Positions 1-64,000 of a stretch of DNA of 64,000 nucleotides are shown one piece after another. Made by a program: the position numbers and the translations under genes. The notes beneath the pieces were generated by a model, which was given only the letters and a program-made list of their open reading frames with translations, made no database searches and was not told the origin of the DNA. The DNA lies in the NCBI RefSeq assembly GCF_030269365.1, contig NZ_BSTF01000011.1, forward strand, positions 124,001 through 188,000, given 5' to 3'. Positions within the stretch are counted from its first letter, which is position 1. Each line of letters opens with the position of its first letter. The stretch comes from Lentzea sp. NBRC 102530. GTDB taxonomy: Bacteria; Actinomycetota; Actinomycetes; Mycobacteriales; Pseudonocardiaceae.

Positions 1-273
1 ATCATCGTGGCGTTCGTGGCCGGCATCAACCTGATGATCGGCAGCCCCTCCGGCTCGACGGTCACCGTCCTGTCGCTGCTGCCGCCGTTCGCCCCGATCC
101 TGATGCCCGGCCGGATGGCGCTCGGCGTCGCACCGGCCTGGCAGGTGCTGCTGGCCGTGGCGCTCGCGTTGCTGGCCATCGCGGCCATCACGTGGCTGGG
201 CGGCAAGGTCTACGCGAACGCCGTGCTGCGGACCGGCGCTCGCGTCAAGCTCCGCGAGGCGCTCAGGACTTGA
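1..273 (+). CDS. ABC-2 type transporter permease, C-terminal fragment (5' end outside window)
   Basis: The reading frame is open to the first base, so only the last 90 codons are present. The fragment shows a long hydrophobic stretch, a second membrane helix (VLLAVALALLAIAAIT) and a cytoplasmic tail with YANAVLRTGARVKLREAL. That tail closely resembles the end of NatB/YhaP-like ABC-2 permeases, which export ions or small molecules with a separate ATPase. The partner ATPase would lie upstream, outside the window. The stop overlaps the end of the convergent photolyase gene by 11 nt. Family assignment is good; the substrate is unknown. Confidence 0.7.
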   Translation: MIVAFVAGINLMIGSPSGSTVTVLSLLPPFAPILMPGRMALGVAPAWQVLLAVALALLAIAAITWLGGKVYANAVLRTGARVKLREALRT

Positions 274-1507
274 TCGCCTGGTAGCGGTCGAGCGCGATCT
301 GGCGTTCGACCGCGTGGTCGACGATCGGCGTGATGGTGTGGGAGTCCGGTGCGTACCTCTTGACGTACGCGCCGTCCGGGTCGAACTTCTTGGCCTGCGT
401 GGTCGGGTTGAAGACGCGGAAGAACGGCGCCGCGTCCGTGCCGCAGCCCGCGACCCACTGCCAGTTGTGCTGGTTCGAGGCGATGTCGCCGTCGACCAGG
501 TGGTTCATGAAGTGCCGCGCGCCCCACCACCACGGCAGGTGCAGGTCCTTGACCAGGAAGCTGGCCACGATCATGCGCACCCGGTTGTGCATGAAGCCCT
601 CTTGCAGCAGCTGCCTCATGCCGGCGTCGACGATGCCGAACCCCGTGCGGCCTTCCTTCCAGGCCTCGAAGAGCTCCTCGTCGTGGTCGAGTTCCATGCG
701 GTCGAACTTGCGGTCGTAGTTCTCGCGCGCGGTCTCGGGCTTGTGCCACAGCACGTCGGCGTAGAACTCCCGCCAGGCGAGCTCGCTGCGATACGTTCCG
801 TCACAGTCCTGCAGGAGCGTGCGGGGGTGCAGGACACCCCACCGCAGGAACGCCGACATGCGGCTGGTCGCGTCCATGTCGGGGCGGTCGCGCGTCTTGT
901 CGTAGTCGTCGAGGCGTTCGTCGCGGAACTTCTCCCAGAGCGCGAGGGCGTCCCCGAGTCGTTCCTCCGTCTTCGGGATCTCGGCGCTGTGCGCGGGTTC
1001 GATCCAGTCCAGGGTGGACGCGTCGGTGTCCGCGGGCTTGCGCCAGCCGTGTTCCAGCCAGGCGTTGCGGAACGGCGTGAAGACCTTGAACGGCGTGCCG
1101 TCCTGCTTGCGCACCCGTCCCGGCGCGACGGCGTACGGCGAGCCGGAGCGGACGAGTTCGACGTCCCCCAACGCTTCCTCGACGGCCTCGTCCCTGCGCC
1201 TGCCGTAGGGCGCGTAGTCCGCGGAGATGTGGACGCTTTGAGCGCCGATCTCCTTGGCGATGCGGGGAACCGTCTTCACCGGATCGCCGTGCACGACCAT
1301 CAGGCGCCCGCCGAGTTCGTCGTTCAGGGCGTGCAGACAGCGATGCAGGAAATCGATTCGCGCCTGCCCCGACGGTTTCAGCAACCGGTCGTCGAGAACG
1401 AACAACGCGAGTGCGCGGGGAGATCTTTCCGCCGCGGCGAGAATGGCGGGATGATCGGATGTCCGCAAATCACGGCGGAACCAGACGAGTGACGGGGAAG
1501 AACTCAC
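263..1507 (-). CDS. phrB: Deoxyribodipyrimidine (CPD) photolyase
   Basis: A 414-residue flavoprotein that uses light energy to split UV-induced cyclobutane pyrimidine dimers. The N-terminal antenna-binding domain begins with LVWFRRDLRTSDHPA. The C-terminal FAD domain carries ELAWREFYADVLW, the G-rich segment TGFGIVDAGMRQL, HNRVRMIVASFLVKDL, and NQHNWQWVAGCGTDAAP with the conserved tryptophans of the electron-transfer chain. Length matches class I photolyases (about 420-470 residues). The start is GTG. It lies head to head with nothing obvious and probably has its own promoter in the short gap before the next gene. A cryptochrome is a less likely alternative because of the complete DNA-repair-type FAD pocket. 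Confidence 0.93.
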   Translation of the reverse strand: MSSSPSLVWFRRDLRTSDHPAILAAAERSPRALALFVLDDRLLKPSGQARIDFLHRCLHALNDELGGRLMVVHGDPVKTVPRIAKEIGAQSVHISADYAPYGRRRDEAVEEALGDVELVRSGSPYAVAPGRVRKQDGTPFKVFTPFRNAWLEHGWRKPADTDASTLDWIEPAHSAEIPKTEERLGDALALWEKFRDERLDDYDKTRDRPDMDATSRMSAFLRWGVLHPRTLLQDCDGTYRSELAWREFYADVLWHKPETARENYDRKFDRMELDHDEELFEAWKEGRTGFGIVDAGMRQLLQEGFMHNRVRMIVASFLVKDLHLPWWWGARHFMNHLVDGDIASNQHNWQWVAGCGTDAAPFFRVFNPTTQAKKFDPDGAYVKRYAPDSHTITPIVDHAVERQIALDRYQAIKS

Positions 1508-1516
1508 GTTCCGACG

Positions 1517-1861
1517 CTAAGGCGAGCGGGACGGGTCTGCATGATGGGCGCCGTCGAGCACGATCAGCCGGACCATCTCGCGCAGCCTGCCGTAGTAGTG
1601 CGCGGCGTACGGGCGGTGGTGCGGCGACGCGGGGTCGGCGAAGAGCGGGACGACCCGGTGCAGGTCGTCGAGGCAGCGGGCGGCCGTGCCGAAGATGTCG
1701 TCGTTGAGGACACCGCGATTGACCAGCCAGTTCTGCGTGCAGCCCGAAGCATCGGCGTCGACCGTGACCATGCAGACGCCGTCGATGTCGGCACCCCGCA
1801 GGCCGTGGGGGAACTTCAACTTCCGGTGCAGCGCGTACATCCGTTCGACTTCCGCTCGCAC
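1517..1861 (-). CDS. Conserved hypothetical protein, 114 aa
   Basis: A small soluble protein with no signal peptide or membrane segment. It has an acidic/aliphatic core and a His-rich stretch (PASPHHRPYAAHYYGRLREM) near the C terminus. I do not recognise the family. An internal ATG at 1840 (MYALHRKLKFPHG) is an equally reasonable start. It is 9 nt upstream of the photolyase gene on the same strand and may be cotranscribed with it, but no function should be inferred from that alone. Confidence 0.55.
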   Translation of the reverse strand: MRAEVERMYALHRKLKFPHGLRGADIDGVCMVTVDADASGCTQNWLVNRGVLNDDIFGTAARCLDDLHRVVPLFADPASPHHRPYAAHYYGRLREMVRLIVLDGAHHADPSRSP

Positions 1862-1882
1862 GTCCTCACCCCCAGGTAACGC

Positions 1883-1915
1883 GAAAGGCGCGCCGCCCGT
1901 GGCGACGCGCCTTTC
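1883..1915 (-). terminator. Intrinsic-type terminator after gltA
   Basis: A perfect 10-bp inverted repeat (GAAAGGCGCG at 1883-1892 and CGCGCCTTTC at 1906-1915) with a 13-nt loop. It lies 27 nt beyond the citrate synthase stop codon. There is no long U tract, which is usual in actinobacteria. It may serve both gltA and any convergent transcription. Confidence 0.6.
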
Positions 1916-1941
1916 ATACTGCCTGAAGAACTAGCCAGTGA

Positions 1942-3255
<1,314 letters not shown>

Positions 3256-3277
3256 TCAAGTCCCTCTCAACGCTCGG

Positions 3278-3329
3278 ACGGGGTGGCGGCAGGCCACGCC
3301 GGGCCTGCCGTCGTCTCGGACCACCCCGT
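3278..3329 (-). promoter_or_regulatory. Two-step hairpin in the gltA 5' leader
   Basis: Reading toward gltA, a 9-bp outer stem pairs 3321-3329 (CCACCCCGT on +) with 3278-3286 (ACGGGGTGG on +). Inside it a perfect 9-bp stem pairs 302-310 with 287-295 of the 3xxx block (GGCCTGCCG and CGGCAGGCC) around a 6-nt loop. The structure ends about 22 nt before the gltA start. It may be a leader RNA element or an upstream terminator or attenuator. No known riboswitch class is recognisable. Confidence 0.4.
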
Positions 3330-3480
3330 TGGGATCTGAGTCTTCAAGTCCAGTCACGCTAGTCGGCGGAAGGCCCGCCTCGCAGCAGCGGTGTGAACCG
3401 ATTCTGTGAGATGGGACCGGCATCACATCCGTAATGCCAGTTTCTAGCGCGGCTACCCCACGGTAGTCCGATCCTCCGTT

Positions 3481-4413
3481 TTATCCACCCAAGGCGGCGG
3501 TGAGTTCGCTCGCAAAGGGCGGTTCGGCACCCGCACGGGAACATGTGATCGCGGCGGCCGCACCGGCGTACGTCAATGCGGTGGTCCATTCCTCGTCCGA
3601 GAGGCCGCGGATCTTCTCGGCGCTGAGCGCGTCGTGGTCGTGCAGCCACGCGAGCAGGGCGCCTTGCACGGTGTCGCCCGCCCCGATCGTGTCGACCACG
3701 TCCACCTTCACGGGTGGCACGTCGACCTGTCCGGTGGCCGTGATCACTGACAGACCGTCGCCACCTTTCGTCAGGACGACGGCGGCCGGCCCCTGTGAAA
3801 TCCACGTCCTTGCGATCTCGATCACGTCGTCGGACTCGGCGAGCCACTGGGCGTCCTCGACCGAGAGCTTGAGCAGGCCGACGTCGGGCAGCCACGACCG
3901 GAACCGCGCGCGGTAGGCGCCCGGATCGTCGATGAGACCGGCCCGGATGTTGGGGTCGAGCGCCGTGAGCAAGCGCTTGCCCTCGCGCCGCAGCACCGTC
4001 TCGTAGACCGAGGCGCCGGGTTCGAGGACGAGGGACAGCGTGCCGAACGACACCGCCTTGGCGTCCGCGGGCAACGGGCCGGGGTCCTCGACGAGCCGGT
4101 CTGCCGTGCCGTCGACGTAGAACGCGTAGCGCGCGCTGCCGTCGTCCGCGAGGCCCACGACGGCGAGCGTGGTGTTCTCCGGTCCACGTTGGACCAGGTC
4201 CGTCGTCACGTTCGCCGCGTGCAGCCGCTTGACCAGCTGCTCTCCGAAGTGGTCGGTCGACACCCGCGACAGGAACGCCGTCGGCACGTCCAGCCGTCCG
4301 AGCGCCACAGCCACGTTGTACGGCCCGCCGCCGAGCTTCGGCGCGAGCGGGGTGAGCTCGTCCTCGCCCACCGGCACCATGTCGACCAGAGCCTCACCAG
4401 CAACCACGATCAC
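3481..4413 (-). CDS. PfkB-family sugar kinase (fructokinase-like)
   Basis: A 310-residue ribokinase-fold kinase that phosphorylates a sugar with ATP in the cytoplasm. The N-terminal sugar-binding signature is GGGPYNVAVALGRLDVPTAF, and the C-terminal PfkB signature DTIGAGDTVQGALLAWL contains the catalytic aspartate. The GTG start at 4413 reads VIVVAGEALVDMVP, the normal family N terminus. It is preceded by AAGGAG at about 10 nt, located in the last codons of the tetR gene. The two genes are 5 nt apart and probably cotranscribed. Fructokinase is the most likely specificity, by similarity to FrK-like members; ribokinase or 2-keto-3-deoxygluconate kinase is possible. Confidence 0.88.
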   Translation of the reverse strand: MIVVAGEALVDMVPVGEDELTPLAPKLGGGPYNVAVALGRLDVPTAFLSRVSTDHFGEQLVKRLHAANVTTDLVQRGPENTTLAVVGLADDGSARYAFYVDGTADRLVEDPGPLPADAKAVSFGTLSLVLEPGASVYETVLRREGKRLLTALDPNIRAGLIDDPGAYRARFRSWLPDVGLLKLSVEDAQWLAESDDVIEIARTWISQGPAAVVLTKGGDGLSVITATGQVDVPPVKVDVVDTIGAGDTVQGALLAWLHDHDALSAEKIRGLSDEEWTTALTYAGAAAAITCSRAGAEPPFASELTAALGG

Positions 4414-4418
4414 GCGCT

Positions 4419-5009
4419 CTACTCCTTCTGGGAGACCCCGTTCCTCTGGAGCCCATCCAACAACAGTTCGCCCAGGGCGGTGAACGCCTCGGCGTCCGAA
4501 ACGCCTGCCCGCTTCGTGAGGACCCCGGTCTGGATGCCCTCGATGAGCAGACCGGCCATCTCGGCGAACAGCGTGGCGTGCACCTCGCGGAACACGTGGC
4601 GTTCGACGCCGTCCTGGATGAACGCCTTGATGCGCTCGGCCGCAGCGCGCGCGTTGCGTTCGTAGGTGGCCCTCGTCGGTGGGAACTCGGACACGTCCGC
4701 GATGAACGCCGCCGAGGCCTTGTTCAGCTCCTCCGCGGCCCCCGCGAGGTAGCTGCCGATGCGTTTGCGCACGTCGTTGAGGCCCGCGATGCGCTTCTCG
4801 ATGCGTTCGGCGGCGCCCTTGAAGTACCGGCCGACGACCCGGACCGCGAGCTGCTCCTTGCTGCCGGCGAGCGCGTACAGCGTGGATTTCGAGCAGTGCA
4901 GCCTGCCCGCGATGTCGTCCAGCGTGAGATGCCCGAAGCCCTCGGTGAGGAACAACGCCTCCAACCGGGTGAGCAGCTCGGCCTGCCGCTGCGTGAGAGC
5001 CCGCGTCAT
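4419..5009 (-). CDS. TetR-family transcriptional regulator
   Basis: A 196-residue regulator. Residues about 10-60 form the DNA-binding domain (ALFLTEGFGHLTLDDIAGRL then HCSKSTLYALAGSKEQL), followed by an alpha-helical ligand domain. It is divergent from an acyl-CoA dehydrogenase gene with an 83-nt shared region containing an inverted repeat. It therefore probably controls itself and the dehydrogenase, perhaps in response to an acyl-CoA. The sugar kinase downstream is likely in the same transcript. Confidence 0.9.
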   Translation of the reverse strand: MTRALTQRQAELLTRLEALFLTEGFGHLTLDDIAGRLHCSKSTLYALAGSKEQLAVRVVGRYFKGAAERIEKRIAGLNDVRKRIGSYLAGAAEELNKASAAFIADVSEFPPTRATYERNARAAAERIKAFIQDGVERHVFREVHATLFAEMAGLLIEGIQTGVLTKRAGVSDAEAFTALGELLLDGLQRNGVSQKE

Positions 5010-5036
5010 ATGAGGACCTTGCCACAGTCACTGGCT

Positions 5037-5066
5037 GCTGTACTGCACAACGCACTAGAGTACAGC
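5037..5066. promoter_or_regulatory. Candidate TetR operator between tetR and acyl-CoA dehydrogenase genes
   Basis: A perfect 8-bp inverted repeat (GCTGTACT at 5037-5044, AGTACAGC at 5059-5066) separated by 14 nt. A third AGTACA half follows at 5071. It sits in the short divergent intergenic region, the expected place for an autoregulatory TetR site. Confidence 0.55.
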
Positions 5067-5092
5067 TACCAGTACACCACCGGAGGTCGACG

Positions 5093-6232
5093 ATGCCCGC
5101 CGAGCGGCTGCTCCCCACCCAAGAGGCCGAGGACCTGATCGCGCTGGTCAGGGAGATCGCGCGGGACGAACTCAAGCCCCACGCGGCCGACGCCGAGGAG
5201 AACGAGAAGTTCCCCCGCGACGCGTTCCGCCTGCTGGGCAGGTCGGGCCTGCTGGGCCTGCCGTACGCCGAGGAGTTCGGCGGCGGCGAGCAGCCCTACG
5301 AGGTGTACCTGCAGGCGTTGGAGGAGGTCGCCTCCGCGTGGATGACGGTCGCCGTCGGCCTCTCCGTGCACGTCATGTCCTGCTACGGCCTGGCGCAGTT
5401 CGGCACCCGCGAGCAGCAGGAGCGCTGGCTGCCCGAGATGCTCGAGGGCGAACTGCTCGGCGGCTACGCGCTGTCCGAGGTGCAGGCGGGCTCCGACCCG
5501 GCCGCCATGGCGACCCGCGCCGTCCGCAAGGGCTCCGAGTACGTCGTGAACGGCACCAAGGCGTGGATCACGCACGCCGGCGCCGCCGACTTCTACACGC
5601 TGATGGCCCGCACGTCCCCCGACGCGGGCCGCGGCATCTCGTGCTTCCTCGCGCCGGGTGAGGCGTCCGGTCTCGTGGCCGCCACCCCTGAGCGCAAGAT
5701 GGGGCTCACCGGTTCCATCACCGCGCAGCTGGCGTTCGACGACGTGCGGTTCGGCGCGGACCGGCTGATCGGCAACGAGGGCGACGGCCTGAAGATCGCA
5801 CTGTCCGCTTTGGACTCCGGCCGGCTCGGGATCGCCGCCTGTGCGGTGGGTCTGGCGCAGGCCGCCCTGGACGAGGCCGTGGCGTACGCCAAGACGCGCA
5901 CGCAGTTCGGCCGTCCGATCATCGAGTTCCAGGGCCTGGAGTTCCTGCTCGCCGACATGGCCGCCGCCGTGGAGTCCGCTCGGGCCACCTACATCTCGGC
6001 CGCGCGCCGGCGCGACCGCGGGTTGCCGTTCCGGCAGCAGGCGTCGATCGCCAAGCTCATCGCCACCGATGCGGCGATGAAGGTGACGACCGACGCCGTG
6101 CAGGTGCTCGGCGGTGCCGGCTACACCCGTGACTTCCCGGTCGAGCGGTACATGCGCGAGGCCAAGGTGTTGCAGATCTTCGAGGGCACCAACCAGATCC
6201 AGCGCCTGGTGATCGGGCGCGGACTGCGTTAG
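5093..6232 (+). CDS. Acyl-CoA dehydrogenase
   Basis: A 379-residue FAD enzyme introducing the alpha,beta double bond into an acyl-CoA and passing electrons to electron-transfer flavoprotein. Family signatures are YALSEVQAGSDPAAM (FAD/substrate loop), the middle beta domain with MGLTGSITAQLAFDDV, and the C-terminal QIFEGTNQIQRLVIGR. The ATG start follows a GGAGG ribosome binding site. Length is typical (about 380). It faces the TetR regulator across a probable operator. The stop overlaps the convergent amidohydrolase by 4 nt. Chain-length specificity cannot be read from the sequence. Confidence 0.93.
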   Translation: MPAERLLPTQEAEDLIALVREIARDELKPHAADAEENEKFPRDAFRLLGRSGLLGLPYAEEFGGGEQPYEVYLQALEEVASAWMTVAVGLSVHVMSCYGLAQFGTREQQERWLPEMLEGELLGGYALSEVQAGSDPAAMATRAVRKGSEYVVNGTKAWITHAGAADFYTLMARTSPDAGRGISCFLAPGEASGLVAATPERKMGLTGSITAQLAFDDVRFGADRLIGNEGDGLKIALSALDSGRLGIAACAVGLAQAALDEAVAYAKTRTQFGRPIIEFQGLEFLLADMAAAVESARATYISAARRRDRGLPFRQQASIAKLIATDAAMKVTTDAVQVLGGAGYTRDFPVERYMREAKVLQIFEGTNQIQRLVIGRGLR

Positions 6233-7440
6233 TCGCTTTCGCGGTAGAAGGGGTCGGCCACGGCCCCTTCGCCCTTCTGCTCGTTCCACGTGTAGACCTC
6301 GCGGCCCTGGACGTAGACGTTCAGGGCGCGGCTCATCACGTCGAGCGGGTCACCGGACCAGATCACCACGTCGCCGTCGAGCCCGGGCCTGAGCGAACCG
6401 ACCCGGTCGTCCAGGCCCATGATCCTGGCGGGGTTGGTGGTGATGGACTTCAGGGCGGTGTCGCGGTCGAGGCCTTCCTTGACCGCGAGGGTGGCCTGGT
6501 GCACCAGGAAGTGGATCGGCACCACCGGGTGGTCCGTGGTGATCGCGAGTTCGACACCGGCGCGCGCGAGGATGCCCGGGTTGCGCAGGCCCCGGTTGCG
6601 AAGCTCCACTTTGGACCTGCTGGTGAACAGCGGGCCGATGATGACCGGGATCCGCTTGTCCGCGATGACGTCCGCGATCAGGTGGCCTTCGGTGCCGTGG
6701 TTGAGGATCAGGCGGTAGCCGAACTCCTCCGACAGGCGGATGGCCGTGGCGATGTCGTCGGCCCGGTGCGCGTGCTGGCACCAGCCGAGTTCGCCGCTGA
6801 GCACCTTGCCGAGGATCTCCATGGTGTTGTCGCGGTCGAACGGCTTGCCGTCCTTCTCCGCCTCGGCCTTCTTGGCCGCGTAGTCCTGGGCCTTGGTCAG
6901 CTGGTCGCGGATGACCGCCGCCACGCCCTGGCGGGTGGACGGCAGCTTGCCCTTGTCGCCGTAGACGCGCTTGGGGTTCTCGCCCAGGGCGCTCTTCACG
7001 CTCACCGGTTCCTTGACGAGCATCTCGTCGACCGTGCGACCCCAGCACTTGATCGCGACCGTCTGGCCGCCGATGGGGTTGCCGCTGCCCGGCTTGATCA
7101 CCGCGGTGGTGACGCCACCGCTCAGGGCGTCCGCGAAGCCCAGGTCGGCGGGGTTGATGGCGTCGAGGGCACGCATCCTCGCGCCGACCGGGTCCGTCAT
7201 CTCGTTGGTGTCCTGGCCGGCCCAGCCCTCGGCCTCCTCGTGGACGCCGATGTGGCCGTGGGCCTCGACGAAGCCCGGGAGGACCCAGGCGCCGTTCGCG
7301 TCGACCGTTCTGGTGCCGTCCGGGATGTCGACGTTCTGGCCCACGGCTGCGATCTTGCCGTCCTGGATCAGGACGGTGCCGCCTTCGATCGGGGCGCCGT
7401 CCACGGGGACGACGTAGCCGCTGGTGATCGCGAGGTTCAT
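6229..7440 (-). CDS. Amidohydrolase (imidazolonepropionase/dipeptidase-like)
   Basis: A 403-residue metal-dependent hydrolase of the amidohydrolase superfamily. It starts with the small beta-sandwich (ITSGYVVPVDGAPIEGGTVLIQDGKIAAVG). The metal motif is FVEAHGHIGVHEE (HxH), with later histidines in CQHAHRADDI and LILNHGTEGHLI and an aspartate in ITTDHPVVPIHF. The C-terminal sandwich includes GLDGDVVIWSGDPLD. No signal peptide is present, so it is cytoplasmic. Substrate is unknown; many related actinobacterial proteins are annotated only as amidohydrolases. Confidence 0.85.
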   Translation of the reverse strand: MNLAITSGYVVPVDGAPIEGGTVLIQDGKIAAVGQNVDIPDGTRTVDANGAWVLPGFVEAHGHIGVHEEAEGWAGQDTNEMTDPVGARMRALDAINPADLGFADALSGGVTTAVIKPGSGNPIGGQTVAIKCWGRTVDEMLVKEPVSVKSALGENPKRVYGDKGKLPSTRQGVAAVIRDQLTKAQDYAAKKAEAEKDGKPFDRDNTMEILGKVLSGELGWCQHAHRADDIATAIRLSEEFGYRLILNHGTEGHLIADVIADKRIPVIIGPLFTSRSKVELRNRGLRNPGILARAGVELAITTDHPVVPIHFLVHQATLAVKEGLDRDTALKSITTNPARIMGLDDRVGSLRPGLDGDVVIWSGDPLDVMSRALNVYVQGREVYTWNEQKGEGAVADPFYRESD

Positions 7441-7517
7441 GGTTAGCGACGCTAACGGTTTTGGTCGGTGGTGGCCACCCGGTACGTCACCTTGGTCCCG
7501 CTCGGCTCAGCAGGTGG

Positions 7518-8402
7518 TCAGAGCGGGCGGATGCCCCACCGTGCGCCCCAGGACTCCCCCGGCGAGACCCAGATCAGGTCCACCCCCGAGTTGAGCGCGT
7601 CCGGCGGGCACGTCATGGGCTCGACCGCCACCGCGCGGCCCCGGTTCGGGTAGGAGTCCGGGGTGTAGACCTGCACCCAGCGGAACGCCGGGTCCGCCCA
7701 CACCTCCACACCACTGTCCTTCGAGGTCAGGGTGTGGTGGATCAGGCCGTCGGACGCCGGTTCGCAGCCTCCGAAGGGCGTGTCCAGCTTCGCGCCCTCC
7801 AGCGGGCGGCCCCCGCGGAAGTCGAACTGCGTGCCCTCGACCGGGGTGGCCGGGCCGGACGGGACCATGCGGTCGGTGTCCAGCGGCAGCACGGTGGTCG
7901 CGGCGAGGGTCAGGGTGCACGCGTCGGTCGCGGCGTTGCCCGCTCGGGGGTACGGGTGGGTGCCCACGCCGAACGGGGTGGGGACGTCGCCCACGTTCTT
8001 CACGCCGTGGGTGACGGTCAGGCCGTTGTCGTCGAGGGCGTAGGAGACGGTGACGTCGAGGGCCGCCGGCCAGCCCGGCTGGGGTTCGATCAGGGCCCGC
8101 AGCGACACGAGGGAGCCGGTGTGTTCGAGGACCGACCACGGACGGCGGCGGACCAGGCCGTGGATGGCGTTGCCCCTGGCCGGCTCGGTGATCTCCAGCT
8201 CCTGCCGGACGCCGTCCAGCACCCAGGTGGCACCCGCGGTCCGGTTCGGCCAGGGGACGAGGACAGCGCCCGCGCTCATCGGAGGTTTCTCGTCGGCGCC
8301 GAACGTTTCCACGTATGGGACGTCGTCGACCTCGAAGGAGCGCAGGCCCGCCCCTACAGTCGTGATCACGGCGGTGGCACCCTCGTACGAGATCCCCAAC
8401 AT
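7518..8402 (-). CDS. Aldose 1-epimerase family protein
   Basis: A 294-residue galactose-mutarotase-fold enzyme, expected to interconvert alpha and beta anomers of an aldose or bind a phosphosugar. The catalytic-type histidines lie in NAIHGLVRRRPW and FGVGTHPYPRAG; a C-terminal acidic region contains AVAVEPMTCPPDALNSG, with the usual base glutamate. It is a single gene between convergent or divergent neighbours, so there is no pathway context. Confidence 0.85.
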   Translation of the reverse strand: MLGISYEGATAVITTVGAGLRSFEVDDVPYVETFGADEKPPMSAGAVLVPWPNRTAGATWVLDGVRQELEITEPARGNAIHGLVRRRPWSVLEHTGSLVSLRALIEPQPGWPAALDVTVSYALDDNGLTVTHGVKNVGDVPTPFGVGTHPYPRAGNAATDACTLTLAATTVLPLDTDRMVPSGPATPVEGTQFDFRGGRPLEGAKLDTPFGGCEPASDGLIHHTLTSKDSGVEVWADPAFRWVQVYTPDSYPNRGRAVAVEPMTCPPDALNSGVDLIWVSPGESWGARWGIRPL

Positions 8403-8440
8403 GAGGCTGAAGCCTACGGGGCCGGCGAAAGGATTTGCCC

Positions 8441-9217
8441 ATGAAGGTTCATCACCTCAACTGCGCCACGTTCCGGCCGCCCCTGGTGGCCGGTGGGCTG
8501 GTGGCGCACTGCCTGCTGATCGAGTCCGACCAGGGGCTGGTGCTGGTCGACACGGGTTTCGGGATGAACGAGGTGACGAACCCCAAGGGGACGATCGACC
8601 CGATGAGCCGCACGTTGCTGCGGCCGGTGCTCGACATCACCGAGACGGCGATCAGCCAGGTCGAGAAGCGCGGGTACACGGCGGACGACGTGCGGCACGT
8701 GCTGGTGACGCACCTGGACCTCGACCACGCCGGTGGGTTGCGGGACTTCCCCAAGGCGACCGTGCACGTGCTGGACGCGGAACTGGAGGCCGCGGTCGGG
8801 GCCAAGGGGACCAAGGAGAAGGCGCGGTACCCGAAGGCCCAGCGGGACGGGGTGAACTTCCGGACGCACAAGGCCGAGGGGGAGAGCTGGAACGGGTTCG
8901 AGGCCGTCAAGGACGTCGATGGGCTGCCGGACGACATCCTCATGGTGCCGCTGATCGGCCACACGCGCGGGCACACGGGCATCGCGGTCAAGGGCGACGA
9001 CGGGTGGTTGCTGCACGCCGGGGACGCCTACTTCTACCGCGGCGAGGTCGAGACGCCGCCCAGCAACATCTTCGCGTTGAAGCTGACCGCGCGGCAGACC
9101 GAGACGATCCGCGAGCAGCGGCTGTCCAATGTGGAACGCCTCAGGGAGCTCAAGGCGTCGGGTGAGGTGGAGGTCTTCTGCGCCCACGACCCGGTCGAGC
9201 TGGCGCGGCTCGCGTGA
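8441..9217 (+). CDS. MBL-fold metallo-hydrolase (lactonase-like)
   Basis: A 258-residue metallo-beta-lactamase-fold hydrolase. The zinc motif is VLVTHLDLDHAGGLRDFP (HxxxDH type), with further ligands in GHTRGHTGIAV and LLHAGDAYFYRGEVE. This arrangement resembles AiiA-type lactonases and related hydrolases. The ATG at 8441 is preferred over a TTG six bases earlier because AAAGGA lies 9 nt ahead. The stop overlaps the start of the next gene by 4 nt, so the two are translated together. Confidence 0.85.
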   Translation: MKVHHLNCATFRPPLVAGGLVAHCLLIESDQGLVLVDTGFGMNEVTNPKGTIDPMSRTLLRPVLDITETAISQVEKRGYTADDVRHVLVTHLDLDHAGGLRDFPKATVHVLDAELEAAVGAKGTKEKARYPKAQRDGVNFRTHKAEGESWNGFEAVKDVDGLPDDILMVPLIGHTRGHTGIAVKGDDGWLLHAGDAYFYRGEVETPPSNIFALKLTARQTETIREQRLSNVERLRELKASGEVEVFCAHDPVELARLA

Positions 9218-9930
9218 CGTTCATCCACCAGGTCCGCCTCGACCAGGCCGGCGACACGCACCGGTACCCGTTCACGTTGCCGGTGGTGCGGCACCTGATC
9301 GAGCAGCCGTTGCACTTCCGCACGCCCGTCACGTTCCTCACCGGGGACAACGGCGCGGGCAAGTCGACGCTGGCCGAGGCGATCGCGGTGGCGGCCGGGT
9401 TCAACGCCGAGGGCGGCACGCAGTCGTTCCGGTTCGCGACGAAGGCGACGGAGTCGTCGCTCGGTGACCACCTGATCCTGAGCTGGGGCACCAGGAAGCC
9501 GCGCACGGGGTTCTTCCTCCGGGCCGAGTCGTTCTACAACGTCGCCACCGAGATCGACCGCATCGGCGAGGGGATCCACGCCTCGTACGGCGGGAAGTCG
9601 TTGCACGAGCGGTCCCACGGCGAGAGCTTCATCGACCTGATGACGCACCGGTTCGGCGGTCGTGGCCTCTACGTGCTGGACGAGCCGGAGGCCGCGCTGT
9701 CGGTCAAGGGCTGCCTCACCGTTCTCCGGCGCATGCACGAACTCGTCGAGGAGGGCTCGCAGTTCATCATCGCCACGCACTCGCCGATCCTGCTCGCGGC
9801 GCCCGGCGCGACGATCCTGGAGATCACCGACACGATCGACGAGATCTCCTACGACACGGCGGAACCGGTCAGGCTCACCCGCAACTTCCTGGGCGATCCC
9901 GACCGGTTCCTGAAACACCTGCTGGACTAG
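9214..9930 (+). CDS. AAA/ABC-type ATPase, single domain
   Basis: A 238-residue P-loop ATPase. Walker A is [20 protein letters not shown] (about residue 44), the ABC-like signature region includes ERSHGESFIDL, and Walker B is GLYVLDEPEAALS followed by a switch histidine in FIIATHSPILLAAPG. There is no membrane partner nearby, and the structure matches stand-alone RecF/OLD-like cytosolic ATPases rather than a transporter. It is translationally coupled to the MBL hydrolase. Role unknown. Confidence 0.8.
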   Translation: MTFIHQVRLDQAGDTHRYPFTLPVVRHLIEQPLHFRTPVTFLTGDNGAGKSTLAEAIAVAAGFNAEGGTQSFRFATKATESSLGDHLILSWGTRKPRTGFFLRAESFYNVATEIDRIGEGIHASYGGKSLHERSHGESFIDLMTHRFGGRGLYVLDEPEAALSVKGCLTVLRRMHELVEEGSQFIIATHSPILLAAPGATILEITDTIDEISYDTAEPVRLTRNFLGDPDRFLKHLLD

Positions 9931-9934
9931 GAGA

Positions 9935-11329
9935 TCACTTGCCGAGGTTCTCCGGGTGCGTCTCGACCTTGCCGTGCAGCACGCGGTTGATGCCCCAGAG
10001 CACCAGACCGGCGAGCAGCAGGTAACCCGCGATCTTGTAGTCGTCGATCGGACGACCCGACAGGCCCGGGATCGCGAGGTACGCGCAGGTGATCGCGCCG
10101 AGCACCGGTGCCCAGGTGGGCGCCCGGAAGTGCTTGTGCTCGGCCTTCTCCCGGCGCAGCACGAGGCACGCGACGTTGACGATGGTGAAGACGATCAGCA
10201 GCAGCAACGACGTCGTGCCACCGAGCTTGCCGATGTCCGCTGTGGACACCAGGATCACCGCGACGCCCGTCGTGAAGACGATCGAGATCCACGGCGTGCG
10301 GCGGAACGGGTGCACGGTGCCGAAGAACTGCGGGATGATCTTCTCGTTCGCCATGCCGTACAGCAGGCGGGACGCCATCAGCATGTTGATCAGCGCCGAG
10401 TTGATGACGGCCAGCAGACCGATCAGCGCGAAGATCCACAGCGGGAAGCCCGGCGCGCCGACGGTGACGACCTTCAGCAACGCGCCGCTGCTCGCCTTCG
10501 CGAGTTCGTCGGACGGGATCAGCAGCGACGACGTGATCGCGACCAGCACGTAGATCAGGGCCGCGACGCCCATGCCGATCAGCATCGCGCGCGGGAAGAT
10601 CTTGGCCGGGTTCTTGCACTCCTCGGCCATGTTGACCGAGTCCTCGAAGCCGACCATCGCGAAGAACGCGAGCGCCGTCGCCGAGGTGACCGCGAGCATG
10701 ATGTTGGACCCGGACGGCACGTGGATCTCGGTGAGCCGTGAGGGTTCTCCGTCGCCGACCGCCACCGCGTACGCGCCGATCGCGATGATGATCAGCAGGC
10801 CGGACAGCTCGATGCAGGTCAGGACCACGTTGGCCTTGACGGACTCCGAGACGCCGCGGAAGTTGATCAGGGCGAGGCCGCCGATGAAGACGATCGCGAG
10901 CCCGGTGAACACGAGCGACTCCGGCCGCAGCGAGACGTCGAAGAACTCCACCAGCAGCTGCCGCAGGTACGTGCGACCGAACGCCAGCGCCGCCGACGAC
11001 GCCGAGGTGATGCCCGAGCACATGACCGCGAACGCGACCATGAACGTCAAGAAGTGGATCTTGAACGCTCTGTTCGTGTACAGCGCCGCGCCCGCTGCCT
11101 TGGGGTACTTCCCGACCAGTTCCAGATAGCTGAACGCCGTCAGGAACGCCACCAGGAACGCGAGCAGGAACGGCAACCAGAGCGCGCCGCCGATCTTGCC
11201 CGCCACGTTGCCGGTGAGCGCGTAGATGCCGGTGCCGAGGATGTCGCCGACGACGAAGAACAGCAGCAGCTTCGGGCCGATTGCCCGATGTAGCTCTGGT
11301 TGCTCCGTTTGTGGAGTCGCTTCAGCCAT
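9935..11329 (-). CDS. APC-family amino acid permease
   Basis: A 464-residue integral membrane transporter with about 12 helices, for proton- or exchange-driven amino acid uptake. The first helix contains LLLFFVVGDILGTGIYALTG, the typical unwound GxxxG(I/T)Y substrate-binding segment of the APC superfamily. A later helix has FFAMVGFEDSVNMAEECKNP, also characteristic. The ATG at 11329 (MAEATPQTEQPELHRA) is chosen over an upstream GTG or ATG because it gives a normal N terminus. Divergent from the lipoprotein gene at 11410. Substrate is unknown. Confidence 0.88.
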   Translation of the reverse strand: MAEATPQTEQPELHRAIGPKLLLFFVVGDILGTGIYALTGNVAGKIGGALWLPFLLAFLVAFLTAFSYLELVGKYPKAAGAALYTNRAFKIHFLTFMVAFAVMCSGITSASSAALAFGRTYLRQLLVEFFDVSLRPESLVFTGLAIVFIGGLALINFRGVSESVKANVVLTCIELSGLLIIIAIGAYAVAVGDGEPSRLTEIHVPSGSNIMLAVTSATALAFFAMVGFEDSVNMAEECKNPAKIFPRAMLIGMGVAALIYVLVAITSSLLIPSDELAKASSGALLKVVTVGAPGFPLWIFALIGLLAVINSALINMLMASRLLYGMANEKIIPQFFGTVHPFRRTPWISIVFTTGVAVILVSTADIGKLGGTTSLLLLIVFTIVNVACLVLRREKAEHKHFRAPTWAPVLGAITCAYLAIPGLSGRPIDDYKIAGYLLLAGLVLWGINRVLHGKVETHPENLGK

Positions 11330-11409
11330 GCCCGAAGATTCTGCTCCTCTTGATCGGCTACCTGCGGGAACGGACGCTGACCTCACCCAATTGGTGTAAC
11401 AATCGCCCG

Positions 11410-12207
11410 ATGAGACTCGCGGCAACCGCGATCACCGCCGCCCTGGCGCTGACCGCCTGCTCCTCGTCCGACCCCGCGAGCGACACCGGCGGCCCCCAGC
11501 ACCGCGACGTGCCGGGTCTCGTGGCGGCGGTGAAGAAGTCCGTGAACGACAAGGGTTCCTACCGCTTCACCATCGACCCGCCGCTGGCCGGGACGTCCGG
11601 CCGCGCACCGGCGAAGGGGAACGTGCGGCTGGGCGGCGAGGTCCCTGCGATGGACGCGACCACGAACCGTCCTGTGCAGACCGACGGCGACGCCGTGGAG
11701 CTCCGGCTGGTCTCGACCACCAAGGACACCGCGTTCGTGCGGCTGCCCGCCGACGTCTTCGGGCTGCCCGCCGGCAAGCCGTGGGTGAAGCTCGACCGCG
11801 GGGTCGACGACGAGTTCACGACGACCGTGCTGGGCTTCCACGACATCGTCTACCAGCAGGCCGTCTTCACGACCTACCACCTGCCGGTGATCGAGGCGGG
11901 CGGCGAGATCAAGCTGACCACGCAGGCCGGTGGCAGCACCCGCTACTCGATCTCCGTCGACTACCGGAAGGCGTACGACACTCTCAAGGACGAGGCGTTG
12001 CGCGCCGAGATCAAGCTCGCGCTGGACCAGAAGGTGCCCGGCACGACCGCCGAGGTCGAACTGGACGGCAGCGGCCTGCCCACCCGCATCGGCTTCTACA
12101 CGGAGTTCCAGGGGAAGCGGATCGTCGACGCGACCCGGTTCACCGACTGGGGCTCCCCCGTCACGATCACCGAGCCGAACCCGGCCGAGATCAGCCCGCG
12201 GGGTTGA
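11410..12207 (+). CDS. Lipoprotein, LppX/LprG-like fold
   Basis: A 265-residue exported lipoprotein. The N terminus (MRLAATAITAALALTACSSS) has a lipobox LTAC, so cysteine 17 is the predicted lipidation site. The mature part, with RFTIDPPLAGTSG and WVKLDRGVDDEFTTTV, resembles actinobacterial LppX/LprAFG-type lipid-carrier lipoproteins. The stop overlaps the convergent MFS gene by 17 nt. Function as a lipid or glycolipid carrier is inferred from family resemblance only. Confidence 0.7.
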   Translation: MRLAATAITAALALTACSSSDPASDTGGPQHRDVPGLVAAVKKSVNDKGSYRFTIDPPLAGTSGRAPAKGNVRLGGEVPAMDATTNRPVQTDGDAVELRLVSTTKDTAFVRLPADVFGLPAGKPWVKLDRGVDDEFTTTVLGFHDIVYQQAVFTTYHLPVIEAGGEIKLTTQAGGSTRYSISVDYRKAYDTLKDEALRAEIKLALDQKVPGTTAEVELDGSGLPTRIGFYTEFQGKRIVDATRFTDWGSPVTITEPNPAEISPRG

Positions 12208-13453
12208 CCTTGTAGCGCCAGATCGCCGGCAGCGCCGCCACCATCGCGACACTGGCCACGACCACCAGCAACCCGCCGACCGACACCGCCGCGGCCGTGC
12301 CGAACGCCGCGCCACCCGTGCCGTGCAGCAGGTCGGCGATCCGCGGTCCGCCGGCCACGACGACGATGAACACGCCCTGCATCCGTCCGCGCATCTCGTC
12401 GGTCGCGGCGGACTGCAGGATCGCGCCGCGGAACGCCATCGACACCATGTCGGCGGCACCCGCGAGCGCGAGGAACGCGGCCGCGATCCACAGCGACCCG
12501 GCGAGCCCGAAGCCCGCGATCGCGACGCCCCAGCCGACGACGGCCAGGGTGAGCGCGACGCCGTGACGGTTGACGTTCGAGATCCAGCCGGACGTGAGCC
12601 CGCAGATCACCGCGCCGACCGGGATGGCCGCGAACAGCACGCCGAGCGCGAACCCACCGCCGGCGGGATCGCCGAACGTGTGCTGGGCCATCTCCGGGAA
12701 GAGCGCCCGCGGCATGCCGAACACCATCGCGATGATGTCCAGCAGCATCGACGCCATCAGCACCTTCTGCGCCCACAGGTACACGAACCCGTCGAGCACG
12801 TCCCGCAGTCCCGCCCGCCGGATCACGCCGTCCAGCGGGGGCATGGCGGGCAACTTCCACACCGCGTAGACCGTGACGGTGAGGGCGATCGCGTCCACCA
12901 GGTAGAGCGTCGAGAGCCCGACGATCGGCATGAACGCACCCGCGAGCAACGGCCCGAGCACGGCGCCGAACTGCATGACCGTCGACCCGAGCGCACCGGC
13001 GGACGGCAGCAGCTCGGCGGGCACGAGCCGGGCGATGGAGGCGGAGCGGGCCGGCGCGTTGGCCGCGAAGAACACCTGCTGCAGGCCGAGCAACGCGATG
13101 ACGAGCCACACCGAGCCGACGTTCATCGCCGCCTGCGCCCACAGCAGCACCGACGAGACCGCGATGCCGGTGTTCGTGACGAGCAGCAGCTTGCGCCGGT
13201 CGACGGTGTCCGCGATGGCGCCGCCCCACAGCCCGAAGACCAGCAGCGGCACGAGCGCCACACCGGCGGCGATGCCGACCCACGCGGACGAGCCGGTGAG
13301 GTCGTAGACCTGCTTGGGCACGGCGACGGCGGTGAGCTGGGAGCCCACCGCCGTCACGATCGTGGAGAGCCACAACCGGCGATACGCGACGATCTTCAAC
13401 GGTCGGGTGTCGATCACGAACGTCGAACGCGCGCTTCTCCCCACAGTGGCCAC
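12191..13453 (-). CDS. MFS transporter, EntS-like exporter
   Basis: A 420-residue major facilitator protein with about 12 helices and MFS motif A variants (GLWGGAIADTVDRRKLLL). The overall pattern with MQFGAVLGPLLAGAFMP and TDEMRGRMQGVFIVVV resembles EntS/enterobactin-exporter-like members. The GTG start at 13453 lies within an imperfect DtxR-type palindrome (13453-13471). Substrate unknown; siderophore or drug export are the obvious possibilities. Confidence 0.85.
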   Translation of the reverse strand: MATVGRSARSTFVIDTRPLKIVAYRRLWLSTIVTAVGSQLTAVAVPKQVYDLTGSSAWVGIAAGVALVPLLVFGLWGGAIADTVDRRKLLLVTNTGIAVSSVLLWAQAAMNVGSVWLVIALLGLQQVFFAANAPARSASIARLVPAELLPSAGALGSTVMQFGAVLGPLLAGAFMPIVGLSTLYLVDAIALTVTVYAVWKLPAMPPLDGVIRRAGLRDVLDGFVYLWAQKVLMASMLLDIIAMVFGMPRALFPEMAQHTFGDPAGGGFALGVLFAAIPVGAVICGLTSGWISNVNRHGVALTLAVVGWGVAIAGFGLAGSLWIAAAFLALAGAADMVSMAFRGAILQSAATDEMRGRMQGVFIVVVAGGPRIADLLHGTGGAAFGTAAAVSVGGLLVVVASVAMVAALPAIWRYKVNPAG

Positions 13454-13471
13454 TTGGTTAGCCTATGGCAA
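13453..13471 (-). promoter_or_regulatory. Weak iron-box-like palindrome at the MFS start
   Basis: The 19 bases match the DtxR/IdeR consensus TTAGGTTAGGCTAACCTAA at 13 of 19 positions when read on the minus strand, including TAGGCTAACC. It overlaps the GTG start of the EntS-like gene. The score is marginal, so the site is tentative. Confidence 0.25.
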
Positions 13472-13512
13472 CTAACAAGCCCTTCATGTGGATGTGTCGC
13501 CAAGACCACTCG

Positions 13513-15447
13513 TCAGAGGCGGACGGGATACACCGGCTCGGGCACCTTGGGCGTGATCCGGCCCTCGACGAAGATCCCGTGCCAGATCATGAAGCAGAGC
13601 ACGGACCACAGCTGCCGGCTGCGGTCGAACTGCTCCGACTTGTGCTCAGCCAGCAGGTCGAGCACCGCGTTCTTGTCGAGCAGGTGCCCGGTCTGCGAGT
13701 CGTTGATGATCGCGCGCGTCCAGTCGTACATCTCGGCGCGCAGCCAGTGCCGGATCGGCACCGGGAACCCGAGCTTGGGCCGGTTCAACACGTGCGGCGG
13801 AATGATCTTCGCCAACGCCTTGCGCAGCGCGTACTTGGTCGTGCCCTCGGTCAGCTTCTGGTCGAGCGGCACCTCGGACGCGACCCGGAACACCTCGGGG
13901 TCGAGGAACGGCACGCGCAACTCGATCGAGTTGGCCATCGTCACCTTGTCGGCCTTGACGAGGATGTCGCCGCGCAGCCACGTGAACAGGTCGATGTGCT
14001 GCATGCGCGCCACCGGGTCCCAGTCCTCGGACTCGCGGTACCAGGGCGCCGTGACGTCCTTGAAGCCGATGCCCTCGACGTAGCCGGGGAACACCGCGCG
14101 CACCTGGTCGTCGCTGAAGTTGCGGGCGTTGCCGTAGTACCGGTCCTCCAGCCGCAGCGAGCCGCGCCGCAGCAGGTCCTTGCCGCGCACACCCTCCGGA
14201 ATGGACTTGGACACCGCGCCCATCAACTTGCGCACACCGCCGGGCACCTTCTCGAACGGCGCCAGCGACAACGGCTCGTGGTAGATCACGTAGCCGCCGA
14301 ACAGCTCGTCAGCACCCTCACCGCTGAGCACGGCCTTGACGTACTTACGAGCTTCCTTCGCGATGAAGTACAACGGCACCAACGCCGGGTCCGCCACCGG
14401 GTCGTCCAGGTACCAGATGATGAGCGGCAACTCGTTCATCATCTCGTCCGCCGACACCGTCCGGACCACGTGCCGCACCCCGATGGCCGCCGCCGTCTCC
14501 GCGGCGACGTCGACCTCGGAGTACCCGTCCCGGTCGAACCCGCTGGTGAAGGCGATCAGGTTGGGGTTGTGCTGCTTGGCCAGCGTCGCCGTGGCCGTCG
14601 AGTCGATGCCGCCCGACAGGAACGCCCCGACCGTCACCTCAGGATCCGAGATCATGTGCTTGGCGACGGAGTCCCGCATCACGTCGGCAATGCGCTCGTG
14701 CAACGCCTCGGCCTCGTGCGCCCCGTTGACCGGCCGCGGGTTGAACACGGGCTTGAAGTACCGGTTGAACAGCACCTGCCCACCCGGCGACACCTTGAAC
14801 GACGTCCCGGACTCCACCCGCCGGATCGCCTTGTGCAACGACTCGGGCTCCGGCACGTACTGCAGCACCAGGTAGTGCTGCAACGCCGTCTGGTCCAGCT
14901 CCTGGCTGATCCCCAGCACGCCGGTCAGCTGCAGGAGGCTCTTCTTCTCCGACGAGAACCCGACACCGCCGGGCCCCGCCGCCCAGTACAAAGGCTTGAT
15001 CCCGAACGGATCCCGCGCCCCGAACACCACGCGCTCCTGCGCGTCCCAGATCATGAAGGCGAACATGCCGCGCAACATCTTGACCCAGTCGGCACCGAGG
15101 TAGTGGTACCCGGCGACGATGGACTCGCCGTCGCCCTTCGTCTTGAACTGGGCCCCGAACTTCCGCATGAGCTCGGCCCGGAGCTCCTTGTAGTTGTAGA
15201 TCTCGCCGTTGAAGTTCAACGTGTACCGGGTGGGGTTCTCCGGCGGCCCCCACACCAGCGGCTGGTGCGAGTGCTCGAGGTCGATGAACCCGAGCCGGTT
15301 GAACCCGTAGATGACCTCAGCGTCGGCCCAGGTGTCCTGCTCATCGGGCCCACGGTGCCGCTGGCAGCGCAGCGCCGCAGCGACGGAGTCACGCGCGGAG
15401 GCCGCACCGGCTTCCGTAGAACAGATGAGTCCGAGCACTCCGCACAC
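13513..15447 (-). CDS. asnB: Asparagine synthase (glutamine-hydrolysing)
   Basis: A 644-residue enzyme making asparagine from aspartate, ATP and glutamine. The GTG start at 15447 is fixed by the need for cysteine 2 as the glutaminase nucleophile (start CGVLGLI); a GAGG site lies about 10 nt ahead. The class II glutaminase domain covers about residues 1-220 (RHRGPDEQD, NFNGEIYNYKELR). The synthetase PP-loop is GAFLSGGIDSTATATLA, with the C-terminal domain to the end (RVPFLDPEVFR). Longer upstream readings are not supported. The region before it is a repeat-rich gap. Confidence 0.95.
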   Translation of the reverse strand: MCGVLGLICSTEAGAASARDSVAAALRCQRHRGPDEQDTWADAEVIYGFNRLGFIDLEHSHQPLVWGPPENPTRYTLNFNGEIYNYKELRAELMRKFGAQFKTKGDGESIVAGYHYLGADWVKMLRGMFAFMIWDAQERVVFGARDPFGIKPLYWAAGPGGVGFSSEKKSLLQLTGVLGISQELDQTALQHYLVLQYVPEPESLHKAIRRVESGTSFKVSPGGQVLFNRYFKPVFNPRPVNGAHEAEALHERIADVMRDSVAKHMISDPEVTVGAFLSGGIDSTATATLAKQHNPNLIAFTSGFDRDGYSEVDVAAETAAAIGVRHVVRTVSADEMMNELPLIIWYLDDPVADPALVPLYFIAKEARKYVKAVLSGEGADELFGGYVIYHEPLSLAPFEKVPGGVRKLMGAVSKSIPEGVRGKDLLRRGSLRLEDRYYGNARNFSDDQVRAVFPGYVEGIGFKDVTAPWYRESEDWDPVARMQHIDLFTWLRGDILVKADKVTMANSIELRVPFLDPEVFRVASEVPLDQKLTEGTTKYALRKALAKIIPPHVLNRPKLGFPVPIRHWLRAEMYDWTRAIINDSQTGHLLDKNAVLDLLAEHKSEQFDRSRQLWSVLCFMIWHGIFVEGRITPKVPEPVYPVRL

Positions 15448-15805
15448 GTGAAATCGCACCTCGTAGCTAGCTGTTGCTGAAATCCCAGTATGCCGAAGCG
15501 GGGATCCGGACCTTCTCGCCACCCGAAGGACGCCCGACCCCCAGGTCAGGTTCCGCACGGGGCCGCGCAGGGGGTGGAGGTGCAGGGGCCGCCACGAGGG
15601 TGGCGGAAGAGGTGGACCGAGAGGCGGCGGCGCAGAGGTGGGCGGAGAGGTGGCGGCGCAGAGGCGGGGGCGAGGGGAAGTAGGCCGGGCACGAGCCAGC
15701 CGAGCGTTGGGTAGCTGAGCGTGTGGCAGCCAAGAGCTAGGCAGCGATGCGCTCCAGCAGTGGCTTGAGGAGACGCGATGCCGAAGGCGAGCCCGACAGA
15801 GCGCG

Positions 15806-15829
15806 AGCATCGCGACGGCGCAGCCGAGC
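15806..15829 (+). repeat. 24-base dispersed repeat, copy 1
   Basis: An exact 24-base match to 40905-40928 (it begins AGCATCGCGACGGCGC and ends AGCCGAGC). Both copies lie in gene-free gaps, in the same orientation, beside other hairpin repeats. Confidence 0.6.
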
Positions 15830-16003
15830 TCTAGCCCCAACCGCAGTCGCCAACGCAAGGGTGACCACCGTCTTGGCTCGGCGCGCGCACTCAACCGGAC
15901 AGCCGACATCGCCAGCCAACCACCTACGAAACCTGGCGTGGCGAAGCCGAAGGCGAGCCCGAACGGGCCGATCCCCACCACCTGGCCGGTTCCACCGCTC
16001 TGG

Positions 16004-16126
16004 GCGATTGGGGCTTGACCTTGAGGGGCGGGATGCCACCATCTCAGACCGGCCGGGGCGCTTCCATCCCCGGCTTTTGAGGCCGATACGCATCCCGCCA
16101 GAGGCTCAAGGTCAAGCCCCAATCGC
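16004..16126. repeat. Long inverted repeat with nested hairpin
   Basis: Perfect 22-bp arms at 16004-16025 and 16105-16126 (left arm begins GCGATTGGGGCTTG). The pairing continues imperfectly inward through GCGGGATG/CATCCCGC. In the centre a further 7-bp stem (GCCGGGG...CCCCGGC) is followed by TTTT. The 123-bp unit is compact, non-coding and terminator- or MITE-like. Confidence 0.6.
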
Positions 16127-16195
16127 ACCCCACATCTTCGTCCCGACCCAACGGGACCACCCTCGCAACCGCAGCCCAACCAACAAAACGCAACC

Positions 16196-16233
16196 AAAAA
16201 CGGGGCGCCTCCCCGCCCACAGGAAGACGCCCC
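16196..16233 (-). terminator. Intrinsic terminator after pdxH
   Basis: Read on the minus strand, GGGGCGTCTTCC (16222-16233) pairs with GGGGAGGCGCCCC (16202-16214) using two G-U pairs. It is followed by a UUUUU tract (16196-16200). It starts 17 nt after the pdxH stop codon. Confidence 0.75.
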
Positions 16234-16249
16234 ACGAAAAAGCCAAGTC

Positions 16250-16906
16250 CTACGGAGCTACTCGCTCCAAAGCCCACCCGTCCCGTCCGAGCCGGAACCG
16301 CAGCCGATCGTGCATCCGATCCCGCCGCCCCTGCCAGAACTCGACCTCCTCGGGCCGGATCCGCCACCCGCCCCAGTGCGGCGGCACGGGGATCTTCTCG
16401 GTCTCGGCGAACTGCCGCTCGATCTTGTGCAACGCCGAATCCAGAGTGGACCGTCCGGTCACGACCCGCGACTGCGGCGAGGCCCAGGCCCCGATCTGCG
16501 AGCCGCGGGGCCGCGAGTTCCAGTACTCGGCGGTCTCCACGGGCCCGACCTTCTCGACGGTCCCGCGCACGTGCGCCTGGCGCTGCATCGCGAACCACGG
16601 GAACGTGGCCGAGGCGTACCGGGTGGCCATCAGGTCGTGCGACTTGTTGGACGTGTAGTTGGTGAAGAACACCAGCCCGCGCGCGTCGAGTCCCTTGGCC
16701 AGCACGGTCCGCGACGACGGACGGCCCTTCACGTCCGTGGTGGCGAGCACCATCGCGTTCGGCTCGGGCAGCCCGGCGCCGTTGGCCTGGTCCAGCCACA
16801 GCTGGAGCTGCTCGTGCCAGGTGGCGGCAAGCTCGGTCTCGCTGAGCGAGCCCTGCTCGTATGACACGCGCATCGCCGGTAGTGCGATGTTCGTGGTCTC
16901 CGTCAT
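16250..16906 (-). CDS. pdxH: Pyridoxamine 5'-phosphate oxidase
   Basis: A 218-residue FMN enzyme oxidising pyridoxine or pyridoxamine 5'-phosphate to pyridoxal phosphate. Conserved blocks are EPNAMVLATTDVKGRPSSRT (FMN site), GLVFFTNYTSNKSHDL, the RGTVEKV region, EYWNSRPRGSQIGAWAS and the C-terminal WGGWRIRPEEVEFWQGR with RLHDR-like RMHDRLRF. Length is typical. Single gene with its own terminator; SerC-type and transaminase genes in the window use its product as cofactor. Confidence 0.94.
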   Translation of the reverse strand: MTETTNIALPAMRVSYEQGSLSETELAATWHEQLQLWLDQANGAGLPEPNAMVLATTDVKGRPSSRTVLAKGLDARGLVFFTNYTSNKSHDLMATRYASATFPWFAMQRQAHVRGTVEKVGPVETAEYWNSRPRGSQIGAWASPQSRVVTGRSTLDSALHKIERQFAETEKIPVPPHWGGWRIRPEEVEFWQGRRDRMHDRLRFRLGRDGWALERVAP

Positions 16907-17061
16907 CGGCGAACCTCCAAGCGGCGGCAGAACTCGTGGTCCCTGGACCCGCGACCATACGCACGGCGAACCGATCCCGAAACCGCCTGCGCGGTGATGA
17001 CCACCACCTGAACGGTGACTGTCCGTGCAAAGAACAGTTCTGGATCGAGTCCGTGATCGAG

Positions 17062-17763
17062 TCAGATGGCGTCGAGCACACGTGTGACGGTGACCACGTC
17101 GTCACCCAGTGCGGTAGCAAGGGTTCCGCCCGCTGCCAACGGAACGACGCTCCACCACTCACCGCCGTCGGCCTTTCGCTCGATGCCGTCCAGCACCAGC
17201 GAACTCCCCACGACACGCCGTCCTGCCAGTCCGCTGACAGATCCGTCGACCGACGGGTCGCCCACGACCAGCTGCTGGTGCAACAACGGCTTGCCGCAAC
17301 GGGTTGCGCGCACCGACGACGACAACGAACCGGCCGGCTCACGAGCGCGGCCCAGCACCAGGACCTCGCGCAGCCGCAACTCTGCGTGACCGTCCAATTC
17401 AGCCTCCACCACTGCGGTGTGGTTCGCCCGCGCCGTCACCACCGTCGGTTCGGGCAGGTAGGAAACGGTGCCCTCGACGGAGAACCGCACAAGAGACGAA
17501 GAAGGCTCACCGGACGAACCGGGCAGCACCAGCGTCGCCGCAACGCCTCGAAGGTCCAATGTCGCCCCAGGACCGACTTCGACGGTCAGGCACAACGAAT
17601 CGCCGCCCAGCGGCGCGGTGACCGAGGAAACCAGGTGCACCAACGCAACCGGGCCCACGCGCCGCGCCGGGACCAATGTCAACGGTGTCATGGAGCGCAG
17701 CACTCGCACGACGCTGTTGCCGTGCGAGTCCAACGCCACCACGAGCCGTGCCGAGGCCTTCAC
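17062..17763 (-). CDS. ureD: Urease accessory protein UreD
   Basis: A 233-residue UreD/UreH-type protein, scaffold of the UreD-F-G complex that delivers nickel to the urease active site. Short for the family (about 250-280 residues) but with the usual beta-rich pattern (GGDSLCLTVEVGPGATLDLRG) and C-terminal region. It is last in the operon, 25 nt after ureG. The GTG start at 17763 follows GAAGGCG. Confidence 0.85.
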   Translation of the reverse strand: MKASARLVVALDSHGNSVVRVLRSMTPLTLVPARRVGPVALVHLVSSVTAPLGGDSLCLTVEVGPGATLDLRGVAATLVLPGSSGEPSSSLVRFSVEGTVSYLPEPTVVTARANHTAVVEAELDGHAELRLREVLVLGRAREPAGSLSSSVRATRCGKPLLHQQLVVGDPSVDGSVSGLAGRRVVGSSLVLDGIERKADGGEWWSVVPLAAGGTLATALGDDVVTVTRVLDAI

Positions 17764-17788
17764 CGGAACGCCTTCACCCGAGATGCCT

Positions 17789-18424
17789 TCACAGCCCCGC
17801 CAGCACCCACTTCGCGACCTCGGGTGCGTCCGGCGTCTCCACCAACGACTGCGCGATCACGGGCAGTTCCCCGCGCATCCGGTGCGCGTCGGAGATCATC
17901 ACGTCCATGTCCGCGCCCACGTGCGGCGCCAGGTCGACCTTGTTGATCACCAACAGATCCGCGGTCGTCACGCCGGGCCCGCCCTTGCGCGGCACCTTGT
18001 CGCCACCGGCCACGTCCACCACGAAGATCTGCCGGTCGACCAGGCCGCGCGAGAACACCGCGGTCAGGTTGTCCCCGCCGCTCTCGATGATCACCAGGTC
18101 GAGGTCGTCGAACCGGTGCTCCAGCCGTTCCACCGCGTCCAGGTTCGCCGTGATGTCGTCCCGGATCGCCGTGTGCGGGCAGCACCCGGTCTGCACCGCC
18201 TCGATCCGCGACGGGTCCAGCACGCCGGCACGACGCAGGAAGTCCGCGTCCTCGGTCGTGTAGATGTCGTTCGTCACGACCGCCAACGACAGCTGCGACC
18301 CCAACGCGTGGCACAGCGCGGCGGTCAGCGCGGTCTTGCCGCTGCCGACCGGGCCGCCGATGCCGATGCGCGGCGCGACCCCGTGGTGGTGCCCGTGCGG
18401 ATCGGGTCCGTGGTTAGCTCCCAA
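17789..18424 (-). CDS. ureG: Urease accessory GTPase UreG
   Basis: A 211-residue SIMIBI-class GTPase that powers nickel insertion. The P-loop is [18 protein letters not shown], the metal-binding CPH motif is in [14 protein letters not shown], and the G-motifs [12 protein letters not shown] and [12 protein letters not shown] are present. The N terminus is histidine-rich ([10 protein letters not shown]), as in actinobacterial UreG. The TTG start at 18424 is chosen because GAAGGGG precedes it at normal spacing. It overlaps ureF by 11 nt. An ATG at 18451 is an alternative. Confidence 0.92.
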
Positions 18425-19022
18425 AGAGACGCACCCCTTCACGTCGAACATGTGCCTCGGCCAGCAGGTCCAAGGCAGGTGAACCCAAAGCGGGAAGCTC
18501 GGCGCACGCCCGCGAAGCAACGTCCTCGACCGGCAGCGCGGCCACGATCGCGTTGACGCCGAACGGATCGAGCCCCAGCAACCGCACCGCCGCCGACGCA
18601 GGCCCGCTGACCGCCAGATAAGCGCAGGTCAGAGCCGCCTCGAACGGATCACCGGCCAGCACCCCGATCACCAGCGGCTGGTGCGGGTCCCGGGGCAGCG
18701 CGTCCAGCCTCGCCGAAGGCCAGGCCCGCCGCGCCGCCCGCAACATCCCGCGCCCCTGCGCCCGCGAGGCCTCCCGCTGCGCAGGCGACGGCGTCCGGGC
18801 GTCCAGCTCGGCGTCGAGCTCGGAGAGGTCCTCCCCGCGGGCCGCCGCCGCGGCGAACCCGGCCGCCAGCAACCCGGCCGTCACCAACCGCCCGTGCAGG
18901 AACGACCGGAGCGTGGGCTCGTCGACGACCAGCCCGCGCGCGGCCGCCTCCTCCAGCCCGCCGGAGTGCACGTGCCCGCCGCCGGGGAACCGGGAGTCGG
19001 AGAGGATCAGCGCTGTCAGCAT
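18414..19022 (-). CDS. ureF: Urease accessory protein UreF
   Basis: A 202-residue all-helical accessory protein that checks UreG GTPase activity in the urease activation complex. It begins [20 protein letters not shown], the typical UreF N terminus (SDSxxPxGxxxHSGG). The ATG shares one base with the ureC stop codon. Much longer upstream readings would merely run antiparallel through ureC and are rejected. Confidence 0.9.
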
Positions 19023-20704
19023 CAGAACAGGAAGTACCGTTGCGCCATCGGCAGTTCCGCCACCGGAGACGGCTCCACCAGGTCCCCGTCGACGTGCACG
19101 GCGAAGCTGTCCGGGTCGACCTGGACGTCCGGCATCGCCGAGTTCAGCACCATGTCGGCCTTGGTGACCGACCGCGTCGAGTCCACCGGCAGCACCCGGC
19201 GCGCGTACCGCGACCCGATCCCGGCCTCGACCGCCTCGGGGGACACGAAGAACACCGAGGACGCGGCACCGGCCGTGGCCCCGAACATCGGCCGCGCCCA
19301 CACCGGTTGCGGCGTCGGGATCGACGCGTTCGCGTCGCCCATCTGACCCCAGGCGATGAACCCGCCCTTGAGCACCACCGACGGCCGCACCCCGAAGAAC
19401 TTGGGCTCCCACAGCACCAGGTCGGCGAGCTTGCCGACCTCGACCGACCCGACCTCGGACGCGATCCCGTGCGCCACCGCGGGGTTGATCGTGTACTTCG
19501 CGACGTACCGCTGCGCCCGCAGGTTCGCCTCGAGCGTCCGGCGCGACGACATGACGTGCGCCGTCTGCCAGGTCCGGATGATCACCTCGCCGACGCGTCC
19601 CATCGCCTGCGAGTCCGACGAGATCATCGAGATGGCGCCCATGTCGTGCAACAGGTCCTCGGCCGCGATCGTCGTCGGGCGGATCCGCGACTCGGCGAAG
19701 GCGAGGTCCTCCGGCACCGACGGGTTGAGGTGGTGGCACACCATCAACATGTCGAGGTGCTCTTCCAGCGTGTTCACGGTGTGCGGGCGCGTCGGGTTCG
19801 TCGACGACGGCAGCACGTTCGGCAGCGACACCACGCGGATGATGTCGGGCGCGTGCCCGCCGCCGGCGCCCTCGGAGTGGTAGGCGTTGATCGACCGGCC
19901 CCCGATGGCGTCCACGGTGGACTCCAGGAAACCGGCCTCGTTCAACGTGTCCGTGTGGATCGCGACCTGCACGCCGGACTCGTCGGCCACCCGCAGGCAG
20001 GCGTCGATCGCCGCGGGCGTGGTGCCCCAGTCCTCGTGCAGCTTGAACCCGCCCGCGCCACCGGCGAGTTGCTCGCGCAGGCCTTCCAGCGAAACCGTGT
20101 TCCCCTTGCCCAGCAACAGGACGTTGACGGGCATGTGGTCCATCGACGTCAGCATCCGGTCGAGGTTCCAGGCGCCGGGCGTGACCGTCGTGGCCTTGGT
20201 GCCCTCGGCCGGGCCGGTGCCGCCGCCGATCAGCGTCGTCAGCCCGGACGCCAGCGCCTCGTCGACGATCTGCGGGCAGATGAAGTGCACGTGGCAGTCG
20301 ATCCCGCCGGCGGTGAGGATCTTCCCGTTGCCGGACAGGATCTCCGTGGACGGGCCGATCACCAGCGCCGGGTCGACACCGTCCATCGTGTCCGGGTTGC
20401 CCGCCTTGCCGATGCCGACGATCCGGCCGTCCCGCACGCCGACGTCGGCCTTGACGACACCCCAGTGGTCGAGGACCACCGCACCCGTGATGACCAGGTC
20501 GGGAGCGCCCTCGGCCCGGGTCGCGATCCCCTGCCCCATCGACTCGCGGACGACCTTGCCGCCCCCGAAGATCACCTCGTCGCCGGACCCGGCGCCGCGT
20601 GAACGGTCCTCGGCGACCTCGATGAACAGGTCGGTGTCGGCGAGCCGGATCCGGTCACCGACCGTCGGCCCGAGCAGTTCCGCGTAACGCTCACGATCGA
20701 TCAC
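19022..20704 (-). CDS. ureC: Urease subunit alpha
   Basis: A 560-residue catalytic subunit hydrolysing urea to ammonia and carbamate at a di-nickel centre. Metal ligands are seen in [13 protein letters not shown] (HxH), the carbamylated lysine region [30 protein letters not shown] and [14 protein letters not shown]. The flap cysteine/histidine region is [20 protein letters not shown], and [12 protein letters not shown] carries the aspartate ligand. The GTG start overlaps the ureAB stop by 4 nt. Full length and apparently functional. Confidence 0.97.
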
Positions 20705-21300
20705 CGCTGCAACCCCCGCACGATTCGCAGCCCCGCCAACGGAACCAGCGTGACCTCGCGTTCGACGCCGGGCTCGAACCGCACGGCCGTCCCGGCGGCG
20801 ATGTCGAGCCGGTACCCGAACGCGGCTTCCCGGTCGAACAGCAGCCCCGTGTTCACCGAGGCGAAGTGGAAGTGCGAACCGACCTGCACGGGCCGGTCGG
20901 CGACGTTCGCCACGACCAGCGTCACCCGCGGCCGTCCGGGGTTCAGCTCGACCGGCTCGGCCCCGACGACCACCTCCCCCGGCGCCGGTCCGGCGGACGG
21001 CGCGATCGGGTGGTGGACGGTGACGAGCTTGGTGCCGTCCGGGAACGTGGCCTCGGCCTGCACCGAGTCGATCATCTCCGGCACACCCCGCATGACCTGC
21101 TCGGGAGCCAGCACGGCACGTCCGCTCTCCATGAGCTCGCTGACCGTGCGGCCGTCCCGCGCGCCCTCCAGCACGTGGTCGGTGATCAACGCGACGGCCT
21201 CGGGGTAGTTGAGCAGCACCCCGCGCTCGAGGCGGCGGCGCGCCACGTCGGCGGCGACGTGCACGAGGAGCTTGTCGCGTTCATGCGGCGTCAGATGCAC
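20701..21300 (-). CDS. ureAB: Fused urease gamma-beta subunit
   Basis: A 199-residue single chain. Residues 1-100 are the gamma subunit ([41 protein letters not shown]). After a short linker ([20 protein letters not shown]) comes the beta subunit with [20 protein letters not shown] and [16 protein letters not shown]. Most bacteria encode these separately; fusions are known in Helicobacter and scattered others. First gene of the operon. No ureE is present. Confidence 0.93.
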
Positions 21301-21375
21301 CCCGCCGTTCTAACACGCGGAAGGGCGCTTTCCCGGAGTGGAAACACGGCCGAAACACGACCGCGTGTCCACCGA

Positions 21376-21390
21376 CCGGTTGACAACCGG
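21376..21390. promoter_or_regulatory. Palindrome with TTGACA in the ureAB/ABC divergent region
   Basis: CCGGTT-GAC-AACCGG forms a perfect 6-bp palindrome with a 3-nt centre, and the bases 21380-21385 read TTGACA, a -35-like hexamer for the plus-strand ABC operon (start 21445). It could be an operator overlapping that promoter. No Nur-type site is seen in this region. Confidence 0.35.
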
Positions 21391-21444
21391 GGTCGGCGGT
21401 GCGGTCGTCCCGCGGAGCCCCCTCCCGAACGCAGGATTCACGAC

Positions 21445-22269
21445 ATGAACGCGATCCGAGTGAGGGGCCTCAAGAAGGCCTACAAGGACCACCAGGCGGT
21501 GGCCGGGGTGGACCTCGACGTCGCCCGCGGGGAGGTGTTCGCGGTGCTCGGCCCGAACGGCGCCGGCAAGACCACCAGCGTCGAGATCATGGAGGGGCAC
21601 CGCGACCGCGACTCCGGTGAGGTCAGCGTCCTCTGCGTCGACCCGGCCAGGGGCGGCCGCGAGTGGCGTTCGAAGCTCGGCATCGTCCTGCAGAGCGCGA
21701 CCGACGCCGCGACGCTGTCCGTCCGCGAGGCCGTGCACCACTACGCGCGGTACTACGGCGACCCGCGCGACCCGGAGGAGGTCATCGACCTCGTCGGGCT
21801 CACCGAGAAGGCGAAGGCCCGCGCGGGCACGCTCTCCGGTGGGCAGCGGCGCCGTCTCGACGTGGCGCTCGGCATCATCGGACGCCCCGAGCTGGTGTTC
21901 CTGGACGAGCCGACGACCGGGTTCGACCCCGAGGCGCGGCGCCAGTTCTGGGGCCTCATCAGGCTGCTCGCCGCCGAGGGCACCACGATCCTGCTGACCA
22001 CGCACTACCTCGACGAGGCCGAGGCGCTGGCCGACCGCGTCGCCGTGCTCGCCGGTGGCCGCATCGTCGCCGAGGGCACGCCGCAGACGCTCGGGGGCCG
22101 CGCACACGCCGAGGCCACCGTCCGCTGGCGGTCCGACCGCGGCTACCAGGAGGTCCTGACCTCCGAGCCCACCAAGGTGATCACCGAGGCGTCCCGGCAC
22201 GGCGAACTGGCCGAGCTCACCGTCACCCGCCCGTCGCTGGAAGACGTCTACCTGGAGCTGATCAAGTGA
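21445..22269 (+). CDS. ABC transporter ATP-binding protein (DrrA-like)
   Basis: A 274-residue ATPase of the drug-export (DrrA) type, driving the permease encoded next. Walker A is GPNGAGKTTSVEIMEGH, signature LSGGQRRRLDVALG, Walker B LVFLDEPTTGFDPEAR, and the switch histidine is in ILLTTHYLDEAEALADR. It has the usual C-terminal extension. The ATG start was chosen by alignment with the family N terminus (AIRVRGLKKAYKDHQAV). The stop overlaps the permease start by 4 nt. Substrate unknown; drug or peptide efflux is likely given the linked sensor system. Confidence 0.92.
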   Translation: MNAIRVRGLKKAYKDHQAVAGVDLDVARGEVFAVLGPNGAGKTTSVEIMEGHRDRDSGEVSVLCVDPARGGREWRSKLGIVLQSATDAATLSVREAVHHYARYYGDPRDPEEVIDLVGLTEKAKARAGTLSGGQRRRLDVALGIIGRPELVFLDEPTTGFDPEARRQFWGLIRLLAAEGTTILLTTHYLDEAEALADRVAVLAGGRIVAEGTPQTLGGRAHAEATVRWRSDRGYQEVLTSEPTKVITEASRHGELAELTVTRPSLEDVYLELIK

Positions 22270-23096
22270 CCACCCCCGTGCTCGCCACCGCAGCCCGATC
22301 CACGACCGCCGCCCTGCCGTCCGCTCTCGCCCTCGGCTTCGCCCGCGGTGGCACCGAACTGCGGGAGTTCTTCCGGCAGAAGGAAAATCTCATCTTCACG
22401 ATCTCGTTGCCGGCGCTCCTGATGCTGCTGCTCGGCACCGTGTACGTGCAGGAACCCGCTGCCGCGCAGATGTTCGCGGCCAGCATGATCGGCGCCGGCA
22501 TCATCTCGACGTCGTTCGTCGGACTCGGCATGAGCGTCGTCGCCGACCGCGAGGACGGCACGCTGAAGCGCCTGCGCGGCACGCCGATGCCGTTCTCGTC
22601 CTACTTCCTCGGCAAGATCATCCTGGTCTTCGTGTCGAGCCTCTTCGAGGCCGTGCTGCTGCTGGCCGTGGGCATCCTGCGGTTCGACGTGGAACTGCCT
22701 TCGAGCGCGGAGAAGTGGTTCACGTTCGGCTGGGTGTTCGTGCTCGGCGTGATCTCCTGCTCGCTGATCGGCGTGGCGCTGAGCGCGATCGCGAAGTCCC
22801 CCCGCAACGCCGCCGGCGTGCTGAACCTGCCGTACATCGTGCTGCAGTTCCTCAGCGGTGTGTTCATCATGCAGTCGGCGCTGCCCGAGTCCCTGCGCAC
22901 GGCGGGATCGCTCTTCCCGCTCAAGTGGGTGTGCCAGGGTTTCCGCTCGGTGTTCGCTCTGAACGACGACTACGCGGTCATGGAGGCGGCGGGATCATGG
23001 GAGCTCGGCAAGATCGCGCTGGTGCTGGGCGCTTGGACGATCGTGGGTCTGGTTCTCGTCAGCAGGACTTTCAAGTGGAGCAACACCAGTCGCTGA
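22266..23096 (+). CDS. ABC-2 type transporter permease (DrrB-like)
   Basis: A 276-residue membrane protein with six predicted helices and the ABC-2 pattern: a cytoplasmic N terminus, EFFRQKENLIFTISLPALLMLL as helix 1, VVADREDGTLKRLRGTPMPF between helices 2 and 3, and LNLPYIVLQFLSGVFIM. The GTG start overlaps the ATPase stop. Forms the channel for the exporter with the preceding ATPase. Confidence 0.92.
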   Translation: MTTPVLATAARSTTAALPSALALGFARGGTELREFFRQKENLIFTISLPALLMLLLGTVYVQEPAAAQMFAASMIGAGIISTSFVGLGMSVVADREDGTLKRLRGTPMPFSSYFLGKIILVFVSSLFEAVLLLAVGILRFDVELPSSAEKWFTFGWVFVLGVISCSLIGVALSAIAKSPRNAAGVLNLPYIVLQFLSGVFIMQSALPESLRTAGSLFPLKWVCQGFRSVFALNDDYAVMEAAGSWELGKIALVLGAWTIVGLVLVSRTFKWSNTSR

Positions 23097-24130
23097 TCAC
23101 CTGGTACGTGCTCTTCGCGGTCACCCAGGTCACCGCGCTCGTGCTGATCCTGATCGACGACAACACCCTCGCCGACCGGCTCTCGGCGGCGGGGTTGTTG
23201 CTCTTGAACGCCCTCTGGTTCCTGTTCTACGGCGTGAAGCTCGTCCGGCGCGACCACCAGGACTGGCGCGGCCTCGTCTACGCGGCGGGCTCGCTCGCCA
23301 CCTTCGCCCCGGCGGTGTGGTTCAGCGGCAACGCGACCTTCGCCCTGTTCGGCCTGGTCCCGCAGATCTACATGGTGCTGCCGGTCGCGTGGGCGTTCGT
23401 GCCGATGGTGGTCTTCGTCTTCACGCCGCAGGTGCTGACCTGGCTGGCCGGCGCCGTGCCCGCGCTGGAGTGGCCCGCCGCGATGCTGATCGCGGGCTTC
23501 TCGCAGGCGTTCGGCTGGGCCATCGGCCGCATGTCCGACCAGAGCAGGCAACGCGCCGAACTCCTCGACAAGATCGAGGCTTTGACGCTGGAGGCCGAAC
23601 GGGCCCGCTGGGCGGCCGAGATCCACGACACGCTCGCGCAGGGCTTCACGTCGATCATCACCCTGCTGCAGGGCGCGCAGCCGAACGTCGACCTGGCGTT
23701 GCGGACCGCGCGCGAGAACCTCCGCGAGGCCCGCGCCCTGGTCGCCGCCAACGCACCGTCGCCTTTGGACGGTTCGTCGCTGGAGGACGCGGTGCGGCGG
23801 TTGGTGTCCGGGGTTCCGCTGCCGTCTTCCTTCCGGGTGATCGGGGACGTCCGGCCGCTGGCCACCTCGGTCGAGGTCGTGCTGCTGCGGACCGTGCAGG
23901 AGGCGCTGAACAACGTGGCGCGGCACTCGGAGGCGTCCCGCGTGGACGTGACGATGAGGTTCGACACCGACGGCATCTCGCTGGAGGTGCGCGACGACGG
24001 CCGCGGCTTCGGCGACGCACCCGAGGGCTTCGGGCTGCGGGGCATGCGTGCGCGACTGGAACAGGTGGGTGGGACGCTCTCGTTGTCGTCCGACGAGGGG
24101 GCGTCAGTGCTGGTGGAGGTGCCGCTGTGA
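23075..24130 (+). CDS. Sensor histidine kinase, NarL/DesK type
   Basis: A 351-residue kinase with five or six membrane helices in residues 1-150, no large external domain, and a cytoplasmic HisKA_3 domain. The phosphorylated histidine is in WAAEIHDTLAQGFTS; the ATPase has QEALNNVARHSEASR (N box), VRDDGRGFGDAPEGFGLRG (G box). The GTG start at 23075 has AGGA 8 nt ahead and overlaps the permease by 22 nt. It is translated with the next gene. The intramembrane architecture suggests it senses the membrane or the transporter itself. Confidence 0.9.
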   Translation: MEQHQSLITWYVLFAVTQVTALVLILIDDNTLADRLSAAGLLLLNALWFLFYGVKLVRRDHQDWRGLVYAAGSLATFAPAVWFSGNATFALFGLVPQIYMVLPVAWAFVPMVVFVFTPQVLTWLAGAVPALEWPAAMLIAGFSQAFGWAIGRMSDQSRQRAELLDKIEALTLEAERARWAAEIHDTLAQGFTSIITLLQGAQPNVDLALRTARENLREARALVAANAPSPLDGSSLEDAVRRLVSGVPLPSSFRVIGDVRPLATSVEVVLLRTVQEALNNVARHSEASRVDVTMRFDTDGISLEVRDDGRGFGDAPEGFGLRGMRARLEQVGGTLSLSSDEGASVLVEVPL

Positions 24131-24729
24131 TCAGGATTCTGCTGGTGGACGACCACCCCGTGGTGCGTCAGGGGCTGCGCGGGATGCTCGTGGGGGACGA
24201 CCTGGAGGTCGTCGGGGACGCGGGGTCGGGGCAGGAAGCCATCTCGCAAGCCGCCTCGTTGAAGCCGGACGTCGTGCTGATGGACCTGCGAATGCCCGAA
24301 ATGGACGGTGTGGCCGCCACCGCGCGGATCGTCGGGACCGGACCTCGGGTGCTGGTGCTGACGACCTACGAGACCGATTCGGACATCCTCCGCGCGGTGG
24401 AGGCCGGGGCCTCGGGTTACCTGCTGAAGGACTCGACGACCGAGGACCTGATCGCGGCGATCCGGGCGGCCGCCCGCGGGGAGACGGTGCTGGCGCCGTC
24501 GATGGTCGCCAAGGTCGTGGGGCAGGTGCGGACGCCGCCGCTGTCGGCCCGGGAGGCCGAGGTGCTGAAACTGGTCGCCAAAGGGATGTCCAATGTTGAG
24601 ATCGGACGGACTTTGTTCATTTCCGAGGCGACGGTGAAGACGCACCTGTTGCGGGTGTTCAACAAACTCGGGGTGTCGGACCGCACAGCGGCGGTCACCA
24701 CGGCGATGGATCGGGGAATGCTCCGGTAA
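24127..24729 (+). CDS. Response regulator, NarL/LuxR family
   Basis: A 200-residue regulator. Receiver residues are DDH at the N terminus, the phosphoacceptor aspartate in PDVVLMDLRMPEMDG and lysine in YLLKDSTTEDL. The C-terminal LuxR helix-turn-helix is LSAREAEVLKLVAKGMSNVE followed by SEATVKTHLLRVFNKLGVSD. GTG start overlaps the kinase stop by 4 nt. It presumably controls the ABC exporter at the head of the same operon. Confidence 0.93.
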   Translation: MIRILLVDDHPVVRQGLRGMLVGDDLEVVGDAGSGQEAISQAASLKPDVVLMDLRMPEMDGVAATARIVGTGPRVLVLTTYETDSDILRAVEAGASGYLLKDSTTEDLIAAIRAAARGETVLAPSMVAKVVGQVRTPPLSAREAEVLKLVAKGMSNVEIGRTLFISEATVKTHLLRVFNKLGVSDRTAAVTTAMDRGMLR

Positions 24730-24871
24730 CCTTCCGGAACGCGGCGTTGCTACACATCAGTGAACCGCGTTCGGCCATTCGAGCACGTGCGACGGTCCAG
24801 GCCGGGAACGGCGCGACAATCTGCTGACTCGACGGGCAGTCATCGCATTCTGCTCGCGACATCAGCCGGGG

Positions 24872-25768
24872 GTGCGGGTGCTGCGGGAGACGATTCTGTT
24901 CCTGGAGGAATTCCTCCGTGGTCATGGTCCACCCGCGGTCGCCAAAGCCGCAGTGGGCCTGATGTCGTTCGCGGTGGTGATCGGCGCGGTGCTCGGCAGC
25001 TCGGCGATCAAAGCCAGCGCCCTGGTCACCGCGGTGTTGCTGATCGTCGCCACCGGCATCGCCTTGCTGACCCGCCGGCGTGCGGAGCGGCGCGAACTGG
25101 AGGACCACAGGTACCTCGTAGCCCAGTACTGCAAGTTCATCAACGACAGATGGCCCTCGTTCGAGGTCATCAGCTGGGAGGAGACCGCCGTCATCGGCGA
25201 GCGCGGTGACACGAACAGCAAGCTGAAGATCAAGCTGCGTGCGACCCGCGATGACGTGCGCTTCATCCGGTTGCGATTCGGCTGCGGCTGGCCCCAACCG
25301 GCGCGCTACAGGCGCGCTATCAGGATGACCGTGCGCAACCTTCTGATCGACGGATCCCCCGGAACCACGCTGCGGACGACCGTCTCGTGGCCGCGCGCCG
25401 GATCGATGGCGGCGATCGCGCATTTCCACACGCCCCTGACGGCGAACTCCGAGGTGTCCTTCACCGTCGACCTGAACTGGCCCAAAAGATCCGCGCCGCT
25501 CCTGGAGGGCGCGCCCGACGAGTTCGGGCTGATGTTCTGGGAACCGACACATCGCGCCACCTACCGGGTTCTGCTGCCGAAAGGCGTGGAGGCTTACGCC
25601 GAGCCGGTCGGCAGGACCGAGTCATTCGCCGGAGTCGAGTTGCTCAGGAGAGTCGATGACGACGGCCGGGAAATGATCATCTGCCGACTGTCCGAACTGC
25701 CGATCCGTCACCGCGCAGGTATGCGGTTGCAACTGAAGGAAGCCCGCTACAAGATGGCGTCGCCCTGA
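24872..25768 (+). CDS. Membrane-anchored protein of unknown function, 298 aa
   Basis: Not recognised. Two adjacent hydrophobic helices lie at about residues 25-66 (VGLMSFAVVIGAVLGSSAIK, LVTAVLLIVATGIALL), followed by an RRR stop-transfer and a long soluble domain of about 230 residues rich in beta-type sequence (LKIKLRATRDDVRFIRLRFG). The soluble part should be cytoplasmic if the hairpin inserts as usual. Composition is less G/C-skewed than neighbours. GTG start at 24872. The gene stands alone between the regulator operon and serC. Confidence 0.65.
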   Translation: MRVLRETILFLEEFLRGHGPPAVAKAAVGLMSFAVVIGAVLGSSAIKASALVTAVLLIVATGIALLTRRRAERRELEDHRYLVAQYCKFINDRWPSFEVISWEETAVIGERGDTNSKLKIKLRATRDDVRFIRLRFGCGWPQPARYRRAIRMTVRNLLIDGSPGTTLRTTVSWPRAGSMAAIAHFHTPLTANSEVSFTVDLNWPKRSAPLLEGAPDEFGLMFWEPTHRATYRVLLPKGVEAYAEPVGRTESFAGVELLRRVDDDGREMIICRLSELPIRHRAGMRLQLKEARYKMASP

Positions 25769-25973
25769 TCCTGACCATTCGTCCTCGTCGCTCGTGCCGC
25801 TGTCTCCACCCTTGCAAGCACCAATTGTTGACATGAACACCCTCCGCGATCTTGCCGGGCTCGGTCGCAGAGGATTACAAATCGGACAGACCATGATCAA
25901 CTTCGGGTGGGGCTCCACAGTGACCCAGGACACCCGGCTGTCACCTCCGGTACACCGGCCTGCAACACTGTGA

Positions 25974-27164
<1,191 letters not shown>

Positions 27165-27175
27165 CCCGACAGCAA

Positions 27176-27209
27176 CCTGGGGCGCACCGAGTTCCCGGTG
27201 CGCCCCAGG
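27176..27209. terminator. Bidirectional terminator after serC
   Basis: A perfect 13-bp inverted repeat (CCTGGGGCGCACC at 27176-27188, GGTGCGCCCCAGG at 27197-27209) with an 8-nt loop, followed by GCTTTTC on the plus strand. It lies between convergent serC and the MacB-like permease. Confidence 0.85.
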
Positions 27210-27214
27210 GCTTT

Positions 27215-28360
27215 TCAGGCAAGTGCTTCCGTGGGCGACTGGCGGGCCGCCCGCACCGCGGGATAGACGCCGGCGATGGCGCCGATGAGGATCGCCGAGC
27301 CCACTCCCCCGAGCAGGGCCGGCCACGGCAGTGCCGCAGGCCAGTGCTGGCTGATCGAATACCCGGCCGTGACCGCGATGCCCACGATCACGCCGACCAG
27401 CCCGCCCAGACCTGACAACAACACCGACTCGGTGAGGAACTGCCACCGGATCTGCCGCCGGGTCGCCCCGAGCGCCCGCCGCAGACCGATCTCCCTGCGG
27501 CGTTCCAGCACCGAGATCACCATCGTGTTCGCCACGCCGACGCCACCCACCAACAACGCGACTCCGCCCAAACCCAGGAACAGCGCGTTGTAGGAACTCT
27601 CGGCCAGCTGCTGCGCCTCCAGCGCCTCAGACGGCCGGGAAACCTTGACCTCGTTGGACTTCTGCGGGTTCAGCGTCGGGCCGAGCAGGGTGCGGACGTT
27701 GTCCACCTGGTCCGGCGACGTGCGCACGTAGACCGTGTTCGCGTGGCCCTCGAACCCGAACGCCTCCTTGGCCGCGTCCCAGCCGACCAGCGCCGACCGG
27801 TCGATCTCCGGCGAGAGCGGCAACGGCCCGAGGATGCCGACGACCGTGAACCACTGGCCGTCGATCCACAGCTGCACCCCCGGCTTCTCGATGCCGAGCC
27901 TGGCCGCCGCGGTGCCCCCGAGCACCACCGACTTCTCGCCCGGCGACAGCCACCGGCCCTCGCGGACCTCGGCGCTCAGCACCTTCAGCAGGTCCTGCTC
28001 GGCCGCCTGCACCTGCAACCCCAGCGTGTCGCTGGACGGCACCAGGTCGTTCTTGCGGACGCTGGCGCTGACCTTGCCGGTGGCGCTCGCCGCCGACACC
28101 GCCCCGATCCGCTTGGCCATCGGCACCGCGGTCTCCGGCAGCTTCGCGTCCTGGCCGAAGAGGTCCTGTCCGGGTGCGGCGGTGAGGAGGTTGGTGCCCA
28201 GCTTGGACATCTTCTCGCTCAGAGCCGCCGCGCTGGAGGCCGGGATGCCGACGACGGCGACCACGGCGGCGATGCCGATCGCGATGCCCAGGGCGGAGAG
28301 GACCGCGCGGATCGGCCGGGTCTTCATGCCGAAGAACCCGAGGCGCAGCAGGTCGATCAC
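27215..28360 (-). CDS. ABC transporter permease, MacB/FtsX type
   Basis: A 381-residue permease with one N-terminal helix, a large extracytoplasmic MacB_PCD-like domain (about residues 40-240) and three C-terminal helices with the FtsX signature (GVANTMVISVLERRREIGLR, then RALGATRRQIRWQFL). It was originally directly downstream of the ATPase gene now at 29638; a TnpB element now separates them. Its GTG start and the SD sequence GGGAGGG at the left flank of the element are intact. Probably exports an antibiotic, peptide or lipoprotein with the MacA-like protein. Confidence 0.9.
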   Translation of the reverse strand: MIDLLRLGFFGMKTRPIRAVLSALGIAIGIAAVVAVVGIPASSAAALSEKMSKLGTNLLTAAPGQDLFGQDAKLPETAVPMAKRIGAVSAASATGKVSASVRKNDLVPSSDTLGLQVQAAEQDLLKVLSAEVREGRWLSPGEKSVVLGGTAAARLGIEKPGVQLWIDGQWFTVVGILGPLPLSPEIDRSALVGWDAAKEAFGFEGHANTVYVRTSPDQVDNVRTLLGPTLNPQKSNEVKVSRPSEALEAQQLAESSYNALFLGLGGVALLVGGVGVANTMVISVLERRREIGLRRALGATRRQIRWQFLTESVLLSGLGGLVGVIVGIAVTAGYSISQHWPAALPWPALLGGVGSAILIGAIAGVYPAVRAARQSPTEALA

Positions 28361-28413
28361 GATGCCCTCCCTTCAACAGCCCTCGTCCGATCTGTCATGT
28401 CGCTGCCGATAAG

Positions 28414-29631
28414 TTGTCGTTCGTGCGAACGGCCTACAAGTGCCGGGCCTACCCGACCTCCGATCAAGCCGCAGTGCTTTCCCGAACCTTCGGTTGTGTA
28501 CGTCTCGTGTGGAACAAGACGCTCGGTGAGCGGATTCACCGCTACCGCAACGAAAACGTGCGCACTTCGTATCGAAGGACAGACGCGACGCTGACCGAGT
28601 GGAAGCGAGGTGACGAGCTCGCGTTCTTGTCGGAGGTGTCGTGCGTGCCGCTGCAGCAGACGCTGCGGCATCAACACACTGCGTTCCAGAACTTCTTTTC
28701 GGGACGTTCCCGCCATCCCAGGTTCAAATCGCGGAAGTGCCGTCAGAGTGCGCACTACACCAGATCGGCGTTCCGCATGCGCGGTGGCTCGCTGGTCCTG
28801 GCCAAGATGACTACCCCGTTGCAGTTCACCTGGTCGTTCGGTGACGTGGACGTCACCGAGTTGGCCCCGACCATGGTCGTCGTCTCCCGCGAACCCGATG
28901 GACGCTGGTACGTGTCCTTCGCTGTGGAATCCGCGCGAACCACCCCAGCCCCGGTGGCGAACCACGCGATTGGAGTCGATCTCGGACTGACGAACTTCCT
29001 CGTGACCAGCGATGGCGTCCGAGTGGCCAACCCGCGGCTTCTCACCCGAAAGGCGCGAAACCTCGCGCGCTACCAGCGCAGGCTGGCTCGCTGCCGCGCC
29101 GGAAGCAACAACCGCCTCAAGGCGAAGGCCAAGGTGGCCCGCGCGCATCGGAAGATCCGGAACGCCCGACAGGACTTCCTTCACCGCACCAGCACCCGGC
29201 TGGTGCGATCTGCCGACGTGATCGCGATCGAAGACCTCAACGTACGCGGCATGATGCGCAACCGAAGGCTCTCCCATGCCATCGGCGACGCCGGATGGGG
29301 CGAGTTCCGCCGACAGTTGGAGTACAAGTGCCAACGCGCCGGCCGAACGCTGGTGGTCGTCGACCGCTGGTTTCCCTCCAGCAAGACCTGCTCCCAGTGC
29401 GGGCACCTGCTCGCGGAGATGAAACTGTCCGCCCGGCACTGGACGTGTCCGGGTTGCCGTGCCCGGCACGACCGGGACCTCAACGCGGCGAAGAACATCC
29501 TTGCGGCTGGTCGAGCCGTGACCCGAGACGTCTCGGGTGATGCCTGTGGAGCTGATGTCAGACGGCAAGGAACACCCCTTCCGCAATCGGCTGCGAAGCA
29601 GGGACCCGATGCCGTGAGGCTCGGCGCGTGA
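28414..29631 (+). CDS. tnpB: TnpB RNA-guided nuclease (OrfB, IS605 family)
   Basis: A 405-residue TnpB. The N-terminal helix-turn-helix part begins RTAYKCRAYPTSDQAAVLS. The RuvC nuclease residues are all present: Asp in GVDLGLTNFLVTSDG, Glu in VIAIEDLNVRGM and Asp in ARHDRDLNAAKNIL. The zinc ribbon is CSQCG at the first pair and CPGC at the second. Length and order match active members, so an intact nuclease is plausible. The start is uncertain: TTG at 28414 or GTG at 28423. The last 35 codons overlap the predicted guide RNA scaffold. Its codon use is somewhat less GC3-rich than its neighbours. Confidence 0.93.
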   Translation: MSFVRTAYKCRAYPTSDQAAVLSRTFGCVRLVWNKTLGERIHRYRNENVRTSYRRTDATLTEWKRGDELAFLSEVSCVPLQQTLRHQHTAFQNFFSGRSRHPRFKSRKCRQSAHYTRSAFRMRGGSLVLAKMTTPLQFTWSFGDVDVTELAPTMVVVSREPDGRWYVSFAVESARTTPAPVANHAIGVDLGLTNFLVTSDGVRVANPRLLTRKARNLARYQRRLARCRAGSNNRLKAKAKVARAHRKIRNARQDFLHRTSTRLVRSADVIAIEDLNVRGMMRNRRLSHAIGDAGWGEFRRQLEYKCQRAGRTLVVVDRWFPSSKTCSQCGHLLAEMKLSARHWTCPGCRARHDRDLNAAKNILAAGRAVTRDVSGDACGADVRRQGTPLPQSAAKQGPDAVRLGA

Positions 29632-29641
29632 GCGAAGTCAA
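29500..29641 (+). ncRNA. Predicted reRNA/omega RNA scaffold of the TnpB element
   Basis: In known TnpB elements the guide RNA scaffold is the 3' end of the tnpB transcript ending exactly at the right end of the element, with the flank serving as guide. Here that region contains a perfect 18-base palindrome (29521-29538, ACCCGAGACGTCTCGGGT) and a second hairpin near 29611-29625. The 5' limit is a guess; the 3' end at 29641 comes from the insertion junction. Confidence 0.45.
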
Positions 29642-30288
29642 ACGATCACCCCGTCCCGCACCTCGACGCGACGGGGAGCCCACGCCGCGATGTCCCGGTC
29701 GTGCGTGATCATCACGATCGTCGTGCCGTCGGAGTTGAGGCTCTCCAGCAACTCCAGCACCCCGGCCCCGTTCTTCGTGTCCAGGTTCCCGGTCGGCTCG
29801 TCGGCCAGCAGGATGCCCGGCGAGTTCACCACGGCCCTGGCGATCGCCACCCGCTGGCGTTCGCCGCCGGACAGCTCGTGCGGCTTGTGCAGCGCCCGGT
29901 GGATCAGCCCCACCCTGTCCAGAGCGGACATCGCAAGAGCGCGTCTCTTCGAGCGCGGCACGCCGGCGTAGACCAGGCCCGAGGCCACGTTCTCGATCGC
30001 GGACAGCCCGTCGGTGAGGAAGAACTGCTGGAACACGAACCCGATCGTGCGCGCCCGCAGCGCGGACAGGGCGTTGTCCGACATCACCGAGACGTCGTTT
30101 CCGTCGATCTCGACCTTGCCTGCGGTCGGCTTGTCGAGCGTGCCCATCAGGTGCAGCAGCGTCGACTTCCCCGAGCCGGACGGTCCCACGATCGCGAGCA
30201 TCTCCCCGCCCCCGACGGTCAGGGAGACGTCGCGCAACGCCTGCACGCCGCCGGGGTACGTCCGGCTCGCGTGGTCGACGGTGATCAC
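29638..30288 (-). CDS. ABC transporter ATP-binding protein, MacB/LolD type
   Basis: A 216-residue ATPase. Walker [22 protein letters not shown]-loop [11 protein letters not shown], signature [15 protein letters not shown], Walker [17 protein letters not shown] and H-loop [11 protein letters not shown]. The stop codon TGA is now supplied by the TCAA right end of the TnpB element, which restores the original stop. GTG start overlaps the MacA-like stop by 4 nt. Energises the MacB/FtsX-type permease encoded across the element. Confidence 0.93.
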
Positions 30289-31337
30289 TCGGTGGTCACC
30301 ACCTTCATGCCCTCGCGCAGGCCCTCGCCCTGCACCTCGACCTGGCCCTTGGCGAAGATGCCGACGGTGACCGGGATGGTCCTGCCGTCGTCGGTGACGA
30401 GGCCGTAGCCGCCCTCGTTCAACGCCAGCAGCGCGCCGATCGGCACGGCCAGGACGTTCTGCTTCTTCGACACGGTGAACAGCGCGGTGACGCTGCCGCT
30501 CTCGATGCCCTCGGCGGCCTTGGGGTCGTCGACGGAGATCGTCAGCACGATCTTCGGCTTGGAGCCCTGGTTCGGGTCGCCGGTGGTGCGGGTGATGCCG
30601 TTGATGGTGCCGGTGGTGGGCTTGCCGCCGGAGATGGACAGCTCGACCTTCTCGCCCTGCTTGGCGAGGCGTTGCTTGGCCTGGTCCAGTTCGACGGTCA
30701 CCGCGCGTTCGGTGCCGGTGACCTTCATCAGGTCGCCGCCCGCCGGCGCGCCGAGCTGGGCGGTCAGCGACGAGACGCGGATCGCTCCACTTTGGATGAT
30801 CACGTCACCGGCGCCGAGCTTGCCGGTCTGTTCGAGGCCGAGCGCCTTCTGCCACTTCCTCAGCGCCGAGGCGGTGTACGAGGTGAACTTCTCGTCGGGG
30901 GCGCCGAAGTCCTTGAACCCCAGTGCGGCGAGGTTCTCCTCCACCACCTTGACGTCGGGTCCGTTCGACATGCCCGCTTCGAGGTCTCGGTAGAGCGGCA
31001 TGTCGGCGTAGAACAGCGGCACCGGTTTGGCGTCCGAGTGGAACACCGGTCTGCCGCGCTCGATGACGTCGCCCTGCTTCGGCAGTGCCGTGACGGTGCC
31101 GCTTTTCCGGCTGGCCAGAGCTCGTTCCGAGCCGTGGCCGAGCTGGCCGGTGACGGACTGCTGGTCGGCGAGGTTCGTCTTCCTGACGGGCGCCGTCTTC
31201 GACGGGTCGTTCTGCAGCGGGGCGGCGTTGGCCTGGTCGGCCGCGATCCTGGTGAGGACCACGACCCCGCCGGTGCCGAGCACGACGGCGGCGACCAGGG
31301 CCGCGATGACGACCTTGCGGTTCACGCGGCGTTTCAT
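30285..31337 (-). CDS. MacA-like efflux adaptor with peptidoglycan-binding domain
   Basis: A 350-residue secreted or anchored adaptor. Signal anchor at residues 8-30 ([20 protein letters not shown]), then a biotinyl-lipoyl-like half domain ([17 protein letters not shown]), an inserted peptidoglycan-binding motif ([18 protein letters not shown] to [15 protein letters not shown]), and C-terminal beta-barrel and MP domains ([20 protein letters not shown]). This PG-binding variant is common in actinobacteria that lack an outer membrane. Overlaps its neighbours by 4 nt each side, so one operon with the lipoprotein and ABC genes. Confidence 0.87.
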
Positions 31338-31840
31338 CCGGCCGGCCTCACAGCGATCATGCCCTCGCCCATGCCGCAGTCCTTCATGTCCTGCTTGACC
31401 TTCTCGTCGGACATGTCGGGCAGTTCCTGGACCTGGTTGCCCTCGGGGCCGGTACCGTCGAAGTTCGGGTCGGGCCAGTCATACCCCTTGTCCCGCATGC
31501 ACTTCGCGTCCTTGCGCATCTTGTCCTGCACCTCCGGCGACGGTGGCTTGAACTCGCCGCCGTTGGGGAGGTGCTTCTTGCAGGCCTCGTTGGCTGCGCT
31601 CATCTTGTCCATGTCCGGGGCGCCGGCCTCGCCGCCGTCGGCGGGCATGGCCTCGATCATCACGCCGCCGCTGCCGTCGTCCTTGGGGTCCGGCATGTTC
31701 ACGCCGTTCTCCCGCATGCACTTGGCGAACGCGAGCATGTCGCCCTTCTCGTCCTTCTTGCCGTCGGCCGCCTGGTCCTTCGACCCGCAGGCGGTGAGCG
31801 CCAGCAGCAGGCCCAGCAGCACCGCGATGGTGGATTTCAT
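31334..31840 (-). CDS. Lipoprotein with duplicated CMR-x-x-G...PDP motif
   Basis: A 168-residue lipoprotein. The lipobox is ALTAC (signal MKSTIAVLLGLLLALTACGS). The mature part contains two copies of a short motif: FAKCMRENGVNMPDPKDDG and DAKCMRDKGYDWPDPNFDG, plus two more cysteines near the C terminus (ANEACKKH, MKDCGMG). Such proteins accompany MacA-like adaptors in several actinobacteria. First gene of the efflux operon, divergent from a two-component system. It may bind the substrate or signal; this is an inference. Confidence 0.75.
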   Translation of the reverse strand: MKSTIAVLLGLLLALTACGSKDQAADGKKDEKGDMLAFAKCMRENGVNMPDPKDDGSGGVMIEAMPADGGEAGAPDMDKMSAANEACKKHLPNGGEFKPPSPEVQDKMRKDAKCMRDKGYDWPDPNFDGTGPEGNQVQELPDMSDEKVKQDMKDCGMGEGMIAVRPAG

Positions 31841-31876
31841 GGCGACAGGTCTACGGAGGCGCCCGTTCGGGGGCGT

Positions 31877-31903
31877 TAAGCGAAAGGCCTTATCCGGCGC
31901 TTA
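31877..31903. promoter_or_regulatory. Inverted repeat in the efflux/two-component divergent region
   Basis: TAAGCG at 31877-31882 and CGCTTA at 31898-31903, 6-bp arms 15 nt apart, about midway between the lipoprotein start (31840) and the regulator start (31930). The spacing fits an OmpR-type binding region, so this is a candidate site for the neighbouring regulator. Short arms, low confidence. Confidence 0.35.
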
Positions 31904-31929
31904 TGCCCTCCGCGCGGAAAATGGGCGTC

Positions 31930-32589
31930 ATGCGTGTGCTGGTGGTCGAGGACGAACAGCTGCTCGCGGACACGATCGTCGAGGGACTGCGCAGGTTCTC
32001 GATGGCGGTCGACGTCTGCTACGACGGCGAGGCGGCGCTGGAACGCGTCGGGGTGCACGCGTACGACGTCGTGGTGCTCGACCGCGACCTGCCGCTCGTG
32101 CACGGTGACGAGGTGTGCAAGGCGGTGCACGCGACCGGCGGAGAGGCGCGGGTGCTGATGCTGACGGCGGCGGCCGAGGTCGACGACCGGGTGGCCGGCC
32201 TCGGGCTGGGCGCCGACGACTACCTGACCAAGCCGTTCGCGTTCGCCGAGCTCGTGGCCCGCGTGCAGGCGCTGGGCCGCCGCGCTCGTCCCGCCCTGCC
32301 GCCGGTGCTCGAACGCGCCGGGGTCACGCTCGACCTGCCGCGGCACCAGGCGTCGCGGGACGGGACGTTCCTGCCGCTGTCCCCCAAGGAGTTCGCCGTG
32401 CTGGAGGTGTTGATGCGGGCGGAGGGCACCGTGGTGAGCCCGGAGGAGCTGCTGGAGAAGGCCTGGGACGAGCACGCGGACCCGTTCACCAACGCCGTGC
32501 GGGTGGCGGTGATGACGCTGCGCCGCAAGCTGGGCGCGCCGCAGGTCATCCAGACCGTGCCCGGCGCCGGCTACCGGTTCGGCTCGTGA
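31930..32589 (+). CDS. Response regulator, OmpR/PhoB family
   Basis: A 219-residue regulator. Receiver: MRVLVVEDEQLL with the acidic pair, phosphoacceptor aspartate in YDVVVLDRDLPLVHGD, lysine in DDYLTKPFAFAEL. Winged helix: LSPKEFAVLEVLMRAEG and VRVAVMTLRRKLGAPQVIQT. The ATG at 31930 gives the family-standard N terminus; in-frame starts exist at 31903 and 31921. Divergent from the MacAB-like operon, which it probably controls. Confidence 0.92.
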   Translation: MRVLVVEDEQLLADTIVEGLRRFSMAVDVCYDGEAALERVGVHAYDVVVLDRDLPLVHGDEVCKAVHATGGEARVLMLTAAAEVDDRVAGLGLGADDYLTKPFAFAELVARVQALGRRARPALPPVLERAGVTLDLPRHQASRDGTFLPLSPKEFAVLEVLMRAEGTVVSPEELLEKAWDEHADPFTNAVRVAVMTLRRKLGAPQVIQTVPGAGYRFGS

Positions 32590-33743
32590 AGCTGCGGACC
32601 AGGCTGACGGCCTGGTACGCCGGGGTGTTCCTGATCGCGGGCGTCGCGCTGATCGGCCTCAACTACTGGCTGCTCGCGTCGTTCGCGCCGGTGGACGCGG
32701 GCATCGCCGTCTCGCGGGCGATTCCCACCACCGAGCTGGGCGCGGTGTACCCGGGCTACGCGGACTTCTCGGCGGTGCCCGCCGGTGAGCTGCCCACCGA
32801 CACGCTGGTGGTGTCCGGCGCCGAGGCCAAGAGCGAGGTGATGAGCACGGTCCTGTGGGGGTCGATCATCGCGTTGCTGGTGGCGGCGGTGTTCGCGGTG
32901 TGGCTCGGCTGGGTCGTGGCCGGGCGCGTGCTGGAGCCGTTGCACTCGATCACCTCGACCGCGCACCGGCTGGAGGCCGAACGCCTCGACCAGCGCATCG
33001 AGCTGGACGGGCCGCCGGACGAGCTCAAGGAGCTCGCGGACACCTTCGACGGCATGCTCGACCGGCTCGCGTCGTCGTTCGACAGCCAGAAGCGGTTCGT
33101 CGCGAACGCCTCGCACGAGCTGCGCACGCCGCTGGCCGTGCAGCGGACGCTGATCGAGGTGGCGGTGGCCGCCCCGGACGCGACCGAGGACATGCGCCGT
33201 CTCGGAGCGCACCTGCTCGACACGAACGAGCGAAGCGAGAAGCTCATCGACGGGCTGTTGCTGCTCGCTCGCAGTGACCGCGGGCTCGCCGCGCGTGAGC
33301 TCGTGTGGCTGGACGAGGTCGTCGAGGACGAAGTGGAGTCGTGTCGCGCGTTGGCCTTGGAGAAAAAGGTCACGTTTGAGGTTCGGACTCGCAGGTATCT
33401 GGTCGACGGTGATCCGGTCTTACTTGCCCAGCTCGTGGGCAACCTGTTGCGCAACGCGCTTCTGTACAACCAGCCGGGCGGAACGGTGACCGTAGAACTT
33501 GATCAAGAGCTGATCGTTTCCAACACGGGGCCCACCGTGCCTGCCCAGGCAGTACCCGGCTTGTTCGAGCCCTTTCGACGTCTCCGCGATCGCACGGGAA
33601 CGGCCGGATCGGGCCTCGGGCTGTCGATCGTGCAGTCCGTCGCGCGCGCTCATCAGGGCTCCGCGAAGGCTCGTCCGAACGGGGGAGGCGGGCTGGTGGT
33701 CCAGGTGAACCTTCCGGAAACGGGCGTGCGACAGGCCTCGTGA
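32586..33743 (+). CDS. Sensor histidine kinase, HisKA type
   Basis: A 385-residue kinase with two membrane helices (about 8-28 and 88-110) bounding a small extracytoplasmic domain, a HAMP region (GRVLEPLHSITSTAHRLEAE), the dimerisation motif FVANASHELRTPLAVQRTL with phosphohistidine, and the ATPase domain with N box LVGNLLRNALLYNQPGG and G2 box GTAGSGLGLSIVQSV. Partner of the preceding regulator by a 4-nt overlap. Likely senses a compound or envelope stress that the MacAB-like exporter relieves. Confidence 0.92.
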   Translation: MKLRTRLTAWYAGVFLIAGVALIGLNYWLLASFAPVDAGIAVSRAIPTTELGAVYPGYADFSAVPAGELPTDTLVVSGAEAKSEVMSTVLWGSIIALLVAAVFAVWLGWVVAGRVLEPLHSITSTAHRLEAERLDQRIELDGPPDELKELADTFDGMLDRLASSFDSQKRFVANASHELRTPLAVQRTLIEVAVAAPDATEDMRRLGAHLLDTNERSEKLIDGLLLLARSDRGLAARELVWLDEVVEDEVESCRALALEKKVTFEVRTRRYLVDGDPVLLAQLVGNLLRNALLYNQPGGTVTVELDQELIVSNTGPTVPAQAVPGLFEPFRRLRDRTGTAGSGLGLSIVQSVARAHQGSAKARPNGGGGLVVQVNLPETGVRQAS

Positions 33744-33844
33744 ACTGGCAAGATCACGTAGAGATATCGGCGAGCCTCCCACTCGTGGACCGCTCGTTGT
33801 CCTAACGTTGTCTGCTGGCGAGGTGCGAATTCAGGGAGGCCACG

Positions 33845-34777
33845 ATGCGAGCGCTGCGAGTCATCGGGCTCGACGAGGACGGTAAGTCCGTCATCCTCGA
33901 AGACCCCGAAAACCGCGGCGAGCGCTTCACGCTCCCCGCGGACGAGCGTCTTCGAGCGGCTCTGCGAGGTGACCTCGCGCGCCTCGGCCAGATGCAGATC
34001 GAGTCCGGCGAGGCCCAGATGCGGCCGCGCGAGATCCAGGCCCGCATCCGTGCCGGCGAGTCGATCGAACAGGTCGCCGCCGCCTCCGGGATGCAGACGC
34101 ACCGCATCGAGCGCTTCGCCTACCCGGTCCTGCTGGAGCGTTCGCGCACCGCGGACCTCGCGCAGCGCGCGCACCCGGTCCGTGAGGACGGTCCGGACGT
34201 GCAGACGCTCGGCGAGGTCGTCGCGCACTCCTTCGGCCTGCGCGGCCACGACCTGTCCGACACGAAGTGGGATTCGTGGAAGGGCGACGACGGCCGCTGG
34301 ATCGTGCAGCTGCACTGGACGACCGGGCGTTCGGACAACCGCGCGCACTGGGCGTTCCACCCCGGTGCGCAGGGCGGCACGGTCACGGCGCTCGACGACG
34401 CGGCCGTCGACCTGATGGACCCGAACCCGAACCGCACGCTGCGCACGGTGCGGCCGGTGACGCAGCTGGCACGGCAGGCCCTGGAGGCGACTCCGGTCCT
34501 GCCCGCCATCCCCGTGCTCGAGGAGCCGATCCCGGTCCCGGCGCAGGCACCCGCCCCCGTGGCGACGCCTGCTCCCGCGGTCGCGGAGAAGCCCGCCCAG
34601 GAGAAGCTGCCCGAACCCGAGCCCGCCCCTGCTCCGCCGCCGCCCCCGGTGAAGGAGCAGGAGCCCGTCGCGGAGAAGCCGGTCCGCAAGGACCCTCCTC
34701 CGAAGCGGGGGAAGAAGAACCACCCCATCGTGCCTTCGTGGGAAGACGTTTTACTGGGCGTGCGGTCGAACCGCTGA
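33845..34777 (+). CDS. sepH: Septation protein SepH
   Basis: A 310-residue actinobacterial cell-division protein that interacts with FtsZ and stimulates its assembly. The N-terminal DUF3071-type domain (MRALRVIGLDEDGKSVILED to about residue 170) includes the helix-turn-helix-like AGESIEQVAAASGMQTHRIE. A proline/alanine/glutamate-rich linker (about 220-285) precedes a conserved C-terminal tail (NHPIVPSWEDVLLGVRSNR). From memory it is the counterpart of Rv0883c and sits near serC as there. Confidence 0.92.
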   Translation: MRALRVIGLDEDGKSVILEDPENRGERFTLPADERLRAALRGDLARLGQMQIESGEAQMRPREIQARIRAGESIEQVAAASGMQTHRIERFAYPVLLERSRTADLAQRAHPVREDGPDVQTLGEVVAHSFGLRGHDLSDTKWDSWKGDDGRWIVQLHWTTGRSDNRAHWAFHPGAQGGTVTALDDAAVDLMDPNPNRTLRTVRPVTQLARQALEATPVLPAIPVLEEPIPVPAQAPAPVATPAPAVAEKPAQEKLPEPEPAPAPPPPPVKEQEPVAEKPVRKDPPPKRGKKNHPIVPSWEDVLLGVRSNR

Positions 34778-34793
34778 GTGAGAAGCTGACGCC

Positions 34794-35156
34794 GTGGGAC
34801 GTCGTGTCGCGCTGGCTGCCGGAGTGGGTGCACTCCTCGGCCTGGCCTGGTGGGGAATGTTCGAGCTCTACGTCTCGGGTGCGGTCTGCACGAAGGACGA
34901 GTGGGGCTGCCTCGGGGTCTTCGTGACCTCGATACCGATCTTCGCCGTGGTGGGGTCGGTGCTGGGTGGATTGGCGTTGCGATCGCTGAAGGTGTCGCGG
35001 GCGTGGCTGGTGGCCGTGCCCGCGACCCTCATGGCGGTGGTCGCGATGGTGTTGTTGATGGGGGTCACCTTCCTCGCGTTCGCGGTGTTCGCGGCGCTGT
35101 ACGTGCTGATCGCCGTGCTGACCGGATCGGTCGAGGCCCGCCGCGAATCGCCGTGA
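34794..35156 (+). CDS. Small membrane protein with Cys-pair loop, 120 aa
   Basis: Not a named family. Four predicted helices. After helix 1 comes an external loop with CTKDEWGC (two cysteines six residues apart), then helix 2. Three following genes repeat this plan. GTG start 16 nt after sepH; the stop overlaps the next start by 4 nt. Function unknown; an exported-side disulphide seems likely from topology. Confidence 0.65.
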   Translation: MGRRVALAAGVGALLGLAWWGMFELYVSGAVCTKDEWGCLGVFVTSIPIFAVVGSVLGGLALRSLKVSRAWLVAVPATLMAVVAMVLLMGVTFLAFAVFAALYVLIAVLTGSVEARRESP

Positions 35157-35563
35157 CAGGTCCTTGGAGGGTGCCGACCGCTGCCGCGGCGGGAGCGTTG
35201 TGCGGGGCGGGGTGGTTCGCGTCGATCGAACCCGCCGGCGACCTGACCTGCCCGGAGAGCGGCATCGGGTGCGCGCTCCTGGTCCTGTTCATCCTCATCC
35301 CGGCGCTGGTGGTGCTGTGGGGCCTGGCCGGGTGGGGGCTGCTGAGGCTCGTCCGGTTCGGCTCGGCCGGGCGAACCGCCGCGCTGGGGACGGCGGGGGC
35401 GGTCCTGCTGGTCGTACTCATCTCGTTCGGGCTGAGGTTCGTGCGGTTCCCGCTGCCGGAGTGGAGCGGGAGCCTCGTGGTGGCGTTCGGGACCTCGTGC
35501 GGTTACGCGCTGGCTTCGGTGGTGACCGGGGCGCGCGGTGAAGGTGCTGTGGAGGGTTCGTGA
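35153..35563 (+). CDS. Small membrane protein with Cys-pair loop, 136 aa
   Basis: Four predicted helices with the loop CPESGIGC after helix 1, matching its neighbours in topology and Cys spacing (six residues). Weak primary similarity otherwise. GTG start overlaps the preceding stop by 4 nt, so it is translationally coupled. Function unknown. Confidence 0.65.
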   Translation: MTGPWRVPTAAAAGALCGAGWFASIEPAGDLTCPESGIGCALLVLFILIPALVVLWGLAGWGLLRLVRFGSAGRTAALGTAGAVLLVVLISFGLRFVRFPLPEWSGSLVVAFGTSCGYALASVVTGARGEGAVEGS

Positions 35564-35605
35564 AGGACGGCTTCCCGTCGTCCTCGATCAGGTAGCTGTG
35601 GGCGC

Positions 35606-36016
35606 ATGGTCCTGCGCACCGTGGTGGGGGCGGTCGCCGGAGCCGTCGCCGGCACCGGGTTCTTCCTCACGCTCGACGGCTTCTCCCGGTACTGCTACCT
35701 GAGGCCCGGCCGCACCGGGTGCGGCGTCACGCTTCCCCTCCTCCACCCGCCGGTCTTCGCGTTCTGGATGGTCGTCGCGGCCGCCGTGATCCTGGCCGGG
35801 TTCCGCGTCGGGCGGCAGGAGCGCGGGTGGGTCGCGACCGGGATCGGCAGCGGGCTCTGGCTCGTGCTGATCGTGGCGGTCGTCTGGTTCGAGATCGGCT
35901 GCCTGGAGGTCCACCCCGAAGACCGGCACCTCGTCCTCGGGGTCACGGCGGTGGTCGTGCCCTGCGTCGCCTACGCGGTCGCGACGTCCTCGGCCGGTCA
36001 GGCGCGACGGTGCTGA
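35606..36016 (+). CDS. Small membrane protein with Cys-pair loop, 136 aa
   Basis: Third member of the array. Four predicted helices, with the loop CYLRPGRTGC after helix 1 (cysteines eight residues apart) and a second cysteine-containing loop FEIGCLEVHPEDRH. The gap before it is 42 nt. Ends in QARRC. Function unknown. Confidence 0.65.
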   Translation: MVLRTVVGAVAGAVAGTGFFLTLDGFSRYCYLRPGRTGCGVTLPLLHPPVFAFWMVVAAAVILAGFRVGRQERGWVATGIGSGLWLVLIVAVVWFEIGCLEVHPEDRHLVLGVTAVVVPCVAYAVATSSAGQARRC

Positions 36017-36408
36017 CGCGGGCGGTCACCGGCCTGGTCGCCGGGCTCGTGGGGGTGCTGGCGACGGGTCTGGCCGGCATCGGGCTGGTCATCGGGTTCT
36101 GCGGGTTCGAGAAGCCGCGGCCGTGGTCCGATGAACGGTGTCTCGTCGGCGACTACGCCGAGTACGGGCTGCTGCTGATCCCGGTCGTGCTGCTGGGCGG
36201 GCTGGCCGGGACGGCGTTGATGCACGTGTGGTTGCTGCGGCTGCGCGGGCAGCCCAGGCCGTCGTCGGTGGTGGCACCGGGCATCGGGCTGGTGCTCGTG
36301 TTCACGTTCTTCGGCACGCTCACCGGGGTGGTCGGGCTGGTCCTCGTGCCCGCGCTGGCGTTCGCGCTGGCCGGCGTGCTCACCGGACTCGGGCGCAACG
36401 GTCTGTGA
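36010..36408 (+). CDS. Small membrane protein with Cys-pair loop, 132 aa
   Basis: Fourth member. Four predicted helices with the loop CGFEKPRPWSDERC after helix 1 (12 residues between cysteines). GTG start overlaps the previous gene by 7 nt. Function unknown; clearly the same gene type as the preceding three by topology, length and position. Confidence 0.62.
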   Translation: MLTRAVTGLVAGLVGVLATGLAGIGLVIGFCGFEKPRPWSDERCLVGDYAEYGLLLIPVVLLGGLAGTALMHVWLLRLRGQPRPSSVVAPGIGLVLVFTFFGTLTGVVGLVLVPALAFALAGVLTGLGRNGL

Positions 36409-36453
36409 TCGAGCCCTTGGCTCACGCGGCAGGCGCTGGTTACGGTGGGCGGC

Positions 36454-36876
36454 GTGACCGAGCAGAGCACCGCGGGCAGGACGGGCAGGGCAGGACGCCG
36501 GCTTCTCTTCCGGGTCGTCCTGTCGATGGCCGTCGGAGCCGGGCTGGTGCTCGGGTGGACGTGGGCCTACGAGTCGGGCTTCCTGAAGTCGTGGCTCGAC
36601 AGCACGTCGATGTCGACGTTCCTGCTGCTCGTGCTGGTCGGGCTGCCGCTCGCACTGGTGTCGTCGCTGGTGCTGGCCGGGCCGGTGCTGTGGGTCTTCG
36701 GGGTGCGGCCGGTGTGGCCGATCATCCTGCTCGGGCCGATCGTGCTGGGCATCGGGCTGTACTTCAAGGTGCACGAGCCGGTGCTCGGGTGGTTCGCCAA
36801 CAGGCACCACGCCGAGGCGTTGCTCGCGGCCGTCGCCTACGGACTCGTCGGGCTGGTCACGTTCAAGAGGTCGTAG
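36454..36876 (+). CDS. Small membrane protein, 140 aa
   Basis: Follows the Cys-loop array but lacks the cysteine pair. An N-terminal cytoplasmic basic segment (AGRTGRAGRRLLFRVV) precedes four predicted helices. GTG at 36454 preferred; an in-frame GTG at 36445 is possible. The end overlaps the convergent small gene by 14 nt. Function unknown. Confidence 0.6.
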   Translation: MTEQSTAGRTGRAGRRLLFRVVLSMAVGAGLVLGWTWAYESGFLKSWLDSTSMSTFLLLVLVGLPLALVSSLVLAGPVLWVFGVRPVWPIILLGPIVLGIGLYFKVHEPVLGWFANRHHAEALLAAVAYGLVGLVTFKRS

Positions 36877-37096
36877 GCACCTCGTCGAGCAGGTCCAGGT
36901 TCCAGCCCTCTCGTTCGCACCAGTCCTCGGCGTCCTCCCGGGACACGAGCATCGCGTGCCGTGGCCGTGGACCCGCGAGGTGGTCCCAGCCGTCGGGGGC
37001 GAGCACGAAGTTCACCCCGTCGCGTGAGGCGATGAGCCGTCCGTGTGGAAACGCCATGGTCTGCTCGGTTCGCAGAAACCGCGTCATGGTGGTCAT
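36863..37096 (-). CDS. Small hypothetical protein, 77 aa
   Basis: A soluble, acidic 77-residue protein (VNFVLAPDGWDHLAGPRPRH, SREDAEDWCEREGWNLDLLD). Composition looks like a real protein, and it has its own frame in the gap before the ABC exporter, with which it shares a divergent promoter region. Family not recognised. Confidence 0.55.
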   Translation of the reverse strand: MTTMTRFLRTEQTMAFPHGRLIASRDGVNFVLAPDGWDHLAGPRPRHAMLVSREDAEDWCEREGWNLDLLDEVPTTS

Positions 37097-37102
37097 CGTG
37101 CC

Positions 37103-37133
37103 CTTGACCTCGACCTAAGTCGAGACAGCAGGC
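37103..37133 (+). promoter_or_regulatory. MerR-type promoter of the ABC exporter operon
   Basis: A -35 box TTGACC (37103-37108) and a possible -10 CAGGCT (37128-37133) are 19 bp apart. The spacer holds a perfect palindrome, CTCGAC-CTAA-GTCGAG at 37108-37123. Over-long spacing with a palindrome between the boxes is the hallmark of promoters activated by MerR-family proteins. The ABC gene starts 21 nt further on. No merR gene is nearby. Confidence 0.5.
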
Positions 37134-37154
37134 TCCGGTGGGGAGAAAAACCGG

Positions 37155-38984
37155 ATGCTGAGTGTCGGTCCTCCTTCGTACTTTGGAGAGGACCTGGAGG
37201 GGGCTCATCGCGTGAGCGATCAACGTAACTCGACGATTCAGACCTTGCGGAGGTTGTGGCCGTACGTGCGGCCGCACCGCGCACGGATGAGTGTCGTGCT
37301 GTCGGCGACGATGCTCGCGATGCTGTGCGGTCTCGGCATCCCGCTGCTCACGCAGCGCATCGTCGACGGTCCGATTCAGAACAAGGAAACCGGTCCGCTG
37401 CCCTGGCTGATCCTGGGCGTGCTGGCGCTCGGGCTCGGTGAGGCGCTGCTGTTCTACATCCGGCGCAAGGTCGTGGCGCGGCCCGCCGCCGAGGTCGAGG
37501 CGCGCATGCGGTTCGACCTGTACAAGCACCTGCAACGGCTGCCGGTCGCGTTCCACGACCGCTGGCAGTCGGGCCAGCTGCTCTCTCGCGCCACGAACGA
37601 CCTCACGACCGTGCGGCGTTTCGTGGCGTTCGCCATCGTGTTCCTGATCGTCAACTCGCTGGTCGTCCTGATCGGCCTGGGCATCATCGCGTCGCTCTCG
37701 CCGTGGTTGCTCATCGTGTCGTTGTGCGGCGCACTGCCGTTGATCGTCATCTCGTACTTCTTCGAGTCGAAGTTCAAGATCGTGGCGCGCCAGGCGCAGG
37801 ACCAGGCGGGCGACCTGACCACGACGGTCGAGGAGTCGGTGCTCGGCATCCGGGTGCTCAAGGCGTTCGGCCGCGGGCCGGAGCTGTCGAAGCGGTTCCT
37901 GGCGCAGGCCCGTGAGCTGCGCTCGACGGAGCTGAACAAGATCTCGATCCTGGCGTCGCTGTGGTCGGTGCTGATCGTCCTGCCCGAACTGTCGATCGCG
38001 GGCATGCTCGGCGTCGGCGCGATCGGCATCGTGCAGGGCTGGATGACGGTCGGCACGCTGGTCGCGGCCGTCGCGGTGAGCGCGTACCTGCGGTGGCCCA
38101 TCGACTCCATCGGCTGGCTGCTGGCGGAGACGAACCAGGCCGCCTCGGCGCTGGAACGCTACTGGGAGGTCATCGACTCCCCCGTCACGATCACCGGCCC
38201 CGCCACGCCCGCGCCGCTGCCCACGCCGCTGCGCGGGCACGTCCGTTTCGAGGGCGTGCGGTTCGCGTTCGAGGACGGCCGCGAGGTGCTGTCCGGCGTC
38301 GACCTCGACCTGCGTCCCGGTGAGACGGTCGCGCTGGTCGGTGCGACGGGCTCGGGCAAGACGACGCTGACGGCACTGGTGCCGCGGCTCGCGGACGTGA
38401 CCGGCGGGCGGATCACGATCGACGGCGTCGACGTGCGGGACCTCTCGCTGGAGGACCTGCGGACCGTCGTGGGCACGGCGTTCGAGGAGCCCGTGCTGTT
38501 CTCGGCCTCCGTGACCGAGAACGTGGGCCTGGGCGTGCCGGACGTGACCGAGGCCCAGGTGCGCGAGGCGTTGCGGGTGGCGAAGGCCGAGGAGTTCGTG
38601 GACGCGCTCCCGTGGGGGCTCGCGACCCGCATCGGCGAGCAGGGCCTGTCGCTGTCCGGTGGTCAGCGGCAACGGCTGGCGCTGGCCCGTGCGGTCGTCG
38701 GCAAGCCCGCCGTGCTGGTGCTCGACGACCCGTTGTCGGCGCTGGACGTCCACACCGAGGCCGAGGTGGAGGCCGCGCTGCGCCGGGTGCTGAGCGAGAC
38801 CACGGCCCTGGTCGTGGCGCACCGCTCGTCGACGGTGCAGCTGGCGGACCGGGTGGCGCTGCTGGCCGACGGCAGGATCGCGGCCATCGGCTCGCACCGG
38901 GAACTGCTGGACACCAACGAGGAATACCGGCATCTGCTGTCCAGCATGGACGACGAGCTGGTCGAAGAGGAGGTGGCGTCGTGA
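37155..38984 (+). CDS. Type I ABC exporter half-transporter, degenerate-site subunit
   Basis: A 609-residue fused membrane and ATPase protein: six helices (about 45-330) then the ATPase domain (from about 360). Walker A GATGSGKTTLTALVPRLADV; signature LSLSGGQRQRLALARA; Walker B AVLVLDDPLSALDVHTEAEV. The catalytic glutamate after Walker B is an aspartate here (LDD), as in the degenerate site of heterodimeric exporters such as TM287/288. The next gene encodes the canonical partner, with overlapping 4 nt. Exports drugs or lipids; substrate unknown. Confidence 0.93.
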   Translation: MLSVGPPSYFGEDLEGAHRVSDQRNSTIQTLRRLWPYVRPHRARMSVVLSATMLAMLCGLGIPLLTQRIVDGPIQNKETGPLPWLILGVLALGLGEALLFYIRRKVVARPAAEVEARMRFDLYKHLQRLPVAFHDRWQSGQLLSRATNDLTTVRRFVAFAIVFLIVNSLVVLIGLGIIASLSPWLLIVSLCGALPLIVISYFFESKFKIVARQAQDQAGDLTTTVEESVLGIRVLKAFGRGPELSKRFLAQARELRSTELNKISILASLWSVLIVLPELSIAGMLGVGAIGIVQGWMTVGTLVAAVAVSAYLRWPIDSIGWLLAETNQAASALERYWEVIDSPVTITGPATPAPLPTPLRGHVRFEGVRFAFEDGREVLSGVDLDLRPGETVALVGATGSGKTTLTALVPRLADVTGGRITIDGVDVRDLSLEDLRTVVGTAFEEPVLFSASVTENVGLGVPDVTEAQVREALRVAKAEEFVDALPWGLATRIGEQGLSLSGGQRQRLALARAVVGKPAVLVLDDPLSALDVHTEAEVEAALRRVLSETTALVVAHRSSTVQLADRVALLADGRIAAIGSHRELLDTNEEYRHLLSSMDDELVEEEVAS

Positions 38985-40822
38985 GTGAAGTGACCGCACC
39001 CGTTGCGGCAGAAGAAGAATGGCGCGGCGTCGCCGCCGAGGAGATCGAGGAGATCTCGCACTCGACGGGCCTGCGCCTGCAGGCCCGGTCGCGCAGGCTG
39101 CTGGGTTCGTTGCTGCGTCCCCACATCGGCCTCACGTCGCTGGCGATCGCGGCGGTGGTCTGCGGCAACCTGGCGGCGCTCGTGGGCCCGTTGCTGATCG
39201 CCGCCGCGATCGACAACGGCATCCCCGCCGCGATCGGCGGCAGCGCGTCGATCCTGGTGTGGTGCGTCATCGGCTACGCGGTCTCGGCCGTGCTGATGAC
39301 GTTCCTGCGCTGGGCGTTCCTGCGGCTCGCCGGCCGGGTGGGCCAGGACGTCCTGCTGGACCTGCGCGGCCGGATCTTCCGCCACTCGCAGGGCCTGTCC
39401 GTGGGCTTCCACGAGTCGTACACGTCGGGCAAGGTCATCGCCCGCCTGACGAGCGACGTGGACTCGTTGCAGGACCTCCTCGAAGAGGGCATCGACAGCC
39501 TGTTCAACGCGGCCCTGTCGGTGACCGGCATCGCGATCATCCTGCTCTACCTGGACGTCCCGCTGGCGTTGGTCGTGATCGCGGGCTTCATCCCGATCTA
39601 CTTCATCTGGCGCTGGTTCCGCCGCCGCTCGATGGACGCCTACCGGGGCACGCGCGGCGCGATCGCCAAGATCATCGTGCAGTTCGTGGAGTCGATGAAC
39701 GGCATCCGCGCCGTCCAGGCGTTCCGCCGCCAGCCCCGCAACGAACAGATCATGACGGGCTTCAACGGCCAGTTCCGCGACGCCAACACCGACGCCCTCG
39801 GCGTCATGGCGATGTTCGTCTCGACGGTCCGCGCCATCGGCAACGTGTCGCTGGCCGTGGTCCTCGCCTGGGGCGCCTACCGGGTCGCGGGCGGGTCCCT
39901 GGAACTGGGCGTCCTGACGGCGTTCACGGTCTACATCCGCCGCTTCTACGACCCGTTCGACGAACTGGCGATGTTCGCGAACTCCTACTCCTCGGCCACC
40001 GCGGCCCTGGAGAAGATCTCGGGCGTCCTCGAGGAGAGGCCCTCGGTCCCCGAACCCACGACCCCGGTCCCCCTGGCCGAGCCGCGCGGCGCGGTCCGCT
40101 TCACCGACGTGGAGTTCCAGTACCCGGGCACCACCCGCCTGGTGCTCCCGCGCTTCTCCCTGGACGTCCCGGCGGGCCAGACCGTGGCCCTGGTCGGCGC
40201 CACCGGGGCGGGCAAGACCACGGTCGCCAAGCTCGTGGCCCGCTTCTACGACCCGTCGGCGGGCGCCGTCTCGCTGGACGGCACGGACCTGCGTTCCGTG
40301 GCGGACACCGACCTGCGCAGAGCGGTCGTCATGGTCACCCAGGAGAACTTCCTGTTCTCCGGCTCGGTGGCGGACAACATCGCCCTGGGCCGCCCCACCG
40401 CCACCCGCGAGGAGATCGAGGCGGCAGCGCAGGAGGTGGGCGCGCACGGCTTCATCAGCGCGCTCCCCGACGGCTACGACACGGACGTCCGCAAACGAGG
40501 CGGCCGCCTCTCCGCGGGCCAACGCCAAATGGTGGCATTCGCGCGCGCATTCCTCGCAGACCCGGCCGTACTGGTCCTGGATGAGGCAACATCGTCCTTG
40601 GACGTGCCCACAGAACGCGCCGTGCAGGCGGCCCTGGAAACAGTGCTGGCGGACCGGACCGCGTTCATCATCGCCCACCGCCTGTCGACGGTCCTGATCG
40701 CGGACCGCGTACTGGTGCTGGATGGTGGCATTGTGGTGGAAGACGGCTCCCCAGCGGAGCTGATCGGTGAGCGGGGCCGCTTCGCGGCCCTGCACACGGC
40801 CTGGAGCGACTCGCTCGCCTAG
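38981..40822 (+). CDS. Type I ABC exporter half-transporter, canonical-site subunit
   Basis: A 613-residue partner. Six helices, then ATPase domain with Walker A GATGAGKTTVAKLVARFYDP, signature GRLSAGQRQMVAFARA and canonical Walker B VLVLDEATSSLDVPTE, H-loop IIAHRLSTV. GTG start overlaps the first subunit's stop by 4 nt. The two ATPase domains give one degenerate and one consensus site. Confidence 0.93.
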   Translation: MSEVTAPVAAEEEWRGVAAEEIEEISHSTGLRLQARSRRLLGSLLRPHIGLTSLAIAAVVCGNLAALVGPLLIAAAIDNGIPAAIGGSASILVWCVIGYAVSAVLMTFLRWAFLRLAGRVGQDVLLDLRGRIFRHSQGLSVGFHESYTSGKVIARLTSDVDSLQDLLEEGIDSLFNAALSVTGIAIILLYLDVPLALVVIAGFIPIYFIWRWFRRRSMDAYRGTRGAIAKIIVQFVESMNGIRAVQAFRRQPRNEQIMTGFNGQFRDANTDALGVMAMFVSTVRAIGNVSLAVVLAWGAYRVAGGSLELGVLTAFTVYIRRFYDPFDELAMFANSYSSATAALEKISGVLEERPSVPEPTTPVPLAEPRGAVRFTDVEFQYPGTTRLVLPRFSLDVPAGQTVALVGATGAGKTTVAKLVARFYDPSAGAVSLDGTDLRSVADTDLRRAVVMVTQENFLFSGSVADNIALGRPTATREEIEAAAQEVGAHGFISALPDGYDTDVRKRGGRLSAGQRQMVAFARAFLADPAVLVLDEATSSLDVPTERAVQAALETVLADRTAFIIAHRLSTVLIADRVLVLDGGIVVEDGSPAELIGERGRFAALHTAWSDSLA

Positions 40823-40828
40823 GTCTGC

Positions 40829-40871
40829 AGGTCGCGTTCGCGCCAATGGGGATCTGGCGCGAACGCGACCT
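40829..40871. terminator. Terminator-like hairpin after the ABC exporter
   Basis: A perfect 17-bp inverted repeat (40829-40845 and 40855-40871, left arm AGGTCGCGTTCGCGCCA) with a 9-nt loop, starting 7 nt beyond the stop codon. Very stable, with no U tract. It may act as terminator, or be a short palindromic repeat like others in the gap. Confidence 0.6.
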
Positions 40872-41192
40872 CACGCTCACCCGAGCCGAGGCCGACCGAG
40901 CACAAGCATCGCGACGGCGCAGCCGAGCCCGCCAAGGCCCAACGGCAATGCCGCAGGCGAGGCGTCGGTCCTGGCTGAACCGTCGAGCCGGTATCGGTGA
41001 CGTGAGCACCCAGCGCCTCGCAAGGGCCCAAAGTCAAGCCCCGATCCCCATCCGACGCGCCAGCGGCGATGCCGAAACCACAGCTCGGCTCAAGGCCCTG
41101 CACCAAACCCGACCACCGCATTGGCGACGCACCCCACCACCACCGTCCGATAGGTTCTGCCACGAACGCGACAGACCCCCGAGGAGGGCCCA
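40872..41192. other. Gene-free gap with dispersed-repeat fragments
   Basis: About 320 bases before the DUF2537 gene, with no convincing frame. The sequence shares the 24-base repeat with the gap at 15.8 kb and has further similar pieces (CAAAGTCAAGCCCCGATCCC at about 41029, echoing the inverted repeat at 16105-16126). It seems to be another decayed copy of the same repetitive DNA. Confidence 0.5.
40905..40928 (+). repeat. 24-base dispersed repeat, copy 2
   Basis: Exact match to 15806-15829, same orientation, about 25 kb away. Lies directly after the hairpin following the ABC exporter. Confidence 0.6.
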
Positions 41193-41792
41193 GTGGAGTT
41201 GCGAGTCCGGGACGGCCGCGCCGTGCTCGCCGGCGAAGACGAGTCCGGCGAACGCGAGGTCGACCCGCACAGCCTGCCCCTGGGCGCCGATCTGGCCGAA
41301 GCCCTCCACGAGTGGGCGAAGGTGGCCGAAGCGGTCACCCGCACCGAAACCCCGCAGGACGGCGTGGCGAACGCCCTGATCGCCCGCCGGGGCAAGCAAC
41401 TCGCGATCCGGATCGCCACCGTGATGAACTCCCAGGTCAGCTACACCGACCCGGTGAGCGGCGAGTTGGTGAGCGTCGACGCCCCCGAACAGCCGGAAGA
41501 ACCCGAGCACGTCGCGGAGCCCGAGCCGGCCCCGGAACCCACCCCGTGGGGCACGGGCCTCACGGTCAGCCTGATCACCGCGGCCATCGTCACGGTGACG
41601 GTCGTGTCCCTCTCGCTCGGTCTGGGCGAGACGAGCCGCTGGCTGGCGCTGGTGGCGAACGTCCTCGTGGTCGGCGGCCTCGCCCCGAGCGTCTGGCTGG
41701 GCCGCAAGGTCCCGGTGTGGCGCTGGGTCGCCTACGGAGTCGTGACGGGAGTCGTCGTGGCCTGGCTCTCCCTGATCCTGACTCTGCTCTGA
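41193..41792 (+). CDS. DUF2537-like membrane protein
   Basis: A 199-residue protein with a soluble N-terminal half (MELRVRDGRAVLAGEDESGE), an acidic proline-rich linker (EQPEEPEHVAEPEPAPEPT) and three or four C-terminal helices (TVSLITAAIVTVTVVSLSLG, VALANVLVVGGLAPSV-like region). Resembles the DUF2537 proteins that sit beside SepH and the SpoU methyltransferase in mycobacteria (counterpart Rv0882, from memory). Function unknown. A GTG/ATG start at 41193 has GAGGA ahead. Confidence 0.75.
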   Translation: MELRVRDGRAVLAGEDESGEREVDPHSLPLGADLAEALHEWAKVAEAVTRTETPQDGVANALIARRGKQLAIRIATVMNSQVSYTDPVSGELVSVDAPEQPEEPEHVAEPEPAPEPTPWGTGLTVSLITAAIVTVTVVSLSLGLGETSRWLALVANVLVVGGLAPSVWLGRKVPVWRWVAYGVVTGVVVAWLSLILTLL

Positions 41793-41822
41793 ACCCCGAA
41801 CCCCGAACCCCGACCACAGATC

Positions 41823-42614
41823 TCAGAGCAACGCGTAGAACGCCACGGCCCCGGCCGTGGCCACGTTCAACGAATCCACCCCGGACGACATGGGGATCCG
41901 CACCGCCAGGTCGGCGGCATCGATGGCCTCGTCGGTCAGCCCCGGCCCCTCGGACCCCAGCAACACGGCGACTCTCCGCCCGCGCAACCCCGCATCTGCA
42001 AGATGCAGAGCGGATGCCCGGGGCGTCAGAGCGGCAACCGTGTAACCCTTTTGCCGCAACAGGTTCAGCGCCGCGGGCCACTCATCCGTGGTAGCGAACG
42101 GCACGCGCAGCACGTGCCCCATCGAGACGCGCACGCTGCGGCGGTAGAGCGGATCGCTGCAGCCGGGCCCCAGCACCACCCCGTCCACGCCCAGGGCGGC
42201 GGCGTTGCGGAAGATCGATCCGAGGTTCTCGTGGTCCCCCACGCCCTCCAGCACGGCGAGGCGGCGAGCCGAGGACACCAGCGCGTCGAACGAGACCGCT
42301 GGTGCCCGGTCGGCGGCCGCCAGTACACCCCGGTTCAAGTGGAAACCGACGACCGACGCCATAACCTCTGCTGAGGTCACGTAGGCGGGAACGTCCAGGT
42401 CAGAAAGGTCGAGTGCCTCGATTCGGCGGCGCACCCCGAGCAGCCCGCGCACGGGGTAGGGCGACGCCAGCAGACGTTCCACGACCACCACGCCCTCGGC
42501 GATGACCAGGCCTCGTCCTCCCGGGCGGTCCGGCCTGCGGTCGGCCGTCGAGAGGTCGCGGAAGTCGTCGAGCCGGGGGTCGGCCGGGTCGTTGATCTCG
42601 ATCACGTCTGCCAC
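41823..42614 (-). CDS. RNA 2'-O-methyltransferase, SpoU/TrmH family
   Basis: A 263-residue SPOUT enzyme that methylates a ribose 2'-OH on rRNA or tRNA with SAM. N-terminal substrate-binding part (LVIAEGVVVVERLLASPYPV), then the knotted domain with NLGSIFRNAAALGVDGVVLG (motif 1), VAVLLGSEGPGLTDEAIDAA (motif 2) and IPMSSGVDSLNVATAGAVAF (motif 3). The GTG at 42614 gives a normal N terminus; a longer reading is unsupported. Counterpart of Rv0881. Confidence 0.92.
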   Translation of the reverse strand: MADVIEINDPADPRLDDFRDLSTADRRPDRPGGRGLVIAEGVVVVERLLASPYPVRGLLGVRRRIEALDLSDLDVPAYVTSAEVMASVVGFHLNRGVLAAADRAPAVSFDALVSSARRLAVLEGVGDHENLGSIFRNAAALGVDGVVLGPGCSDPLYRRSVRVSMGHVLRVPFATTDEWPAALNLLRQKGYTVAALTPRASALHLADAGLRGRRVAVLLGSEGPGLTDEAIDAADLAVRIPMSSGVDSLNVATAGAVAFYALL

Positions 42615-42762
42615 GCCGGAAGTTTCGCATCCTGGCCGGTGTGGAACAGGCGAGGTAGTCCGGAGGGCGGAACCTCGCACGCCCGACCAGCGGATGATCG
42701 CTGGTTGTTACCTCGACGTGACAGAGAGCACCGATTTGGGCGATGTAAAGGAGGTTTCCGCT

Positions 42763-42819
42763 GTGTCACGTTGGGCGTTCCGCCTGGCCCGCGCCCACCG
42801 GCGCCGAGCGAAGGGGTAG
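42763..42819 (+). CDS. Possible 18-aa leader peptide of the GCS2 gene
   Basis: An 18-codon frame (MSRWAFRLARAHRRRAKG) starts with GTG eight bases after the strong ribosome binding site AAAGGAGG (42747-42754), the best in the region. It ends 4 nt before the next ATG, and its own last codons supply the AAGGGG for that gene. Six of 18 residues are arginine. It may couple or regulate translation of the ligase. Confidence 0.45.
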   Translation: MSRWAFRLARAHRRRAKG

Positions 42820-42823
42820 CGGC

Positions 42824-44320
42824 ATGGGAAGTGAAGTGTCCAGCCGCACTTTCACCAGAGACGACCGCCAGCGTTACCGGGAGAAGATGCAGCGGAGTCT
42901 CGACGCACTGGCCACGATGCTGGCCGAAGACACGTTTTCCTTTCCCCGTCGGCAGATGGGGCTCGAAATCGAGTTGAACCTCGTCGACGACGCGATGCGG
43001 CCGGCGATGGCGAACTCGGAGGTGCTGGAGAAGATCGACGACCCGTCCTACACGCTGGAACTGGGTCAGCAGAACCTGGAGATCAACGTTCCCCCTCGTG
43101 AGCTCGCGGGGGGCGAGATGCTCGGCCTGGAGGAAGAACTCAGGCAGTCGCTCGACAACGCGGACTCCAAGGCCAACGACGTCGGCGCCAACCTCGCCAT
43201 GATCGGAGTGCTGCCCACGTTGCGGGAGCGGCACTTCGACCGCAAGTGGCTCTCCGAGGCGCCGCGCTACGCGTTGCTCAACGACACCATCTTCAAGGCC
43301 CGTGGCGAGGAGATGGTGCTGCGCATGGAAGGCCCGGCGATGCCGGGCAAGACTCCGGAGAAGCTGCTGAGCTACGCGGAGTCGATCCTGCCGGAGGCCG
43401 CGTGCACCTCGGTGCAGCTGCACCTGCAGGTCGAGCCGACGCACTTCGCCGCGCACTGGAACGCCGCCCAGTGCCTCGCGGGGGTGCAGGTCGCCATCGC
43501 CGCGAACTCGGCTTTCCTGCTGGGGAAGGCGCTCTGGCACGAGACCCGGATCCCGCTGTTCGAGCAGGCCACCGACACCCGTCCGGACGAGCTCAAGAAC
43601 CAGGGCGTCCGGCCGCGCGTGTGGTTCGGTGAACGGTGGATCACGTCGATCTTCGACCTGTTCGAGGAGAACGTGCGCTACTTCCCCAGCCTGCTCCCGG
43701 AAACCGACGACGAGGACCCGTTGGAGGTCCTCGAAGCCGGCGGTGCGCCGAGACTTTCCGAGCTGCGGCTGCACAACGGCACGATCTGGCGCTGGAACCG
43801 GCCCGTCTACGACGTCGTCGACGGGGTGCCGCACCTGCGCGTCGAGAACCGGGTCCTGCCCGCCGGGCCCACGGTGCTCGACACGATGGCCAACGCCGCG
43901 TTCTTCTACGGCGCCCAGCGCGCGCTCACCGCCCAGGAACGTCCACTGTGGACTCAGATGTCGTTCCAGGCGGCGGAGGAGAACCTCTACACCGGCGCGC
44001 GGCACGGCATGAACGCCCAGCTGTACTGGCCGGGCATCGGCTGGATCCCGCCGGACGAGCTGGTGCTGCGCCGCCTGCTGCCGATGGCGCACGACGGCCT
44101 GCGCGACTGCGGTGTCTCCGACGAGGCCCGCGAACGCTACCTCGGAGTGATCGAGCAGCGTTGCCTCGCGCGCCGCACCGGATCGTCGTGGCAGCGGGAA
44201 ACCGTTGCGCTGCTGGAGGAACGGGGCATGTCGAGGGAAGCCGCACTGTCCGGCATGCTCAAGCGGTACATGGAGCTGATGCACGCGGGCGAGCCCGTGC
44301 ACACGTGGCACGTCGGCTAG
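42824..44320 (+). CDS. Glutamate-cysteine ligase family protein (GCS2)
   Basis: A 498-residue carboxylate-amine ligase of the GCS2 family. N-terminal metal-ATP motif MGLEIELNLVDDAMRPA, then LELGQQNLEINVPPREL; QLHLQVEPTHFAAHWNAAQC and RVENRVLPAGPTVLDTMANA in the core; C-terminal NAQLYWPGIGWIPP. Related proteins include plant-type gamma-glutamylcysteine ligases and YbdK-like ligases. Actinomycetes use mycothiol rather than glutathione, so the real product may be another gamma-glutamyl compound. ATG start follows a possible leader ORF. Confidence 0.82.
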   Translation: MGSEVSSRTFTRDDRQRYREKMQRSLDALATMLAEDTFSFPRRQMGLEIELNLVDDAMRPAMANSEVLEKIDDPSYTLELGQQNLEINVPPRELAGGEMLGLEEELRQSLDNADSKANDVGANLAMIGVLPTLRERHFDRKWLSEAPRYALLNDTIFKARGEEMVLRMEGPAMPGKTPEKLLSYAESILPEAACTSVQLHLQVEPTHFAAHWNAAQCLAGVQVAIAANSAFLLGKALWHETRIPLFEQATDTRPDELKNQGVRPRVWFGERWITSIFDLFEENVRYFPSLLPETDDEDPLEVLEAGGAPRLSELRLHNGTIWRWNRPVYDVVDGVPHLRVENRVLPAGPTVLDTMANAAFFYGAQRALTAQERPLWTQMSFQAAEENLYTGARHGMNAQLYWPGIGWIPPDELVLRRLLPMAHDGLRDCGVSDEARERYLGVIEQRCLARRTGSSWQRETVALLEERGMSREAALSGMLKRYMELMHAGEPVHTWHVG

Positions 44321-44568
44321 TCCCTGTCCTGCAAGTTCGTTCGGTGAGAGGCACGGGCGAGCGACCCGGCTGCCACTGTCGCCCTGCGGACTCGCAGGAC
44401 GGGGACCAGTCGCCACGTCATCAGCTCGTCCTGGAACGACCGCGGCATCTCGCTGGGCAGGCCCGTCCCCGTGACCGGCCTGCCCTGCACGTCGGGCCGG
44501 GACTCTCCGCCTCCCGTGACGCGGGTGACGAAGTGCGTGTCGTGGTGCACGCCGCCGCGTTCCGGCAC
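44317..44568 (-). CDS. Possible small protein, 83 aa, unclear start
   Basis: The frame (VPERGGVHHDTHFVTRVTGG, SFQDELMTWRLVPVLRVRRA) has protein-like composition but no good ribosome binding site. The same frame stays open further upstream into the next gene, so the true start or whether it is translated at all is unclear. A frameshifted continuation of the upstream gene is another possibility. Confidence 0.35.
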   Translation of the reverse strand: MPERGGVHHDTHFVTRVTGGGESRPDVQGRPVTGTGLPSEMPRSFQDELMTWRLVPVLRVRRATVAAGSLARASHRTNLQDRD

Positions 44569-44630
44569 CGCGGCCAGCGGGGTGGCCCAGAACGCCGCCG
44601 GTGCATCCGCGCACGTCCTGAGCCACGGAA

Positions 44631-45041
44631 CTACCGGCGGCGGCCCGACTTCAGCGGGGCCACGTCCGCACCGTCGTGGGACGTCCGGCACTCCTCCGGC
44701 GTGACGGCCTCGACCGCCAGCGTCAGCTCGCCCTTCACCCCCGTGTAGATCGACTCGCCGCGCGACGCCAGTGAGGCGTGCACGCGGTTGGAGTCGGTGA
44801 AGTCGCGTTCGTCCTTGACCCGCTTCTTGCCGGTCTCCTCGGGCCGCGTGGCGCTGCGGAGGTTGACCTCCAGCCACGCGGCGACCTCGGCCGGCGACGT
44901 CAGGACTTCCTCAGGGGTGCGTTCGAGCCGAACCTGCCGAGGAGAGGCGTGATCGAGTGACGTGTGCTCCACATAGGCGTGCCAGTGGGTGTTGCGCATC
45001 GACCAGGTCTGTTCGACCGGCCAGTCCTCCTCGGTGGTCAT
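44631..45041 (-). CDS. Hypothetical protein, 136 aa
   Basis: A soluble, charged protein (EQTWSMRNTHWHAYVEHTSL, RVKDERDFTDSNRVHASLAS, ESIYTGVKGELTLAVEAVTP). Not recognised. The ATG start overlaps the ABC-F gene stop by 4 nt, so they are cotranslated. It ends in KSGRRR. Confidence 0.6.
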   Translation of the reverse strand: MTTEEDWPVEQTWSMRNTHWHAYVEHTSLDHASPRQVRLERTPEEVLTSPAEVAAWLEVNLRSATRPEETGKKRVKDERDFTDSNRVHASLASRGESIYTGVKGELTLAVEAVTPEECRTSHDGADVAPLKSGRRR

Positions 45042-46690
45042 GCGTCATATCTTCCACCCTTCACACGAGGAAACGTGAGAAGGTCGAGGACCTCTATCTC
45101 ATGATCCACCCGCACGGCCGAAGCGAGCCGTCGGTCGTGCGTGACCAGCAGCAACGTTCCTTCGTAGGTTTCCAAGGCCTGTTCGAGCTGTTCGATGGCC
45201 GGCAGGTCGAGGTGGTTGGTCGGTTCGTCGAGGACCAAACAGGTCGTGCCGCGGGCCTGGAGCAACGCCAAGCCCGCGCGGGTGCGTTCGCCCGGTGACA
45301 GGTCGCGGGCCGGTCGCAGCACCGCGTCGGCGCCGAGCCGGAACTTCGCCAGCAACGTGCGCACCTCCACGTCCTGCAGGCCGGTGGCGTCCGCGACGAT
45401 CCGCAACGCGCTGGCGTCGCTCGCGAACTCGGCCCTAAGCTGGTCCACCTCGCCGACGACGACACCCGGCCCGATGGACCTGTCACCTTCCCGCAAGGGG
45501 ATCCGGCCGAGCAGCGCGCCTAGCAACGTCGACTTGCCCGCGCCGTTCGGGCCCGAGATCCGCCACCGCTCGCCCGCGCCGATCGTGAGGTCGATCGGTC
45601 CGAGCGTGACGTCGCCGCGGCTGACCACGGCCCCGCGCAGGGTGAACGCGATCGCGCTGCCCCGCCCGGCGGACGGCAGGGTGAGCCGGAGTTCCCAGGC
45701 CTCGCGCGGTTCCTCGACCTCCTCCAGCCGGGCCAGCTGACGGTCCACAACGGACGATCGCGCGGCCGTGTTCTCCGCGCCCCGCTTGTGCCCCGCACGC
45801 GCGTTGCGGTCCGGTTCGTCGTTGAGCATCTTGGCGCTCGTCGCCCTGCGGACGCCCTTGCGCGACCACTCCTTCACCTGGCGGCTGCGCTGGGTGAGCT
45901 CGGAGCGCCTGGTCTCGTACGCCTCGTAGTCCTCGCGGGCGCGACGGTCCGCGTTCGCCTTCTCCTCGACGTAGGCGTCCCAGCCGCCACCGAAGACGGT
46001 GAGCCCGTGGCTGAACTCGTCGAGTTCGGCGATCGCGGTCGTGGTGCGCGCGAGGAACTCCCGGTCGTGGCTGACCAGCACGATCGCGCCCTGGTAGCCG
46101 GTGACGTGGGACTCCAGCAGGTCGAGCCCGGCCGCGTCGAGGTCGTTGGTCGGTTCGTCCAGCAACAGCACGTCGGCGCGCGTGAGCAGCACGGCCGCCA
46201 ACCGCAGCCGTGCCTGCTGGCCACCTGACAGCTCGTCCGGCGCACGGTGGACGAGCAGGTCGGCGGGCAGGCCGAGGCGCCCACAGACGACCTCGGCGCG
46301 TTCGTCGAAGTCACCGGCACCGATGGCGGTCCAGTGGTCGAAGGCGTCGGAGTACCCGGCGCCGCCACCGTCCGCGAGCGCTTCGGCCTCGCGTTGCAGC
46401 CACTGCTCGGCCTCGGCGACGCCGGTGCGGCGGGCGAGGTGGTCGCGCAGCGACTCCCCACCAATGTGGAGGGTCTCCTGCGTCAGGTGCGCCACGGTCC
46501 CGGTGGTTGAGACAGATCCGGCTTCCGGTGACAGCTCACCGGAGAGCAGACGGAGCAACGTGGACTTGCCGACGCCGTTGGGCGCGATCAGGCCGACGCG
46601 GTCACCAGGCGAAACATCGAAATCCACCTCCGAGATCACGGTCCTCGGACCGAACGACAGCGAAATGTTCCTGGCTGTCAGCACGGACAC
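45038..46690 (-). CDS. ABC-F family ATPase
   Basis: A 550-residue duplicated ATPase without membrane domains, of the type that binds the ribosome and either relieves stalls or protects from antibiotics. First domain: Walker [21 protein letters not shown], signature [16 protein letters not shown], Walker [17 protein letters not shown] charged helical linker ([20 protein letters not shown]) joins it to the second: Walker [48 protein letters not shown]. The GTG at 46690 ([14 protein letters not shown]) is preferred over the upstream ATG-like start at 46729. Confidence 0.93.
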
Positions 46691-46734
46691 GCCCACGACG
46701 CTACGGACGCCCGCAACTGGTTTACTCACCCTTA

Positions 46735-46751
46735 TTGCTAGTAAGTTGCAA
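46735..46751 (+). promoter_or_regulatory. Nur-box-like site upstream of superoxide dismutase
   Basis: TTGCTA-GTAAG-TTGCAA fits the known Nur (nickel-responsive Fur-family) operator TTGCAA-N5-TTGCAA with one substitution pair. It lies 26-42 bases before the SOD ATG, as for Nur repression of sodF in Streptomyces. The inference is that nickel represses this iron-type SOD. Confidence 0.55.
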
Positions 46752-46776
46752 GTACCAAGAGATTGCAGGAGTTGTC

Positions 46777-47403
46777 ATGGGCCAGTACGTGCTGCCGGAT
46801 CTCGACTACGACTACGGCGACCTCGAGCCGGCGATCATCGGTGAGATCAACGAGCTGCACCACGGCAAGCACCACGCCGCGTACGTCAAGGGCGCGAACG
46901 ACACGATCGAGCAGATCGCGGAGGCGCGCGACAAGGAGGCCTTCGGCTCGATCGTCGGCCTCGAGACCACGCTGGCGTTCCACCTGGCGGGCCACGCGCT
47001 GCACCAGGTGTGGTGGAAGAACCTCTCGCCCAACGGCGGCGACAAGCCCGTCGGCGAGCTCGCGGCCGCGATCGACGAGCACTTCGGTTCGTTCGACAAG
47101 TTCCGCGGCCAGCTCAACGCCGCCGCGTCGTCGATCCAGGGTTCCGGCTGGGGCATCCTCGCCTGGGAGCCGATCGCGCAGAAGCTGATCACGTTGCAGC
47201 TCAAGGACCACCACTCGAACCTGTCGATCGCGGTCACGCCGCTGCTCGCGTTCGACATCTGGGAGCACGCGTACTACCTGCAGTACCGCAACCTGAAGGC
47301 CGACTACATCTCGGCGCTGTGGAACGTCGTCAACTGGGAGGACGTCTCCGCCCGCTTCGAGGCGGCCCGCGGTGGCCAGAACGGCCTGCTGCTGCCCGGA
47401 TGA
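46777..47403 (+). CDS. sodF: Superoxide dismutase, Fe/Mn type
   Basis: A 208-residue cytoplasmic SOD. Metal ligands: first histidine in [17 protein letters not shown], second in [20 protein letters not shown], aspartate and last histidine in [16 protein letters not shown]. The active-site region [12 protein letters not shown] is usual for the family. Metal (Fe or Mn) cannot be fixed, but the upstream Nur-box-like site suggests an iron enzyme complementary to a nickel SOD elsewhere. ATG start has GCAGGAG ahead. Confidence 0.92.
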
Positions 47404-47461
47404 TGCCGCGGCACTGATGCTTCGGCAGTGGATGCTCCGACAAGCTCCCGCTGCCGAACAC

Positions 47462-47497
47462 GACGAGGCCCCCCTCTGCCCAGAGGGGGGCCTCGTC
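47462..47497. terminator. Strong hairpin after sodF
   Basis: A perfect 17-bp stem (47462-47478 and 47481-47497, GACGAGGCCCCCCTCTG / CAGAGGGGGGCCTCGTC) with a 2-nt loop, about 60 nt after the sodF stop. Suited to terminate both convergent transcripts. Confidence 0.8.
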
Positions 47498-47540
47498 CGT
47501 TCCCGAACTGACTGCCGCTCCCACCACGAAGCGACGAGAC

Positions 47541-47559
47541 TTAGGTTAGCCTAACTTCG
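47541..47559. promoter_or_regulatory. Iron box (DtxR/IdeR-like), 16 of 19 matches
   Basis: TTAGGTTAGCCTAACTTCG matches the IdeR/DtxR consensus TTAGGTTAGSCTAACCTAA at 16 of 19 positions, with a perfect left half. It is unusually placed: it overlaps the last codons and stop of the FetB-like gene, between that gene and sodF, rather than at a promoter. Confidence 0.55.
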
Positions 47560-48305
47560 CTACCTTGGGAAGTCCTCCTGATCAGACTTCTCGCGATCAG
47601 CTCGACCACGGTCGCCACGGCGGCCGCTTCGACCGCCAGCAGGGCCAGGAGAACCACGAGTTGGAGGGCACCGGCCTGCCAGACCGGCGCACCGCCGAGC
47701 AGCATGCCGACGAAGGCACCCGGGAGGGTGACCAGCCCGACCGTCCTGGTCTGGTCGAGCGGCGGCAGCAGCGCCTCGGCAGCCGGCTGCCGGATGACCA
47801 GGTAGACCGCGGCCCTTTCGTGGAAGCCCAACGCGCGCGCGGCCTCGTATTCGCCGTAGCGCTCTTCCAAGGCGTCGAGGGCTCGCCGCGCCGACAACGT
47901 CGTAGCGGTCATCGCGCCGCCGATCAGGATGCCGCCCACCGGGATCAGCGCGATGCCCTCGACCGGGAGCAGGCCGATGGCGAGCAGCAGGCCGAGCGCG
48001 GGCACGGTGCCCACGAGGATCGGGAGCGCGGCCCAGCCGCCCTTCCGCCCCGCCCCCGTGCGACGGGCCGACGTGAGGGTGGCCACGACGGCCATCACCA
48101 CGAGGAACGCCCAGGTGAGGCCGAGGTGGGAGAGGACGACGGTGATCACCGCCGAGACCGCCGCGAGCTGGACGACGGCGCGGACGGCGGCACTGAGGAA
48201 CGGCTTCGGGCTGGTGAGGCCGGTGTAGTGCGCGATCGCGGCCGCGGCGGCCACGAACACGACGCAGACGATCAGCAGCCGGACCCAGTCGGCGACGAGG
48301 ACCAC
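47541..48305 (-). CDS. FetB/UPF0014-like ABC permease (iron exporter family)
   Basis: A 254-residue integral membrane protein with about seven helices. It has the UPF0014/FetB features AVVQLAAVSAVITVVLSHLG and GGILIGGAMTATTLSARRAL, the charged ERYGEYEAARALGFHERAAV loop, and LVTLPGAFVGMLLGGAPVWQ. In E. coli FetAB exports iron under peroxide stress. No ATPase is adjacent. GTG start. The last codons contain the iron box. Iron export is inferred from the family. Confidence 0.82.
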   Translation of the reverse strand: MVLVADWVRLLIVCVVFVAAAAAIAHYTGLTSPKPFLSAAVRAVVQLAAVSAVITVVLSHLGLTWAFLVVMAVVATLTSARRTGAGRKGGWAALPILVGTVPALGLLLAIGLLPVEGIALIPVGGILIGGAMTATTLSARRALDALEERYGEYEAARALGFHERAAVYLVIRQPAAEALLPPLDQTRTVGLVTLPGAFVGMLLGGAPVWQAGALQLVVLLALLAVEAAAVATVVELIARSLIRRTSQGSEVRLT

Positions 48306-48311
48306 GGGCGG

Positions 48312-48578
48312 CTACGCGTCTTCGAGGCCCTGCTGGGCGCCGCGTGACCCTCGCCTCGCTGCCCGGCGTTGCCAGTAGAAGACTCCGTACCCGATGATCC
48401 CGAGCAGACCGCCGGACAGGGTCGTCCAGAGCAGTGTGCTGTTCTCGCGGTCGAAGATCACCACGACCAGGAGTCCGAGGAACCACAGCGCGGTACCACC
48501 CAGCACTACGGGCACGGGGTCTGCCAGCCTGTGCGGCAGCGCCGGCGGGTGCGGTGGGGTGGAGTCGCGTTCGGACAC
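48312..48578 (-). CDS. DUF2530-like small membrane protein
   Basis: An 88-residue protein with two hydrophobic helices (PVPVVLGGTALWFLGLLVVV, TTLSGGLLGIIGYGVFYWQR) and a charged tail (RRAARRGSRGAQQGLEDA). Matches the size and pattern of actinobacterial DUF2530 proteins, which sit near MarR genes in mycobacteria (Rv0879c, from memory). GTG start at 48578. It is 6 nt upstream of the FetB-like gene, probably in one operon. Divergent from the NCS2 permease, with 16 nt between starts. Confidence 0.7.
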   Translation of the reverse strand: MSERDSTPPHPPALPHRLADPVPVVLGGTALWFLGLLVVVIFDRENSTLLWTTLSGGLLGIIGYGVFYWQRRAARRGSRGAQQGLEDA

Positions 48579-48594
48579 ATCGTTAGGAGACCAG

Positions 48595-50028
48595 ATGCTG
48601 GACGGGTTCTTCAAGATTTCCGAGCGCGGATCGACCGTGGCGCGCGAGGTCCGCGGTGGCGTCGTGACCTTCTTCACGATGGCGTACATCGTCGTGCTGA
48701 ACCCGCTGATCATCGGCAGCTTCGCGCCGTCCGGTCCCGGATCGCACCCCGACGTGCTCGGCAACATCCTTCCCGTCGGGCAGGTCGCGGCGGTGACGGC
48801 GCTGGTCGCCGGTGTCATGACCATCCTCTTCGGACTGATCGCCAACTACCCGTTCGCGCTGGCCACAGGCCTGGGCATCAACTCGTTCGTCGCCGTGTCG
48901 GTGGCCGCCAAGGTCACCTGGCCCGAGGCGATGGGCCTGATCCTGGTCAACGGCCTCGTGGTGCTGCTGCTGGTCGTCACGGGTGTGCGGACCGCGGTGT
49001 TCAACGCCGTGCCGAACGAGCTGAAGGCCGCGATCGCCGTCGGCATCGGTCTGTTCATCTGCTTCATCGGCCTCGTGGACGCGGGCTTCGTGCGCCGCCT
49101 GCCCGACGCCGCCAACACCACCGTGCCGGTCGGGCTCGGCATCAACGGGTCGATCGCGAGCTGGCCGACGCTGGTGTTCGTGGTCGGCCTGGTGCTCACG
49201 GGCGTGCTGTTCGCGCGGCGGGTCAAGGGCGCGATCCTCATCGGCATCGTCGCCACGGCGATCTTCGCGATCGTCCTCGAGGCGCTGGTCAAGGCCGGGC
49301 CGTCGGCGGGCGTCAACGCCAAGGGCTGGAACCTCGGCTACCCGGCGCTGCCCGACCAGGTCTTCGGGATTCCGGACCTGTCGCTGCTCGGCGAGGTGTC
49401 GTTCGGCGCGTGGACGCGGATTCCGGCGCTGGCCGCCGCGTTGATCGTGTTCACGCTGGTCCTCACCGACTTCTTCGACACCGTCGGCACGATGACCGGT
49501 CTGGGCAAGGAAGCCGGCCTGATCGACAAGGACGGCCAGCTGCCGAACGTCAGCAAGGCGTTGTTCGTGGACGGTCTGGGCGCCGTCGCCGGTGGTGCGG
49601 CTTCGAGTTCGTCCAACACCGTCTACATCGAATCGGCGTCCGGCATCGCGGAGGGCGCGCGGACCGGTCTGGCCAACGTCGTGACCGGTGTGTTGTTCCT
49701 GCTCGCGATGTTCTTCACGCCGCTCTACGAGGTCGTGCCGATCGAGGCGGCCGCACCGGCGTTGGTCATCGTCGGCGCGTTGATGATGATGCAGGTCCGT
49801 GAGATCGACTTCACCGACTTCACCATCGCCCTGCCGGCGTTCCTGACGATCGTCGTCATGCCGTTCACCTACTCGATCGCGAACGGCATCGGCGCGGGCT
49901 TCGTCAGCTACGTGCTGCTCAAGGCCCTCACCGGCAAGGCCCGCGAAATTCACGTCCTGATGTGGATCGTGGCGGCCGCTTTCGTCGTCTACTTCTCGTT
50001 GGGACCGATCCAGGCCCTGCTGAGCTGA
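48595..50028 (+). CDS. NCS2 purine permease, AzgA type
   Basis: A 477-residue proton-coupled transporter for hypoxanthine, guanine or adenine. About 14 helices. Diagnostic segments: GGVVTFFTMAYIVVLNPLII, ATGLGINSFVAVSVAAKVTW, LVLTDFFDTVGTMTGLGKEA and ASSSSNTVYIESASGIAEG. ATG start at 48595 shortly after a GTTAGGAGACC. Specificity within purines not determined. Confidence 0.92.
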   Translation: MLDGFFKISERGSTVAREVRGGVVTFFTMAYIVVLNPLIIGSFAPSGPGSHPDVLGNILPVGQVAAVTALVAGVMTILFGLIANYPFALATGLGINSFVAVSVAAKVTWPEAMGLILVNGLVVLLLVVTGVRTAVFNAVPNELKAAIAVGIGLFICFIGLVDAGFVRRLPDAANTTVPVGLGINGSIASWPTLVFVVGLVLTGVLFARRVKGAILIGIVATAIFAIVLEALVKAGPSAGVNAKGWNLGYPALPDQVFGIPDLSLLGEVSFGAWTRIPALAAALIVFTLVLTDFFDTVGTMTGLGKEAGLIDKDGQLPNVSKALFVDGLGAVAGGAASSSSNTVYIESASGIAEGARTGLANVVTGVLFLLAMFFTPLYEVVPIEAAAPALVIVGALMMMQVREIDFTDFTIALPAFLTIVVMPFTYSIANGIGAGFVSYVLLKALTGKAREIHVLMWIVAAAFVVYFSLGPIQALLS

Positions 50029-50068
50029 CCTTTCGGCAGGAAACTATTTCGTGAGGTATGCTAACTAC

Positions 50069-50494
50069 GTGGCGACCGATCAGCACGGACTGGCGAGCAG
50101 GCTGAGGCTTGCCGTCGTTCGCCTCAACCGTCGCCTGCGGGCGCAGCGCACCAACTCCTCGGTGTCGCTCACGCAGGTGTCAGCGCTGTCCACCCTGCAC
50201 AAGTGCGGGCCGCTGACCCCGGGAGAGCTAGCAGCCAAGGAAGGCGTGCAGCCGCCGTCGATGACGCGCGTGATCGCCGCCCTCGAGGAGTTCGGGTTCG
50301 CCACGCGCAGCCCGCACCCCACCGACGGCCGTCAAGCCATCGTCGAGCTCACGGGCGAAGGCTTGTCGTACCTGGAGGACGAGATCACGGCCCGCGAAGC
50401 GTGGCTGGACAAGCGGCTGGCCGAACTGGACCCGGAGGAACGGGAACTGCTGACACGGGCCGCCGACATCATCGACAGGATGGCGGGTCAGTAA
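50069..50494 (+). CDS. MarR-family transcriptional regulator
   Basis: A 141-residue winged-helix regulator: SVSLTQVSALSTLHKCGPLT, the recognition helix QPPSMTRVIAALEEFGFATR, and the wing HPTDGRQAIVELTGEG. The GTG at 50069 gives the N terminus seen in the mycobacterial homologue (Rv0880c, from memory); an upstream GTG at 50051 is possible. The stop is just before the MFS gene (4 nt gap), so it probably controls that exporter. Confidence 0.92.
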   Translation: MATDQHGLASRLRLAVVRLNRRLRAQRTNSSVSLTQVSALSTLHKCGPLTPGELAAKEGVQPPSMTRVIAALEEFGFATRSPHPTDGRQAIVELTGEGLSYLEDEITAREAWLDKRLAELDPEERELLTRAADIIDRMAGQ

Positions 50495-50498
50495 GAAC

Positions 50499-51818
50499 GT
50501 GACGGGTTACGCGGGTGGTGGAGCAGACAGTTCGCCACCTCGTCGTACCGGAATGTTCGGATCGTTAGGCATATACAACTACCGCCTCTACGCCTCCGGC
50601 CAGATCATCTCGCTGGTCGGCGTGTGGATGCAGCGCGTGGCCCAGGACTGGCTGGTCCTGGAGTTGTCCAACGGCTCCCCCGTCGCCCTCGGCTTCGCCG
50701 CCTCGCTGCAGTTCCTGCCCGTCCTGCTGCTGTCGATGTGGGGCGGCGTGCTGGCCGACCGCATGGACAAGCGCAAGCTCCTGCTCTGGCTGGAGTCGGC
50801 ACTGGGCCTCTGCGCCCTGGCCCTGGGGTTGCTGGACGTCTTCGGGGTCGTCGAACTCTGGCACGTCTACCTGCTGTGCCTGCTGCTCGGCGCCTTCTCC
50901 GCGGTCGAGACGCCCGTGCGGCAGTCGTTCGTCGTGGAGATGGTCGGCCGCGATCAGCTGACCAACGCCGTGGCGATCAACTCGATGATGTTCAACCTCG
51001 CGCGGATCATCGGCCCGGCCGTCGCGGGCGTGACGATCGTGGCCATCGGCACCGGCTGGGTGTTCCTGGCCAACGCCATCAGCTTCGTGGGCGTGGTCGG
51101 CGGCATCTGGCTGATGCGGACCGCGCAACTGCTGCGCTCCGACCCCCTGCCACGCGAGAAGGGCCAACTGCTGTCGGGCCTGCGCTACGTCCGCGGCCGC
51201 CCGGACCTGATGACGGTCATGCTGCTGGTGTTCTTCATCGCCACGTTCGGCATGAACTTCTACATGACGCTGGCGATCATGGCCCGCAACGTCTTCGGCG
51301 GCGATGCCGACGCGTACGGGTTGCTGTCGACGTTGATCGCCGTGGGAACGCTGGCCGGTGCGACGCTGGCGGCCAAGCGGAAGACGCCCAGGATGACCGT
51401 GTTCATCGGGTCGGGCGTGGTGTTCGGCGTGCTGGAGATCATCTCCGGGATGATGCCGACGATGCTGCTCACCGGCCTGATGATGATCCCGGTCGGCGTC
51501 GCGATGATGACGTTCAACACGACCGCCAACGCCACCGTCCAACTGGCCGTGGAGCCCGAGATGCGCGGCCGGGTGATGGGCATCTACATGCTGGTGTTCC
51601 TGGGCGGGAACCCCGTGGGCGGCCCGCTGATGGGGTGGCTGGGAGAGATCAACGGCCGTGCACCGATCATCATCGGCGGCGCGGTGTCGATGATGGTGAC
51701 GATCACCGCGTGGATCATCCTCGTGAAGCGGGGCGACATCCCGAAGCCACGGCTGCGCAGGCAACGCCTGACCGAACGCGAAGCCGAAGGCGAGCCGTCC
51801 TTGGCCAGCCGCTCTTAG
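50499..51818 (+). CDS. MFS exporter, EntS/MFS_3-like
   Basis: A 439-residue transporter with about 12 helices. Motifs: LSMWGGVLADRMDKRKLLLW, PVRQSFVVEMVGRDQLTNAV, EPEMRGRVMGIYMLVFLGGN. GTG start 4 nt after marR, so regulator and transporter form an operon, typical for drug efflux under MarR. Ends in a low-complexity TEREAEGEPSLASRS. Substrate unknown. Confidence 0.9.
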   Translation: MTGYAGGGADSSPPRRTGMFGSLGIYNYRLYASGQIISLVGVWMQRVAQDWLVLELSNGSPVALGFAASLQFLPVLLLSMWGGVLADRMDKRKLLLWLESALGLCALALGLLDVFGVVELWHVYLLCLLLGAFSAVETPVRQSFVVEMVGRDQLTNAVAINSMMFNLARIIGPAVAGVTIVAIGTGWVFLANAISFVGVVGGIWLMRTAQLLRSDPLPREKGQLLSGLRYVRGRPDLMTVMLLVFFIATFGMNFYMTLAIMARNVFGGDADAYGLLSTLIAVGTLAGATLAAKRKTPRMTVFIGSGVVFGVLEIISGMMPTMLLTGLMMIPVGVAMMTFNTTANATVQLAVEPEMRGRVMGIYMLVFLGGNPVGGPLMGWLGEINGRAPIIIGGAVSMMVTITAWIILVKRGDIPKPRLRRQRLTEREAEGEPSLASRS

Positions 51819-51829
51819 CGCGCGGCTTC

Positions 51830-51971
51830 GGCGGTGGGTCCCATCACGAGTCGCGCCACAGCTCTTGCTGCACCTGCCTGGGTGTGTCAAACCGCCACGC
51901 TTTTCGGCGGTTTGACACACCCAGGCAGGTGTGGCTCGCTCTTGGCTCGACTTGTGATGGGACCCACCGCC
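51830..51971. repeat. 142-bp giant hairpin (MITE-like element)
   Basis: Outer 18-bp arms (51830-51847 and 51954-51971, GGCGGTGGGTCCCATCAC) and inner 26-bp arms (51871-51896 and 51906-51931) with a 9-nt loop; the 23 bases between arms also pair partly. Overall about 66 bp of near-perfect inverted repeat, starting 12 nt after the MFS stop codon. No frame inside. Confidence 0.7.
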
Positions 51972-52174
51972 AACGCAACCAAACTACGAAACCGGCAGCC
52001 GCTCTACGCAACAGGCGTGCCATCAGCCCGCTCGCAGCGCTGGCCCCCTGATCAGATTGCCGGGGGTCTGGGGGCAGAGCCCCCAGGGGAAGCACGCAAG
52101 CGCCAGCCGCCAACGCACCCCGGGAACGCGCCCCCCAGGGAACGCAAGCTGACGCAGGCGTCCCCGATCGGTGA
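51972..52174. other. Gene-free gap after the hairpin element
   Basis: No convincing frame. The sequence is C-rich, ending with GATCGGTGATCAGC at the sacsin-like gene's stop. It includes the compact GC hairpin at 52068-52086. The phrase around it (CTGGGGGCAGAGCCCCCAG) is common in GC-rich actinomycete gaps. Confidence 0.5.
52068..52086. terminator. GC hairpin, terminator-like
   Basis: CTGGGGGC-AGA-GCCCCCAG, an 8-bp stem with a 3-nt loop, within a larger GGGGTCTGGGGG...CCCCCAGGGG setting. It may terminate the convergent transcripts; it is also a widespread repeat phrase in related genomes, from memory. Confidence 0.45.
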
Positions 52175-54949
52175 TCAGCCCAGCAGAGTCGCGGCCGTCG
52201 GATCGGTGATCAGCGCCGCGAACGCGTGCCGGTCATCCCACCGCCCCGCAACCCAGGCCAACGCCCGCGACAACCCCTCAGGCGTGTCGGCAGCGTGCGG
52301 CACCCCGTCCACCATCCACCACTCGACCCGCTGACCGTCCACGAACAGCGAGTCGTGCACGACGACCACCCCATCGGGCAGCTCGACTTCCAGCAGTTCG
52401 CAGGCTTTCCGAACAGCTCCGAGATCCCGCCACGACACGACCTCGCCGACGTGGTCAGGCGACCCGTCGAACTCCTCCGAGGCCAATGCCAGGTCCAGCA
52501 GGTCGGCCAGTTCCTCCGACCCGTCCGCCAGCAGCACGCGGTCGGCGGGGGCGACGCCCATCAGCCACGGGTGGTCCAGCACCACGACGTCGTCCGCGGC
52601 GGCCACGGCACCGGACAGCACGCGCACCCGTTCCGGCGGCGCGAAATCACCTTCGGGCAGTGCCGCGTAGGCGCGCAGCACCACCGCGTCCGCGATCACG
52701 CGGTCGGCGTCGCCGAGGCGGTCCAGCACGAACTCGGCATCGTCGTCGTCCCAGATCTCCAGCCGGGACCGGACGCCGGCCGCGCGCAGCACGTGCTCCG
52801 CCAACTCGAGGTCAGGCACGGTGTCGAAGAGTCCGTCCAGCAGCGTCGCCTCGGCGAGCCGGTACTCGCGTGGGGCCTTGCCGGCCAGCGACGCGTGCCG
52901 GGCGATCCACCAACCCGTGTAGCCGTCCGGCTCGGAAACGGCCCGCCAGGTGACCGGGTCGGACGCCAGCAGGCGCAGGGCCGCGGGCCAGTCCGCGACC
53001 AGGTCCAGGTCGCGCACGGCCACGACGCGGCGCGGTTCGTCCGGGACGGACGACCACCACGCGGACTCGTCCGGCAGGTCGTGGTCGGGTCCGGCGGGCT
53101 CGTCGTCGATCACCAGGGAGAAGCCGTCGACGACGCCCACGGCCACCAGGGCGGCGCGCGGGTAGGTCTCGGCGATCTCCTTCGACAGCAACGGGAACGC
53201 GTCCGCCTCGACCACGCCGACGAGCGGTGAGTCGGGCAGCAGCAGTTCGTCGGCGCGGTGCCATTCACCTGCCGAGTCGGGCAGGGCCAGGGCGCCGAGC
53301 CACGGTTCCTCGCCGGCTCGCACGGCCGCGCGGTCCACGAGGCGCAGGACCGTCTCGATCAGGTCCTCGCCGTCGAGGCCTGCCTCGGCGTCCTCCAGCG
53401 AGCGCGCCACGTTCTCGCGCAACGAAGGGTCCGCGAGCAGTTCGGTGGCGCCTGCTTCGACCGCGCCGAGGCGGACCAGCAGCGGGTGCACGGCGTCCGG
53501 GTGGACGACGCGCAGGCCGGGGAGCGGTTCGTCGGCGATCAGCGTGGTGTGCGGGCCCGTGACGGTGCGGCCGTCGGCCAGCGGGACGGGCAGGGACTGG
53601 AGTGCCTCGCGGACGTCCGGGTCCACCTCGGCGAGCGGCGCGAAGGCGGCGTAGACGTCACGCCACCAGCCGGGGTCACCGGAGACGCCGGCCAGTGCGG
53701 CGACGACCTCGGCGGTCGTGACGCGCGGGACTTCCAGTGCTGCCAACGCCTTCGCGTGCACGGGCGCGGAGAGTTCGGCGTCGAGCAGGCCCGGCAGGGC
53801 GTCCTCGACCAGGTCGACCAGTTCCTCGGAGCCCACGTCGAGGACGCGGGCGCGGGACGGTTCGATCCACTCGCCGGAGGCGAGCGGCAGCCAGGCCGCG
53901 GCGCGCAACGAACGCAGCAGCGCGGTGCGCAGTCGATCGTCCACTTCGGACAGCGGGAAGCCGGGCAGCGGCACCAGCGCGGTGCGTTCGACGGCCGGGA
54001 TCCGCGCGATCAGGGCCGGGTAGGCCTCGGCGGCGGCGTCCAGGACCGACCACGCGGCGGGGCCCGGCAGGATGCGGCGGCGCGACGGCTCGACCGGCAG
54101 CGTGGCGATCAGGCGGGCGGGCAGCGACAGGCGTTCGTCGGTCGGGGTCGGCGCGTGCAGCACGTCCTCACCCAGCGGCTCGTCCAGCGGGTACGCCCAC
54201 GAGACCGTCCACTGAGGACGGTGTTCGACGCCCTGCACGAGTTCGTCCGGCAGTTCGCCGACCGTGCGCTCGACCAGCCAGCGCGCCGAGCCGACGGTGA
54301 CCACGCCGTCCGCGGTGACGAACCGCTCCCACGACTGGGAGCCGACCTCGATGCGGCGCAGGCCCGGCAGCGCCAGCAGCAGGTCGGGGACCTCCTCGGC
54401 CAGGTCCGGGAGCGTGAGGTCGACCTTGAGCGGCAGCCTGACCTCGGTGGTGAAGCCGTCCGGCACGGTCTCGGAGACCGGCCACACCAGGCGCAGCACC
54501 GGCACGTCGCCGCCGCGTTCGGAGGCGAGTTCGGGCACCTCGGCGCGGGTGCGTTCGGCGGAGAACTCGACACCGCCGGACGTGGAGATCACGCGCGGGG
54601 CGTCGGACACGGCCAGCACGGCCGCGAAGCCCACGCCGAACTGGCCGACGCCGGACTCCTTGGAGGACGCCCGCAGCGAGGCCAGCGCGGCGACACCGGC
54701 CTCGGTCAGCGGGGCACCGGTGTTCGCGGCGCGCAGCTCACCGTCGACCAACGTGATTCGCAACACACCGGGCTCGTCGCCCGCCGCGTCGGCCGCGTTC
54801 TGGGCGAGTTCGACCAGCAACCGGTCGCGGTAGCCGCCGAGGCGCAGGTCCTCCTCGGCGTTGGCGTCCTCGCGGAAGCGGGTGGGCGAACCACGCCACG
54901 CCGAGAGGACCGAGGCGCGCAGGACCTCGGTGCCGAACGGGTCGGTCAC
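52175..54949 (-). CDS. Sacsin-like GHKL ATPase-domain protein, 924 aa
   Basis: A large cytoplasmic protein. Residues about 1-200 form an Hsp90-type (sacsin N-terminal) ATPase: LVELAQNAADAAG carries the Asn-Asp-Ala helix, and ESGVGQFGVGFAAVLAVSD the glycine-rich lid. The remaining 700 residues are helical/leucine-rich, acidic and repetitive (LPDSAGEWHRADELLLPD, WLPLASGEWIEP), with no known domain I can name. Stop codons and start overlap the DUF3027 gene by 4 nt. Possibly a chaperone-like protein; function unknown. Confidence 0.82.
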   Translation of the reverse strand: MTDPFGTEVLRASVLSAWRGSPTRFREDANAEEDLRLGGYRDRLLVELAQNAADAAGDEPGVLRITLVDGELRAANTGAPLTEAGVAALASLRASSKESGVGQFGVGFAAVLAVSDAPRVISTSGGVEFSAERTRAEVPELASERGGDVPVLRLVWPVSETVPDGFTTEVRLPLKVDLTLPDLAEEVPDLLLALPGLRRIEVGSQSWERFVTADGVVTVGSARWLVERTVGELPDELVQGVEHRPQWTVSWAYPLDEPLGEDVLHAPTPTDERLSLPARLIATLPVEPSRRRILPGPAAWSVLDAAAEAYPALIARIPAVERTALVPLPGFPLSEVDDRLRTALLRSLRAAAWLPLASGEWIEPSRARVLDVGSEELVDLVEDALPGLLDAELSAPVHAKALAALEVPRVTTAEVVAALAGVSGDPGWWRDVYAAFAPLAEVDPDVREALQSLPVPLADGRTVTGPHTTLIADEPLPGLRVVHPDAVHPLLVRLGAVEAGATELLADPSLRENVARSLEDAEAGLDGEDLIETVLRLVDRAAVRAGEEPWLGALALPDSAGEWHRADELLLPDSPLVGVVEADAFPLLSKEIAETYPRAALVAVGVVDGFSLVIDDEPAGPDHDLPDESAWWSSVPDEPRRVVAVRDLDLVADWPAALRLLASDPVTWRAVSEPDGYTGWWIARHASLAGKAPREYRLAEATLLDGLFDTVPDLELAEHVLRAAGVRSRLEIWDDDDAEFVLDRLGDADRVIADAVVLRAYAALPEGDFAPPERVRVLSGAVAAADDVVVLDHPWLMGVAPADRVLLADGSEELADLLDLALASEEFDGSPDHVGEVVSWRDLGAVRKACELLEVELPDGVVVVHDSLFVDGQRVEWWMVDGVPHAADTPEGLSRALAWVAGRWDDRHAFAALITDPTAATLLG

Positions 54950-55773
54950 TCCGAGACGCTCGCTGCCTCGATGGTCTGAGCGGCCTCGACGGGCTCAGCG
55001 GCGGACTCGGAGGCGGCCTCCGGAGCGGCTGCCGGAGCCGGCACGGACTCCACGACCTCGAGCTGCGCGTCGTCGTAGACCAGGTCCGCGACGGGCACGA
55101 GCGACCCCATCTCGACCTCGACCTGCGAGTGCGCGCCGCAGCCGTACTCGACGTGCACGACGTGGCCGTCGGCAGGCGCGATCTCGTTCGCGCACACCCC
55201 GAACGCCGAGCCGAACGCACCGGCGACCCGCGTGTAGAAACCGCAGGTGCCGCAGTGCGCGGGAGCGCTGCGGGCCATGTCGGAGCGCGGGCCGAAGTCG
55301 GAGGCGGCCCAGCGGTCGGCGGCGTCCAGGCGGCCCTCGCGGGACAGGACGCGGGTGCGGCCGAGGCCGATCTCCAGCGCCACCTCCTCGACCGCGGGGT
55401 CGTCGGACTGCACGTACGCCTCGACGAGGCGCGGGTCGTTCTCGCGGGGCGGCATCAGGTCGCCGACGCCCAGGTCACCGGCGCGGACCCGTTCGCTCCA
55501 CGGGACCCACTCGGGGGCGACCAGCGCGTCCTGGCCGGGCAGCAGCACGACCTCGCTGACCGACACCGGGGAGCCCTCGCCCGCGTAGGCGACGGTCACC
55601 GCCCAGGTCCAGCCGCGGTAGCCGGCGTGCTCGGCTTCGAAGAGGTGGGTGACGGAGTACTCGTCTTCGCCGAGCACCCCCACATGAGCACCGACGCGTT
55701 CCATGCCGGCTTCGTCCTGCGCGGCGGTGCGAGCGAGGTCAACGGCGTCGGCGAGCAGTTGCGTGGCGTTCAC
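54946..55773 (-). CDS. DUF3027-like protein
   Basis: A 275-residue soluble actinobacterial protein. It contains DLARTAAQDEAGMERVGAHV, HAGYRGWTWAVTVAYAGEG, VVLLPGQDALVAPEWVPWSE and the zinc-ribbon-like pair HCGTCGFYTRVAGAFG ... GVCANEIAP, then a proline/alanine tail. Start GTG at 55773 (VNATQLLADAVD). Counterpart of Rv0877, from memory. Translationally coupled to the sacsin-like gene. Function unknown; the four cysteines may bind a metal. Confidence 0.82.
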   Translation of the reverse strand: MNATQLLADAVDLARTAAQDEAGMERVGAHVGVLGEDEYSVTHLFEAEHAGYRGWTWAVTVAYAGEGSPVSVSEVVLLPGQDALVAPEWVPWSERVRAGDLGVGDLMPPRENDPRLVEAYVQSDDPAVEEVALEIGLGRTRVLSREGRLDAADRWAASDFGPRSDMARSAPAHCGTCGFYTRVAGAFGSAFGVCANEIAPADGHVVHVEYGCGAHSQVEVEMGSLVPVADLVYDDAQLEVVESVPAPAAAPEAASESAAEPVEAAQTIEAASVSE

Positions 55774-55831
55774 GAACTGAATTGTGCCGCAGGACTTCGC
55801 CGGGACGAAAACTCGTGCCACCCTCCGTTGG

Positions 55832-56584
55832 GTGCGCTCACCCGTCTGGCTGGTCCTCGTCGCGGTCCTGGCCGCCTGCTCTGCTCCCGAGGCCGCAAAA
55901 CCGCAGGTAGAAGTCCTCCAGAAAATCCCGCACGACACGTCGGCGTTCACCCAGGGGTTGGAACTGGTCGATGGCGTCCTCTACGAGGGCACCGGCCTCG
56001 AGGGCGAGTCGACGATGCGCGCCCTCGATCCGGCGACCGGGAACGTCCAGAAGAAGGTCGACCTGCCGCCGGAGTTCTTCGGCGAGGGCATCACCGTCGT
56101 CGGCGACACCATCTGGCAGATCACGTGGCAGAACGGCGTCGCCATCGAGCGCGACCGCCGCACGCTCGACGAGCTCCGCCGCGTCTCCTACCAGGGCGAG
56201 GGCTGGGGCATCTGCGACGACGGCAAGCGGTTGATCATGAGCGACGGCACGGCGAAGCTCACGTTCCGCGACCCGAAGACGTTCGCCGAGACCGGCAGCG
56301 TGCAGGTCACGCGGGACGGGCAGCCCTTGACGCAGTTGAACGAGCTGGAGTGCGTCGGCGGCAAGGTCTGGTCGAACGTGTGGAAGACGGACGAGATCGT
56401 CCGCATCGACCCCGGCAACGGTCAGGTGCTGAACACCTACGACCTGTCGTCGTTGAAGCCCTCCGGCGACGTGGACGTGCTCAACGGCATCGCGCACGTC
56501 CCCGGAACCGACGAGTTCCTGGTCACAGGCAAGAACTGGCCGACCATCTTCCGGGTGAGGTTCAACGGGATGGGGCAGGATTGA
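55832..56584 (+). CDS. Glutaminyl-peptide cyclotransferase (plant-type), lipoprotein
   Basis: A 250-residue exported lipoprotein. Signal MRSPVWLVLVAVLAACS has lipobox LAAC. The mature part is a five-bladed beta-propeller of the plant-type glutaminyl cyclase family, which turns N-terminal glutamine into pyroglutamate. Typical motifs: HDTSAFTQGLELVDGVLYEG, LNELECVGGKVWSNVWKTDE and LNGIAHVPGTDEFLVTGKNW. GTG at 55832 chosen; an upstream GTG at 55784 gives a longer signal region. Confidence 0.87.
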   Translation: MRSPVWLVLVAVLAACSAPEAAKPQVEVLQKIPHDTSAFTQGLELVDGVLYEGTGLEGESTMRALDPATGNVQKKVDLPPEFFGEGITVVGDTIWQITWQNGVAIERDRRTLDELRRVSYQGEGWGICDDGKRLIMSDGTAKLTFRDPKTFAETGSVQVTRDGQPLTQLNELECVGGKVWSNVWKTDEIVRIDPGNGQVLNTYDLSSLKPSGDVDVLNGIAHVPGTDEFLVTGKNWPTIFRVRFNGMGQD

Positions 56585-56588
56585 CGGT

Positions 56589-58076
56589 GTGACGGGCGAC
56601 CGCGGGGACCAGCCGCCGAAGCGCTACCCGTGGCAGGACGACGAGTACCAGCCGCGAGGTCGCCGAGGCGTGCCGTCCGAGCACGGTTTCCAGCCCCCGC
56701 CGCAGCAGACCCGTCCGCTGCCCAACTCCGACCAGCAGACGACCCCGACGCCCAAGCCGCCGCGCAAGCTGACCGTCACGCGCGTGGCGTGGTTCCGCAG
56801 CAAGCAGATCTCGGCGCAGGCCGTGGCGGCGTTCCGGCGGGCGGCGCGCGCGGACGGGGCCGGCAAGTCCGGCATGACCTCGGTCACCTACGCGGTGATG
56901 ATGAACTACGCCGCCGACGCCGCGATGGCCGTGGCGCTGGCGAACACGCTGTTCTTCTCGGCCGCGTCCGCCGAGTCCAAGACGAAGGTCGCGCTCTACC
57001 TGCTGATCACGGTGGCGCCGTTCGCGTTGATCGCGCCGGTGATCGGGCCGTTGCTGGACAAGATCCAGCGCGGCCGCCGGCTGGCCCTCGCCGCGTCGTG
57101 CGTGCTGCGGATCGGCCTGTCCGTCGTGATGGCGTTGAACTTCGACAACTGGCTGCTGTACCCCGCCGCGCTCGGCAGCATGGTGCTGTCGAAGTCGTTC
57201 ACGGTGCTGAAGTCCGCGATCACCCCGCGCGTGTTGCCGCCGGAGATCACGCTGTCCAAGACCAACGCGCGCATGACCGTGTTCGGGCTCGCGGCGGGTG
57301 CGGTGTTCGGTGCGCTGGCCGCCGGGTTCGCGCACCTCTTCGGCTCGCCGGGCGCGTTGTGGTTCACGGCCGTGCTGTGCGGGGTGAACGCCTGGCTGTG
57401 CATGAAGATCCCGTCGTGGGTCGAGGTGACCGAGGGCGAGGTCCCGGCGACGCTGACGTCGAAGCCCGCCAGGCAACGGATCTCGCAGCACGTCGCCGTG
57501 TCGTTGTGGGGCAACGGCTCCATCCGCATGCTGACCGGGTTCCTGACCCTGTTCGCGGCCTTCGTGGTGCGCGAGCAGACCGAGGGTGACGCCGTGCGCC
57601 AGCTGCTGCTGCTCGGCGTGATCGCCGGTGCGGCCGGCGTCGGCAGCTTCCTCGGCAACGCGATCGGCGCACGCCAGCACTTCGGCAAGCCGGACGAGGT
57701 CGTGCTGGCCTGCGTCGTCACCGCGCTGGCCGCCACGATCGGCGCCGCCGTCTTCCCCGGCCTCGTCACCGCGGCCATCGTCGGACTGCTGGGCGCCACG
57801 GCCTCGTCCCTGGCCAAGATCAGCCTCGACGCGGTGATCCAGGACGACCTGCCGGAGGAGTCGCGCGCATCGGCGTTCGGCCGTTCCGAGACGATCCTGC
57901 AGCTCGCCTGGGTCTTCGGCGGTGCGCTGGGCGTGCTGCTGCCCGCGACGTTCTGGATCGGCTTCACGGTGCTCTCCGTCCTGCTGGCGCTGGGGCTCAC
58001 CCAGACCTGGATGTACCGCAACGGCACCTCGCTGCACAGGCTGGTCCTGCGCAGGCCCGCGCCGGTGACCCCGTAG
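56589..58076 (+). CDS. MFS-family transporter
   Basis: A 495-residue membrane protein with an N-terminal cytoplasmic stretch of about 95 residues (proline/arginine-rich, PPKRYPWQDDEYQPRGRRG) then about 12 helices. The segments ITPRVLPPEITLSKTNARMT and IQDDLPEESRASAFGRSETI are typical of the actinobacterial family containing Rv0876c. GTG start 4 nt after the cyclotransferase gene. Substrate unknown. Confidence 0.85.
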   Translation: MTGDRGDQPPKRYPWQDDEYQPRGRRGVPSEHGFQPPPQQTRPLPNSDQQTTPTPKPPRKLTVTRVAWFRSKQISAQAVAAFRRAARADGAGKSGMTSVTYAVMMNYAADAAMAVALANTLFFSAASAESKTKVALYLLITVAPFALIAPVIGPLLDKIQRGRRLALAASCVLRIGLSVVMALNFDNWLLYPAALGSMVLSKSFTVLKSAITPRVLPPEITLSKTNARMTVFGLAAGAVFGALAAGFAHLFGSPGALWFTAVLCGVNAWLCMKIPSWVEVTEGEVPATLTSKPARQRISQHVAVSLWGNGSIRMLTGFLTLFAAFVVREQTEGDAVRQLLLLGVIAGAAGVGSFLGNAIGARQHFGKPDEVVLACVVTALAATIGAAVFPGLVTAAIVGLLGATASSLAKISLDAVIQDDLPEESRASAFGRSETILQLAWVFGGALGVLLPATFWIGFTVLSVLLALGLTQTWMYRNGTSLHRLVLRRPAPVTP

Positions 58077-58086
58077 GCTGCCTGAC

Positions 58087-58542
58087 GTGCGTCGACTTGC
58101 TTCTTTGATGGCTGCCAGCGTGCTCGTGCTGTCCGGCTGCTCGTTGCAGCAGCACGACCCGGAGGTCACGTTCTACGCGAACGGCAAGACCATCCGGCTC
58201 GAGCCGACGATCTACTGCGCCCTCGACGGCTCCGACTGCGCCGAGAAGAACCCGCCGGGCTCGTTGAAGGTGCCGGCGGGCAAGGTCGTGCAGATCTCCG
58301 TGGACGGCCAGCTCGCCAAGGGCCTCTGGGAGGTCGTGTGCGTGTACGAGAACGCCGCGCGCGTCCAGGAGGGCTGCACGTCCCCGTTGCTCGGCAAGGG
58401 TGACGACTACTCCTACACCCTGGCCGTGCCGAACGACTCGGACCAGCTGGTGCGCATCGAGGTGCACGAGGCGGCCGGCGCGGTGCTGGAGAACGGGCAG
58501 CCGCTGATGCGCGGCTCCTGGGTGGTCGACATCACGCGCTGA
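58087..58542 (+). CDS. DUF2771-like lipoprotein
   Basis: A 151-residue lipoprotein. Signal MRRLASLMAASVLVLSGCS with lipobox LSGC. The mature part contains VTFYANGKTIRLEPTIYCAL, VQISVDGQLAKGLWEVVCVY and GDDYSYTLAVPNDSD, matching actinobacterial DUF2771 proteins (Rv0875c neighbour of the MFS in mycobacteria). Four cysteines in the mature part. Follows the MFS gene at 10 nt. Function unknown. Confidence 0.8.
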   Translation: MRRLASLMAASVLVLSGCSLQQHDPEVTFYANGKTIRLEPTIYCALDGSDCAEKNPPGSLKVPAGKVVQISVDGQLAKGLWEVVCVYENAARVQEGCTSPLLGKGDDYSYTLAVPNDSDQLVRIEVHEAAGAVLENGQPLMRGSWVVDITR

Positions 58543-59127
58543 TCAGCGCCTGCCGAACGCCTCCCACCACTCGGTGGGGGCGATGCGCTGGGCGGCCTCC
58601 ATCAGCGCCTTGCCGGTGTCGGTGACCACGGACGCCTGCATGGTGTGGATGAAGCGGTCCATCTTGGCGATGCCGTTGGTCTGGTACTCCCTGGCCTGCA
58701 ACAGGAGTTCGAGCTTGTCGGCGTCCCTGGAGCACCTCGCCTCCGGCGTGTGGTCGAGGTCCTTGGCCGCTTCGTGTTCGGCGATCAGCCCGACGATGTG
58801 GGTCGCCAGTTGCGGGGGCAGGTGCCGGACCTGGTCTCGTGCGACCGCCTCCGGGGGCACCTTCACGTCGAGGTAGAGCTTGCCGACGTACGGGATGTCG
58901 CCGATCCGGGTTTCCGGGACGTCGTGGAAGAGGCCCAGGGTGGCCGCGCGGTCCGGGTTCGCGCCCTCCTGGACGGCGATGGCGTGGGCCAGGACGCCCA
59001 CCCGGAAGGAGTGGGCGGCGACGGTCTCCGGGTTCTGCACGCCGGCGAAGAGCCAGCCCGCTCTGGGGAGGCGCTTGAGCTGGCCGACCTCGTAGACGAA
59101 CTCGACGATCCTGTCAGCGTCAGACAT
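58543..59127 (-). CDS. HD-domain phosphohydrolase (YfbR-like)
   Basis: A 194-residue HD-superfamily metal-dependent hydrolase. Metal residues: His in VAAHSFRVGVLAHAIAVQEG, His-Asp in LGLFHDVPETRIGDIPYVGK, and a downstream Asp in RCSRDADKLELLLQAREY. The family removes phosphate from dNMPs or other nucleotides. The stop codon is adjacent to the convergent DUF2771 stop. Confidence 0.87.
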   Translation of the reverse strand: MSDADRIVEFVYEVGQLKRLPRAGWLFAGVQNPETVAAHSFRVGVLAHAIAVQEGANPDRAATLGLFHDVPETRIGDIPYVGKLYLDVKVPPEAVARDQVRHLPPQLATHIVGLIAEHEAAKDLDHTPEARCSRDADKLELLLQAREYQTNGIAKMDRFIHTMQASVVTDTGKALMEAAQRIAPTEWWEAFGRR

Positions 59128-59428
59128 GCCGCTGATCCTTTTACGGATCGGGGTGCGGCGCCAGCGCCCGTGGGGTGTCGTGTCGGGTTCGTGCGCGTGT
59201 TGGACGCGTACGGGCGTTCAAGGCACACGCACTCGTTGCGGCAGAGGCAAACGCTTGCGAGTCACGGCCCGCGCCACGCCTCATCAGTTGCGGGCGGCGA
59301 CCGCGCGTCACCGCTCATGCCGTTGTGTCCGGCGCATGCGCGCGTTGGGTGCGCACGGGCGTGAAACGAAAGTGCGCGCTACCCGCACAACCTGCGGGCG
59401 CGCGCACTCAAGCCAGAACAGCGTGCGT
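59128..59428. other. Gene-free gap with imperfect repeat units
   Basis: About 300 bases with no convincing frame. Two imperfect repeats of a unit like GTTGGACGCGTACGGGCGTTCAAG and GTTGGGTGCGCACGGGCGTGAAAC (about 59197 and 59343) are rich in alternating CG/GC. Possibly degenerate repetitive DNA; no regulatory signal identified. Confidence 0.4.
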
Positions 59429-59830
59429 TTACGGGTCGAGGTCCCGCGCCACCGCGCGAACGACCTCCGCCACCAGCTTCATGCTCTTCTTGTCCGACGG
59501 GTACCGCCCCCGCCGCAGATCGGGCTGCACCTTGTTCTCGAGCAGCTTGATCATGTCCTCGATCAGCCCGTGCAGCTCCTCGGCGGGACGGCGACGTGCC
59601 TCGGCGACGGACGGGGCCGGGTCGATGAGCCGCACGGACAGCGCCTGCGGGCCGCGGCGGCCCTCCGCCATGCCGAACTCGATGCGCTGGCCGGCCTTCA
59701 GGCCGGTGACGCCGGGGGGCAACGCCGCCTTGCGGACGTAGACGTCCTCGCCACCGTCCTGGGTGACGAATCCGAAGCCCTTCTCCGTGTCGTACCACTT
59801 GACCTTGCCGGTCGGCACCGCGCTCACCAT
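59429..59830 (-). CDS. Cold-shock protein with C-terminal extension
   Basis: A 133-residue protein. Residues 6-70 form a cold-shock domain ([20 protein letters not shown] with RNP1-type motif; [20 protein letters not shown]), which binds single-stranded nucleic acid. A further 60 residues ([34 protein letters not shown]) are helical and match the extended CspB of mycobacteria (Rv0871, 135 aa). ATG at 59830 has AGAGGT at normal spacing; GTG at 59818 also possible. Confidence 0.9.
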
Positions 59831-59943
59831 TCCCTTACCTCTGCACAACGAACGCGCCCCAGGCGTACCCGAGACGCGTTCCACCAGAGTAGCCAGAAGA
59901 CCAGGCGGAAGGCACCTCCGTTAGCGCGACTACAGTCCCGGTC

Positions 59944-60147
59944 ATGACCGCTCCGAAGTTGATGCCGCTGGCCATCGGCCTGTTCGCCGTGGGCGTACTG
60001 GCGATCGTCGCGGTCTTCGTGCTCTTCATCGCCGGCTACAGCGACCTGCCCGTGTGGCTCAACGTCGCGGCCACCTACCTGCCGGCCGTCGGGCTGGGAC
60101 TCGGGATCATCGCGGTGATCAGGAAAGCACGCCAGAAGAAGTCCTGA
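59944..60147 (+). CDS. Small membrane protein, 67 aa
   Basis: Two predicted helices (LAIGLFAVGVLAIVAVFVLF, TYLPAVGLGLGIIAVIRKAR) and a basic tail. ATG start at 59944. Divergent from the cold-shock gene; the 3' end overlaps the convergent HAD gene by 29 nt. Family not recognised. Confidence 0.6.
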   Translation: MTAPKLMPLAIGLFAVGVLAIVAVFVLFIAGYSDLPVWLNVAATYLPAVGLGLGIIAVIRKARQKKS

Positions 60148-60736
60148 GCCACTCCGGGAACTCGCGGAGGTCGTCGAAGACCACGGCCGCGCCCGCTTCG
60201 AGGAGTTCCGCGCGCGAGCACGGGCCCGTGACCACGCCGACGCCCAACGCCGAAGCGGCGAGAGCACCGTTCATGTCGCCCACGTGGTCGCCCACGTAGA
60301 CGGCGGCGCCGTGCAGCTTCAGGGACTCCGCCTTGCCGGTCGACCAGAGTTCGCCGTAGAGGTGGTCGACCTCCCAGCCCAGCGCCTCGAGGTGCAGGGC
60401 GGCGTTCTTGCGGTACTTGCCGGTCACGATCATGGTCGAGCCGCCCAGCTCGCGAACGCTCTGCAACGCGAGGGAGGCGCCCGGCAGCGCCACGGTCGCC
60501 GGGATCACGACCTCCGGGTAGAGCGAGCGGAACAGCGCGACGAGGTCCGGGATCTCGGCCTCGGGCACGCCCATCTCGCGGTAGGTCATGTCGAGCGGCG
60601 GGCCGAGGTTCGACGCGAAGTGCTCACCGTCGAGGTCGTAGCCGCTGCGGACGCCCACCTCGTTCATCACGGCGGCCATGCCCGGTCGCGGGTCGATGAG
60701 GGTCATGTCCAGGTCGAAGCCCACGGTGAACGGCAC
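60119..60736 (-). CDS. HAD-superfamily hydrolase
   Basis: A 205-residue phosphatase-type protein. Motif I FTVGFDLDMTLIDPRPGM (nucleophile aspartate), motif II STMIVTGKYRKNAALHLEAL, motif III lysine and motif IV AAVYVGDHVGDMNGALAASA. Family members dephosphorylate phosphoglycolate or nucleotides. The GTG start at 60736 gives a normal N terminus. Divergent from the TetR gene. Confidence 0.87.
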   Translation of the reverse strand: MPFTVGFDLDMTLIDPRPGMAAVMNEVGVRSGYDLDGEHFASNLGPPLDMTYREMGVPEAEIPDLVALFRSLYPEVVIPATVALPGASLALQSVRELGGSTMIVTGKYRKNAALHLEALGWEVDHLYGELWSTGKAESLKLHGAAVYVGDHVGDMNGALAASALGVGVVTGPCSRAELLEAGAAVVFDDLREFPEWLRTSSGVLS

Positions 60737-60753
60737 GGAACCTGACTCTACGT

Positions 60754-60780
60754 CTTTACAAAAGCAATAAACGTGTAAAG
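60754..60780. promoter_or_regulatory. Candidate TetR operator in front of tetR (60786)
   Basis: Perfect 7-bp arms CTTTACA (60754-60760) and TGTAAAG (60774-60780) with 13 nt between, in the 49-bp divergent gap between the HAD and TetR genes. Likely autoregulatory site covering both promoters. Confidence 0.55.
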
Positions 60781-60785
60781 GTGAG

Positions 60786-61331
60786 GTGGTGAGCGACATC
60801 ACCGAGCTCTTACTGGACGCGGCCGCCGACCTGTTGGCGGCCCGGGGATTCCACGGGCTGCGCATGATCGAGGTCGCCAGTCGCGCCGGGGTGAGCAGAC
60901 AGACCGTCTACAACGAGTTCGGCAACAAGGAGGGCCTGGTCCAGGCCGTCGCCGTGCACAAGACCGAGGAGTACCTGAGCGGGGTCATGACCCGGCTCCA
61001 GGACGACCCCGACCCGTGGGAGGCGATGCGGTCGGCGTTCCGCTTCACGTTCGAGCAGACCGAGAAGGACAGGCTGGTCTCGGCCGTGCTGACCGGCCAG
61101 AACGCCGAGGACCTGTTGCCGTTCATCACGATCCGCGGCCATCCGATCCTCTTCCACGCCACCGAGGTCGTCGAGCAACACCTGAGCAGGCACTTCCCCG
61201 GTCGGCACGTGCGGTTCACGGCGGAGACGACGGTCCGGCTCGCGCTCAGCCACCTGATCATGCCGAGCGGTGACCTGGACGGCGCGATGGACGCCGTGGT
61301 CAAGGTCGCCAGAGCGACGATGGACACATGA
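60786..61331 (+). CDS. TetR-family transcriptional regulator
   Basis: A 181-residue regulator. DNA-binding part: DLLAARGFHGLRMIEVASRA and GVSRQTVYNEFGNKEGLVQA. GTG start (two adjacent GTGs). A perfect hairpin follows it, then the NRAMP transporter gene in the same direction; it may control that gene or the divergent HAD gene. Confidence 0.9.
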   Translation: MVSDITELLLDAAADLLAARGFHGLRMIEVASRAGVSRQTVYNEFGNKEGLVQAVAVHKTEEYLSGVMTRLQDDPDPWEAMRSAFRFTFEQTEKDRLVSAVLTGQNAEDLLPFITIRGHPILFHATEVVEQHLSRHFPGRHVRFTAETTVRLALSHLIMPSGDLDGAMDAVVKVARATMDT

Positions 61332-61338
61332 TCTGAAG

Positions 61339-61371
61339 CCCCGTTGTTGCCATACTCTGGCAACAACGGGG
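61339..61371 (+). promoter_or_regulatory. Perfect 14-bp hairpin before mntH
   Basis: Arms 61339-61352 (CCCCGTTGTTGCCA) and 61358-61371 with a 5-nt loop TACTC, starting 7 nt after the tetR stop and ending 10 nt before the mntH start. The right arm includes the GGGG of the GGGGAGG ribosome binding site. It may terminate tetR, or be an operator or RNA switch for mntH. Confidence 0.6.
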
Positions 61372-61381
61372 AGGTGTCCTG

Positions 61382-62587
61382 GTGGTTGCTGTGTCGGCGC
61401 GGCTGCGCGCGGGTGCGGCGTTGCTCGGTCCGGCGTTCGTCGCCGCGATCGCGTACGTCGACCCCGGCAACGTGGCCACCAACACCGCGGCGGGCGCGAC
61501 GTACGGGTACCTGCTGGTCTGGGTGCTCGTCGTCGCGAACGTCATGGCGGGGCTCGTGCAGTACCTCTCGGCCAAGCTCGGCCTGGTGACCGGGAAGTCG
61601 TTGCCGGAGGCGGTGCGCGACCACCTGCCGCGGCCGGTGCGGCTCGCCTACTGGGGGCAGGCCGAGGTCGTCGCGATGGCCACCGACCTCGCCGAGGTGC
61701 TCGGCGGGGCGATCGCGCTGCACCTGCTGTTCGACCTGCCGCTGCTGCTCGGCGGTGTGATCACGGGCGTGGTGTCGACGCTTTTGTTGCTGGTGCAGGA
61801 CAAGCGCGGGCAGCGGCCGTTCGAGCGGGTGATCACGACCATGCTCGTCGTGATCGCGGTCGGGTTCATGGCGGGGCTTTTCGTTGCGCCGCCGTCGATT
61901 CCGGACGCCGCAGCCGGTCTGGTGCCGCGCTTCGACGGCACGGACAGCGTGCTGCTCGCGGCGGGCGTGCTCGGTGCGACGGTGATGCCGCACGCCGTCT
62001 ACCTGCACTCGGCACTGGCGCGCGACCGGCACGGCCGGGACCCGTCGGTGCTCAAGGCCACCAAGGTCGACGTCGTCGTCGCGATGGTGCTGGCGGGCGC
62101 GGTCAACATGGCGATGCTGCTGCTCGCAGCGACTTCGTTGCAGGGCAAGGAGAACGTCGACACGCTCGAAGGCGCGCACGCGGCCGTCGGCGCCACGCTG
62201 GGCGGCGGGATCGCGTTGCTGTTCGCGCTCGGCCTGCTGGCGTCCGGGTTCGCCTCGACGGCCGTGGGCTGTTACGCCGGCGCGGTGGTGATGGACGGCC
62301 TGCTGCGCGTCCGAATCCCTTTGCTGGCAAGGCGTCTGATCACCTTGGTGCCCGCTTTGGCGGTCCTGGCGCTCGGGGTCGACCCGACGTTCGCGCTCGT
62401 GCTCTCGCAGGTGGTGCTGTCGTTCGGCATCCCGTTCGCGCTGGTGCCGCTGGTGTGGCTGACCGCACGCCGGTCCGTGATGGGGTCCCACGCGAACCGG
62501 CGTGCCGTCACGATCGCCGCGTGGATCGTGACGGCCGCGGTCGTCTCGCTGAACGTGGTGCTGATCTACCTGGTGACGTCCGCGTAG
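61382..62587 (+). CDS. mntH: NRAMP-family Mn2+/Fe2+ transporter
   Basis: A 401-residue proton-coupled divalent metal importer with about 11 helices. The metal-binding signatures are intact: DPGN in AAIAYVDPGNVATNTAAGAT (helix 1) and MPH in LGATVMPHAVYLHSALARDR (helix 6). GTG start at 61382 follows GGGGAGG. The 3' end overlaps the convergent oxidoreductase by 22 nt. Manganese is the likely main substrate. Confidence 0.93.
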   Translation: MVAVSARLRAGAALLGPAFVAAIAYVDPGNVATNTAAGATYGYLLVWVLVVANVMAGLVQYLSAKLGLVTGKSLPEAVRDHLPRPVRLAYWGQAEVVAMATDLAEVLGGAIALHLLFDLPLLLGGVITGVVSTLLLLVQDKRGQRPFERVITTMLVVIAVGFMAGLFVAPPSIPDAAAGLVPRFDGTDSVLLAAGVLGATVMPHAVYLHSALARDRHGRDPSVLKATKVDVVVAMVLAGAVNMAMLLLAATSLQGKENVDTLEGAHAAVGATLGGGIALLFALGLLASGFASTAVGCYAGAVVMDGLLRVRIPLLARRLITLVPALAVLALGVDPTFALVLSQVVLSFGIPFALVPLVWLTARRSVMGSHANRRAVTIAAWIVTAAVVSLNVVLIYLVTSA

Positions 62588-63519
62588 GAGACGCCGAGCT
62601 GTCCCAGCGCGGTCTCGAGGATCCGCATGATCTCCAGCGAGTCGGTCCACGTCATGTCGGTGTGCTCGATGAACCCCATCACCCAGAAGGCTTCGACCGA
62701 CTCGATCTGGTGCGTGTAGCCGCCGTCCTCGATCACGTGCTCGACGCCGTTGATGATCGCCCTGGTGGGGTTGAAGAACGACTCGGGGATGTCGATGCGC
62801 CCCTTGGTGCCGACGATCGTGGCGCTCGCGCCGGTGTCGGCGGTGAGCGAGCAGCTGAGCAACGCCTGCGCGCCGTCCTCGTAGCCCAGCAGGATGCCCG
62901 CGTCGGCGTCCACGCCCGTCGGCGCGAGGCTGCCGTGCGCGTGGATCTCGGTGGGAACGCCCAGGAGCAGGTGCGCGAGCGAGACCGGGTAGACGCCGAG
63001 GTCGAGGATCGAGCCGCCACCCGCCTCCTTGGCCCACAGGCGGTCGTTCGCGTCGAACGCGTGCCGGAAGCCGAAGTCGGCGCGGATCAGGCGGACGTCA
63101 CCGATCTCGTCGTCCGCGACGGCCTGCGCGATCTTCTGGATCAACGGGTTGAAGCGCGTCCACATGGCCTCCATGAGGAACTGCTGCGTGGACCTTGCCC
63201 GTTCGACCATCTCCTCGGCCTGCGCGACCGTCAGCGCGAGGGCTTTCTCACACAGCACGTGCTTGCCGGCGTCGAGCGCGGCGAGCACGACCTCGTGGTG
63301 CTGGCCGTGCGGCGTGGCGACGTAGACGATGTCGACATCCGGGTCCGCGAGCAGTTCGTGGTAGCTGCCGTACGCGCGCGGAATCCCGAACTTCTCCGCG
63401 AACTGCTGGGCTTTCGCGATGTCCCGCGACGACACGGCGCCCACCTGGACACCCGCCTTGAGCATGTCAGCGGTCACGGCATGCGCGATTCCGCCCGTAG
63501 CGATCACACCCCACGTCAT
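62566..63519 (-). CDS. Gfo/Idh/MocA-family oxidoreductase
   Basis: A 317-residue NAD(P)-dependent sugar or inositol oxidoreductase. N-terminal Rossmann fold (WGVIATGGIAHAVTADMLKA), VYVATPHGQHHEVVLAALDA, and the conserved lysine in GKHVLCEKALALTVAQAEEM. C-terminal substrate domain contains GGSILDLGVYPVSLAHLLLG. Substrate unknown. Divergent from the YccF gene with 22 nt between starts. Confidence 0.9.
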   Translation of the reverse strand: MTWGVIATGGIAHAVTADMLKAGVQVGAVSSRDIAKAQQFAEKFGIPRAYGSYHELLADPDVDIVYVATPHGQHHEVVLAALDAGKHVLCEKALALTVAQAEEMVERARSTQQFLMEAMWTRFNPLIQKIAQAVADDEIGDVRLIRADFGFRHAFDANDRLWAKEAGGGSILDLGVYPVSLAHLLLGVPTEIHAHGSLAPTGVDADAGILLGYEDGAQALLSCSLTADTGASATIVGTKGRIDIPESFFNPTRAIINGVEHVIEDGGYTHQIESVEAFWVMGFIEHTDMTWTDSLEIMRILETALGQLGVSYADVTR

Positions 63520-63541
63520 GGGATCAGCTTAGATTGGAGGC

Positions 63542-63916
63542 ATGCGCCTCATCCTGAACGTGATCTGGCTGGTGCTCGCCGGTTTCTGGATGGCCGTCGG
63601 CTACGCGGTCGCCGGCATCATCTGCTGCATCCTGATCATCACGATCCCGTGGGGCATCGCGTCGTTCCGGATCGCGAACTACGCCCTGTGGCCGTTCGGC
63701 CGCGAGGTCGTCGACAAGCCCGGCGCGGGTGCCGGGTCGCTGCTGGGCAACATCATCTGGATCGTCGTGGCCGGCTTCTGGCTCGCCATCGGCCACATCG
63801 TCACCGGCATCGCCCTGTGCGTCACGATCATCGGCATCCCGCTCGGCGTCGCGAACTTCAAGCTCGTGAAGGTCTCGCTCGTCCCGCTGGGCAAGGAGAT
63901 CATCGAGCTGCCGTGA
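63542..63916 (+). CDS. YccF-domain membrane protein
   Basis: A 124-residue membrane protein made of two similar halves, each with a long hydrophobic helix and ITIPWGIASFRIANYALWPFG or IIGIPLGVANFKLVKVSLVP, the YccF signature. Corresponds to mycobacterial Rv0870c at the end of the conserved block. Function not established. Confidence 0.88.
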   Translation: MRLILNVIWLVLAGFWMAVGYAVAGIICCILIITIPWGIASFRIANYALWPFGREVVDKPGAGAGSLLGNIIWIVVAGFWLAIGHIVTGIALCVTIIGIPLGVANFKLVKVSLVPLGKEIIELP

Positions 63917-63919
63917 CGG

Positions 63920-64000
63920 TCAGCCCTCCACGAGCTCGTGCAGGCACAGGATGTTGCCTTCGGAGTCGTGGAACCACGCGGCGCGCTCGGTGCCCATGAC
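63920..64000 (-). CDS. VOC/glyoxalase-family protein, C-terminal fragment
   Basis: Only the last 26 codons are inside the window; the start lies beyond base 64000. The sequence TERAAWFHDSEGNILCLHEL matches the terminal strand of vicinal-oxygen-chelate proteins (glyoxalase/dioxygenase fold: WFxDPDGNxLxL), where the last glutamate is a metal ligand. Specificity unknown. Confidence 0.7.
   Translation of the reverse strand, partial: VMGTERAAWFHDSEGNILCLHELVEG

Follow-up and report, generated by a model that had tools for sequence, protein, structure and literature searches.

A TnpB element long established in an ABC transporter operon of Lentzea, with ends placed where the flanking genes need a stop codon and a Shine-Dalgarno sequence

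How can an insertion sequence persist between two genes of the same operon? Such insertions are expected to be costly, given that operon genes share a transcript and in many cases are coupled in translation. Overlapping gene pairs are described as coupled in this way (PMC10666635), so that an insertion into an overlap would otherwise be expected to hurt. The question is raised by a 64,000-nucleotide stretch of the genome of Lentzea sp. NBRC 102530 (hereafter the window), in which a tnpB gene lies, on the opposite strand, between the permease and ATPase genes of a MacAB-like operon. The operon combines an ABC ATPase (PF00005) with a permease that contains the MacB_PCD and FtsX domains (PF12704 and PF02687, respectively). 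The relevant features, in window coordinates, are the following:

27215..28360, minus strand: MacB/FtsX-type permease, 381 aa, GTG start (PF12704, PF02687)
28356..28360, plus strand: ATCAC, the motif targeted (NTCAC/NTCAT across the family), which reads GTGAT on the minus strand and includes the permease GTG start
28361..29641, plus strand: TnpB element, 1281 bp, with limits set by 15 empty junctions; ends agree with Actinoallomurus purpureus copies elsewhere
28361..28413, plus strand: left end of 53 nt, short relative to the 143-155 nt of long-ended Lentzea copies
28365..28370, minus strand: GGAGGG, Shine-Dalgarno-like for the permease, from the left end of the element, 4 nt before the GTG
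28414..29631, plus strand: tnpB, 405 aa (PF12323, PF01385, PF07282; PDB TnpB matches; motif alignment)
29637..29641, plus strand: right end GTCAA, which becomes TTGAC when read on the minus strand and there provides the TGA stop of the ATPase
29638..30288, minus strand: ABC transporter ATPase, 216 aa (PF00005)
29642..29661, plus strand: predicted omega RNA guide stretch, the right flank, that is, the 3' end of the ATPase gene
30285..31337, minus strand: 350-aa product with a peptidoglycan-binding domain (PF01471, the sole match), encoded upstream in the operon; from its position, possibly a periplasmic adaptor

The tnpB product contains the HTH, OrfB and Zn-ribbon/TNB domains of IS200/IS605 TnpBs (PF12323, PF01385 and PF07282), all above cut-off. 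The D-E-D residues of the RuvC nuclease are present at positions aligned to a PDB chain, and the motifs GVDLG, IEDLN and DRDLN as well as the CxxC...CxxC pattern are intact. The nearest solved chains are 9yyg, an AI-designed nuclease, and the TnpB structures 8h1j and 8bf8. Comparison with relatives suggests that translation may start at the GTG at 28423. The gene fills the 1281-bp insert, and a search for the Y1 transposase TnpA (PF01797) returned no matches either in the insert or in the entire window genome, so that the original description of the element as TnpB-only holds. TnpB-only elements are a known class and, therefore, the missing Y1 TnpA does not affect membership in IS200/IS605. 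The window genome encodes four additional TnpBs (53-55% protein identity), and a PF01797 match was detected in 11 of the 24 Lentzea genomes. Antisense to tnpB, there is a match to the Rfam family RF02743 (Saccharopolyspora sRNA 389; Sernc389) at 28613-29204 on the minus strand (121.8 bits, with a gathering threshold of 74); an antisense RNA within tnpB may be a feature of the family.

What did the site look like before the insertion? A close ortholog of the permease is present in 23 of the 24 Lentzea genomes compared (all except G018), and in 15 of these the insert is absent and the ATPase and permease genes are directly joined. In 13 of the 15 empty alleles, the two genes share a 4-nt GTGA overlap (..GATCGTGTGATCGAC.. 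or ...ATCGTGTGATCGAC... or a close variant) that combines the ATPase stop with the permease start; the remaining two have ATGA (G019) and a TGATG-type junction (G014). A GTGTGA overlap is found at the orthologous junction in 4 of the 7 loci from other genera viewed by eye; the other-genus genomes listed number 11. Set against the empty alleles, the insert is bounded by GATCAC (28355-28360) and ACGATC (from 29642), and the TGA inside the motif at 28356..28360, read on the minus strand, is the ATPase stop of the empty allele. The last ATPase codon is GTT in the window vs GTG in the empties, both encoding valine.

These comparisons change the interpretation of the locus. The original prediction placed the start of the element at 28372 and joined ...CCCTTCAA (ending at 28376) to ACGATCACC (starting at 29642). 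The arithmetic of this join is correct: the TCAA end of the element does rebuild the ATPase stop, with the TCA at 29638-29640 read as TGA, both flanking coding frames are intact, and the insertion between the two ABC genes is base-exact, without target duplication, and of the IS200/IS605 type. Most of the interpretation fared worse. The 15 empty alleles lack a spacer, the left boundary is at 28361, and the sequence TTTGAAGGGAGGGCATC is not found between the ATPase and permease genes in any of them, nor is a junction with a spacer and a Shine-Dalgarno sequence. Because the insert starts at 28361, the Shine-Dalgarno sequence that had been credited to the host, and that the permease was thought to retain, belongs to the element. 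The TTCAA at the presumed left boundary is private to the window copy among the eight occupied genomes and is rejected as the target motif. Alignment with relatives, which the prediction itself had named as the comparison that could refute it, thus revealed a different junction, with none of the 15 empties fitting the expected one. Nor is the insertion recent: 8 of the 23 genomes carry the element or a remnant at this site, and the full TnpBs found there are only 75-83% identical pairwise. A recent, single insertion into an ATPase-permease pair separated by a Shine-Dalgarno spacer, which would now lower permease expression, is compatible with the join arithmetic; however, it is refuted on both junction and age, and we regard it as exceedingly improbable.

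The eight occupied genomes include five with a full tnpB in an insert of about 1.28 kb, namely, G000 (the window), G007 (L. californiensis), G009 (L. flava), G020 (L. terrae) and G023 (L. xinjiangensis), and three with remnants of about 894, 218 and 101 nt, start codon not counted (G011, G004 and G013, respectively). The first two remnants match parts of the window element in BLAST; the third gives no BLAST match to it, although its ends, judged by eye, are similar. In all eight, remnants included, CCTCC (GGAGG on the permease strand) is retained 4-5 nt before the permease start, despite the shortening and extensive divergence of the rest of the left end around it. This conservation points away from lowered translation of the permease, as far as the sequences indicate.

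The ends of the family are delineated independently of the window by A. purpureus, in which 10 copies with tnpB DNA identity of 90-96% are found. Because these copies lie at different places, the limits of their similarity define the ends of the element: TTCAC|CTAGTCCTCCGGAGG...GGAAGTCAA, also TTCAC|CTAGTCCTCCGGAGGATG... and ...GGAAGTCAA|. Among the relatives, the target motif is NTCAC or NTCAT, which on the opposite strand reads GTGAN or ATGAN, where a start codon and a TGA overlap. On that strand, the right end becomes TTGAC, with its TGA in frame with that of the motif, and the left end places GGAGG or a similar run a few bases ahead of the start codon in the motif. It follows from this geometry that an element inserted antisense at a GTGA or ATGA overlap returns a stop to the upstream gene and adds a Shine-Dalgarno-like sequence to the downstream gene. 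At the window locus, the element would have landed 3' of ATCAC, the overlapping start and stop read backwards; its TCAA right end would have returned the ATPase TGA in frame, and its left end would have brought GGAGG to a position a few bases upstream of the permease GTG; translation of both genes should therefore persist. The geometry is directly observed, and from it we infer a role of the ends as signals for translation. Translational coupling of the ATPase and the permease via the overlap is lost in the occupied allele.

The ends at this site are short. The distance from the tnpB stop to GTCAA is 4-5 nt in the site copies vs 52-53 nt in six other Lentzea copies, and the left ends span 53-62 nt vs about 150 nt in long-ended copies. 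Short right ends are found at other sites as well (L078, L081 and L082) and hence are not a mark of the window site. With only 4-5 nt before GTCAA, the omega RNA of the site copies may be crippled. In the left end, CTGAAGTCCTCCGA or something close to it recurs at unrelated sites, and the CCTCC of the left end could be part of a palindrome used by TnpA (CCTCCGGAGG in A. purpureus).

Is the window site special in this respect? We read four other insertion sites in Lentzea (gene labels here and below were assigned from the peptides by eye), and in three of these the empty alleles have TCAC or TCAT running straight into the right flank of the occupied allele. Together with the window site, these three show insertion 3' of a short motif without target duplication; their frames were checked by eye, in some rows only. 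At a livH/livM-like junction, 20 of 23 rows are of the empty type, two are occupied and one has TCAA. At a sigma-factor-like site, 22 of 24 rows are of the empty type, one is occupied and G019 is unlike the rest, with G000 a few codons shorter. At the L105 site, 21 of 24 are of the empty type, two are occupied and one is a contig end. At the fourth site (L120, in G012), the empty alleles contain a stop and a short spacer without overlap, and the occupied row still scores for both features, so that the coincidence in the occupied state is no proof of an earlier overlap.

A census of 59 Lentzea TnpB copies found an antisense start at the motif in 50, a rebuilt antisense stop in 37 and both in 35 (four of these 35 being the window site in other species); with shared sites collapsed to 45 distinct ones, the counts are 36, 26 and 24, respectively. 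Ends were identified by regular expression and genes by thresholds on length and GC3. The census covers 59 of the 60 TnpB matches, the G011 remnant at the window site being dropped. L053 and L259 (upstream) and L058 (downstream) are missed by rule and were left out, their peptides appearing fine by eye; L051 scored for both features under an earlier rule and only for the upstream one here. Under the same rules, 168 genes other than tnpB, drawn from the window and from 45 retrieved loci, gave 9 starts, 5 stops and a single case of both. Random segments, for which single features were counted only with both end patterns so that only the joint count is comparable, gave both in 0 of 3000. Divergent neighbors with native Shine-Dalgarno sequences are rejected as the cause of the start coincidence, given 9 of 168 controls vs 50 of 59 TnpB copies and the recurrence of CTGAAGTCCTCCGA. 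The four other TnpBs of the window genome (L257, L258, L259 and L260) all abut an antisense start, and two of them also rebuild a stop by rule; their neighbors, by eye, are a GH4-like gene, a lipoprotein gene, a pntB-like gene and one more.

Insertion could be aimed at such junctions, or it could occur anywhere and last only there. In an earlier test, both features were present in 15 of 43 rows, against backgrounds of 12 among 386 occurrences of the motif within these flanks and 11 of 779 among all TCA[CT] sites of the window. The 15 rows divide into 11 of 13 for Lentzea (four being the window site) and 4 of 30 for other genera, and A. purpureus, with its multiple copies, has both features in 0 of 9 rows and the start alone in 2 of 9. 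Because the pattern is weaker outside Lentzea, survivorship appears likelier than targeting, the contrast between the young A. purpureus copies and those of Lentzea being suggestive only, as it is confounded by genus. Filtering of this kind could also operate on ends without any role in translation. Given that the motif and the right end both carry TCA, any antisense stop at the motif would be rebuilt by the mere grammar of the element, only insertions at gene borders would survive, and CCTCC would be a transposase-binding sequence. This account coincides with the one we prefer in all respects except for the role of CCTCC, and it agrees with the 0 of 9 A. purpureus copies that possess both features despite having the same CCTCC. 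The retention of CCTCC in all eight occupied Lentzea genomes, remnants included, in left ends that have otherwise been shortened, speaks against it and fits selection for a ribosome-binding site. We consider the grammar-only account rather unlikely, albeit one to be taken seriously, and prefer the reading in which the left end does serve the permease.

We next consider how long the element has been in place and how it was inherited. Among the copies compared, the five full TnpBs from the site form one clade, with support of 99/97 for protein and 100/100 for DNA. In the DNA tree, G009 and G020 together split from the rest (97/95), matching the species tree (five loci, 3.9 kb, 24 genomes); in the protein tree, these two are not grouped. 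The window copy pairs with G023 in the TnpB tree (85/79) vs G007 in the species tree (100/99). The ratio of TnpB to species distances is 1.4-2.3 (ten non-independent pairs, r 0.66), with corresponding values of 1.5 and 1.2 for two further shared sites. The clade, the tree and the distances fit descent from one insertion, as judged from these sequences. The occupied genomes are scattered over the species tree, implying at least 7 changes, and a single occupied clade is rejected (p-AU 3.7e-107 for the five-locus tree and 2.7e-7 for the permease alone). A single gain would require 10 losses, each leaving an overlap. Because the ends at the site are short and there is no Y1 match in the window genome, such repeated exact loss is difficult to explain; the candidates are excision by a transposase encoded elsewhere and replacement by empty alleles. 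Under the scenario we favor, the ancestor shared by about 19 sampled Lentzea species probably already carried the insertion, which would then have been lost many times.

The patchy distribution could alternatively result from repeated entry, whereby a TnpB lineage adapted to this site homes between Lentzea species by cutting the empty allele and being copied in by recombination. The match of the presumed guide to the empty alleles (0-4 mismatches in 20 nt) also speaks for homing. Two other sites are in line with it. At the livH/livM-like junction, TnpBs from different clades (L063 in G018 and L057 in G011, 80% identical) occupy the same nucleotide, with one clade rejected at p-AU 0.01, which implies either independent insertions or replacement; at L105, with 21 of its 24 rows empty, the two occupied species are distant and their TnpBs form a clade (100/99). 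However, when co-converted flanks were sought on the permease and ATPase sides of the window site, the divergence between occupied alleles was not below that between occupied and empty ones, and the TnpB tree broadly, even if not fully, tracks the species tree. We therefore consider homing unlikely as the main route, and continue with the single old insertion. Additional sites are common to two Lentzea species (L262/L269, L264/L265, L271/L279, L258/L280 and L260/L270), so that patchy sharing is common and not special to the window.

The surviving tnpB genes appear to be under purifying selection. The dN/dS of the site TnpBs is 0.17-0.29 in all 10 pairs, and that of copies elsewhere is 0.19-0.25 in eight pairs. 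Purely neutral decay of the five full copies is rejected on the strength of these values, yet three other copies are remnants and one of the five has lost a catalytic residue. In the latter, G023 (L. xinjiangensis, L050), the first RuvC motif is GVGLG, with glycine in place of the aspartate that is equivalent to D191 of ISDra2 (PMC8612924), and the third motif is HGRD, in an open frame of 399 aa; judging by its sequence, this is a possible nuclease-dead copy resembling TldR. The purifying selection, the constancy of the site and the reduced ends, together with an open frame in a copy that seems nuclease-dead, are what would be expected if the host had domesticated TnpB for some benefit to the operon, for example, RNA-guided regulation, as TldRs do for flagellin genes. 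Nevertheless, the RuvC residues are intact in four of the five full copies, three of the eight copies are remnants, 15 of the 23 genomes do without the element, and the dN/dS resembles that of copies at other sites. Domestication thus seems quite improbable to us, and the cause of selection is more plausibly sought in the element itself.

For ISDra2, the right-hand flank is reported to serve as the guide, and the nuclease to cut the rejoined donor site beside the motif (PMC8612924). By analogy, the stretch at 29642..29661 is the predicted guide of the window copy. The first 20 nt of the right flank of the five full site copies differ from the 15 empty alleles by 0-4 mismatches. In 14 of these 15 alleles, the matching stretch adjoins TCAC or TCAT; in the occupied copy, it is preceded by GTCAA, not by the motif. 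A working TnpB would accordingly be expected to attack incoming or newly formed empty alleles. Gene-drive action between plasmids has been described for a TnpB element (PMC11870625). By extension from these systems, we infer that retention is the most likely reason for the selection on tnpB: an empty allele, whether newly arrived in the cell or formed there, would be cleaved by TnpB bound to an omega RNA with the 3' end of the ATPase gene as its guide, to the advantage of the occupied allele. The G023 copy, without the D191-equivalent aspartate and with its frame still open, counts against retention by cutting.

Taken together, the locus probably harbors an old, immobile-looking TnpB element of the IS200/IS605 type that inserted antisense into a GTGA overlap, replaced the lost signals with its own ends and has been kept by retention. 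The sister elements at many gene junctions most likely are found there because insertions at such places do no harm. Going further, the ends of the family might have been shaped for translationally silent insertion between co-translated genes, with the site then held for long by a nuclease aimed at the empty allele; we advance this broader proposal tentatively, as possible and somewhat short of likely.

The element resembles ISDra2 and the TnpB-only elements of the IS1341 type in its TnpB domains, RuvC residues, 5-nt motif and lack of duplication, as well as in the right end that runs into the would-be guide flank and in its PDB neighbors, 8h1j and 8bf8. It differs from them in the motif, here NTCAC/NTCAT, in the absence of a Y1 TnpA match in the genome, in the shortened ends at this site and in the location of these ends where the flanking genes need a stop codon and a Shine-Dalgarno sequence. 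Like TldRs, nuclease-dead TnpB-like repressors described as TnpB derivatives that lack a transposase and lie beside a host gene (PMC13418256), it is a transposase-free TnpB next to host genes, but the window copy keeps its RuvC residues, and only G023 among the five full copies lacks the first aspartate. IStrons, which combine IS605 or IS607 elements with a group I intron, are described as another route to harmless insertion of an IS605-type element (PMC4227781); they splice out of the RNA, whereas here nothing is removed and the ends would replace the translation signals. Homing endonuclease genes and TnpB gene drive (PMC11870625) share the cutting of the element-free allele, which in our case is predicted from sequence, with no co-conversion of flanks seen.

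The TnpB family and the idea of retention are already known. A literature search that covered few subscription journals found nothing on TnpB ends that double as a stop codon and a Shine-Dalgarno-like sequence. Such ends at gene junctions, with most copies in the genus so placed, may be new, for which a search of this scope is weak evidence. If the proposed scenario is true, it amounts to a route to harmless insertion that requires no splicing, whereby the ends of the element replace exactly the signals that the insertion destroys. It would help explain why many old, single-copy tnpB genes persist without a transposase, and the Lentzea loci would provide replicated natural insertions, along with empty relatives, for a direct test of TnpB retention.
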